A stretch of 64,000 nucleotides of DNA from Meghimatium bilineatum. Lineage: Eukaryota; Mollusca; Gastropoda; Stylommatophora; Philomycidae. The notes below the pieces were generated by a model. That model searched no databases and had not been told where the DNA came from. It saw nothing but the letters and a program-made list of their open reading frames with translations. Location of the stretch: positions 6,255,799-6,319,798 of the forward strand of contig CM067298.1 in NCBI GenBank assembly GCA_034231615.1, in the 5' to 3' direction. Shown here piece by piece: positions 1-64,000 of the stretch (its first letter is position 1; every line of letters starts with the position of its first letter). The translations under genes were made by a program, and so were the position numbers.

Positions 1-115
1 AGATGATGAACCATGTATGCACATGTTTCTAGCCAATGCAGGCCTGCTTGCCTGGGACCAAGAGGCGTTCAGAGTATTCACGATGAAGACAACATACTGG
101 AAAGAATCTGTCATA
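1..115 (+). mobile_element. RTE-like LINE 3' end fragment
   Basis: Resembles the reverse complement of about 48660-48760, including the stretch that reads L-A-N-A-D-L-L-A-W-D in the latter. A shorter relative of the tail lies at 29790-29850. All are degenerate 3' termini of one LINE family. Confidence 0.55.
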
Positions 116-145
116 TATGTTATATATAAATTATGATAGCATATT

Positions 146-206
146 TTGGGGTTAATATTCACTTCATAAAAAAATTTGGGGGTTAATATTCACTTCATAA
201 AAAATC
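146..206. repeat. 30-bp direct duplication
   Basis: Two almost identical tandem copies of a unit containing ggttaatattcacttcat, 50-110 bp before exon a. Confidence 0.7.
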
Positions 207-256
207 TCATTCATTTGTGCTACTATTATGTATATTCTGTATAAAGATCTGTTCAG

Positions 257-412
257 GACACCAAGATGGAAGCATTCTTCAACCTGGATTTCAGCAGTGA
301 TAACAACTGTCGTGTGGCTATGAAAAATGCTTTTCACTTACTCTCCAAAGGACAATATCTTCATGCAGCTGCTTTATTTTTCTTGGCCAACCGAGTGGAT
401 AATGCTGTCAAT
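257..412 (+). CDS. DMXL2: DMXL exon a
   Basis: 52 codons, phase 0 at both ends, between a tctgttcag acceptor and a perfect gtaagt donor. It begins D-T-K-M-E-A-F-F; the ATG at 266 is internal, not a start. The motif LLSKGQYLHAAALFFLANR is the helical hairpin typical of the Rav1p_C region of DMXL proteins, where a basic/aromatic stretch precedes AAxFFLA. Confidence 0.9.
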
Positions 413-3400
413 GTAAGTTTTATGATTTTTGTGTGTAATAAATTTATTTAGTGTGCATAATTGAGATGTATAATTGATATGAAAAAGAGAATATGTCATA
501 GTCATTCTGTGCAATGGAACACTACCACTATATATGTGAATTTGAGCGCTGGGGTGTTGTATTGGACCAATTCTTTTCTGTGGATATAAAGTATGGATGT
601 GAACAAAGAGATGAAAAGTAAGTGGAGGCTGGTAAGATGTGGTTCTCGAGAAGAACTGGATTGATGAGATGTAGTTCTTGAGAAGAACAGGAGGCTGGTG
701 AGATATGGCTCTTGAAAAAAACAGGAGGCTAGTGAGATATGGCTCTTGAGAAGAACAGGAGGCTGGTGAGATATGGCTCTTGAGAAGAACAGGAGGCTGG
801 TGAGATGGCTCTTGAGAAGAACAGGAGGCTGGTGAGATATGGCTCTTGAGAAGAACAGGAGGCTGGTGAGATATGGCTCTTGAGAAGAACAGGAGGCTGG
901 TGAGATATGGCTCTTGAGAAGAACAGGAGGCTGGTGAGATATGGCTCTTGAGAAGACAGGAGGCTGGTGAGATATGGCTCTTGAGAAGAACAGGAGGCTG
1001 GTGAGATATGGCTCTTGAGAAGACAGGAGGCTGGGGAGATATGGCTCTTGAGAAAAACAGGAGGCTGGGGAGATATGGCTCTTGAGAAAAACAGGAGGCT
1101 GATGAGATATGGCTCTTGAGAAGAACAGGAGGCTGGTGAGATATGGCTCTTGAGAAGAACTGGAGGCTGGGGAGATATGGCCCTTGAGAAGAACTGGAGG
1201 CTAATTAGGTGTAATTCTTGACAAGATGATGAAAATACCATGGACAACTAAGAAAACTAATGTAGAGGTCTGGGAGATACTGGAATAAAGAGATAAATTA
1301 TAGGAAAAATTAGATTTCAAGATTTATAGGGAATGTTGATGGCAGGGAATGCAGGAGGGTGCTTGAGAAATTGTCTGCTTATTCCACTATAACACATCGA
1401 GCATGAAAATCAAGATAGAAGCAGTGACGGCTGCAATCAGTGGTGACTAAAATTGGAGACCAATTTTCACTTGATACTCTCAAATCATTCTATCATATAG
1501 AAAGTTACATGTTAAGGTAGTAGTGGTCGACACTACTGAACAACTTGATTATCAAGATGAGAAGACACTTTTAATGGTCCATGACATGTGGCGTTAGTTA
1601 TCATGTCTTTCCACAACCATCTATTTCGTGTGTTGTCAATCATTTCCGATACAGATGTTCTCCCATACCACAATGCTAAGTTGTCAAACGTCTCTTGGTC
1701 TTCCTTTACCACTCTTGCTCTTCAACTTGCTTGTTGTTACAATGTTTTCCATCTTTCCTCTTCTTATTATGTGTCCAAAAATGTGGACTGTCTCTTTCTG
1801 ATGCGAGTAAGCAGCATTATTTTTGAATTAAATTCTTTCAAGAATTTTCTTTCAGAAGATATCTTCATTACGCATTTCATCTGTCAATGGTGTTTTTAAC
1901 ATTCTCTGAATATTTCTCCAATCAAAACCATATCTCTCCTACCTCAATATAATTTTGCACTATTCTGCTTAGTTTCCAAGTGTCACTTCCATACATCGGA
2001 ATTGGTTCTATATAATTTCTAAGAACTCTGTTTCTCACTTCATTTGACAAAGATACATTAAATAGGATGGTCTTCATCTCGTGAATGTTGATTTTGTCTG
2101 CACATTTTTATATTTGACTTTTTTTTTAATACATTGTTCATCTTATGTTATTAATATAACTAAGTATTTGAATGTTGTCTTGCTTCAGACTGATCCCATA
2201 TACTTTGATGGTGCTTCTTTCTGGAGGACATTTATTCTTTGATATTCAGTGTATTTGCTATTCAGGTGAAGACCTTTGTTTTGACGTTCCTTTGCAATGA
2301 TATTCATCATTTCTTGTTTCATTTTCTGCTATCAAAACTGTATCAAACTGTAAAAATTTAAAAGATTGTTTATAATATGCTGTCTAACTGATATTCCTGG
2401 CATATCTTGTATGGATCTCATTATTATTTCACTGTATACATTGAACATAACAGGTGACACAACCTCCTGGGGCATGTCCGCATGTATTATTTATTTGTTA
2501 CTGATCCAGCATTCAATAGACTCATTCCCTGTGGTCCAGTACCATTGTGTGGTATGTGTACATGTTTAAGTTATTGTGTGTTTTATTTGTGTGCATGTGT
2601 GTGTTTTGTTTCATATAGTCTGTTCTATGCTTTGGAGGGAGAGACTGTATCACTTAAACGTAGTGGGAAATAGAATTAGACTTTTCTGCTGGAAGCAGTG
2701 GATTGATTGAATTGCTGAAGATGCGAACACAACCATGCATGAGTACACCACTATAGCTGATTTCATAGATATCTTCTTAACCTGAGGCAGAAAGACACAA
2801 CACTGAACACTGCCATAGAATAAAAGATTAAGACATTCATGATAAATCTATGACTAGCCTAAACAAAAATAAAATTGGTATTATTTCCATAAGTGATTCA
2901 CTTTTTCTTTCCTACAGGTGATTCTTGAGAAGCTGGATGACCTCCAACTTGTCATTGTTTTATGCCGACTATATGATGGGGAGTCTATGCTTCCAGATTC
3001 TGTCAAAGCTTTATTATATGAAAGAATTCTAGGCTTGGATGCTAATGGTGAAAACTATGACTCACAAAAAGCCAGTCCTGATCCTTTCCTTCGCTCTATG
3101 GCACTTTGGCAATTGAAAGATTATGAATCATCACTTCAAACTTTATTGGAGGTAATCTATCCTGACATGTGCATGTATACATTATATATGATATCTACGA
3201 TATTTGCTATGTATTCTCAGTACTGTCTTTCACAAGTCAAACAAACTGAACTTACAAGGATAGGAAGAAACCAATATATTAATTTTACAACTGGGAGGCC
3301 TAATATATACAACATTTACCATTAGTCTGAGCTCATATGTGAACACAGTAAGGAGCTGGCTACATTAGAGGTTGTCGCCCATTAACCTCTTTTTTCTACA

Positions 3401-6400
3401 TCCATGAGGTTTCCAGATTTGAATAGCTTGCACCCCCAAACAAACGACCAATAAAAATAATGCACTGGAATGCTGAGGGTGTCAACAGTAAAAGAGATGG
3501 ATACAGCAAAAAATTGGAACTTGAAAATGTCCTCAGTGAAGAACAAGTTAGTATATACTGTATCCAAGAAACACACCTCAGTAGCGACATAGCCTTCAAA
3601 ATCAGAGGCTACCAGTGCTACCGGTTTGACAGAAAGGACAGGCGAAAGGGTGGAATTCTGACACTTATTAAAAACAATATTGGCACTAGACACAATTCCA
3701 GATAAAGGGAGACTTATGGTGTATGGTGACCAACAGCCACTCTCAGGGCTGGGGCTATGATCATATCGACAAGAGAGGTGAGGAACTTGAGAGCTGGCAG
3801 GATGAAAATAATCTCATTCTTATTAACCAGCCAGCTGACTCACCAACCTTCTACTCGAGAGCATGGCACACCACCTCTACACCAGACCTGGCATTCTACT
3901 CACCAGGCCTGGAATGGAACATCACACGTGTCGTTGGAAAGCAGCTTGGGGGTAGTGACCACAGACCAGTATTTCTGGAAATCCACAATGAATTTACCAA
4001 GGACAGCAGCACGCTCACTAGGTGGAACTATAAGAGGGCAGACTGGAAAATGTACCAGCATTTAACCAGTGTTCTAGCTAAAGACATGAACTTGGACAAA
4101 GACATCAATAGAGCAGTGAGTGAATTTAATAGATGTATACTACATGCTGCTAGTAAAACTATACCCAGGGGGGTACGCAAGAACTACAAACCCTACTGGA
4201 ATAATTAACTGGAAAAGCTGCAAAATGAGAATGAAACATCTAGACGGCAGGCAGAGAACAGACCTAGCCAAGAACATCACAACAAATATCAGCAAACAAA
4301 GGCTAAATTTCAAAGAGCCATGTTACAAATCAGATGGAGCAGCTGGAAAGAAAAAACAGAGTCGCTGAACCTAGAAAGAGATACTAGGAAATTATGGAAA
4401 CTTGTAAAACAACTAAATGATGAAGGTCAGGGAGAAATACCAGGATTACACTTTATAAAGATAAAAACATTTTAACAGGTAAACATGCAGCTGATTATTT
4501 TGCAGATTCCTTTGCAGAAGACAATAACATCAAAGTCAGCCCAGACAATCAACAGGAGGTTCAAGAGAACCAGCATAACATTGGACAAGGCGAACCTATA
4601 CCTAAAGTCATGGAGGCACCAATCACAATGAGAGAACTGGAGCATGCAATATCCAAATTGAAAATGAAAGTCCCCTGGAGCTGATGGAGTGTCCAATGAA
4701 ATGATTAGAAACCTGGGAATTGCAGCAAGAGCAAAGCTACTGCAGATCTTTAACACAAGCTGGTCCACAGGTAATGTACCACAGGCGTGGAGAGAAGCAA
4801 TAATGATACCACTCCTCAAATCAGGAAAAGATGGCAACACAGTCTCCAACTACAGGCCATCAGCCTCATAAGCTGTCTATGCAAAACAATGGAACGCATT
4901 ATCAATCTTAGGATGCAGTGGTACCTTGAAAGTGAAAACCTTCTGGTATCACAGCAAGCAGGTTTCAGACAGTGCTACTCTACTGAAGATCAGACAACCT
5001 ACCTCTCCCAAGAGATTGAGGATGACTTCCAAGATAAGAAACTGGTACTAGCAGCATGGATAGACCTCAGAAAAGCATTTCATAAGGTCTGGAAAGAAGG
5101 GCTCCTAAAGAAATTGCAGGGTTAGCTCAAAAATGTACATATGGGTAAAAGCATACCTGCATAATAGAAGAGCCAGGGTACAATTAGATGGTCGTAAGAG
5201 CAAGAAAGTTCTATTGCATCATGGAGTCCCCCAAGGAGAAGTCCTGTCACCCACACTTTTCTTGGTTTACATCAATGACCTAGTTGCTGAACTACCACAC
5301 GGGATCAAAGTGGCAATGTATGCTGACGACCTGGTGATCTGGTGCACGGAAGAACATGCAACAGTGGCCACTAAACAAATACAAAGAGCTATCAATGCGC
5401 TAACCTTATGGGCAAATAGATGGTGCTTCAGTATTAACACAGATAAGTGCAGCACTACACTCTTTACCCTCTCACCAAAACAAAAAGCCGGTCATATCAA
5501 AATAGATGGAGAGCTCTTGAAAGAAGACAAACAACCCACATACCTCGGAGTTACTTTTGATGATAAACTGATATGGAAGCAGCACATAAACAAAGCAACA
5601 ACAAAAGCCAGGAGGAAGCTAGCTATCCTGAGAAAACTAAGTGGAACCACATGGGGAGCCAGTGGGAATATACTCAGTAATGTTTACCAGCAAGGCATAA
5701 GACCACACCTAGAATATGGTTCAGCTGCATGGTGTCCTGCATCAAACACCACATTACAAGATCTAGATAAAGTGCAAAACCAGGCACTTAGAATAATGTT
5801 GGGAGCAATGAAATCAACACCCATAGCAGAGATGCAGAAAATGGGAAAAATGCAAACACTTGGTGAACGCAGAGACACAAAAGTACTAATTCAGGCAGAA
5901 AAGTTTCAGTGTGTGCCAAGTCATCCAATGAAGGAAAGATTCCAAAATCTAGCAATGGGGCGACTGAAAAGAAGCAGCTTTATCCATGAAGCTAAATGAC
6001 TCCGCAGACAACTTACAGACCTACCTGAAGTTGACAGCCCCTTAAGGCCTGTACCAGAACAAATCCCGTGTAGTGAAAGGCATGGAATGCCAATATACAT
6101 TCAGACCCATGTGAAAGGAATACTAAGCGAGGACGAACAGAACAGTGTGCAGCGAAGGACAGTCACCCTCAGTTTCCTGGATGAGGAATATCCACAAGAT
6201 ATATGGGTCAGAGTATACACAGATGTGTCAGCACAGAGTGCCGTGAGGAATGGTGGTGCAGGTGTATATATAGAATATCCACACAAGCCTAGATACCATC
6301 AGAACACTGACAGGAAAATTCTGCAATAATTATGATGCAGAAATCCAGGCAATTAGTGTGGCAGATAAAAAAAACTGCTGAACTCCAACTCTGACCTACA

Positions 6401-9400
6401 GCCTGTGGTATTCCTGATAGATGCAAGGTCAGTGCTTCAAGCTCTCCAGTCTGGAAAACTAACAGACTTGAAAAAACTACTTAGTGAATTGTCTTACCTG
6501 TATAGGGTAACCATGCAGTGGATACCCTCTCACTGTGGAATACCAGGAAATGAAAAAGCAGACCAACTGGCTAAGGAAGGTGCTGCCGAAGACCAACCAG
6601 ATATACCAATCTCCTACCATCAGAAAAAACAGATGATCAAGTCAATAAGAAAGCCACAAACACCAACACAAGATGACTATTAGATTATGAACAGACCAGA
6701 ACAAGTTATAATTCTACATCTCAGAACAGGACACAACCGACTCCGCAGTCACATGTATACAAAGTTCAAGATTGGCAACACGGCCATGTGTACATGTGGA
6801 CAGGCAGCACAGAGTGCCAAACATATACTTCAAGAGTGTTCTGAGCATGAAATGCTGAGGCAGACATATTGGCCAGAGGAAACAACACTGGAATCAAAGC
6901 TCTATGGGACACTGTATGAGCTACAAAAGACAGTGAGTTTTATTAAGGAGACAGAATTACAGATATAGACATGTTTCAAGTGAACGAAAGAAGAAGAAGA
7001 ATAGCTTGCACAGCTTATGGGAAAGTGAGTTATTTCATTGTAGAAAAATGTTTCGCTGTCAAATATTTTGGTGACTGCTGTTCTTATTCAAGTGATATAT
7101 TCTTTCCAGAATGTAGTCTTCTCTATGGATGTTCTGTACTCTTAATGATTCTTGGAAGTTGACCTATCACAGGCAAGAGTATGCTGAAACTTTTACCCAT
7201 CATTGTCTTAGGTAGCCATTACTCCTGTTACCAGCAACCATACTATCAATTATTACTTATTCTCTACAGTTTTGCATCTTTTTATGGCCAAAAGACCTCA
7301 TCTCTTTTGTTATAATGTTTTTTTAGGAGCTACACTCCTCTTTGACATTTAATGTTCTTATCACCCTTTGAGTTGTCTATTTTGCTGTCCACTATTCTCA
7401 AAATTCTTGCACTGCATCTCTCTTCAAGGGCAGCAGTTTTTTTTCTCTGCCACTGAATTATTGTCTATATCTCACAGCCATAAATTGCTACTTGAAATGT
7501 GCTTGATCTATTCAGGCTGACTTGTTACTTAAGATAAACATTGTCTTATGTAGGTTGATACAAATTGTTTCAAACGCAATTTTATTATACCCAGGAGTAT
7601 ACTAACAACAGTAACTATGGTTACATATTCAAAAATATGCTTGTCTAGAATCCGGTTCATCCCCGAGACTCCTGTGGTATTTTGTATGGGCAAATACTAC
7701 AAAATAAATTTGGCTGGCATGTTATATAGATTGATTCACTGTTGTTATGAAAGTGAATGATGGTCAATAAACAAGCATGCAAGTAATACTCTAGAGGCCA
7801 CAGGTGAATTTCTGAGAATTCCATGAACAATTAAAAACACTACTGTGGGTGTGCTTAGAGAGGTTTGCAAATAAAGAAACCTTTTGCAAACATTTTTTCT
7901 TCTTCTGCGAATGCAGGATGGGTTGTGTTGTATCATGGTTTGCAGCTTTTCTGTGATATCTGCACCTTTTGACCTTACACATCCAACTGTAGAATGACTT
8001 CTAGGTCACTTTGACTATATATGATAAAGGGCAATCAACCTCACCATATAACCTCTTTAGTTGCATCCTATGACATGCATGGAAGGTGAATAGTGTTGCT
8101 ATTCTTTGCTCCTCTTTCACACCATGGATACACATGAAAAAACTCTAACCCCAAAATTTTTACTCACCTCATATGACCTTGTTGGTATTCTTGTTTCCCT
8201 TTTAGACTCAAGCAACACATGTATATATAAATCAAGGAGTCATCTTTTTAAACAAAAACAATGCCAAGTTTATATCTTAGGGAGTTTGTGTATGGTAAAA
8301 TACATTGTCATTATATACATTCTCAAACTCCTGCTGAATTTCTCTTGTAGCAGGACCATGGTCCTACTAGATTTCCAGCCGGATGTAGTCCAGAGAGTGG
8401 AAATGCATTGGGTCACCGTTTTATTTGCTCTAATGGCCCGATACATCAGTCTTCGGCAGAATATTTATGTTTAGAATCCCTGAGTTTGTGTACTTTTTTT
8501 CTGCTAACGATGTATGTTGACCGGCTTATAAACATGCTTAAAATATGTAGCGATAGAAACACAGAAAAAGAGAACACAGATTATAGTAAAATACTGGGAA
8601 CCATCCTAATATTTTATGGGACTAAATAGTCTCATAAATAGTGTACTAGGTGCCAGTACATGAAACTCAGTAGGAGGTGATAAGCAGTGTTAACAAAAAC
8701 ATGACAATTATTGGGCCCCTTTATTCAAGCACAGTTTAGGAATGTAGCTTGGAGGGAAGACAGCGTATTTTAGTATTTAGGGAAGGGGGGGGGAAATAAG
8801 ATTGGTGTTAGAATTTTAGTTTTTGGGGGAGGATGTTAAGGATTGTTGTCAGATTTTTTTTGTGGGGGGGGGGGTGTTTTGTTAGTTGTTATCGAATTTT
8901 AGTTTTTTTGGGGGGGGGGGTGGAATGGATGTTTATTTGGGGTGGGGGAATGTTAAGATTTTTCTATCAGATTTCTATCAGATATCATTTTTCTGTTCGA
9001 TTTTTAGGTTGGGGAGAGGATGTTAGTTGTTTAAGACTTGGGATTTGAATATAATTCATTCTTATAATATCAGGAGTCCACAGTACAATCTGAGTTTAGA
9101 CTTTGGACACTGTCTGGTCAAATCACCTCCTAGGTTTATTAACGGATGGGCTTCTATTTGGAAATATACGGTATAAACCAGTAATTTTTTTTTTTTAAGT
9201 GTATGCCAAGTTTATCTATTAGAAAGTTTGTGTACTGTAGAATATGCCTTTACTCATTGCTCTTGTTAAATTGATTAAATTCATGTATAGTTATAACTTT
9301 TATGTTTGTTTGCCTAGAAAAACGTTGGAGGAACCCAAACCGAAGACATGGACAAGCTTTTACAGATACCAAGAGTTTTCAATTTCTACAACTACCTGCG

Positions 9401-12400
9401 CACACATCCTCTCATCACTCGCCTACGACTTTCATCATCTTCACTCCAGAGACGGACTAATCTCATTACTGGTTTTACTCAAACTGACACTTTAGTTTCT
9501 GATAATGCCACCACTCTGGACCAAATTACGCCATCAGAACGACAGCTATTCTTTGCAGCTGCACATGCACATTTCCAGAATGGCTGCCCTCTTGTAGCCA
9601 TAGAAGTAATGAGGAAACTACCCAAGTGTCCTGTCTTGGTGGAAGAAGACCTTCAAAAGATGAAGTATTTTTCCAGCCGGAGAAGAAAATCTTTGTTTGA
9701 GATTAACAGTACAACTGGCACATTACAAGATTTGAACATTATGACTATAGACCAGGATTGGGATGAAAATGAAAAGTTGTCTCCACAATTTAATAACACC
9801 CAGAACAGCAAAACTGAGGTCATTGATTGGAGCAAGCCTGTATTATCTGTTACTAATCATAATTCTGGGTCAGTAGACTGGGGAACTCCCAGCCGTGTGC
9901 ACTTTGAAGATGATCTTGATCTAGAACTGGATCTGGGCTTGGGAGGAAGTGATGAAGATGAGAATGAGGAAGAGGAATTGAATGAAAGTTCCAACAAAAA
10001 GTTAGAGAACAATAAAAATGTGACCAAATCTGATAGTGTCAAGTTTAAAACTGGTAGTAATGATGATGATAGTGATGATGATGATGATGGTGGCACAGAA
10101 GGGAAGAAGAAGGAAATCAAGCCAGAAACACCAACCCATATAGATATTATGTCACAGCAATACAAGTTTATAGCATGTTTGAAAGTAAGTACTTCTATCT
10201 TGATTTGCAAAATTTTAGTTTAATCTAGATTTTTCAATTCAGTTGTAACGGTTTATAACAAATTTTAAAATAATTTCAAATACTGCATGTTTCCCATTAG
10301 GGAGCTGAAAGGGGGGGGGGTTGATAAGTGACTGTGTATGAATGATAAAATGGCTCAAAATGTATAGAGGATTGACTCATGATTCCTCATTTGGGCTTCA
10401 TGATGTTCAGTAGCATATTAGAAGGATCTTATTCGCGTATATTCTTCAAAAAGGCCCAACATATTATTTCTTCTTTAGCGTTCATTCTCAAACTCCCGCT
10501 GGATCTCCTTTACAGCAGGACCATGATCCTACTAGATTTCCAGCAGGATGTAGTCCAGAGAATGGAAATGCGTTGTGTCTCCATTTTATTTGCGCCAATG
10601 GCCCGATACTTCCGTCTTTGGTGGGAAAATATTATTTTACAGAGCACCACTTTGGCTGTTGAAATTATCGATCAGAGCATGTGTTTATCCTTTGGGTCAT
10701 TGAAAAAAATGCACTTGCTAATAAAATGTTACAATATTGAACTCATAACCTTGCGAACATAAAGAATATGGCTTTCTCACTATACCATAGAGATCCCATG
10801 TATGAAAGTAGTTTACTGTGTAGAATCCAAACCTGCAGAGGGGCTAACGTTATCAGCTAGGTCCAGCTGTCTGGTAACTTTGGGAAAAGTTGTGAAGCCA
10901 GATCTGAAACCTGAAGGGTCACGAACACTGTCAACAAAAACAGCATTGTCTTTGACATGTCAGACAAGCTTGACAGTCATTAAGAGCTAGTATCTCTCAC
11001 ATCTGTCATTGACTAATGGAGCAAGATCTACGCCTGTAAATTCCAAGAACTCATCAGAATCAGAATGAATACAAATTTCACTAAAAATGGCTACCATTTC
11101 AATGGATTTCTTTCAATTGGAACAGATCAGTTTAAATATTAGATCTAAAACTCTGATATACTACCTCCTTCAAAACGAAATGTCGGAGAAGAAAGATAAA
11201 TAAGATTACAGATAGGTGGTGCCATAACTAGTGAAGTAAGCCTAAATATATTGTAGTTCCTCATCAATAAATGAATGCATAACAATGGCTGGTGGCTATC
11301 TCCGACAACTGTTTACAGAGAGACAGTCGTCATTGGTGGCCACCTCTGATAGCATCCTACAGGTTAAACATACTATCATTAGAGGAACTTGGTAAACATA
11401 TTATCAGTGGAGGCTCTTGTTTAAACATCAGTAGAGACTTCTGTGAGATATATCAATAGAGGCTCATGTTAAATATATTGTCAGTGGAGATTCTTGTGTG
11501 AAACATCAATAGAGCCACATGTGAGACATTAACAGAGGCTCATGTTAAATATATTATCAGCAGAGGCTTATTCGATGCTCATGTTAAACATACTATGCAA
11601 GAATGATAAATGTTCCAATGTTCAGATATCAAGATGTCCAAAGCCTAAATGTAAAACTATTAATATAACATGTTCAATTGATGTAATTTGTTTGATGGCA
11701 GGTGTTGATGGAAGAGCTAGGTAATCTGGCTACAGGGTTTGAGGTTGATGGTGGTCAGTTGAGACATCAACTTTATATCTGGTTAGAAAAGGAGTTTGAT
11801 GTACTGAAAGTGCTGTGCAACTATGGGAAGCCTACAGAAGCCTACCCACCTGCACAGGAAGGTAAACAGAATTCTTTGAATGGATAAAAGTGTTTTAAAA
11901 GATCTTGACCAGTTGTAGAGACTTAAATTTGCTTAAAGTGTGTGCCACATCTGCATTTAATGTTGACTGTATAGGTCTGATAGAGTCTGTTCTTCTGATT
12001 CTTGTTTCTCTGATGACGGTCTATCAATGCAGACTCTAGATCATTGTTACTTGTGGTATCTTGAAGGGCAGCAAGAAACTGGCCATCCCTTGCCAGTTGT
12101 TTATTGTTGTTCATATATCACAAGTGATGATGACCATTTGTTACATCCACTTTTGAAATTCACTTCTTTGGTAATGAGTTCATAGATGGCTTATAATAAT
12201 AGCCCTATTCTGGCCTGAAATGTCCTTGGACATTTTGGGCGTGGATGACCACTGTAGATTGGTATACCTGTGACTTTCTAGCTACTCCCCACTGCTGAGC
12301 TATTGCACTTCTCTTTTCATAAGATACTGCACCTATTTTGACTGTAGATCACCATGTAGCTCTATTTTGTGCAAGTGCTTCCCATTTATCTTGGTTTATT

Positions 12401-15400
12401 TGAAATGCTTTCAGTGAGGTCTTTAACAAGACTAGTGATGCTTTTGGTTACCTTGATATCTTTGGCAGGCGATGATCTGGAATATCACACTCAGACAGGC
12501 TGAGCTATATTCTCTTGATATTTCACCTTAACCCCTTGGCTGCGCTGGGTAGAAAGGTCAAATTGCAACTACAGTGCAGGGACATTTTAAGGATTGTCGA
12601 ATTTTCCCCACTAAACCATATGCCTACTGCATTCTTGTATTCAAGAATTTGAGTGTATTATTGTTGTATATCAATAATCTACGTTATGCAGATGATACTG
12701 TGTAGCAGAAAGCAAAGAACATCTCCAAAATCTGTTTAACGGGACAGTGATAGAAAGTGAATGCCAGTTGATCTGCTCTTTCATTGCCTCAAGCACATGT
12801 CCCAACACAAAAATAAATGTAACCACTTTCTCACCTTTCTCAGGGCCTCAATCCGCTGTTCACGAACAAGACCCACTTGTACCTTCCTAATCATACTCAT
12901 AGAATCACTCAAGATACAGACCTGCGTTACCTTCTGTGTGCATGCACACTCAAATGCCCTGGTCACCGCCATAGTCTCCGTGGTCATACTACTCGTAGTG
13001 ACCACAAAGACACCACTCTCCTCCCTAATGATCGTTTTACCTGTGCACTGAGTTGTGAAGGCCCAAGCATTGCAAACATGTCTAATCACAGATCCATCAG
13101 TGTATATAATGACATCCCCCTCTTTGGTATTCTCACTGACCAAAATCTGCACTTCTTTCTCCGCAGCTGTGGGACACTATTCTCTGCATTCCCTACTGTT
13201 ATATTACAACTCTCAAACAAGTATCAAAATCTGTGGGTAGACTTATCCATTCTGCACCTGCTGCCAAATCTTGCAATATGCACACAATTTGTATGACATC
13301 CTCAGCATGTCCCATCCACGACTTCCTTCTCTTAAGTCTGCTGCCTTTAACTTTGTGTATTTCAGAATGCAACGGGTTTTCCTTATCCGTATGTATTTGA
13401 AGGTATACTGCATGGCAATACTGTAATCTGTGTTCTGCTGTTGAACAGTCAAGTAGGTACCACATAGCTCTTATTGATGTGTCTCTTGTACACCCAAATA
13501 TGATATGTATTGCTGCATTCTGAATTCTATCCAGTCTTTCGATCTGAGTTTGGCCAAGAGTCAGAATTTCCAGTGTATATTCTATCACAGCCACCACCAA
13601 ACCTTGGGACAAAAGAAATAACATCCTCTGCTCACACTGAACAGCAGCCATACCTTCATTGCTGCTATGCCTTTGCCTGCCCTTATGATAACGTGGCCAA
13701 AATGTTCCCTGAAACTCAGATTCCTGTCAAGAAAAACAATTTTGTATTGTTATTTGTATGATTTTAGCTTGTTTTCCATTGTGTGTGTTATTTCACATGA
13801 GCTTCAGATAGTGATAGTGTGTTAGTCGTCGTGTAGTAAAACTTCATCACCTGTTTTCTACGTAAGTACTATTAGTTATCCCTACTGAGGTCATCTTCCT
13901 TGGTGAGGAAGGTGGTAGCCTTAAGTAGGCTACTAGCAGTTGAAAAGCAGGTATTCTCATGTTAGGCTTCCCTTCAAGGTCAGAAAGACTATACACTACC
14001 CTACCAAGTAGAGATGCTGAAGTCTGAGGCAACCAGCCAAGAGGCACACCATAGCAATCAGCTTGGTATACACTGGGGAATATGTTTGTGTCTTTAGACA
14101 AAACTTCAGATCTAAACAAATTGCAAGTGAGAATGAAAGAAGAAATGGTTATGTTTATAGATTTTTTGTTCAAAATTCCCAAATATTCTGAGTTTTATGA
14201 TGTAGATCAAAGTTGTGCTATTAAATTTATTAGAGGATTATTCGACAATTTTACCACTTTTTATGAATGTATATGTTATAAGAGGAGGGCAAATAAAGAC
14301 ATGGACAGCAACAAGGAATTGATAGGACAAGACTTTTCCTCACTCATCTGCATTGTTGATAGAAATTGCTGGAGGCCTCTCTATGCTGAAGCATCCAATG
14401 TGGTACCCCTACTACCCTGATGGAATATATTTTTATAGATATAGATAGATAGATGTTATATTGAATATTAAACCTAAGCTTTGGTGAACATTTAAATATA
14501 ACAATCTCTTCTCGCTTGATACAAATTATTACTCTTGGATTTTGCTACTTGCAAAAGGTCTGAAGGTTGTGTGAGTGGCCCATCAAACCATGCATGAAGC
14601 CATAGTGAGATCCTAGTTTAAATTGTGCTTATATAGTGAGCTTTTCTTGTGGAAGTCCCATATTAACATCATCTATACAATTATATTTTACTCCCTCTTA
14701 GTAGGGGGCAGGGTTTCTTAAAGCAGTGCACACTGCTGAGAGTTCAATCTTCTGGGTATGAAATGATGCTCTGGAGAATCTTCCCCCTTACACAAGAGGA
14801 TAATCTTTTAATCATAATTCTTGTGTTCTAAACAGAGACCCTTGGTCTTCTAGTATAAATACCAATTGGAATGGAAAGTTTATAACTATTCTTTTGAAAC
14901 ATTTCTAACAATGTTGCAATATTTTAAAATCACTGTCTTCACTAGGTATGGGCAGTGTTTTTGAAGACACTAATTTTGAAGATAGTGATGACATAGAACC
15001 CAGTCGGAGAACACGTACGGTTTCCATGCGATCAGACACATCAGTCGGCAAAGCATCCCTTCATGAAGTGATCAAAGCAGAGAAACAGGATCTTCAGAGC
15101 AAAGTAGCTCGCATGGCAAGACGCAAGGCATGGCTCAAGTGTAATCAACATTTACTTCGCACATTGGCCTCGTATTGTATACTGCAGGGATCGGGTGGCG
15201 GGGGTTTAGCCTCAGTTCGTATGGAGCTTCTCTTGTTGCTACAGGTATCTAGTAGCTTTATCATTGGAATATTTTGAACAGTATATATTACATTACAGAT
15301 CTTATGATTGTTTTATCTATTGGTTTTTGTGCATAGCTTATTCCATACAATACCTGTCATTGCACATAACTTATTCCATAAAATATCTGTTATTGCACAT

Positions 15401-18400
15401 AACTTATCCATGCAATACCTGTCATTGCACATAACTTATTTCATACAATACCTGTCATTGCACATAACTTATTTCATACAATACCTGTCATTGCACATAA
15501 CTTATTCCATACAATACCTGTTATTGCACATAACTTATTCCATACAATACCTGTTATTGCTCATAACTTATTCCATACAATATATGTTATTGCACATAAC
15601 TTATTCCATACAATACCTGTTATTGCACATAACTTATTCCATACGATACCTGTTATTGCACATAACTTATTCCATACAATATCTGTTATTGCACATAACT
15701 TATTCCATACAATACCTGTTATTGCAGTCCTGTCTCACATTATCTTTTATCTCAACATTATCACCTCTTAGCCTGTTGTGTACTGATCAATCAATTTAGT
15801 TTTGTCTCATAACTCCATCTAAATATCTTCATTCCTATCTTGTCCTATACTTAGCTTTTCTTTATTCTGTTTTACATTCTCCATCTGAGCACATTCCAAC
15901 TTCTGCCCTGTTTCACGATATCCCAGTTTGTGTAATTCTCCTACTCTCTCCCCATCTGAACATATGCCAACTTCTACTCTATTTATTTCTATTCTTGTTC
16001 TTGTTGTTCCTCTCACATATTTATATTTATTTATCTTCTAATTTATCAATATTATCTGATATTTTAAGACAAAACAAAAAATAGAGGGAGGGCTGAAGAT
16101 ATAGAAGCTTGACTTTATTTGATTTGGCTTACTCCATACGTATTCCATTCCTCTTACCAAAGCAACATGCTGCTTGCTAAGAGTACAACTCATAACACAT
16201 AACCCCATAACTTCAAGTTACCTCTTGAACATAAAGTGAATGACTTAACCACTACACTAGGGAGACCCCCCTAAGACAAGTAATCTATCATAACAAACTT
16301 ACAGAAATTAGTTCTATCTAAGAACTAGGAAATCATATCAGTTCTATCTAAGAACTAGGAAATCATATGAGAACTAGGAATTCATTTCAGTTCTCTCTAT
16401 GAAATCCAATGCTGACTCTAAAGTAGAATGGAAAAAAAGAGACAGTGAACCAAAAGGTACAAGATTGCCCAGAAATTCATAATTGCTGAGGCTGAAAGCT
16501 ACACAAATACTTCATGTAGTAGGCAATGGTTCTCATTGTGGGTTCACTGAGACTTGAAGAGAGGCTATGGAAAAAAAATATTAAATTATAGAACAGACAC
16601 GAGAAGGGCAACTACTTTAATTATAAACAACAAGAGTGATAAACAAGTGCAATATAGCTTCAAAAGTTTTAGTGGCATATAGTAAATGATCTTTTTTGTA
16701 GCCACAGGGGAGGGATTTGCAAAATAAAATTAGTCTCAAATGGGTTGTATGGACCAAATTATGTTGAGAATCTAGGCTATAGGTCATAAATGAATAAGAA
16801 ATAATACCAGCTGCTCATATATGGGAAACATCGACAAGTTACAGTCTACAGTTGCCTCACAGGGACCATATGACCCATGTTGAGAATCACTTGTCATCTT
16901 GTTATTATTTTATATATTTATTTTAAACATAAATAAATCATCAACCTTTCACCAATACAAAATATAAAAAATGTTATCACAGCTCTGATATTTTCAGCAT
17001 AAAAGATTGCCCTTGACATTCTAGAGGTTTTATTTTGATATTCTGATAATTGGATTTTTTGTATTATGTTTATATAATTGCACAAAAACTTAGAAATCTG
17101 TGTATTTTTGACAAAATACAGGAACTTCAGCAGGAGAGACCCCAACAACAGCTGCTGTCACCTCTACCTTTCCCAACCACTTTGCCTCTACTGTCAGCGA
17201 GCATCACCAACAGCCGCAGTGTGGTAGCTGATCCTGTCCAGTACTTACAAAATAGCATACAGGTACAAACTGTGAATAATCTATCTGATCCTGGCTGTAA
17301 AAGTATATAACATTAGACCTGATCATTGCCAAAGTCAGATGTGTTGGGCCATGGGCACAAATAAAATGGTGACTCAACACACTTCCGTTCTTAGCAGGAT
17401 GTATCCTGCTGGAAATCTAGTAGGTCCATTGTCCTGCTTTAAGAGAAATCCAGTGAGAGTTTGAAAATGAGCACATAAAAACCTGATTTTTATAATTAGG
17501 AGGCATCAAGGAATTACATTAAAAAAATAAGAAAGTAACAGACAGTATTTGAACCGGGTACTTTCAGCTGATACTGACAGAAAGTAGCAAGCAGTATTTG
17601 AACCAGGTCATTTCAGCTGACCCTGATTCACCTCACAACTTTCTGATTGAATATTTGACTTGTCAATAACAGAACTCATACATGAAACATCTTTTACAAA
17701 AAAAAGTGAACAAAAATCTGTATGGACATAGTAATGGACAAGAAAATGATGAAGTTACTTAATTATCACCTGCTGTATATAGAAGAAGTTACCATTGGTG
17801 ACCAGATTGGGAAGTGCACGATTTAATGTGCAAGTCACATAAACCATAAGCAGGCATGCCCTTGGATATTCTGCTTATATATTTTGGACACATACAGGTT
17901 TATCTCATGTGCATCCCATTGATGTCAGATTCTTGCAACAGAGATGGTATTAGTTCAGCCAACAGAGGCTGAAAACAGACTGGCCAGGCTCTTCTATAAT
18001 TGAGCAAGACCACAATCTGCCCTAGAAAATACATATTCTAAAGACAGAGGCAAGCAACCAAGAGATGTACCACAGTAATCAAGATGCCACGCACCAACCT
18101 ACACAATGGGAATATGTAAATCTATGGATATATGTACATTCCAAGCAAATTAAAGAAGAAGAATATCAAGTTTAATGACAGTGTTCATAACCATTATGTT
18201 TAGAGTTTGTATATGTGATTGGGACCGTAGCCTATTAGCTGACAAACTGTTTTATTTGTAATAATTTAAATTGTATTACTCAATTACTTCGCAGGATCTA
18301 CTGCAAGCTGTATTAGATTTCACACTTGCACCTGACGCACACACAGACATTGGTGTGGTTAGCACCATCCGTGACTTATCTGTAGCTCTGTCCTCCTGCA

Positions 18401-20206
18401 TCTATCAGAGTCTTTGTGACAGTGATTCCTTTAATGTTGATGCTGCTGATGTTGGTATTGATGGCTTCATCAAGTAGGTTGCTTTCTTATACACTATTAT
18501 TCTATCATAGTTATTGATGCAAGGTCAGACATGGATACTAAGGAACAAAAGAGAAAGATTACTACATGGGAATGAGATGTCTAAGCAAAGCAGCAAACAG
18601 AACAAGAATAGAACATGTGAGGAATAGAGATTACAAGAACTCTTGGAACATATGTGGTCAAATATATTAGTAAACAGAGACTTAAATGATTTGACCACTT
18701 AATCAGAATGAACCCTTAGAATTAATATTGGTTTGAAAATCATCATTCAGTTTTAGATGACAAAACATTTGTTCTATAACAAGTGTAGAGGGAAGAATTT
18801 ATAATGAATGGGTCACACACTCTATGAAAGTCTCTGACAAGTATCATCAAGCTATCACTGTTCTTTGGTAAATAAGAAGAGGAGACTGGCCAAGAAATAT
18901 GTTGATATAGAAGCATGTGTGGGTCTATTTCTGCATAGGTGGCTGAAAAGTGTTGGTTTATGTATAATACATATTTAATACAAATAATAATACATAATAC
19001 AAATAAGACATATTTCTCTAATTTAAGATAAGATGTAATTTACTATAGATGTTAAACCTTGAAGACATATTTCTCTAATTTAAGATAAGATCTAATTTAC
19101 TATAGATCTGAAGCCTTGAAGACATATTTATCTAATTGAAGATAAGAGCTAGTTTACAATAGATGTATCGCCTAGACCTGACCATCAACACCAAGACAGT
19201 GGAGGTAATGTTTCAGCTCTCTCCCAGTGAACTGTACCATGACCCAGTCATTGTCAATAACACTTGCCTTCTACCAGTCAACAGATTCATTTGTCTTGGC
19301 AGTACTATCTCCAGGGCTGATGGTATTGATGCTGAAGTCAATAACATCCCTAGAGCGACTTGCATGTGACAGACTGCGCAACAATATTTAGAAACAGAAA
19401 GGCATTCACCTCTCCACAAAATTAAAAGTCTATCAAGCCATTGTTCTTACCACTTTGCTATATGCTTGTGAGACCTGGACAGTGTACAGCAGACACACTA
19501 GTGTGCTAAATCACTTTCTTCAAACATGCTGTATCTGCAAACTTCTCAGGATAAAGTAGCAGGATAAAGTATCTGATACTCAAGTCCTCACTCGAGCCAA
19601 CATCCTAAGCATTCATATAATGCTGAACCAGTGCCAATTTAGATGGGCTGGATATGCCTGCATGCCTGACAAATGCATTCCAAAACAGCTGATATATGGT
19701 GAGATCCTCAAGAGAAAATTACTAGCAGGTGTACAGAATCAATATTTCAAGGACTTTCTCAATGTGTCTCTAGGGGGCTTCAATATTGATGCCACATCCT
19801 GAGGGTCTTTCACTCAGAATTGCCCTGTGTGGCACAGCAACATCACCAATTGTGCTAGCATCGCTGAGAAGCATCAGAGGCATGGAGAAAATATGCTGCC
19901 AGAAAATACAGATCTACAAACATACAGACGTCCAATTCTGATCATACACATCCCAAATGTTGCAGGGGATTCTCTGCTAGGATTGGACTTTCAAGTCATC
20001 TCTGCATATACCAGAGAGATACAGCAACACAAGTCTGAGTCTGTTGTCACCATAAAACCTGTGCGGATAGCTATTATAATTATAGTCTAGAAGAAATACT
20101 TCTTTAATTGTGTATTTTACTTAATCTTTGCAGTATACTTTTATATGACTATTTATGTGGGAATAAAATGTAGTTAATTTTTTGGGGGGGAAATTGACAT
20201 AGTAAA

Positions 20207-20260
<54 letters not shown>

Positions 20261-23200
20261 TGAGCAGAATGTATTTCTCCAAACTTTGTTATCTTTGTGT
20301 ATTATTATAACACTGCAGTGTCTTCATCTTCCTTTTTCAGTCCTGAGTTCTCCTATCCATCCAGTCATTTGATGGCTGGTGTGAAGAAGAGCCGTCATCG
20401 AACAGGAGGAAGTGTAGAAGATGTGGTCAATACACCTCCATCAAAGTGGCCAGGTACAGTTTATCTAATTAAAAACAACCAGAATGCACACTAATTAAAT
20501 TACTCTTGAACAATGATACAATTAGCTTTTATTCAGAATATTTGTAAGAGCGCTGTTCAATAAGTTCTGCGACTAATATTTTATCCGGAATACCGCTATA
20601 CATACAGATTAGTTGGCTCTGTCTTCTTCAAAGTAACCTTGTGATTGTATACACTTATTCCAGCACTTCTGTCACTGAAGAAAACATCCATGGTAGACAA
20701 TTTTCAGAGCAGCCTTCAATTTGTGGCTATCTCATTATAAATATTGTGTGGTGACATTTGTTTTTACATGTATGTCAAAGAAATTATTGGATGGTGGCAT
20801 TTGTTTTTACATTTATGGCAAAGAAATTATTGGATGGTGACATTTGTTTTTACATTTATGTCAAAGAAATTATTGGATGGTGGCATTTGTTTTTACATTT
20901 GTGCCAAAGAAAATATCAGATGGTGGCATTTGTTTTTACATTTATATCAAAAAAAAATGTGGGTGGTGACATGTGTTTTTACATTTATGTCAAAGAAATT
21001 ATTGGATGGTGGCATTTGTTTTTACATTTATGTCAAAGAAATTATTGGATCGTGGCATTTGTTTTTACATTTATGTCAAAGAAATTATTGGATGGTGGCA
21101 TTTGTTTTTACATTTATGTCAAAGAAATTATTGGATGGTGGCATTTGTTTTTACATTTGTGCCAAAGAAAATATCAGATGGTGGCATTTGTTTTTACATT
21201 TGTGCCAAAGAAAATATCAGATGGTGGCATTTGTTTTTACATTTATATCAAAGAAATTATTGGGTGGTGACGTGTTTTTACATTAATGTCAAAGAAAATA
21301 TTGGGTGGTGACATTTGTTTTTATATTTATGTAGATATATTGGCAGGTGACATTTGTTTTTACATTTATGTAGATATATTGGCAGGTGACATTTGTTTTT
21401 ACATTTATGTAGATATATTGGCAGGTGACATTTTTTTTTACATTTATGTCAAAGACATATTGGATGGTCTAAAAATGGAATTAACTGATTCAGCATGTAA
21501 TTACTTTAGAGTCTGACAGAATATTTTTTTAGCAAGAATATGTTTAATATGGTAAAAAGAAATCAGTGTGAGAGTAAAGATAAAATTGTAGAAATCACTA
21601 GTGCTTTCAGTTATGCTGTATGACTGAGAGTTGGACACTACCTACAGACATGGACAGGTACAGGCTTTCGAATGCAAGTGTGACAGACGAATTGTGTGCA
21701 TTTCCTATAGTCTGCACAAGACAAATGTGTATGACATGAGAAGATGCAAGTTAATGATACAAGAAACATGATTTGTTAAATAATAATAGCAACATTATTG
21801 CAGTTATTTCAGATGGGACATCACTGAAAGTTCTACTAGCAAGAGAAAGTGATGAAAATGTTAAATAATAATGGCAACATTATTGCCGTTATTTCAGATG
21901 GGACATCACTGAAAGTTCTACTAGCAAGAGAAAGTGATGAAAATGTTAAATAATAATGGCAACATTATTGTGGTTATTTCAGGTGTGGCATCTCTTATTT
22001 CAGGTGTGACATCACTGAAAGTTCTACTAGCAAGAGAAAAAGATGAAGATGCTCCAAGAATCAATGTTCTACTGACAGAGTCCTTAATTGCTGTCTACAT
22101 GAGCCTCCTGATCTCAGCTCTGAGCATGTATGACTCTCAGATGCTTTACCGTCTGGTGGCTAACAAGTTAGATGCTCATTCGTGGGCAGCTCTGTTTGGT
22201 GGTGGCAACAAAGTGGCTGTCAGACAAGAGAAAACATCTGTACCACGTAAGTAATGTGGAGTTGATTTCTTCACATTTTCTTTTGCAACTTCCATTTGTG
22301 CATAATAAAAATTTTTCAACTCTACAGGAAATACGAATTTTTAACAAATATTGTCATTATGTTTGTCATGTGACGTCCTTTTTATGTTTCCATCTATTGT
22401 TTCCATGACTGTGGTCCACCTTTGCTTACTGGTTGTTGTGTGGTTCCCACAATTTTTATTTTTATGTCCATGCCATATGGTGGGTTATATCTTTCCACAA
22501 TTTTCTATTTCATGTGCCGTCAATTTCTGATAATGTTGTGCTCCAGTTTGTCAAATATCTTCTCTCGTGGTCTTCCCCAACCCTTCTTAGTTTTCACTTT
22601 GCCTGTTGTTACAATATGTTCAACTTTCCACTTCTCATGATAAGTCAAACAAATGTGGACTTTCTCTTTCTGATGCGGATAAGAAATTGTTTTTGAATTA
22701 ACTTTTGAAGATATCTTCATAATGCTTTTTATCTGCCCATGATGTTCTTAACACTTTTCTATAAAACCACATCAAATCTTGCAATTAGTTTGTCATATTT
22801 ACCTTGTCATACTAATCTAGGAAGATCTCTAGAAGGTATGAAACCCTAATGTCATTGATCGTACAAAAGACTGGATGCCCACTGCTCATGCATTCCATAA
22901 GAGCTTTCTTGTTCTTATGTAACATACAGAAATTGTAGGTAGAAACACATCTAGTAGTTGAAAATGTGGTGATAACAGGGTTGATAATGTCATTGTCTAG
23001 ATCGGTGGTTCTGATAATGTTATTGTCTAGACCAGTGTTTATCAACATTTTTTGGCCCGTGGTTGCTACAAAAATTATTGACTTTCTTTGCAATTCACTG
23101 AGGTTTTTTAAGTTTTATCACTATAAATCATGTTTTTTGTTGACATAGTTACCTGTCAACATTGCATGTGGACTTTCTCTATACAATCCTATAATAGAGC

Positions 23201-26200
23201 TATCATCCATCTTTGCTTTCACCATGACATGATCAGTCTTACCACAGAAGTAGAAGCTGTTAACGAAGGCTATTGCTGGTTCATACGACTACTTTTGTGC
23301 ATGTGTGCTCAGTGACCACATGAGTGCACTCCGTTCAGTTGAAGCAGAAACTATCTTCTGACATGTGCAGTTTTTAGAGCATTAGATAGTGCCTCACAAA
23401 AAGAAATGCTATACAGACACGATGGATACAGGGGCAGACCATGGAAAAGATGGGTTACAGAAATAACAGTCATTGAAAATTAACATATATGAAGCACACA
23501 AAAAGACCTTCCCCAGAGAACTCTTCAGCCCTTGATGCTGAAAAGCATCAAGGGTTAAAACAGAAAGAAAGAAAGAAGAAGAAAAGTTAGAACATTTTAA
23601 GACCAATCAACCTTCATTGTTGTGCCAGGATATGTGGGTGTGAAGAGTGATTATCGAGTTGACACGCTGGGGAGCATAGCCACTTTTTCAGAATGCACAT
23701 CAGCATCATCAAACTGTGGTGCCATACTAGTTGCACTGAGAGAATCTGTCCGTTCAGTAGTATAAATAGCAGTCAATTTTTAAACTGTGTAATATCAAAG
23801 ATTTGAAAATACATCTCTCAAAAATTACTTGCCAGTTTTTACTTTCAGACATTGACTGTTTATCTCCGATGGGCTTTCATACCCTGACATAATAAATTTA
23901 GAAGTAACTGTAAAAATGGAGATTTAGCAGATTACTGGCAGAAGAGGTCTGCTTAACTGGCTGTTTTATTGTCTTTATCAGAGATAATGAATTAAACTTG
24001 GAGGGGCATATAAATGAAACTAGTATCAGAAATCTGAAGAGAAAGATTAGAAACAGAAACAGATAGAGACAAGGTTGTATTTGTAGTGATAAATCTTCAC
24101 GAGTTGCACTTCTGTCTAGTAAGATGATGGTTTGTTCAGTTCCAAGTAAGCTGTAAGTAGATGGTTTATTTCCAATACACAAGGCAACACACAAAAATCA
24201 TCACAGATAATTTTATATGGGTTTTGTAGTATTTGGTTAGCTGATTTCAAATCTGTCTTTAGTTTTTTTCTACCACGTAACATTTTTTTGTAATAGCTAA
24301 TTATAATATCTTTCAACAGTGGTTATGACCACAAATCGAGTACAATGTTTTATTTAGATTGGTATCGATACTTTATTACTGGCTGTTACAATTTTGTTCA
24401 GTTTCGGGTCACGTGATTTAGTATCGATGCTACCATTTTTGTGTATTCGATAGGATAGTAAATCCATTTATACACGTGTGGTGTTTGCTTAAAGTAATTA
24501 CGACAAGTATATTATGAGATTTCGTTGTTTTGTACTTTCTTTTATTTTAAAGGTTGCAAAAACCTTGCATTTGTGTACTTGATAACTTATTTTGTGTACT
24601 TATTAACTTATTATCATGCCTAGAAGATGCATCAATCATCCAAACTGTTTCTGTTTTGTGTGTGGTTCATTTGTGACGAAATCACAGCGGCGCACAATTT
24701 CAGATGATCTAAAGAAGATATACATATTGTATTTTGGCTGTCCACTGGGTGATCAGGATAAATCTTGGGCTCCACATATCATATGTACCAGTTGTTCAAG
24801 CGGACTACGTGACTGGCTAAATGGCCGCAAGGCAGCTATGCCATTTGCAATTCCAATGTTATGGAGGGAACCGCGAGACCATGTCAATGATTGCTACTTT
24901 TGTCTGGTGAACACAAATGGATTCTCTGCTAAAAATAAACAGAACATTGTATATCCTAGCTTAGATTCTGCCATCAGGCCTGTTCCACATGACGATTCAT
25001 TGCCTATTCCTTTACCTCCTTCTGGTGGACTCGTATCTATGCAAGATGGGGAGGAATGCAGTGAAAACACAGCTGTTCACAATGCAGACTCAACTGATCC
25101 AGATTATACTGTAGATGAATGTTTAGAACCTAAGACTTTTACACAGGCAGAGCTGAATGATCTTATTCGTGATCTAAATCTGTCTAAAGATAAAGCAGAA
25201 CTTCTTGCTTCAAGGCTTAAGCAAAAGCATTTGCTTGCAAGGGACGTTAACATAACTTATTATAGAAAACGAAATCTCAACATGACGACGTTCTTCAATG
25301 TTGACGGCTCATTGAGTTATTGTCAGGACATCGATGGTCTCTTCAACAGTTTATCACAAGTGCATGATCCATCAGAATGGCGTCTCTTCATTGATTCCTC
25401 GCGAAGAAGCTTAAAGGCAGTTCTTTTGCACAATGGAAATTTAAAACCAAGCATACCAGTTGCACATTCTGTTTATCTGAAAGAATCTTATTACAACATG
25501 AACAGTTTGCTTGAAGTTATCCATTATAAAACACACCAGTGGAACATCTGTGGTGATCTAAAGGTCATTGGCATGTTGATGGGCATGCAAGGAGGATTCA
25601 CTAAATACTGCTGTTTCCTATGCCTATGGGATAGTCGAGCAACAGCGGAACATTATGTCAAACGTGTCTGGGAGCCCAGGCATATCTATACGCCAGGAGC
25701 AAGCAGTGTCCAAAATATGCCCCTTGTTGATCCACAGAAAATATTTCTGCCACCTCTCCATATTAAGCTAGGACTGATGAAAACCCTTGTGAAGACCATG
25801 GGTAAGACAAACTCAGAAGGTTTTCAGTACCTTGTTAATAAATTCCCAAACATCACTGCTGCAAAAATGAAGGAAGGGATATTTATAGGTCCACAAATCA
25901 GATCTGTTTTACAAGATGAAGGTTTCAAACAGTCTCTGTCAGGAGCTGAGCTAGAAGCCTGGGAGGCATTCAAGTGGGTCTGTGAAAACTTTCTTGGTAA
26001 TCATAAGTCCCCTACATACAGGGAAGGAGTTCAGCGTCTAATAGATTCTTACCAGAACCTTGGCTGTCGCATGTCATTAAAAGTGCACTTCTTGCACTCC
26101 CATGTAGATTTCTTCCCAGAAAATCTTGGTATGGTGAGTGAAGAGCAAGGAGAACGTTTTCACCAGGACATTCAGTTAATGGAGCGCCGTTATCAAGGTT

Positions 26201-29200
26201 TGTGGAATGAGAGTATGATGGCCGACTTCTGCTGGATGCTATTCCGTGATAATCCAGGCGAAGAATACAACAGAAAATCAAATTCCAAGCATTTTTGAAG
26301 AAACATTCTACATATCTATGCTGTGATGTGAGTATATTTGATTTAGTCTAGAAGATGTGAATCATTTGCTTAATTGATGTTTGCGATTCTCGAAAAAATA
26401 CAGCCAAGTTCAGTGAAAACTAACATCACTCATAACTTTAAAACTTGACGTGATAGAAAAAAACTGATACCAGATCTGAAATCAGCGCCAAAAAATCCTT
26501 TAGAAAAGTGTATTTTGGTTTCAGATGATTAAAAAAAGTTTTATTTTGTTGCCTTGTGATGATGTTTTATTAAGTTCCAAGTAAACTAAAAGAGATGGTT
26601 TTTTGTGTGTAATAAGATGATGGTTCGTTAAGTTCCAAGTAAGTTGTAAATAGATGGTTTCGTTCTAATAAGATGATTTTTTGTTAATTTCCAAGCCTGG
26701 TGTTCTTGCAGCTCCTAACATGACTCGGAAGTGGAAGTTGAGTCGATACTTGCTCGCCTCATCTGTGGAACATGGACATCATTAACATTAAATATATCTC
26801 AAAAGTATTTTTAGGGGGGGGGGAAGAGCGAGGGGGAAAAATGACCTTAGAACATTTTGATCAGATGCTCTTTGTAGTCATATATGCTTTCATTATCTTT
26901 TTTTCTATCTTTATTTTTTTCTCTCTCATTTGCTCTCTTTCTCTCCCACCATTCTCTCTCCCCCTTTCCCTCCCCTCCCTTTCCCTCATTATTTCTTTTC
27001 ATTCTCCCACTTCGCTCCCTTTTTCTCATTTGCCGCCCCCCCCCAAGTAAAAATGCTTTTGAGATATATATAATGTTGGTGCTGTCCATGCTCCACAGAT
27101 GAGGTGAGTAAGCATCGACTCAACTTCAACTTCCGAGTCATGTTAGGAGCTGCAGGAACACCAGGTGGTCCTCCATATTCTCCTATAGAAGTGAAAGAGA
27201 GTTATAGAGAGAAGTTTATCCCACCAGAAATCAGTATGGTCAACTACCTGATGACAAAAGTGAGTATTATATTTGTTTGTGCAGTTTTCATTCATCTAAA
27301 TGTCTTTCTGTCTACTTCTGCATTCTCAAACTCCTGTAGATTAGCAGCATGTAGTCCAGGAATTGGAATACATTGTTTTATGGCTTACATCTTGGCTGCA
27401 TTGTCTGTACCTATCAGCTTGACACATCTGACTTTAGCATGGCTTCTGTGTGACATTGACCATCTATGGAATGGTGCAGGCAATCTCATGTTAAAAACCC
27501 AAGTCACTGTTTATAATATATGTGGCTGGTTGTGTAGCCAGAATTTATTTTGCTCTGCTGATCTGCGCCAGCAAACATATGCATAGTCTTTCTGTCAAAA
27601 GTTATGATGTTTCAAGGTTGTGCCGTGCTGTTTGTACTAATCAATCTAAAATGATCTGTCTAACTTGATGAATATATAAGATTGTGTCTTACTGTTCAAA
27701 TTGATCTATCTAAATATATTTCTATTGAAAGATATGCAGATTCTTCTTCTACGCTCATATTCAAACTCCAGACTGGATCTCTCTTGTAGCAGGACAGTGA
27801 TACTATTAGATTTCCAGTAGGAAGTAGTCCAGGGGCTGAAAATGCATTGTGTGGCCGTTTTATTTACACCCATGGCCTGACACATCCGTTTTCAGTGTAA
27901 TATGTAGATTTTTAAAGATGATTTGATTCATCCAGAAAATAATTATTACAAGTGATTATTATAAGTAATATAAATTCCAGATGATATAGTAATGTTTTAC
28001 AAATAAGACACAATCACACCCAAAAAATAAATAATTGTCTTGTGAAATGTCATGGACATTTTAATGTTCATTTACTGTTGGTGGGATAGAATACCAGATA
28101 GTGAGGTTCTGATAAAAGCCAAATCTGTAAGTGGGGTATACACACAACACAATACTGATATGGGCACATTCATGCTGAGCATGTCATTTAGTCCATGTGA
28201 AAAAATTACTGTATTGAGTATATCAAAAGACAGCAAGTAACGTGGTTTGGTCACCTTATGAGAATGAACCCAAACCAAATACCAATACGAGCATATAACA
28301 AAATAATATCTGGATATGGAGATAGATATAGACTAAGGAAATGGATAGAGAACATCACCATCACCTTGAACAAACATGGACTCAACGCATCCTAGGCAAC
28401 ACATCTGGCCTTGGAACAAAACTCATGCTTTCACCCTTAATGGCAGGTGTGACATCATTGACTCATGTAGACAAATTCTCCTGTTGGCAATATTGAAACT
28501 GGGACTACATCATCTATAATACTTTCAGCTTGTGCCATCCATGACATACCGTGCTTAATTCTTACAGAATGGCATTCAATTCAATCAAATCATGGCAGGC
28601 TTTCAGAAAGTAATTATCACTTTTAGAAGGGAATATAGGAAATTACACACCTTGTAAGATCAAAGTGAATGATATAATATTAAAACAGGTCCACCAAATT
28701 CAAATATCTAGGTACAACGATTACAGCAGATGGAAGAAATTCAACAGAAATAAGATGCAGAATAGGACAAACAAAAACAACATTCAGATAAATGAAAAAT
28801 ATATTGTGTAATATGACCTTGTCATTATAGTTGAGAAAGAGAGTTCTGCAGATCTATATAACCCCTATACTAACATATGGGTGCGAGTCTTAGACAATAA
28901 ACAAACTGAAAAGTGGGAAATTAGAGGCAGCAGAGATGTGGTTCTACAGAAGAATGCTGAGAATACCATGGACTGCCAGAAAAACTAATGTAGAGGTGTT
29001 GAAAGAATCAAATGCGAAACGAACCTTAATCAACAATATAAGAAAAAGGCAATCTTCTTTATGTGGCCACTTCACGAGACAGGCAGGTTTGGAGAACATA
29101 ATCACAATAGGCAAGATTGAAGGCACCAGAGACAGAGGGCGACAACATGAGAAAATATTAGACAGTTTGACAACCTGTCAATGCAAGGAAACAACGTCCT

Positions 29201-32200
29201 TGATACATAATACTGTGGACAGAGAGCTGTGGAGAGCCATGACCGCCTACACCAACCTGCATAGCACCTGATGATGATGAGAAGGGAATATAAAAAGTGG
29301 GAAAATTGAAAAGCAGACATGGAAATTGATCAGCTGATTGCTGATAACTGTGAAAATGATGGTATCATTATGTTCACCGATGTCTGTGCATCGTGGTAAG
29401 AAGTCTAGATGGGGCTGTGCAGTCAGCTATCATGGTAGAGTTGGTGCCGAGAACAGCGGAGAATGTGGAACAACTCCATTAATTATGAGGGTGAAAGTTA
29501 ATGCCACGCCTGTGTTTGTGGTAATGAGAGAGCAGACAGACTGGCATCGCAGGCACTAATAGACGGGGCGTTAATAATGTATAAGGGGGATGTACTGAGA
29601 CTGCTTCATGAGTGCCTGCTGAATGTGAACACTGTAGTTGTTGAAACATCAAGGTGGAGATTTGAAGAATTCTGTATTAATTGTGGTAGTAGTAGAATAG
29701 GATGTCTACAGTGAGACATGAGAAGAATGTTTAACCATCTGGCCACATGAAGCATCAATATGCTTACTATCCCTCAACTTTGAATATTTATTTTTGAAGA
29801 CAACGTTCTGGAAAGAATACATCACTTGATATATATAAATGAAAAATGTATATTATATTTTTGTTCCTAAGAAAAATGTCAAATATTCTTTCTTTTTAAA
29901 TTATTGCAAACTAAATAAACATCTAGCACAGTAATCAGTGCTTATACTGATGACTCAGCTTTAATGACCACCTGTTGGTGCCGAACATTGTATCTATGTC
30001 AGTGACCATGATGGATCTGCCTACAAGGTTTGTGACTTGAGATAATTGCTCAAATTATGAAGCTGAGACTGAGGCCATCTAGACAGCCATTTAAATAGTA
30101 CATCAACAGTGTGATCTCATGGAACAAAAACCATCAGACTTTTTACTGACTACATATCAGTTCTGGAGGCACTTAAACAGACTCCATGTGAGAATCAGGA
30201 TGTTTTCTACACAGCAAGAGCAGTACAAGGTGTTATATCCACATATTTAGCCAGAGTGACACAACAATGGATCTCTGAACTTAGCAATCTTGCAGGTAAT
30301 GAAACAGCAGACAGACTTGCAAAAATAGGTGCCACAAAGCAGCAAAATGAATAATCCTGCAATATAAAAACAGTTCAATAGATTCTCAGACACATCACTA
30401 AGGACATATGGCTTAACCTTTAGGGCTCTGACTTAAAATTACGCAATATCCCCCCTGGGCCTGACTTATTTTTTGGAAAATTTGCGTTATTGATGGTGGG
30501 TGTTTTGAAAACATCATAACTTTTTTGTTTTAAAATATATCAAAATAATTTTTGCACATCTAAATAAAGGAGTGAATAGTGAATATAATCATGGTTTTGT
30601 TTTTGTTGTATGTGTGATATAACAGTTGTGAGCAAGTTGTGAAGTTGAAAATTCGGGCGGAAAACGCAAAACACCATTTTCAAAATCGCAAATATATCTT
30701 CGTGACGACCCTAATACATGAGCAATGTGTGGCAACATTGATAATTTCCTCATAAATACCTATACTTATTGTATATATATTGTTTTATATCCAAATTAAT
30801 ATAATATTAACTAAAAAAAAATAATAATACATGAAGAAATCGCATATAACGTCCGTCCGGTAAACAATAGGCCTAGCCCGACACGCAACGTAATTATTGT
30901 CCATGCACACACGTGGCACCCCTGATACATATTATTTTTGTGTTTTTGAATTGATACACAAATATTCTTATCACATAACAACATATTAAACACTAAAAAC
31001 AACAATTAGAACATGTAGTCACGATCACTTACCCATGCCACGCGGTACTCAATTTGATAGTAAAATACGGCCGAAAATGGCTAAAGTCGCTCTAGAAATG
31101 TGTTGACAAATTCAACCGTCTTTCTGTCTCTTACAATCGTAATGTGTAAAGGAATTTGGCCTTTAAACTGACGTATTCCTAGCTTCGTGTGGCGGGAATT
31201 CTACGTCATATAAGCTTTAACTTCGTGAAGTTCCGTACTCGGGAATGGAGCGATATCGTATTGCGCATGATTGCGACCACAGGCAAGGTGGGACGCCCAC
31301 GCAAGGCACAATGTTGCGACCATAGTACCCTAAAGGTTAACATATAGACAAGTGAAATGGGCTGACTGATTAAAATGTATGTAGTGAAATGACATGACCA
31401 AAGGACAATGACAACATAAGCAACCTCTGCAGAAGAAACCAATCCCTTATCTTTAAGTTTTAAACAGTACAGGGTAGAGTCAATAACCATTTAAACCATA
31501 TTAGACCCCAACAACTACTCTCACCTCAACAAAACAGCCAAAAACCTCCTTATTGTTTGCCCTTCTCATACTGCAAGGAAATAATTGTACACTTAGCAGT
31601 CATAACTTACTGTGTAGATCACTAAGTCAACTTCAGAAGACCACACTTTTTTTTAAGAATGACATTGAGCTGCCAAGAGTAGAACTACTCAGTAACAACT
31701 GAATATTGACAAAAATAGCAAACTATATAGTTATTCATGATTATAATTATTTTATTCTTGGATTCTAATAGCCATTTGTAGCATCAGTGCATGCAGTTCT
31801 GGAGTACGACTCTGATGACTTCTTCGAGTCGGAAGATGAGTTGTCGTCTGATGAAGATGATGACGATGATGATAAGAAAACACAACGTCCGACTTCGCTG
31901 TAAGTTACTTTTTACTTTTTCTTATAAAGTTTAAGCTATTTGTTATGAACACACATTGCAAATAGACAGACATATAAGTTTTCAATTTGTCCCACTTGAT
32001 ATTAAATGATATGTCTACTTATACTTCATGTGACTCAATGATTCAGAATTCTGATCACTCTAAGCAGCATGTAATGACGATCTATATTTAACATTGACTC
32101 TCCCTAGTTGCAGCATAGATTCATTATAAATCCCAATATCCACATCTAGCAGATGGTTATTAAGAAATGTGTGCTGATCCCTCTTATCCAATGTTAAATG

Positions 32201-35200
32201 CAGCTGACCAGGGCAGTATATGCATATAATAATAACAAGATCACTTTTTTCAGTATATCAATTTTTCTATAATCTGCCAAGCATTATTATACCTTTATGG
32301 AAGCTTTGCCTCATCAGTTGGATGAATTTATAGGTGTATAAATGAGAAGTTATTATAGTTAGTAGTTGGATCATCGTCACTGCACTCCGGACAAGTCCAT
32401 AGGTGATCAGATCTCTCATTGAGTGTATCCACCTTTACACGTTGACTGGTGTTCCTAATATGCTGTTACTTGACCATCATTTTTTTCTCGCCCACGAAAC
32501 CGCTCCTATCTAGCGATACCACATTTTAAACCAAGCTTCCTTATTCTAGTCATGGAACAAGAGTCATCTTCACTTATACAGTCATTTGTTCGTGTGTTTT
32601 CCAGCAGGGCGTTGTAAAATGTTGTCCCGATCCATCGCTCCACCAACAGCCATAGTAGCTGCATATGATTGCCTTCATATTCTTATTACATTCAAGATTG
32701 TTTCTCATATATGTTGCTGGTCCCAAAAGGGAAGCAAAGAATAGTGACACATTTGACATTCCATACAAATTGTATTGTATACGCGACTAATGAGGTATTT
32801 GACCTGCATAGCGTATCATATACGTGACTAATGAGGTTTTGAGGTGAAGTTGGCTGTCACATCTTAAAGTAACCCTGAAGTCATGTGTAGAGCCGATAGG
32901 TCTGGTTATTACAGCTAAGCTGTAAACCATGACACAACACATTCCATTCTCCAGATTACATCCTGATAATCTGCAGGAGTTTGAGAACAAATACAGAAAA
33001 AGAAATCATTTGCTAATTTGACTTTTTTGTAATGTACAAGTATACAGAGATCCCTATAATTTTGTAACGTACAAGTATACAGAGATCCCTATAATTGTGT
33101 AACGTACAAGTATACAGAGATCCCTATAATTTTTGTAACGTACAAGTATACAGAGATCCCTATAAGTTTTGTAACTTACAAGTATACAGAGATCCCTATA
33201 AGTTTTGTAACTTACAAGTATACAGAGATCCCTATAAGTTTTGTAACTTACAAGTATACAGAGATCCCTATAATTTTTGTAACGTACAAGTATACAGAGA
33301 TCCCTATAATTTTGTAACGTACAAGTATACAGAGATCCCTATAATTTTGTAACGTACAAGTATACAGAGATCCCTATAATTTTGTAACGTACAAGTATAC
33401 AGAGATCCCTATAATTTTGTAACGTACAAGTATACAGAGATCCCTATAATTTTGTAACGTACAAGTATACAGAGATCACTATAATTTTTGTAACTTACAA
33501 GTATACAGAGATCCCTTTAACTTTGCTTCTACTATTGTTTCTCTGGGTCAGTGGATCTGTCTCAGTAATTGATATTCTGTGTGTTCTTCAAGTATGTGCT
33601 GAGCAGTTCACATTTACAGCTAACATATTTCAGATCTCGCAGGGCCAACACGGAACATGGTGATCCAGAATCATATAGTTGGTGCCTTATACGCTATGCT
33701 GTTGTCCGGTCCGTCATCAGCAATCTCAGTACATTCCTGCCTCAGATTGGAATGGAACAAACAGGTCAGTACCTCAGAACTGCATGAACAATTATATTTT
33801 CAGCTTACCATAGATAATTTCTTACAAAAATTTCAGTCAAGCTTTCTTTGTACAATTCTCATGTTATGATAGAACTGTTGCCATTCTTTCTTTGAGTAGT
33901 TCTCGTGTTATGATAGAACTATTACCATTCTTTCTTTGAGTAATTCTCATGTTATGATGGAACTGTTAACACTATTTCTAAGTGTATGTCTCATTATGAT
34001 GGATTGTGTTATGCTCAGAACAAAAACAATGGATAGAACACAATGTAGCCATGAACACAAAACATAATTATAAGAAAACAATGTGGTCTAAAAACACCAG
34101 ATATGCATGCTGTTGCATTTGTGGGTCTCACCAATGACCCACTAGACAAACCACCTATGCAACAGAATACCTTAGTGGATGACATGCTGTTATATTGAGA
34201 TTATCTTCTTATAGAAGCTTCATGGCACGTCATCTATACAGTTATGCTTCTCATGCTTTTATTTTGTTGTTGCAATGTATTTTATGCTTTGTTATTTGTA
34301 TATATGTATGCACTCTTTGTGGTTGGGAGGGAGCCAGAGATGTACTGCGTAGTACTGGTGAGGAGGAAACTGACAACACTGTTTTTTTCTATGGCTGAGG
34401 GCCATCATAGAACCACAGTGACTCAGGACGTGACAATCCTTTTGACTTGAACATTTGATTGCATGTCTGGAACAGTAGAGAAGTTCGGCATAACCAGTAG
34501 TCATTTGATGCCGGGAATGAGCACAGTATTAGCTGCAGTAGCTCAGAGCAGTGCATAGGTTGAAACCTACCTTCTTGGTGGTGTGATAGTTATTCTCTGG
34601 CCCGGGGTGGGCTGAAAATCCACAGACTTCCCAGCAATATAATGCCATTTTAATGGCATTGGGTCAAAGGGCATGAGCCCATGGACTGCTGGATCAGCAA
34701 CCAACCAACCAATCAAAAACACCAGACACAATGGGTAAAAAGCAGTGGGGTCCAAGAATAGAAGATATAATTTGTGAAAGTGGTGCAGTTTGAGAGTATA
34801 AGACATAATGTGTGAAAATGGTGCAGTCCAAGAGCACAAGAAACAATTTAGAATAAATACTGTTATCAAACAATACAACAATTAATGCCCACAGATGGAA
34901 TGAAAAATGCAGGAAGTAAATTGTTTTCTTAACATCGTGGCAAGAGGCCTTTGAGTAAAAAAAATAGCTATGCCGGTAGCCAAGGAAGACTTGATTCAAC
35001 TAAAAGTAGGTGTGATTAATAGCTACACCCTGAGTCATGTCTTGAAGAGAACATAGCACTTATGAACTGATGGTTTAACTACAACAACATATAAATAGTC
35101 TCCACACAACATGTAGGGACTTTAACATGAAGATAAACACAGAAAAAAACTGAGGTAATGTCAATCACAAAACAGAAAGAAACACCACTATTCTAATCAA

Positions 35201-38200
35201 TGATCAACAACTTAAACATGTGAAGGAATTCACTTATCTTGGAAGTATCATATCATCGAATGGGAAAAAACACCAAAGAAATCCAACATAGATGCAACAT
35301 AACATACTGGATCTTTGAGCAGATGTCCCCTATTTTCAAAAACAAATATGTGAACATGAACACCAAAACTGCACTATATAAAATCAACATACCATCACTA
35401 TGCTACCAATGTCAAACATAGACACTAACAACAGAATCCAAAAGAAAACTTGTTACAACAGAAATGACTTTTCTACTTAGAATCCTGAGAGTAACAATAA
35501 GAGACAGAATCAGGAATGAAAACATCAGAACTAAGGTTAGACTAACAAACACAATACCAATCCTTGATTACACCAGAAGACAACAGACTAAGTAGTTTTC
35601 GCATGCTTCCAGACTACTATCAGACAGTGCCCATCAAAAAGCATTACTATACACATGTTGTTCGTCCATCACAAGTGATGATGACCATTTGTTACATCCA
35701 CTTTTGAAAATTCAATTTTATTTATGTCCTTGATTATGAGTTCGTAGATGGCTAATGAGCCCTATTCGAGCTGTAAATGTCCTTGGACAGTTTGGACATG
35801 GAATGACGACTGTAGACGGATCTTGGTCTATCCGTGACTTTCTAGCTGCTCTCCGCTGTTGAGCTGCTGCATTTCTCTTCTTTTCACAAGATGATGCGCT
35901 CTTTTTTATTTTAGAACACCATGTAGATCTATTTTGTGCAAGTTCTTCCCATGTATCGTGGTCTATTTCAAAGGCTTTCAGTGAGTTCTTTAACGAGTCC
36001 TTGTAGCGCTTCCTTTGGCCACCTTGAGATCGTATACCCTTCTCTAGCTCACCATAGAGAAGTATCTTTGGCAGACGATGGTCTGGCATACGCACCAAAT
36101 GACCTGCCCAACAAAACTGTGTCTGCATCAGGATCGTTTCAATGCTTGGGATACCAGTTCTATCAAGGACAGTGGTATCTGGAATCTTGTCTTGCCATCT
36201 GATGTTCATAACTTTTCGGAGACAATTTGTATGAAAATTATTGAGTTTTTTCACATGACGTCTATACACAGTCCATGTTTACTAGCGTATAGCAGCACTG
36301 GAAGTACCACTGCTCTGTAAACTTTCAGCTTAGTCTGTACGTTAATGCCATTTCTACGCCAAACATTTGCGTACAATCTGCCGAAAGTACTGATTGCTTT
36401 GGCAATCCTTGAATACACTTCACCGCCGAAGACGGATGTGTTGGGCCATTGGCGCAAATAAAACGGCAACACAACGCATTTCCATTCTCTGGACTACATT
36501 CAACTGGAAATCTTGTAGGATCATTGTCCTGTTACAAGAGAAATCCAGTGGGAGTTTGAGAATGAACGCTGAAGAAGAAGAAGAAGTATACACTTCATCA
36601 TCAACGTTGGCATTTCCATACAAAGCTAGGGGCAGACCTTGCAAACGGTGGATTACAGAAATAAAATAGTCAACAAAAAAACATATATGAAGCACATAAA
36701 ACAGCCATCTCCAGAGAACTCTTCCACCCCTGATGCTGCAAGGCATAAAGAGGTATAAAACAAAAAGAATAAGAAAGATAAAACTGATGTGTGATGTGTC
36801 GTGGCAATTATCTGTTGACTAACTAACATGTGCCTGAACAACATACAAGAATTTCAGGGAATAGCACTGAATATATCATACTGGAAAACAACCATTCCTT
36901 CTTTATTGTATTATTTATTACCAAACGACAGGTCATAGACATAGAACAGGGGTTCTGAAACTTGGGGGGGGGGGGGGTAGTTTTACACCCCTAGGTGGGT
37001 ACTTGAGGTGATTTGGGAATTTCACGCATTAAGGCATGATTGCTTTTCATTAAAAACATAAACGTGTTGCAAAGAAATATATATTAAGAAAAAGGCAAAA
37101 GAAATAATGACTATTGTTTCGTGTATTTTATTTGATGTTAATCCTGTATTATAATGAAATTCATGTCCCAGAAAACACAAGAAATTGTATCAACATATCT
37201 AGATAGAAATTGTATCAACATATCCAAATACACAATGATGTTATTTATTGAACAAATATTTGTAGATTTGTTTCCCAAGATGTGGTTGAAAATGTGGTAT
37301 CTTCTTATATTTGATGTTTGTGGTTGGTTCTCAAACTCCTGCACATTAGCAGTATGTACTCCTGAGAATAGAATGCTTTTTGTCATGGTTTACAGCTGTG
37401 CGAGATTACTGCATCTTTTTGCCTGACACATCCAATTTCAGCATGGCTTTTGGATCACTTTAACCCTGTATGGGATGGGACAGCCAACTCTATCTCATAA
37501 CCTACTTAGTTATCGCTGAAGGTAAACAGTGTTGCTATTCTTTGCAACCCTTTCATTCGGGCATGGCAACACATTGACAGCTGTTAAACAGCTGTTTGTA
37601 GAATTATTCCACACTACGTTGTTGAAATATTGGGGTCGTATTTGATGATTAAAAGTTGGGGGGGGGGGAGTGGAGACATAAGGAATTTATAATATTCTGG
37701 GTATGAGGTGTTAGTGGGAAAATGTTTGGGAACCACTGATGTAGAACTTTAGAGTTATATGGACCAATATGTAAAGGATTCGCAGAGAGCATGCCGTAGA
37801 GAGCTGTAAAAGTATCTGAAACAAAGACATTAAGAATTATTTGTGCGAAAAAGTGTATATTTTGTTTGGTAGCATTGTTTTTAACAACTAATGTTATCTT
37901 CTTAATTATTTGTGTCTGCAAGAACTGCCCAACGTATCCCCATCTCTGCATGCTATCATGAAGATTCTAGAGCGGTGGGAGGAAGTTCTACAGTCCAAAC
38001 TGGACCGTTTTAGTGGTCCATCTGACAGCTACATTCCAGGTCTGACAATAGATGGCATGTCTGGTCAACCGCTATCCAAGCTGCAGGCTCTGCTTCTCCC
38101 TGAGAATACTCCGTTTGTGTAAGTTTGACTGTTATTTAGCAATCTTGTTGAAAGAAAAATGTACATTATTACAGTTGATCAAGAGACTTTTCTTAACAGG

Positions 38201-41200
38201 AAAACATACTTAAAGGGGAAAAAAAGTTGTATATTTTGTAGAAATATTGGGAGGGAGAGGTGTAGAATTGGAGTGTTTAAGGGTTAGACTTGAGCACGGA
38301 CTTCCCGTCATATTTCCAGTGGCAGTGTACAGATGTGAATCTTGAACAATCACCTGTAATGTTCAAAACAAAATTGCAACATTTGAACACATTTTATAGA
38401 AGAATCCTCAGAATACCATGAGTCAAATAGTTAACAATATATAGTTCACAAGTCTATTTTCGGCCGATATAATTACTTCACTAAAGCTTGATATAGATAT
38501 AATTAATGGCAGAATTGTAATGCTAAGTCGAGGAATACTGAGCTAGTGCAGTAGGCGACACTAGTCAGGCAGTTTCTGATATTCTGTACAATGCCATATA
38601 ACACAATGATGATTTATTGTACAAGTTGAAAGTGATATTCTGTACAATGTCATATAACACAATGATGATTTATTGTACAAGTTGAAAGTGACAGACAATT
38701 ATGGTTGCCATTTCTATTTGTTGTCTCTTTCATTATTGCCCTTTTAATTTCTAATTTTTCCAAGATTTCTGTATCTGCTTTTGTTTCTATGAAAAGTATT
38801 TTGTAATTACTTTGAATAAAATCTGTACTTTAATTGTTGTTTCAGTGATCAAGTTTCATATTTGGGGACATGTAACATTTTTGTGCAATTATCCTTTCAG
38901 GTCTTCCAGAGCAACTTTGCCCATCAAAAGATTGTGGTTGCAGTTGCTTTGTCAGGACAATCTCAAAGATGTTTTTCTTCGTTATGTGTATCGTAGACAT
39001 AAAGAACCAGAAAACAGTGAGGTTTGTGCTGCAGAATTTATTTTGTCTTGATCTCTGTCTGTGATTTCTTTGTTTCCTTCTATATGCCTCTTGATATATT
39101 GTTTATCTATTTTGAATACACACAGAGGTTATCATTCACAACAGAGATATGGAGACAAGAGTACATGTTTTCGAAAATAAATGTTGCAGATGAGTATTGC
39201 TCATCCTTTTTGCAGAAGATAAAACCCATGGAGAAATAAAATAACTGCTCTTGCTGATCATCAAGAACATTTTCTAGCAGTTGTAAAATTATGCGAACAT
39301 ATGTGGTTTGGCCACGTGATGAACATCTTCTTGCAGTTGTAAAATGATGTACACATGTGGTTTGGCTGCGTGATGAACATCTTCTTGCAGTTGTAAAATG
39401 ATGCGAACATATGTGGTTTGGCTGCGTGATGAACATCTTCTAGCAGTTGTAAAATGATGTACACATGTGGTTTGGCCGCGTGATGAACATCTTCTTGCAG
39501 TTGTAAAATGATGTACACATATGTGGTTTGGCCGCGTGATGAACATCTTCTTGCAGTTGTAAAATGATGTACACATGTGGTTTGGCCGCATGATGAACAT
39601 CTTCTTGCAGTTGTAAAAGGATGTACACATATGTGGTTTAGCCATGTGATGAACATCTTCTGGCAGTTGTAAAATGATGCAAACATATGTGGTTTAGCCA
39701 TGTGATGAACATCTTCTGGCAGTTGTAAAATGATGCAAACATATGTGGTTTAGCAGCGTGATGAAGCTCGATTACTTTTCCAAAACTATCCTGCAAAGAA
39801 CAATTGAGAGTGGAAGAAAAAAATGCGGACAAATAAAAGTATGGATTGATAATACTGATAGTTTGAATATTGATAGAGTGGACAGAATTAAGATTCTCCA
39901 TTGAGAACAGAGAAGCATGGCAGCATTTTTGTGTTGATGTTTCCAGAGTGGCGCCATATGACCCTGAAGGGTTATAGCATTTATGATAATATCATTCATA
40001 AAGGTTAATGTTATGAGTTTTATCTATCATCCACTTCTGTATATCTTTCACATGGTGTAATAATATTTATTGATCACTCACTTTATATGTGCTAAAATAC
40101 ATGTAGCATACACATAAATACATCATTCATTCACAGTATCATTTATTATCTCTGGAATATACAGTGACATTATTTTAGTGATGTTCTTATCTTTTGAAGT
40201 GCTGCTCTGTTGGGAATGTGTTGAGATCTATTGAGATTTTGAGGATGGTCTCTGTTGAGGATTGGCATATGTATGGAGAAACCCTAATACAACAAAATCA
40301 ATCCTCTATGTTTTTGGAGCCCTTTTTTAACCATATGAAGTATACTCTAGTTGATCATATGAATATTTTGGAGTTTGTTTGGACCATCATTACTGCATTT
40401 CAACCAACATCCATTTCTGCTCAAGTCACTTACACAAGAAGATTTTGATAAGAGAAACAGAAACTGTATTGTTGGAAAATGTCTCTGCTGTTTGTCAATA
40501 CTTGCAGTGCAATTGTTTTATTCATTCAAGCATCATTATTTTCTTCTTTTTTTTTAGAGCATTATTTGACAGTGTTCTGATGCTGATAATTAGTTGCTGT
40601 GTGCTAGTCTGTTTGACTAAGCATTGCCAGATGTGTATGATTGGCTAGGGGTCCATTACATAACTATATTGAACTGTGATCAGACTGTGACATAGAATGT
40701 GATCACCTAGTTGGATCTAGCCATCAACCCAACCTTTTTGTGGCTGTACGACACATTCTGTACTTCCCCCCCACAGAGCCAGACATCTGGTTGGCATAGT
40801 GAAATATTTGCACTATTTCAGGATTGCAATGATTTGTACCTTCTTGAGTTTGAAGGATGGGCATTGAGTGCTAAGATAGAATGTTTTAGACTTTTGATGT
40901 AAGGACATGAAATATTCTGATGCTGACACTGTAACCTGTTAGGGACTGAGTACTAATAGAAATCATAATACAAGCTGTACATCCCTGTCTCACAGGGCTG
41001 GGGATCACAGTATATTTCATTGAAGAAATAATATCAATGTCTGATTTCGACTGAAGAATGGAGAAGAAGATGAACTCGCAATAAGTGCAACTATGTAAAT
41101 TATATACAGAAATTGCACATTTTATTGTTTATTTTTTACAATTGGTAGCATATCATCATCAGAAGAACTACAAAGACAGATAGATAGATTGCATCAACCA

Positions 41201-41273
41201 TGCCATACCTTTAGCAAGAAGATAAATATAGAAAAGACCAAAGTAATGAAGATAGGAAGAGCAGAAAGAAACA

Positions 41274-41316
<43 letters not shown>

Positions 41317-44300
41317 AACAACAGACTTAACCAAGTGACAAAATTCACATACCTAGGAAGTAATATAACAACAGATGGCAAGAGCAGCAAAGAAATACAC
41401 AATAGATGTAGTAAAACATACCAAGCCCTAGGGCAAATGACACCAATCTTCAGAAACACATACATAGATTTAAACACCAAAATAACACTATTCAAAATGA
41501 TTATTATGCCAACGATGTGTTTCAATGCCAAACATGGACAATGACAGCGCAAGACAAATGTAAACTTGTGACAGCTGAAATGGCGTGCTTATGCAGAATC
41601 CTAGGAATATCGTTACGAGACAGGGTGATGAATGAGGACATCCGACAAAAGAGTGGCACCACCACAATCTTAGAATACATCAAGAGACAACAGTTCAAAT
41701 GGTTTGCATACATCAGCAGACTACCATCAGACAGCATACCACAGCAAGCTATGCTACACAGATACAGCGAAAGCAGACCTAGAGGCGGACCAAGAAAACG
41801 ATGGACTACTGAAATAAAATAGGCGACAAATTCCACAATATACTCAGAAAACTTTTCTACCCCTGACGCCGAACGGCAACAAAGGGTTTCAGCGAATAGA
41901 TAGATAGATAGAGGTAGCATATCCTATTCTGGCCAGCAACCCAGCATTTTCTGGCTGTAGTAATTTTCTAGACAGTATAAATACATTTAGTAGTTTGTCA
42001 TTGCTTTCTGAATGGCCAGATGTAAAATTCCCTGCGGTGGGTTTGAACCTGGTAGCTTGGTGGTCACAAACACGTTTTGTACCACGTTGCCACAGATTAA
42101 ATACATTATTACATTCCTGACGCTGAAAGGCATGAGCGGATGTAAAGTCAAAAGAAGATTAGCTTCCTGTTAATATTTGTGATTTTCTAAATATTTCTGT
42201 CAGATGTAATAGTTTAGTTTTACCTGTTACAGCTTGCATCAATGAAAACATCCAGCAGTGAAAATGAACAGCAAGTACGAGACCCAATGAAGATCATACA
42301 CAAGGAACAGGATATCATTACTGCATTTGCCATTAACCAGGTAAGTTGGGCACATATTGGTGATGAATGAGCTACAATATGGCTTGTGGTTTGTTCATGG
42401 GCAGCGGATTGAAGCATCTTTTGATGAAACCCACCATTGCAACTATGGAGTTGGATTTCATCATAGTTATATTGGAACATTTAACTATAACAAAAGGGGA
42501 GATCAAATAGATTTGGTCACTTTTCCATAATAAAAAAATAGACAGTAAATTATGATTATTTTAAAAATGAAATAAGAAGTGATGAACTATACAGGAAGTT
42601 TGGAGTTGGCAACACCGGTATGTGCCCCTGAGGAGAGTCTCCATAGAACACAGAACATATTTTACAGAACTGCTCACCATACCACACCACAAGAAGAGAA
42701 CTATGGTGATATGAAACAGCTCTGATGGACAAGCTCTACGGCCCTGCCTCGAGCGAGATGGTAACCACAGTATAGTTCATTGATGAAATCCATTTCAGCA
42801 TCTGACTTCGGCTATCTCAGGGCTAGTTACCACAGTACAATTTATTGACAATTCACAGTACAAATCAATGTCAGTATCTGACTTCGGCTATCTCAGGGCT
42901 AGTTACCACAGTACAATTCATTGACAATTCACAGTACAAATCAATGTCAGTATCTGACTTCTGCTGTCTTGGGGCTAGTTACCACAGTACAATTTATTGA
43001 TAAAATTCATATCAGCATCTGACTTCGGGTGGAGAAAGGAAATGAGGAAGAAGAAATGATCAGCAAATGTACATGATTGTTCCTAGAATTAATTACAAGA
43101 CATATAATAATAGATTTATCGTACAAATTGTTTCATTAATTGTGGCACTGTGCACTGTTCCACTATCTCTTTTGTGATACCACTTTCTCAATACCAGTAT
43201 TGGAACACATTAAAAGCCAACAGATCAAGTGGTTTTCACACGCTTCCAGACTACCGACAGCATGCCACAAATGGCTATGACACATAGACATAACGGTTAT
43301 AAAGCCAGAGGCAGACCATGTAAAAGATGGATCACAAATCAAAGAAGCCACAGGAACAAGCTTACAAACAGCGCACAAGAAGGCCATCTCCAGAGAACTC
43401 TTCCACCACGACGCAACAAGGCAAACAAGGACCACAGCATATAGATAGATAGATAGATAGACTTTCTCAATCGGGAACAGTGACTTGAGTTACATTTGAG
43501 AGGTTGAAGATTAGGTGTGTCACGTTCATTTTCATATTTGCTCATGTGGGTGTTCAAGGTAATGAAAGAATGAACTGCTTGCTTGCTTTGCTACTGTGTC
43601 TAGTGGTACAGCAGTGAATCATGCTTACATTGTGAACTCCTGACCAGAAACAACAATATAGGTAAATGAAATTATTGACTCCCTTTTCATGTCCAGAATC
43701 AATAAACTGGGATTGATTTGTGGCACTGCCAGAAATGAGCTCTGCTGAGGTGGCCTTAGAAGAATATTTGTCAACCAACAAAGAACTGGAACTGTTAATC
43801 ATCTTGTAATGGTGGATACCTTCAAGTGGAAATTGGAGCAGCTATGGACATATCTGGAGTAAGTGATGGTGGATGATCCAATAACTAATTAACTGTTCCG
43901 ATGTCAGTATAAAGGTATTTAATTTTTTTTTCAACAGGCCAATAGCAACTTGTTGGCACTGTCTACTCAGAAAGAAGTTGTGGAATTAGACATCGGCTAT
44001 TTGCTGAGACCACCTGTTTGGCTTGAAGATGAAAATGAATATGATATTGAGATGCTAAGAAAGTGAGTATTTATGCAATTTAATATGGCAGAATTTGCAG
44101 AAAAAGTGTAGAAATTCTAGTAGAGCAAATGAAATTTGTATGTGGATTCCAGTAATTCCGGACAAATTGACATGAAATAAATTTTAGTGTTTAGTTGTGG
44201 TTAGTACTACCTTGTTTGTTCTCAAACTCCTGCTAATTATCAGGATTTAGTTCAGAGTACAGAATGCATTGTGTCAGGGTTTATAGCTTAGCTGCCATAT

Positions 44301-47300
44301 AGCCTTTTGACCTGACACATCTGTCTTCAGCATTGCTTGTGAGGAACTTGGACCTTTTTTATGAAACAGTCAACTCTGCACAAAATTCTTAGTCGTCTTG
44401 TGGAGTAGTTAATCATTTATATTTGACAATAATGAATCATCAGAAATATAATCTAAAATTTGATAAATTCTGGTGTTGTCACCACTAGAGTTTCTCTACT
44501 TTTTATAAGTTGTCTGATGTTTCACCACTAGACATTCTGTATTTTCTATAAGTTGTCTAGTGTTGCAAAATTCTGGTGTTTCACCACTGGAGATTCTGTA
44601 CTTTCTATAAGTTGTCTAGTGTTGCAAAATTCTGGTGTTTCACCACTGGAGATTCTGTACTTTCTATAAGTTGTCTGATGTTTCACCACTAGAAATTCTG
44701 TATTTTCTATAAGTTGTCTAGTGTTGCAAAATTCTGGTGTTTCACCACTGGAGATTCTGTACTTTCTGTAAGTTGTCTAGTATTGAAAAATTTAGTATGT
44801 AAGTACATTTTTGAACATATTGAAACTCCTAACCTTTTACCACAAATAAATCATGTTCCCTTATTTATTGTATATCTTCAGTTCTCCTATTTTATCTTCT
44901 TTATTTATACAAGGAATGGAGAAAAATAAGGCCCACCAAGCAATTTTTTCTGACTCACCAAGCTATTACACTACTTTATGCATTGTTTACTGACACACCA
45001 AGCTATTACACTACTTTATGCATTGTTTACTGACTCACCAAGCTATTACACTACTTTATGCATTGTGTACTGACTCGCCAAGCTATTACACTACTTTATG
45101 CAGTGTTTACTGACTCACCAAGCTATTACACTACTTTATGCATTGTTTACTGACTCACCAAGCTATTAAACTACTATATGCATTGACTCCAAAATATCAC
45201 ATCATAAGTTATAGCATGCAAAAAATAAACCACCAAACAGTGATACAAAAAAGAAATGATGGCACAAAATTTGTCATGTGAGTGTAACATGTCCTCACAA
45301 CTATGACTTGCAGAGTGTCTTTCGGCACCCTTTAATGATTAGCAGGGAAGGCGACACAAGCTTTCACTTCAATCTTGAGAGGGTGGGGGAGATACTTTTG
45401 TTCATGGGACTTATAAAAAAAACTTCTCAACCACCTGGTGTGCTCCAGTCCTGACCTGACTAATCTGAAGTTGACTCACCAAACAAAAAAGGGTTGTCCA
45501 CCACTGATGTGTGATATGCTTGCAACCATAAGATCATGATTTTATTGTCATATCTAGTTCTGTAACTAGAATCACACACAGAAATACAGTAAACACTTCA
45601 CAAAATGGAAGCCATTCTTCTTTATGGATGTTCTGAACTCATGATTCTGGAAACATTGACCTGCATCTAAAGACATATTTAAACAATCTTAAATGTCTCT
45701 TGTTCATTGTTATATTTGGCAACGCTTTCCGTTACCAGCAAACATAGCTTTCATTACTAGTTCTTCTATACCAGCAAACATAGCTTTCATTACTAGTTCT
45801 TCTATACCAGCAAACATAACTTTCATTACTAGTTCTTCTATACCAGCAAACATAGCTTTCATTACTAGTTCTTCTATACCAGCAAACATAGCTTTCATTA
45901 CTAGTTCTTCTATACCAGCAAACATAGCTTTCATTACTAGTTCTTCTATACCAGCAAACATAACTTTCATTACTAGTTCTTCTATACTGTTTTGTCTCTT
46001 TATATGACCCCCCCCCCCCCCAAAAAAAAAAAACCACAACTTTGTTGTTAAGCTGACAATTCTCTTCCACATTTAATGTGCTTAATACTTCTTGATAAAA
46101 CAGTCAGTAATAAGCGAGACTACTGTAAAACTGTATAATATTTTTACTTACGTAAAACACAAGGTTGATAAAAATACAGCACTGATGATAGAGCTAGATA
46201 TGCCCTTGAAAATTGCTATATATTGCACTTTGGTACCCTTAAGCCATTTGGTCTTAACATCAATCGTTCATATATTTAGATTTAGGGGTAGTGGAGCCTT
46301 TGTTGTATTGTTGTTCATGTTGTTTTCAGACATAGTTGTCTTATTTTATTCTCATTCCCCATATAGTTTCAGTGCGCTGGTCTCTATGACAATACTTGTG
46401 TATACATGCATCATTGCTGCCTTGGATGTCTCTGCTGTTAAATGTATGCCATCTAATACTTTTTTGATATTTTTTCAATTATTTTGGCTGCTATTACTGT
46501 TTGTCTTGTATTTTCTTGAAAAAGACCTTAAGGTTGAAACTGTCTTGTATACTGTTATGTGTATTTTTGCATACCCATACCCTACTGTCTGATAATCTGT
46601 GTGTTCATTGTCAAGCTGATGTAAATGTGTTTTACATAAGTGCTCGATAAAACTAAGCTCTAGACATTAAATTTATTAGCTGTCCGTTGCAGGTGATAAT
46701 GACAACAGTTTCAGACTCAAGTTGTTGCATCTCTCTGGTGGGTGTGGTGATGACTGAAAAGTCCAATCTTAGCATAGAATTTACTGCCACATTTAGCACT
46801 AGTATGATCAGAATTGGGCATCTGTGTGTTTGTTGTTGTCTTTTTTGGGCAGCATGTTTTCTCTGTTCATCTGAGAGTTGATGCCTTTTACCGATGCAAG
46901 CACCTTTGCTGGTGGTGCTGGAGCATTTAGACATTTAATAATAGAAAGATCACACAAGCAATGACATACGATGATAATGAGAAAACAAAAATATTGTGTT
47001 GTGAAGTGTTCACCTATTTCTTCATGTGATTCCGTCTGTTTTGTGAACTGGAGAACTTTGTGTTCTCTGCTTCTACTTATGAAATTTAACAAATTACAAA
47101 TGTAAACTTTATAGTTTAGTAGAATTCAGATTTGTAAATAAAAAACATTAATTTAAACTTTATACATTTTTCTTCATTTCTTAGATAAGCTGTACCTTTT
47201 TTTTTTTTTTGGTCAACAGTAGACTATAACGTTTAGTTCATTTTGTTACCACTGAATTACCATTGCTCAAAAGGGAACAAATAATAGTGATACTGTTACC

Positions 47301-50300
47301 TGCCATGCATGTCATAAGATACAACATAAGATCACAACAAAATCCAAAATAAAACTTGTTACAACAGAAATGACTTACCTACGTAGAATCCTTGGAGTAA
47401 CAATAAGAAACAGACTAAGAAACAAAAACATCAGAAGGCTAACAAACGCAATTCCAATTCTGAATTAATGTAGGATTGGCTCAACATGACATCCTAGCAC
47501 TCAAACTCGTATTTGCATTGATAAACCTCAACTAAAACTGAATATAATTTGCATTTTAAAATTCAATTAAACAGTCAAATTCAAGTTGAATAGACATTTT
47601 TATGTTTAGAATTAAATTAGAATAATAATTTTGCATCTTTAATAACAAATTTATGTTAAACTAAATCTTCGCCAAGATCTAATGTGTTGGACTATTGGTG
47701 CAAATAAAACAACGACACAATGCATTTCCATTCTCTGGACTACATCCTGCTGAAAATCTAGTAACATTGTCATGCTACATAGAAAGAGATGTCCAGTGGG
47801 AGTTTGAGAGCCATGAAAAAACAACATAAACATAATTTACATTGATAAAATTGTATTTTCTTCTACTCAAATATTATTATAATTCCTAGATTTTCATTTG
47901 GTTATCTCAATATAGCATCATTAATTGTTTACTTCCACCTTACACCTTTCCTCATCCATTGCCCTAAATCACACCTTTCCTCATCCATTGCCCTATATCA
48001 TACCTTTCCTTATCCATTGCCACCCTGCATGTTGTAAATATATTTTGTCAGACGTGTTGACAGGGATTGGGTGTTCAAATGGAGTGGAGACGAGTGGAGA
48101 CTTGTGTATGTTTTACATTTGTATGGCAGCCTAATTTTGCTTAATTCTTCCCTGTGTTGTCTCCTAGCTTTTCATCCGTATAACTTTGTAATTTGCTACG
48201 GATGCATTTTGTTAATCATCTTTCATCGCAATGATTCTGCTACAAGATACACAATATTTTGTCATACTTTTTTAATGTAGTTAAGCTAGTTTATTATGTA
48301 AATATTTGATATACTTTTTGATATACTTCTTAACTCTTAGCATAAGCTTGAAGATGTCTGGAAATCTGATTTTTACATGATCATTTTTTTTGGGGGGGGG
48401 GGGTGAATTTCAGAGCTGTGATGTGTTAATTATTTTAGCTTAATGTTTGAATATAATCATTTACACATATATATAATTTGTTTATAGCATATTTATAAGT
48501 TTTAAAACTATGATAACTGTTCATACAATTAAATGTTTATAGCATATTTATACATTTTAAAACTATGATAACTGTTGATACATTTAAATGTTTATAAACT
48601 ACTGTAGCCTGATCATTAATAAAATTACTTTAAAAGTATATAAATATATATATTTCAAGTGAGAATATTCTTTCCATAACATTGTCTTCATCATGGATTC
48701 TCTTAACTCTCTCTGTCCCAGGCAAGCAGGTCTGCATTAGCCAGAGACATGTTCATACATTCTTCGATGTTGCTAGTCCATTGTCTTCTTCCTCTTCTTC
48801 TCTCACCTGGCACTCTGCCCTCCATAATCAGCCTTTTGATACCATCATGTCACTTTAAGTTTCCAAAATACTGTAGCTTCCTTCTTATGATGGCATTTAG
48901 AAGCTACCCTTCATTTAGTTTCAGTAATTTTAAAATTTCAATGTTCTTTTTCTGTCCATGATATTCGTAGGATCTTTCTGTAGCACTTCATTTCAAATGA
49001 ATTTATTCTTTTGGATCCATAGTAGAGATGCAGAAAATGGGAAGAATGCAAATCTTGACGAATGCAGGACATAAAGGTGCTAATACAAGCAGAAAAATTT
49101 AAGTGTATGTCAAGTCATCCAATAAAGGAATGATTCCAAAATCTAGCAGTGGGGTGACTGAAAAGAAGCAGCTTTATCCACCAAGCTAAACAACTCGATA
49201 GACAACTTATAGACCTACCTGAAGTTGACAGCCCTTTAAGGTCTCTACCAGAACAACCCCTTGGAGTGAAAGGCATGGAATGCCAATATACATTCAAGTG
49301 AAAGGAATACTAAGCGAGGACGAACAGAACAGTGTGCAGCAAAGAACAGTCACCCTCAGTTTCCTGGACATGGAATATTCACAAGACATATGGGTCATAG
49401 TATACACAGATGGATCAGCACAGAATGCAGTGAGGAATGGTGGTGCAGGTGTATATATAGAATATCCACACAAGTCTAGAGATATGATCAGAACACCCAC
49501 TGGGAAATTCTGCAATAATTATGATGCAGAAATCCAGGCAAATGGGGTGGCAACTGAAAAACTGCTGAACTCCAATCCTGGCCCACAGCCCGTGGTATTC
49601 CTGACAAATGCAAGATCAGTGCTTCAAGCTCTCCAGTCTGGAAAACTAACCGACTTGCAAAAACTACTTAATATACTGTCTTACCAGTAGAAGGTAACCA
49701 TGCAGTGGATACCCTCTCACTGTGGAATACCAGGAAGTGAAAAAGCAGACCAACTGGCTAAGGAAGGTGCTGCCAAAGACCAACCAGATATACTAATCAC
49801 CTACCATCAGAAAAAGCAGATGATCAAGTCAATAAGAAAGCCACAAACACCAACACAAGATGACTATCACATTATGAATAGATCAGAACAAGTTGTAATT
49901 CTGCACCTCTGAAAAGGACACAACCAACTCTGCAGTCACATGTACACAAAGTTCAAATTTGGTAACACAGCCATGTGGACAGGCAGCACAGAGTGCCAAA
50001 CATATACTTCAAGAGTGCTCTGAGTATGAAATGCTGAGGCAGACATATTGGCCAGAGGAAACAACACTGGAATCAAATCTCTATGGGCCACTGTATGAAC
50101 TATAAAAAACAGTGAGTTTTATTCAGGAGACAGAATTACAGATATAGGCATGTTTCAATTGAACGAAAGAAGAAGAACTCTTTTGGATATTGTCTTGTTT
50201 AAAGTCCAAGTTTCGCATACATCCATATGTTGCCACTGGGAAAACACATGATCTTAAAAGGATTATTTTATTGTCATTATTACTGCTTTGCCACAGCTCT

Positions 50301-53300
50301 CACATTTGTGTTAATTTGATTGTTAGAATTGCGAGTCTTTTAATCTTGACTGAACATCTCCGGAACTGTTTATATTTGTTCCCAGATATTTGAATTTGCT
50401 TACACATTCTAGTTCATTTTTATTTTTTTTATTATCGGTTTGATTATTGTTTTGTCTGTTGTCATAATTTTTGTTTTCGGTACGTTTAGATATAGAATTT
50501 GGTTCTCGCAAAAGTTATATACATGTATAAATAGCTAGCATTCTATGTTATTTAAGAAAGACTAGTTAATAAAATTAAGCCAGCTGTCTGAGATATGTCA
50601 TATTTTGTAATATGTATTAACAATGTCCTATTTGGGAAGATGTGTTAACAAAGTTAATTCAGCTGAGATATGTCATATTTTGTAATATGTATTAACAATG
50701 TCCTATTTGGGAAGATGTGTTAACAAAGTTAATTCAGCTGAGATATGTCATATTTTGGAATATATGTTAAATTTAATTCATCTGATATGTCATATTTTGG
50801 GAAGAGAGTTTATAAAATTAAGTCCAGCTGAGATATGTCATAATTTGGGAATATCTGTTAATAAAATGAAGTGAATTTAGATATGTCATATATGGAAAGA
50901 TACGTTAACAAAATTATGTCAGATGTCTGAGATATGTCATATTTTGGGAAGATGTGGAATACAATTAAGTTAGCTGAGATATGTCATAATTTGGGAAGAG
51001 AGTTTATAAAATTAAGTCAGCTGAGATATGTCATAATTTGGGAAGAGAGTTTATAAAATAAAGTCAGCTGAGATATGTCATATTTGGGAAGAGAGTTTAT
51101 AAAATTAAGTCAGCTGAGATATGTCATAATTTGGGAATATCTGTTAATAAAATGAAGTGAATTTAGATATGTCATATATGGAAAGATACGTTAACAAAAT
51201 TATGTCAGATGTCTGAGATATGTCATATTTTGGGAAGATGTGGAATACAATTAAGTTAGCTGAGATATGTCATAATGTGGAAGATGTGTTAACAAAATTA
51301 AGTCTTGTTAACAAAATTAAGTCAGCTGAGATATGTCATATTTGGGGAGATGTGTTAACATTTGTTATCCCCAGTTTAAAAATAATTGTTTAGCTGCTCC
51401 TTTTGCTGTCTCATATTCCTGTACCATGCTTGTTTTCTTCTTTTTTTTTCAATTACTATTCTGTGTCGTGACTTAATATACCGGTAAATAATATTTTTAT
51501 TACTGCCAGCTAAGATAGTTTACATATCGTATCCTTGTCTTTATTGACACATGCTTGAAGGTTGTTCTTATCACGTTTTATGTCACTCTCAGTCATCTCA
51601 GATTTATTTCTCAGACAAATTGACTTATTGTATATGTCACAGTTTTTAACATTTCATCAAAGAGTTAGTGTATGTGTCAGTGTGGTGACTTTTTAACATT
51701 TCATTAACCTTTAGCACACTGTAAACAAAAAAAACAAATATCCCCCCTGCAGCTGGATTCTTTTTTGAGAATTGGCGCTATTGATGATACCCTTTTCTGA
51801 AAACGCAATAATATTTTTGATGTTAGAGATATTTAAATAATACTTGAAAATATAAATAAAGAATTGAATAGTGCATATATTGGTGTAAATTTTGCATGTG
51901 TGACACCAGGCGTATAAGAAAGTGGTAAAGACATTTTATTCACAAAAAAACTAATGAATTATAACAAGCAAAACAAGAAAAAAAATTTTATAATTACTTA
52001 TCTTTGGTATTTAAATTTTCTGAAGTGGGAACCCTGTAAAGAAAGCTAAATTCTACAGTTTTTATGTGGTTTCGTTGTCAATTATCATAATATCTATAAT
52101 GAGAATGAATGAACGTTATATATTTGCCGTAAATTGTTCTCTAAAACACTAGACCTACTCATATTTGTGATTGGTCCAGAAAAGTCCAATTTTATCCTCT
52201 CCCTCATGAAAGCAATGTGATCAACACTATATTCTAATATAAAAATCAACTTATCTCTCAAGAATTTAGTAATCCACATCATAATCAATAATTATTTTAT
52301 TGAAAATGCGATAAAATAAAAGTATTTAAAAGCCACCTCACTTTCATGTCTCCGTTCGGATTTGCCGATGTGGAAAGATGTAATAGATTTCATTACTAAA
52401 ATGCCATACGTGTCCTTGCCGTTCATAAACAGTTCGGGAAAGAAAGTCAGATGGAGTAGCTAGCTAGGATTAGTCAAAATCTGGTTACTTAACCAATCAG
52501 GCTTTACGATAAAAGCCCCTTTGTTGTTTGTCTGATTTACCAGACAATGGTGTTCGAGATATGCTAATTTGTTGTTTGCCATTTAAAGACTATCGTGTGC
52601 TAAAGGTTAAAGAGCTAGTGTATTTGTCAGTGAGATGAGTTTTAACACCAACTAATGATGTACATTTCCCAGTACAATCAGTTTCTCAGTCATGTCACTG
52701 AAAATATTTCTCCATTATTTCTATTCTCTCTCTCTCTAGCGTTCTTTTACTGTATGTTTATTACTATTATTCCCACTCTATGTAGTGTTTATTTATTGTA
52801 GGGCCTTTATCTGTTACCATTATTCCCACACTCTCTGTATTGTTTATTTACTGTATGTTTGTTACCATTATTCCCACACTCTGTAGTGTTTATTTAATGT
52901 ATGTTGACTACTATTATTCCCACACTCTCTCTTTAGTGTTCATATATTTTATGTTTGTTACCATTATTCCTACTCTTATAAATTCCATGGGAACTATTGA
53001 CAAGTTCACCTCCAAATGTTAAAAACCTAGTAATGTAAGGTTGTATCACTCCTAGGGTACTGACCGCTGTGTTGCCAAGTCTTATAGGAGATGGATGATG
53101 ATAAAGGAGCATGTCTCGTGTCGTTTTTGGTGACCTTTAGCTTTGTTTTATCAGTTTTTGCAAATTTATTTAATTAATCTCCCCATATTTTACTTTCTCC
53201 ATGAACTTGATGGTGATCAGGATTTTGTAAGTACACACACGCACAGAGCTATCATCATCGCATAGCTTGATATTTTCATTACTATCATAGCAACTGAATA

Positions 53301-56300
53301 TATTGCGTTTTCAATTTATATATCATACTAAAGCATGGAATATTCACATTTTTTATCATTCTTTTAGTTTTGAATTCTTTGACCTGTATTAAAACTAGAT
53401 ATATAATATTACATCATATTTGGCACCCATTAATTGTATTTTTGATTTGATGTTTCTGAGAATACAAGTATGTTGCTGTTCGTCCATCACATGATGATGA
53501 TGATGACCATTTGTTATATCTGCTTTTAAAATTCAGTTAGGGTTATGTCCTTGACTATGAACTAGTAGATGGCATATTCTAGCTGTCCTTGACTATGAAC
53601 TAGTAGATGGCATATTCTAGCTGTCCTTGACTATGAACTAGTAGATGGCATATTCTAGCTGTCCTTGACTATGAACTAGTAGATGGCATATTCTAGCTGT
53701 CCTTGACTATGAACTAGTAGATGGCATATTCTAGCTGTCCTTGACTATGAACTAGTAGATGGCATATTCTAGCTGTCCTTGACCATGAACTAGTAGATGG
53801 CATATTCTAGCTGTCCTTGACCATGAACTAGTATATGGCATATTCTAGCTATCCTTAGACAGTTTGGGAATGGGATGATTACAATTGAAGTATGTGTAAT
53901 GATGATGATTGAACACTGAGTCACCCATATATTGACAGGCCTGAAAGAAAAGCATAGAATAGCAATACTGTTAACTTCCATGCATGTCATATGAGGTGAA
54001 TAAGGATGTTATGGGGTGGAGTTGTCTGTCCCATCCATATAGGGCAAAAGTGACCCAGAAGCCATGCTAATGTTGGATGAGTCTGGCTAAAAAGTGTAGA
54101 TATCGCAGGAAATCTGTAAACCATGTGATCCGTTCTCTCGATATTACGTCCCACTAATCTGCAGATACTTATGCTCCTCTTGCATGGCATTCATTACTGT
54201 TATTATTATTCTTTATTCCTCAGCTCAACAACACACAGATGGAACAAATATATATTCATTTATTCATCAGTATTTTCACGTACATTTCATTTGTAGGCTT
54301 TCAAAAATTATATGTTCTTTTCGGTTGGGAGGGAGTTCTCAAATTCCCACCAAAATCTCTCTTATAGCATGACAATGATACTACCAGATTTCAAGCAGGA
54401 TTTAGTCCAGAGAATGGAATGTGTTGTGTTGTTGTTTTATATGCGTCAATGCAGTGGCACAACACATCTGAATTTGATATTAGTTACTAATAATGTTCAT
54501 TGTTTTTATCGCTTCCACAAAACATTGGCATACTGTAACCATATCGCTCAGGAGAACTGGTTCCAATACTGCGCGAACGTCATCAGCCCAAACCTTTCCA
54601 CAATAATAGTTACTTGTCCTTTTTACAGCTGTCTGGGGCACTATTATCATAACCCTGGACGGCCACTGTTATTTTTTCAATGAATTAAATTGTAAAGTGA
54701 GTAACAACAAGCAGATGTTAATCGGATGTGCAGCATGTTTGATATAGTTAATAAAATTTGCTGAAATTTGTTGCTTTTTGCCATGGTTTCTGCTTTATTG
54801 CGATTGTATATGTTCATGGATTGGGAGCCAAGGTATTTCAGTAATGCATTGGTTTTCCAAGCTAAGTTCAACATTTCCTGTTCAACTGGAAATGTTGTTC
54901 AAATCACAAATAGCTACTTAGTTTCAAGGTTGAGAAAGTAAAAGGAGGAAGTGTGTTGCTGATCACATTATTCCTAGAAGTATGTTGTAAGAATTAAAAA
55001 AATACAAGTCTGAAGCCTGTAGCTCTCATGTGATATTATGTGTGGTATCAGAGGTTTGTGATATTAGTGATGTGTGGTATCATATATATGTGATATTAGA
55101 GATGTTTGATATGAGACATCTTGGTCTATCCGTGACTTTCTAGCTGCTCTCCGCTGTTGAGCTGCTGCATTTCTCTTTTTTTCACAAGAAGATGCGCTCT
55201 TTTTTATTTTAGAACGCCATGTAGATCTATTTTGTGCAAGTTCTTCCCATGTATCGTGGTCTATTTCAAAGGCTTTCAGTGAGTCCTTTAACGAATCCTT
55301 GTAGTGCTTCCTTTGGACACCTTGAGATCGTATACGCTTCTCTAGCTCACCATAGAGAAGTATCTTTGGCAGACGATGGTCTGGCATACGCACCAAATGA
55401 TCTTCCCAACGAATCTGTGTCTTCTCTGAATGATACTTCTCTATGGTGAGCTAGAGAAGCGTATACGATCTCAAGGTGTCCAAAGGAAGCACTACAAGGA
55501 TTCGTTAAAGGACTCACTGAAAGCCTTTGAAATAGACCACGATACATGGGAAGAACTTGCACAAAATAGATCTACATGGTGTTCTAAAATAAAAAAGAGC
55601 GCATCATCTTGTGAAAAGAAGAGAAATGCAGCAGCTCAACAGCAGAGAGCAGCTAGAAAGTCACAGATAGACTAAGATCCATCTACAGTCGTCATTCCAT
55701 GTCTGAACTGTCCAAGGACATTTAAGCTCTAATAGGGCTCACTAGCCATCTACGAACTCATAATCAAGGACATAACTCTAATTGAATTTTTAAAAGTGGA
55801 TGTAACAAATGGTCATCATCACTTGTGATGGACAAACAACACACACTTGTTTGGAGTGCCATGATGATGATCTGATGACTAACACTAAATAAAAGTACCT
55901 TATATATTGATTTATTTACACTGCAAATAATACTACCTTGTATCATTATTTTTTAAACAATTTACATTTGGATAAGCAAGGATAAGATTGGTAGTCTTTT
56001 TCAAGTTTCTGTAAATATATATTGCCCGTGTATAGCTGTAAGGTTTATTAACAAATTTCTGAAGTGATAAAATGATGTAAAGACTTACTATTCATATGTA
56101 ACTTTGTATTAGGTACATTGGGCTTATATGTATTTTTTTTTATAGTAATGTTTTGTAAATAGCATAAAAGCTTATGAATACATATATTATATCTAAATAT
56201 AACGTGTTAAATTGTTAAGACATAGGTTTTGAGATAATAGAGTGTGTAATACTGTGTATAATCTAAATATTGGGGGAAAAAATAATATGAAATGAGTTAA

Positions 56301-59300
56301 ATTGCAGATTTACATTGAATATTGCACAGGATTGATGTTTTGACCAAATGATATTTATCAAGATAGAAAGAAAAAACAACCAAAAACAGAATTGAACTTA
56401 GGTTTGATTTTGTAGTTCTATTCTGTGTTTGCCTGTCTTTGGTCAAAACATCAATCCTTTGTATATTTCAACTGAACCATTTTAATGGTGGTTTTTTTTC
56501 TACAATATTTTCTTACCATACATTGCACAGTTGTACTGCAGTCTCCTGATCACTGAATATGTTATCTACATACAAGTAGTGTTCTATTGTTGTGAGATTG
56601 TGTTTTACAACGATGGCTGTGGAGCATGTAATCATGCTTCAAGACTAGCTGTGATATCTGTGTACATCAATAACACAGAATAACTACCGGTACGATATAA
56701 CTACAGAATCTTGTAGGCTGATATATACTATGTCTGATAGTGATGTGTGTCAATCAGTGTTAGATGTCTGTTACGATATTTTCTAGTTTATTCAACATAA
56801 ATCTAAACCTCAGTTTTTTATAACGATATTTTCTAGTTTATTCAGCATAAATCTAAACCTCAGTTTTTTATAACGATATTTTCTAGTTTATTCAGCATAA
56901 ATCTAAACCTCAGTTTTTTATAACGATATTTCCTAGTTTATTCAGCATAAATCTAAACCTCAGTTTTTTATAACGATATTTTCTAGTTTATTCAGCATAA
57001 ATCTAAACCTCAGTTTTTTTATAAAATTTAAACATTAACACAACATGTGCTTTTAAGTTCAATATGGAGCAAAGAATATAAAAGAGAGACACTGACACCT
57101 GGACATATATGTCGTAAGAATTTACAATGTATTATTAGTTGTGAGAATTTATCTTTTTATCACGTTCAAAGTGTTATCCAACACAAAAGTTAACAAATCA
57201 CAATTACAATGATGACAATAAAAACAAAACTAATTCAGTTATCCAAAACAGAACAACAGTCCAGCACAGCAGCCTATGAGAGTGCAAGGGAAAGTGAAAA
57301 GCAATAATGCCATCATACCTATATTGTCCTCTCATAATTCATCTAGACATGAAAATGTCCTAGTAGATCAAGCAAGAACAGTTCAAGTCTTAACAGAAAT
57401 GTGATCCTATATAAGTGATCTATTCATCTCCCAGAACAGAAATGTGATCCTATATAAGTGATCTATTCATCTCCCAGAACAGAAATGTGATCCTATATAA
57501 GTGATCTATTCATCTCCCAGAACAGAAATGTGATCCTATATAAGTGATCTATTCATCTCCCAGAACAGAAATGTGATCCTATATAAGTGATCTATTCATC
57601 TCCCAGAACAGAAATGTGATCCTATATAAGTGATCTATTCATCTCCAAAAGAAGATGGAAGTAGTAGAAAGGAAGAGGCTAAAAGAGAAATGATGCTGTT
57701 GTCAGGTCACACAAAAACATACCCACTATTGCATGAGAGTTGCTCTTGTCCTATTCATGGGAGCACAATGATGATTGTGAATAGGTTATGGAAATTCATA
57801 GATTGAAAATATAGTGAATGAAAATAAGGAAATATTTGCTAATCTTTGCACATAAAATCCAGTTATTTGAGGAATCATATTCCAACGTCTAGAAAAACAC
57901 AGCCAAATGGAGATAATCAAGTCACAGAACAAATATTTGAACTATAATTGCATATATGTTCTTTGTTTCATAGTTTCTCTACTTTCAACTTGTATCGTGT
58001 TTTGATTAGATATCTTTTAAGCATAATGTTTCCTTTACTTTACAACTCTATTTCAGTATTATGCAAAGACATCTTAATAATGTAAACAATGTGTTATCAT
58101 TTGCAACTATTTCAGAGTGGCATATTAGTAATATTGCTGTTTTGTTATGTCTTACAGCCCAAGTCCGGGCCCAGAAATGCCAGAGTTCTTGGTAGTACAG
58201 ACACCACTAGACACACTTCAGCCTAACATTGGCTCACAGGCCAATTTATCCTCACAATATATCCCATCTCCGAGTGCAAGTCAAGCTAGTATGCAGACTG
58301 GACGGGGGTCCAGCATTGTAAGTTTTCAGTTTGTTGTTATTCTATGGAAACATCTTGCCATATTTTGTGTAATTTACTAAAAAGTAATAGTTATAAAACA
58401 TATCATGTGACCTGAGAAGTACAAAAATAAATAATAGAAGTTTTGTTTAGAAGTATTTTCAGCAAAATGCAAAATTTCATCAGGTGTCCATGTAAAGACA
58501 CAGATTGTAGTTTCTATAAATTGTCAATTATCAGAATCTCTGTAGAATAATTGCTCCAGTAATTAGTGATTAAATTACTCACAATGCTTCACTATCTCAC
58601 ACTATCTGGACAAGATAATATCACTAACCTTGTATATCTGGTATCTATTATAGCTGTAATCCGTAATGGAAAACTGCAGAGATTATATATGTATATATAT
58701 AGATATATTATTTAGAGTGTTAAAGTATCTCAGAATTATCTCATAAAATCACATGACATAGATCATTACTAAATAATTAAAATAGGTTTTAAATAAATTT
58801 CAAAGCTGAATATTTGAGGACCGACTTACCAAGTTAGAGACAAGGAGGAAGCAGCAAGACAACATTGTAGTTTTGTGTAGAGTTGTCTAGCACTAGAATA
58901 TTTACATACCATATTTAGATGTTCTGCTTATATTAACACATCATATTCAGGATGTGCATTAATTACACTCTGGTAATAGATTTTTACATTATTTTTTTGG
59001 TATTTATACTACACATCACTCTGATTTGACTTCATAATATGTTTCTATAATTAATATTGATTTGTTTTCCTCTTTCACATTTCTGACATTTGAATATGTA
59101 GATTTCCATCTTCTTCTAGCATGATTCATTCACTTTGAAAATATATTTGTTACTTTTGTAGATTTTCTTTCTTCTAAACAATATTTGTTTCACGACTTTC
59201 ATCCATAGTCTTCCATGCTTTAACAAGTTATAGAAGTGTGTCTTTTCAGCATTAATTCTCAAACTCCCACTGGATATCTTTTCTAGCAGGACGATGGTCC

Positions 59301-61068: not shown

Positions 61069-61116
61069 GTGAGATTATAATTACTTCCAGCATTTGTGTT
61101 GTTTTAAAAGCATTAA

Positions 61117-61643
61117 CCCTCTATTACACCATTTAAGACTTTCCATGATAAAATATGTTTATTAATATTTCAATTGTGTTAGGTTCAGGTATGCATAAAT
61201 TGTGGAAAAAATTTAGGAAATGTTGTATATTAATGTCTCGATGGGTGTGGTACTTTTGTCTCTATAATTTTGTATTTTTTTAAGAAGGGAAGGAGTATAT
61301 TTTTACAAACACCGAATGCATAAATAGACTAAAATGATATCACTACTGAATATTTCATGTGAGAAAAACTAATTAAAGAGAAAATAAATTTTAAACAAAT
61401 ATACTAGAACCGTGTACAAAGTGTACAAGATTTTTTTATTTCCACAATTTTTGTGGCAAAAATAGATTTTACAAATTGAAAATCATACAGGATATCATAC
61501 AAATCATGTTTCAGCCTGAAAGTTTCATTGAACAAACATCTCACTTTAAAGGGAAACAACTGTTAACATTGTGAGCACAAAAATGAGCAAGATATATTAG
61601 TTGAATTAGTTTGTTTAAAAAATCTACACAGTGTAATACAGGG
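61117..61643. mobile_element. piggyBac-like MITE, copy 3, second subfamily (527 bp)
   Basis: TTAA at 61113-61116 and 61644-61647; 13-bp inverted ends ccctctattacac and gtgtaatacaggg with one mismatch. Interior AT-rich, no ORF. Different ends from copies 1 and 2. Confidence 0.85.
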
Positions 61644-61647
61644 TTAA

Positions 61648-62145
61648 CTCTAACAACTTCGGAAGAACTAAGATTGGACATCATTATTATATTTTAGCTT
61701 CTGCCATATTTATGTTTTCTAAAAGGTAGCAGGTTTAAGAACTTGTTAAAAGTAGAAGGCATGCATTTTCTTGCTTGCTTCATTTTGAAAACATAAGCAC
61801 ATTAATTTCTTACATTGTGTAAAGATTGCTCTTGAAGTGATAGTAAATAGGGAATAACATTCGAATGTCAGCTCCTAAGAGCACCGGTGCAGTAAAATTA
61901 TTAGTGCGCTTGCTTTGTAAATCAAAAGAGTTGGTTGTGTTTCCTAGCTCAAGCATGCCTCAGTCAGCACAGAAAATATGTCACTTAGTAACCCTGGAGT
62001 CAGGGAAACAAAATTTATCCATAGCAATAGCTTTCCACCTCACCACCATATTGTATTGGCCTAGTATTGTGATGCTTGCAATATGCCACATTCCTATTAC
62101 CATTGCTTTATGAAAAATGAAAACTTTCTGTAGAATATCATCATT
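61648..62145. other. Unannotated intron sequence
   Basis: Contains an 82-codon frame (61865-62113) without recognisable features; likely chance. Confidence 0.35.
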
Positions 62146-62149
62146 GCGG

Positions 62150-62400
62150 CATATTCAAGGACGTGGACATATCCAGAACTTGGTCTTGCTTATGGATTCT
62201 CTGAAAATTCCCCGATTCTGGATGAGTTGAACTGCCGCCTCTAGAGACATGTTTAAGCAATCTGATATATCACTACACCATCGTTGTCTTGGGTGCCCTC
62301 TTTCCCTGTTGCCATTAACTATGCCTTCATCTTTCCATGCTGTTATGTCTCTTTATATGACCAAAAAAACACATGTTTATTATGTAGAAAATATGTCATA
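62150..62400 (-). mobile_element. LINE 3' end fragment, antisense
   Basis: Aligns loosely to 48665-48800, including the agagacatgtt-type and catcgttgtcttgggtgccc-like blocks. Confidence 0.5.
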
Positions 62401-62476
62401 TAAAATAGTTTCTTCAATATTGTCATTGTATACAAAAATGTTGCACCCTACTGGACAGTCCAGATACGCAAACTGT

Positions 62477-62710
62477 AATTATTGATTTTATTATTACTAT
62501 CATTATTACTGTTATTATTATTATTACTATCATTATTACTGTTATTATTGTTATTACTATTGTTATTGCTTTATTATTGCTATTATTATTATTAGTACTA
62601 TTATTTTTACTTTTATTATTACTACTACTATTATTAATGCTATTATTGTTACTATTATTGTTTTTGTTGTTGTTGTTATTAATGTCTTTATTATCATTGC
62701 TTCTTTTATT
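62477..62710. repeat. (TTA)n-rich microsatellite
   Basis: Imperfect TTA/TTATTAC repeats; gives poly-Leu on plus and poly-Asn on minus. Confidence 0.95.
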
Positions 62711-62894
62711 GTTGTCAGTCATGTGTTTAAAGGTACTGGTCTCTTCCTTGCCATATTACTTATGAGCTCATTAGCAATTTCTGCATATTTTGGTGCAAGG
62801 ACATATTTTATCTTGATTGCTGGCCGGGATTAGAATCACAAATGAACAAAGTATTAATAACATCATTACTGGTATCATATAACAAACAGTAATG

Positions 62895-63015
62895 GGCATT
62901 AACAATATCAGCATTGTTAATATCAGCATTGTTAATATCAGTATTGTTAATATCAGCATTACTAATATCAGTATTGAACATGTCAGTATTTTTAATGTCA
63001 GTATTGGTATGGACA
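62895..63015. repeat. 15-bp tandem repeats
   Basis: About eight units of ttgttaatatcagca and variants. Confidence 0.85.
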
Positions 63016-63385
63016 ACAAATATTATTATTGGACATTGCTGGTATCATAGCGGTCATTTGATTAAAAAGTAACACTATTCATCATATTATAGTTTCTCCA
63101 CTTTTAACAATATACCTTCAAGAAGATTCTTTAACTCTGATCATTTCTCACACCTCCTCCAATTTCAGGTCCAGTATATGCTTAATATTTTGTGTCCATA
63201 AATTTGGTAGACCCTTGTCATCTCTCTCTGAAACCATGCATTTCATTTCTACTGATTTTTTTAACCACAACCCCCCCCCCCATGACATCATCATAGTATT
63301 ATTGGTATAATAACAAAATAGTTGAGAGGATTGTATTAACATGGAAAAAATAGTTGGAGTTCTTTCTACCAGGGGAGGCGAGACA
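63016..63385. other. Unannotated intron sequence
   Basis: A C10 run near 63271; nothing else recognised. Confidence 0.4.
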
Positions 63386-63389
63386 AAGT

Positions 63390-63605
63390 TAGATAGATAA
63401 GTGAAAACGTTGAAACTGGTTAGATGGATAGGTGAAAATATTAGTTCACACTGGTTGGATAGATAAGTGAAAATGTGTGTTCACATAGGTTCAATGGATA
63501 AGTGAAAATGTGTGTTCACATAGGTTCAATGGATAAGTGAAAACATTAGTTCACACAGGATCGATAGATACACAAAAATGTATGTTCACGCTGGTTGGAT
63601 GGATT
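63390..63605. repeat. About 35-bp degenerate minisatellite
   Basis: Six units around ggttcaatggataagtgaaa and atgtgtgttcacata. Confidence 0.85.
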
Positions 63606-64000
63606 TAATGCTGAAACAAATACATATGTGTAACAGAGATATGCAGATAAATTTGAATTAATGTGTGTAATGCAAATATTCATTGCCTTTTCTCTCCCTC
63701 TCTGTATCTACTTACATCTCTCTCATTGAGCACTTACATTGAGAAGTGTCTGAGAAGCTTAAGTTCTCATTATTGAGCCAAATGTTAGAAGTGTTGTGGT
63801 TGTTGTTGTGAACCTATGTTGTTGTATTTCTTTGATGTTGTATATCCAATGCTTGACCTTCCTTGTGCTCTATCAGATCTATTTTCGTTATAGCCACAAA
63901 TTATTGTGCGACATGACTCCACTCATATCAGTTAACAGAACCATCTTTCTCTCTATTTCATTGTTTAGTTTATTGCGAATGAGGCTCATATAGTTGTTCA
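63606..64000. other. Unannotated intron sequence
   Basis: No WD40-coding exon is visible up to the window end, so the next DMXL exon lies beyond it. Confidence 0.5.

Follow-up and report, generated by a model that had tools for sequence, protein, structure and literature searches.

The 64,000-nucleotide stretch of Meghimatium bilineatum DNA analysed here (hereafter the window) contains what is very probably a Chapaev-type member of the CMC (CMCT) group: an autonomous DNA transposon that moves by cut and paste. We place it in this group because of its predicted RAG1/Transib-type fold, its C(2)C, LH and H(4)H motifs, its CAC..GTG ends and its residual A[NNN]T duplications, a placement based on published descriptions of features (available text of PMC4079192 and PMC12730594). 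An initial annotation had described an intact DNA transposon of an unassigned family that could define a superfamily. The ends, the ORF and the DDE transposase bear out the intact transposon. However, fold, motifs, ends and duplications point to Chapaev/CMC, and these are the hallmarks of a known group. The kind of transposon is therefore already known and the superfamily claim falls. The points of interest are how the junctions behave and how the N-terminal domain relates to ZAD and RAG1.

The inverted ends of the window copy (CACAAGGCAAC...GTTGCCTTGTG) enclose a single uninterrupted ORF of 560 aa starting with the ATG at 24616, as initially annotated (Table 1). The end coordinates were also exact: the 5'-CAC...GTG-3' termini lie within the inverted repeats, and the positions of the ends coincide among genome copies. 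In 34 of the 40 copies examined first, CACAAGG...CCTTGTG was found exactly at the positions corresponding to 24178 and 26558, and the flanks of these 40 copies vary, as judged by eye.

Table 1. Features of the transposon and of its flanks in the window.
Feature	Positions	Strand	Remarks
Complete element	24178..26558	+	2381 bp, 5'-CACAAGG...CCTTGTG-3'; both ends kept in 66/82 copies
Left flank, diverged tandem repeat of ~57 bp	24110..24177	+	interrupted by the element
Right flank, same ~57-bp tandem repeat	26559..26695	+	no duplication at the window copy
Left terminal inverted repeat	24178..24197	+	20 nt, 85% complementary to the right one
Right terminal inverted repeat	26539..26558	-	20 nt, partner of 24178..24197, 85%
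Left subterminal inverted repeat	24240..24286	+	81% over 47 nt
Right subterminal inverted repeat	26440..26486	-	partner of 24240..24286, 81% over 47 nt
Transposase ORF	24616..26298	+	560 aa plus stop (codons to 26295); open frame 24607-26298
N-terminal zinc domain, residues 1-140	24616..25035	+	C13xxC16, C57xxC60, H89, C93xxC96, H125
D260, putative first catalytic Asp	25393..25395	+	invariant; strand 255-261 of the predicted model
D314, putative second catalytic Asp	25555..25557	+	invariant; opposite residue 711 of RAG1 P0121
C(2)C motif, C333-C336	25612..25623	+	19 residues past D314
LH motif, L381-H382 (LPPLHIKLG)	25756..25761	+	invariant; aligns to RAG1 ALHCDIG
H(4)H motif, H491-H496	26086..26103	+	invariant in 61-, ≥90% in 120-sequence alignment
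E510/E513, candidate catalytic Glu	26143..26154	+	both invariant in 61-sequence alignment

The element is abundant in the host genome (1.61 Gb, 32 contigs searched). A DNA search scored the best 40 of 475 candidates, all at 100% identity after rounding (the 41st row was a 32-bp piece), and a protein search scored the best 78 of 5061, all 99-100% identical; the copy numbers are thus lower bounds (at least 40 and at least 78). Successive samplings gave 82 distinct copies with ends read (40 + 8 + 20 + 14), the last including a second reading of six among the previous 20 whose ends had initially been missed. Ends were called intact on their outer five bases (CACAA / TTGTG), a looser definition than CACAAGG...CCTTGTG. 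By this definition 66 of the 82 copies had both ends intact, 52 in a first set and 14 in a later one, and the 16 with changed or missing terminal bases were excluded from the target-site counts. At four loci (L143-L144, L016, L028, L037) the terminal CAC was absent or replaced at the left end, with the adjoining AAGGC intact. In such copies the trimming of ends may also affect the element itself.

The recent activity suggested in the initial annotation is apparent in near-identical copies, mostly intact frames and a predominance of singleton variants. The full 560-aa frame was kept in 34 of 40 aligned copies, and 67 of the 78 copies scored in the protein search had no in-frame stop. Each of the 40 aligned copies has 1 to 8 substitutions relative to the majority (~0.2% divergence), with 158 singleton and 11 shared variants, a star-like pattern that fits one recent burst. 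Because the copies sampled are those most like the window copy, their divergence is underestimated and the share of intact frames overestimated. Among the codon changes in the 40 copies, 27 were synonymous and 69 non-synonymous, and 6 created stops. Nothing in these changes points to purifying selection among the copies since they inserted, which is the expectation for young copies. The element probably remains active.

The transposase has 2177 relatives at E ≤ 1e-3. The initial annotation mentioned relatives in other invertebrates; the relatives extend beyond these, one of them coming from an Eleutherodactylus coqui (frog) record. In an alignment of 61 sequences (the window protein and 60 others), D260, D314, C336, H491, H496, E510 and E513 were invariant and C333 was conserved at ≥90%; in an alignment of 120 sequences, D260, D314 and C336 were invariant, with C333, H491, H496, E510 and E513 at ≥90%. 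The motifs C333xxC336, L381H382 and H491xxxxH496 were at ≥90% in both. The proposed D260/D314/E509-513 triad and CxxC insert were thus found conserved in the family. The catalytic Glu could be either E510 or E513: E510, not E513, faces the RAG1 catalytic Glu in both computed alignments, and the predicted helix begins at 512, which keeps E513 as a candidate. There was no second ORF of ≥150 aa inside the element, hence no RAG2-like gene of that size. Curated transposase families gave no match (Pfam for the window protein, NCBIfam for four proteins). A PHROGs search returned nothing informative, none of the pattern matches in viral contigs (34) or prokaryote contigs (43) was confirmed as a relative, and a search of phages and a motif-string search of the open-licence literature were unproductive.

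The RNase H fold for which structure prediction had been suggested was indeed predicted, and neither outcome named as refuting the initial annotation (a model lacking such a core, or copies whose ends fall elsewhere) was observed. The predicted model has a beta-beta-beta-alpha-beta-alpha succession across residues 255-321, a helical insertion, and a helix from 512, pointing to an RNase H-like core of the RAG1/Transib type. A fold search with this model ranks RAG1 first, with a RAG1/Transib match, and identity in the structural alignments to RAG1 and Transib is 10-15%; families missing from the structural match lists are not thereby excluded. Sequence support for the link with RAG1 is weaker than that of the fold, and mixed. 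We took the assignment of catalytic and zinc-binding residues in RAG1, including the catalytic Glu, as known, and its second catalytic Asp to be residue 711 in P0121 (708 in mouse numbering). Within the whole of RAG1, the D314-C336 block fits best at this Asp together with the CxxC (shuffle P 0.004). For the LH block the best position is ALHCDIG (P 0.12), and for the E block it is WASEGNESG (P 0.16). The D260 and H491..H496 blocks failed to locate their RAG1 counterparts (P 0.59 and 0.84), and the joined 484-526 block was best placed elsewhere in RAG1 (P 0.10). HHalign of the transposase core against RAG1 was not significant (E 0.32-0.37), the family profile found no RAG1 or Transib chain among PDB sequences, and PDB sequence searches with the single protein or its N-terminus were unproductive. 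In a Pfam scan of the 61 members, six matched an RNase H family (best E 0.031) and one the RAG1 importin-binding family (E 0.32). Scanning the host genome with PF12940 gave no match, and the controls were equally silent.

Conserved Cys and His residues support the zinc-binding N-terminus proposed in the initial annotation. This domain weakly resembles both ZAD and the N-terminus of RAG1. The Pfam zf-AD profile scored 12.1 bits on the window protein (E 0.24), below the cut-off of 28. In the scan of the 61 members it matched 17 at E ≤ 1 (best E 0.0017), which is near noise because unrelated families reach E 0.0082 in single members. Foldseek comparisons of the domain with ZAD gave E 1.3-1.7. With the RAG1 N-terminus, HHalign of the family gave single-comparison E of 0.006-0.08 in two competing registers, values that are not database-significant. 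Unlike the ZAD of insect zinc-finger proteins, the domain has the extra conserved H89, C93xxC96 and H125, and it is fused to a transposase where the insect ZAD is fused to C2H2 fingers. The largest family of transcription factors in insects carries ZAD, and an N-terminus resembling both ZAD and RAG1 raises a testable question about where this insect domain came from. The passages of open-licence papers examined for a link between ZAD and transposases showed none. Chapaev3 elements have an N-terminal Chapa zinc domain, common with RAG1.

The target sites of the 66 copies with intact ends carry a 3-bp duplication signal that is real, yet carried by a minority of copies. Three bases were identical across 18 of the 66 junctions against 5.74 expected from all cross-pairings (p 9e-6), and two bases across 20 against 11.2 (p 0.005). 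Lengths from 4 to 8 were not enriched at these sites (4 bp: 1 against 2.2 expected; 5 bp: none). The 3-bp duplications were preceded by A and followed by T in 14 of 18 cases, versus 13 of the 48 other junctions, so that the full A[NNN]T duplication occurs at 14 of 66 sites against 2.05 expected (p 1.3e-8). This frame was first noticed in 52 sites and then tested on the separate 14, where it occurred 4 times against 0.86 expected (p 0.0086). Taking the 66 sites together, 39 have A at -4 (background 0.33) and 47 have T at +4 (background 0.32). TTT was duplicated five times, AAT three times, ATT twice and eight further words once each; TTA duplications framed by A and T were also seen at L133_L134 and L145_L146, which have a changed right end and were left uncounted. 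Duplications displaced by carried-along bases were rejected (best offset 0/0, p 0.001; next best p 0.011), as was the idea that the flanks are reverse complements of each other (lowest p 0.047, with many tests made). Long variable duplications of the IS481EU type (available text of PMC10045372) were also rejected: when lengths from 4 to ~190 bp were tried, 4 of 40 copies had any match, namely a 4-bp one, a 6-bp one and two that correspond to tandem arrays.

The remaining 48 junctions have no 3-bp duplication. Where a copy lies in a tandem array, its empty site can be reconstructed by eye. On this basis one insertion (L038) neither duplicated nor lost a base, a second (L034) duplicated AA, and a third (L033) had an ambiguous junction. 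In the window copy AATA is joined to ATGATG, whereas two neighbouring units of the repeat read AATAAGATGA and a third AGTAAGATGATG; bases are thus probably missing at this junction, though the units have diverged. Among 52 sites, one-sided trimming with two retained bases fitted 6 for one side (2.9 expected, p 0.07) and 6 for the other (2.0 expected, p 0.014); trimming to one or no retained base was not enriched. All one-sided models combined explained 31 of the 52 against 23.4 expected (p 0.02). As these models are only weakly favoured, a loss of bases from the duplication during the repair of junctions is a suggestive explanation. Alternatively, the element might always duplicate 3 bp and the flanks might have been altered by ectopic recombination, with exchange among near-identical copies, or through errors in the assembly, an explanation that we regard as doubtful. 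Copies diverged by ~0.2% are good substrates for both, and the A/T-rich framing kept on both flanks argues little against exchange, which would preserve it too. However, the three insertions in arrays and the window copy have both flanks from one array and still lack a clean 3-bp duplication. Exchange or assembly error is a possible cause at sites outside tandem arrays.

The Chapaev hallmarks are 3- to 4-bp duplications, CAC..GTG ends and the C(2)C, LH and H(4)H motifs (available text of PMC4079192). The element has those of motifs and termini, a minority of its copies have that of duplication, and the predicted RNase H-like fold holds the DDE triad, also a hallmark. In the same text, Chapaev3 elements (Merrow, Garfield, Conan) are of similar size (Garfield_BM: 2289 bp, 556 aa), with the same motifs and termini, and their TWA duplications always lie between A and T, a framing found here in 14 of the 18 cases. 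The element is set apart from this description by its 48 junctions and by TWA, found in 2 of the 18 duplications, and for the latter reason we did not file it as Chapaev3. The CMCT group comprises EnSpm/CACTA, Mirage, Chapaev, Transib, Plavaka, ESTA and Lanisha (available text of PMC12730594). As described there, its members share with the element C(2)C and H(3-4)H between the second D and E, 5'-CA..TG-3' ends and short duplications, but duplications of 2-5 bp are their rule, whereas junctions here are mostly ragged. A separate superfamily outside Chapaev/CMC, integrating without target-site duplication, would account for these junctions, for the L038 insertion and for the lack of matches to curated families; the significant, hold-out-confirmed A[NNN]T excess led us to reject it, and with the Chapaev motifs and CAC..GTG termini makes it improbable. 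Spy elements also integrate without duplication; we set them aside on the ground that RAG1 heads the fold search, which is a ranking and not a formal exclusion. The element has in common with Transib and the RAG transposon a predicted RAG1-type catalytic fold, but it differs from RAG1 in length (560 aa against 1043 aa), with no RING and no second large ORF found. That it is a true Transib or RAG-like (ProtoRAG-type) element is highly improbable, given its structural identity of 10-15%, the lack of a RAG2-like gene of ≥150 aa, and duplications of 3 bp where those of Transib are of 5 bp (PMC4411706), a length found at none of the 66 sites, for which reason we did not file it as Transib.

End pairing, nicking and hairpin excision are established for RAG1, Transib and hAT enzymes. 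The analysis shows the ends of the element, its many young copies with intact ORFs, its conserved motifs, its predicted fold and its A[NNN]T duplications. By analogy with these enzymes, a single protein would perform all steps. Its N-terminal zinc domain would probably serve in subunit pairing or DNA binding. The transposase would bring both ends together, its RAG1/Transib-like core would nick at the CAC/GTG boundary, and the freed 3' hydroxyl would lead to excision with hairpins on the flanks, most likely as in RAG1 and Transib. The ends would then be inserted at A[NNN]T sites cut with a 3-bp stagger, with repair complete in 18 of 66 junctions and bases presumably lost in the others. Tentatively, the element might be a compact, currently active RAG1-type A[NNN]T 3-bp cutter whose junctions are usually trimmed and end-joined by the host in a V(D)J-like way, without gap filling, so that all or part of the duplication is mostly lost, and whose N-terminal domain links Chapa and ZAD, a hint that both came from transposons. 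Should the ragged junctions prove real, it would need explaining why insertions made by an RNase H transposase mostly lack a duplication. As an apparently intact, very young RAG1 relative with a single ORF, defined ends and many copies, the element is a convenient system for studying integration by RAG-type enzymes.

Other features were noted in the window. The tandem repeat hosting the transposon is directly adjoined by a foldback (inverted-repeat) element at 26696-27165, with arms of 146 nt (26696-26841 and 27020-27165) that are 85% complementary. Pieces of an endonuclease (3690-4208, + strand, PF14529, E 7.5e-12) and of a reverse transcriptase (5109-5999, + strand, PF00078, E 2.7e-18) probably belong to a non-LTR retrotransposon, and a fragment of an RNase H domain (49229-49690, + strand, PF00075, E 2.9e-5, slightly below cut-off) is probably also retrotransposon-derived. 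Finally, an open frame of 301 aa (9318-10223, + strand), whose sole Pfam match is to PTE, below cut-off, resembles by eye what we take to be an exon of a DmX-like (rabconnectin-3) gene.
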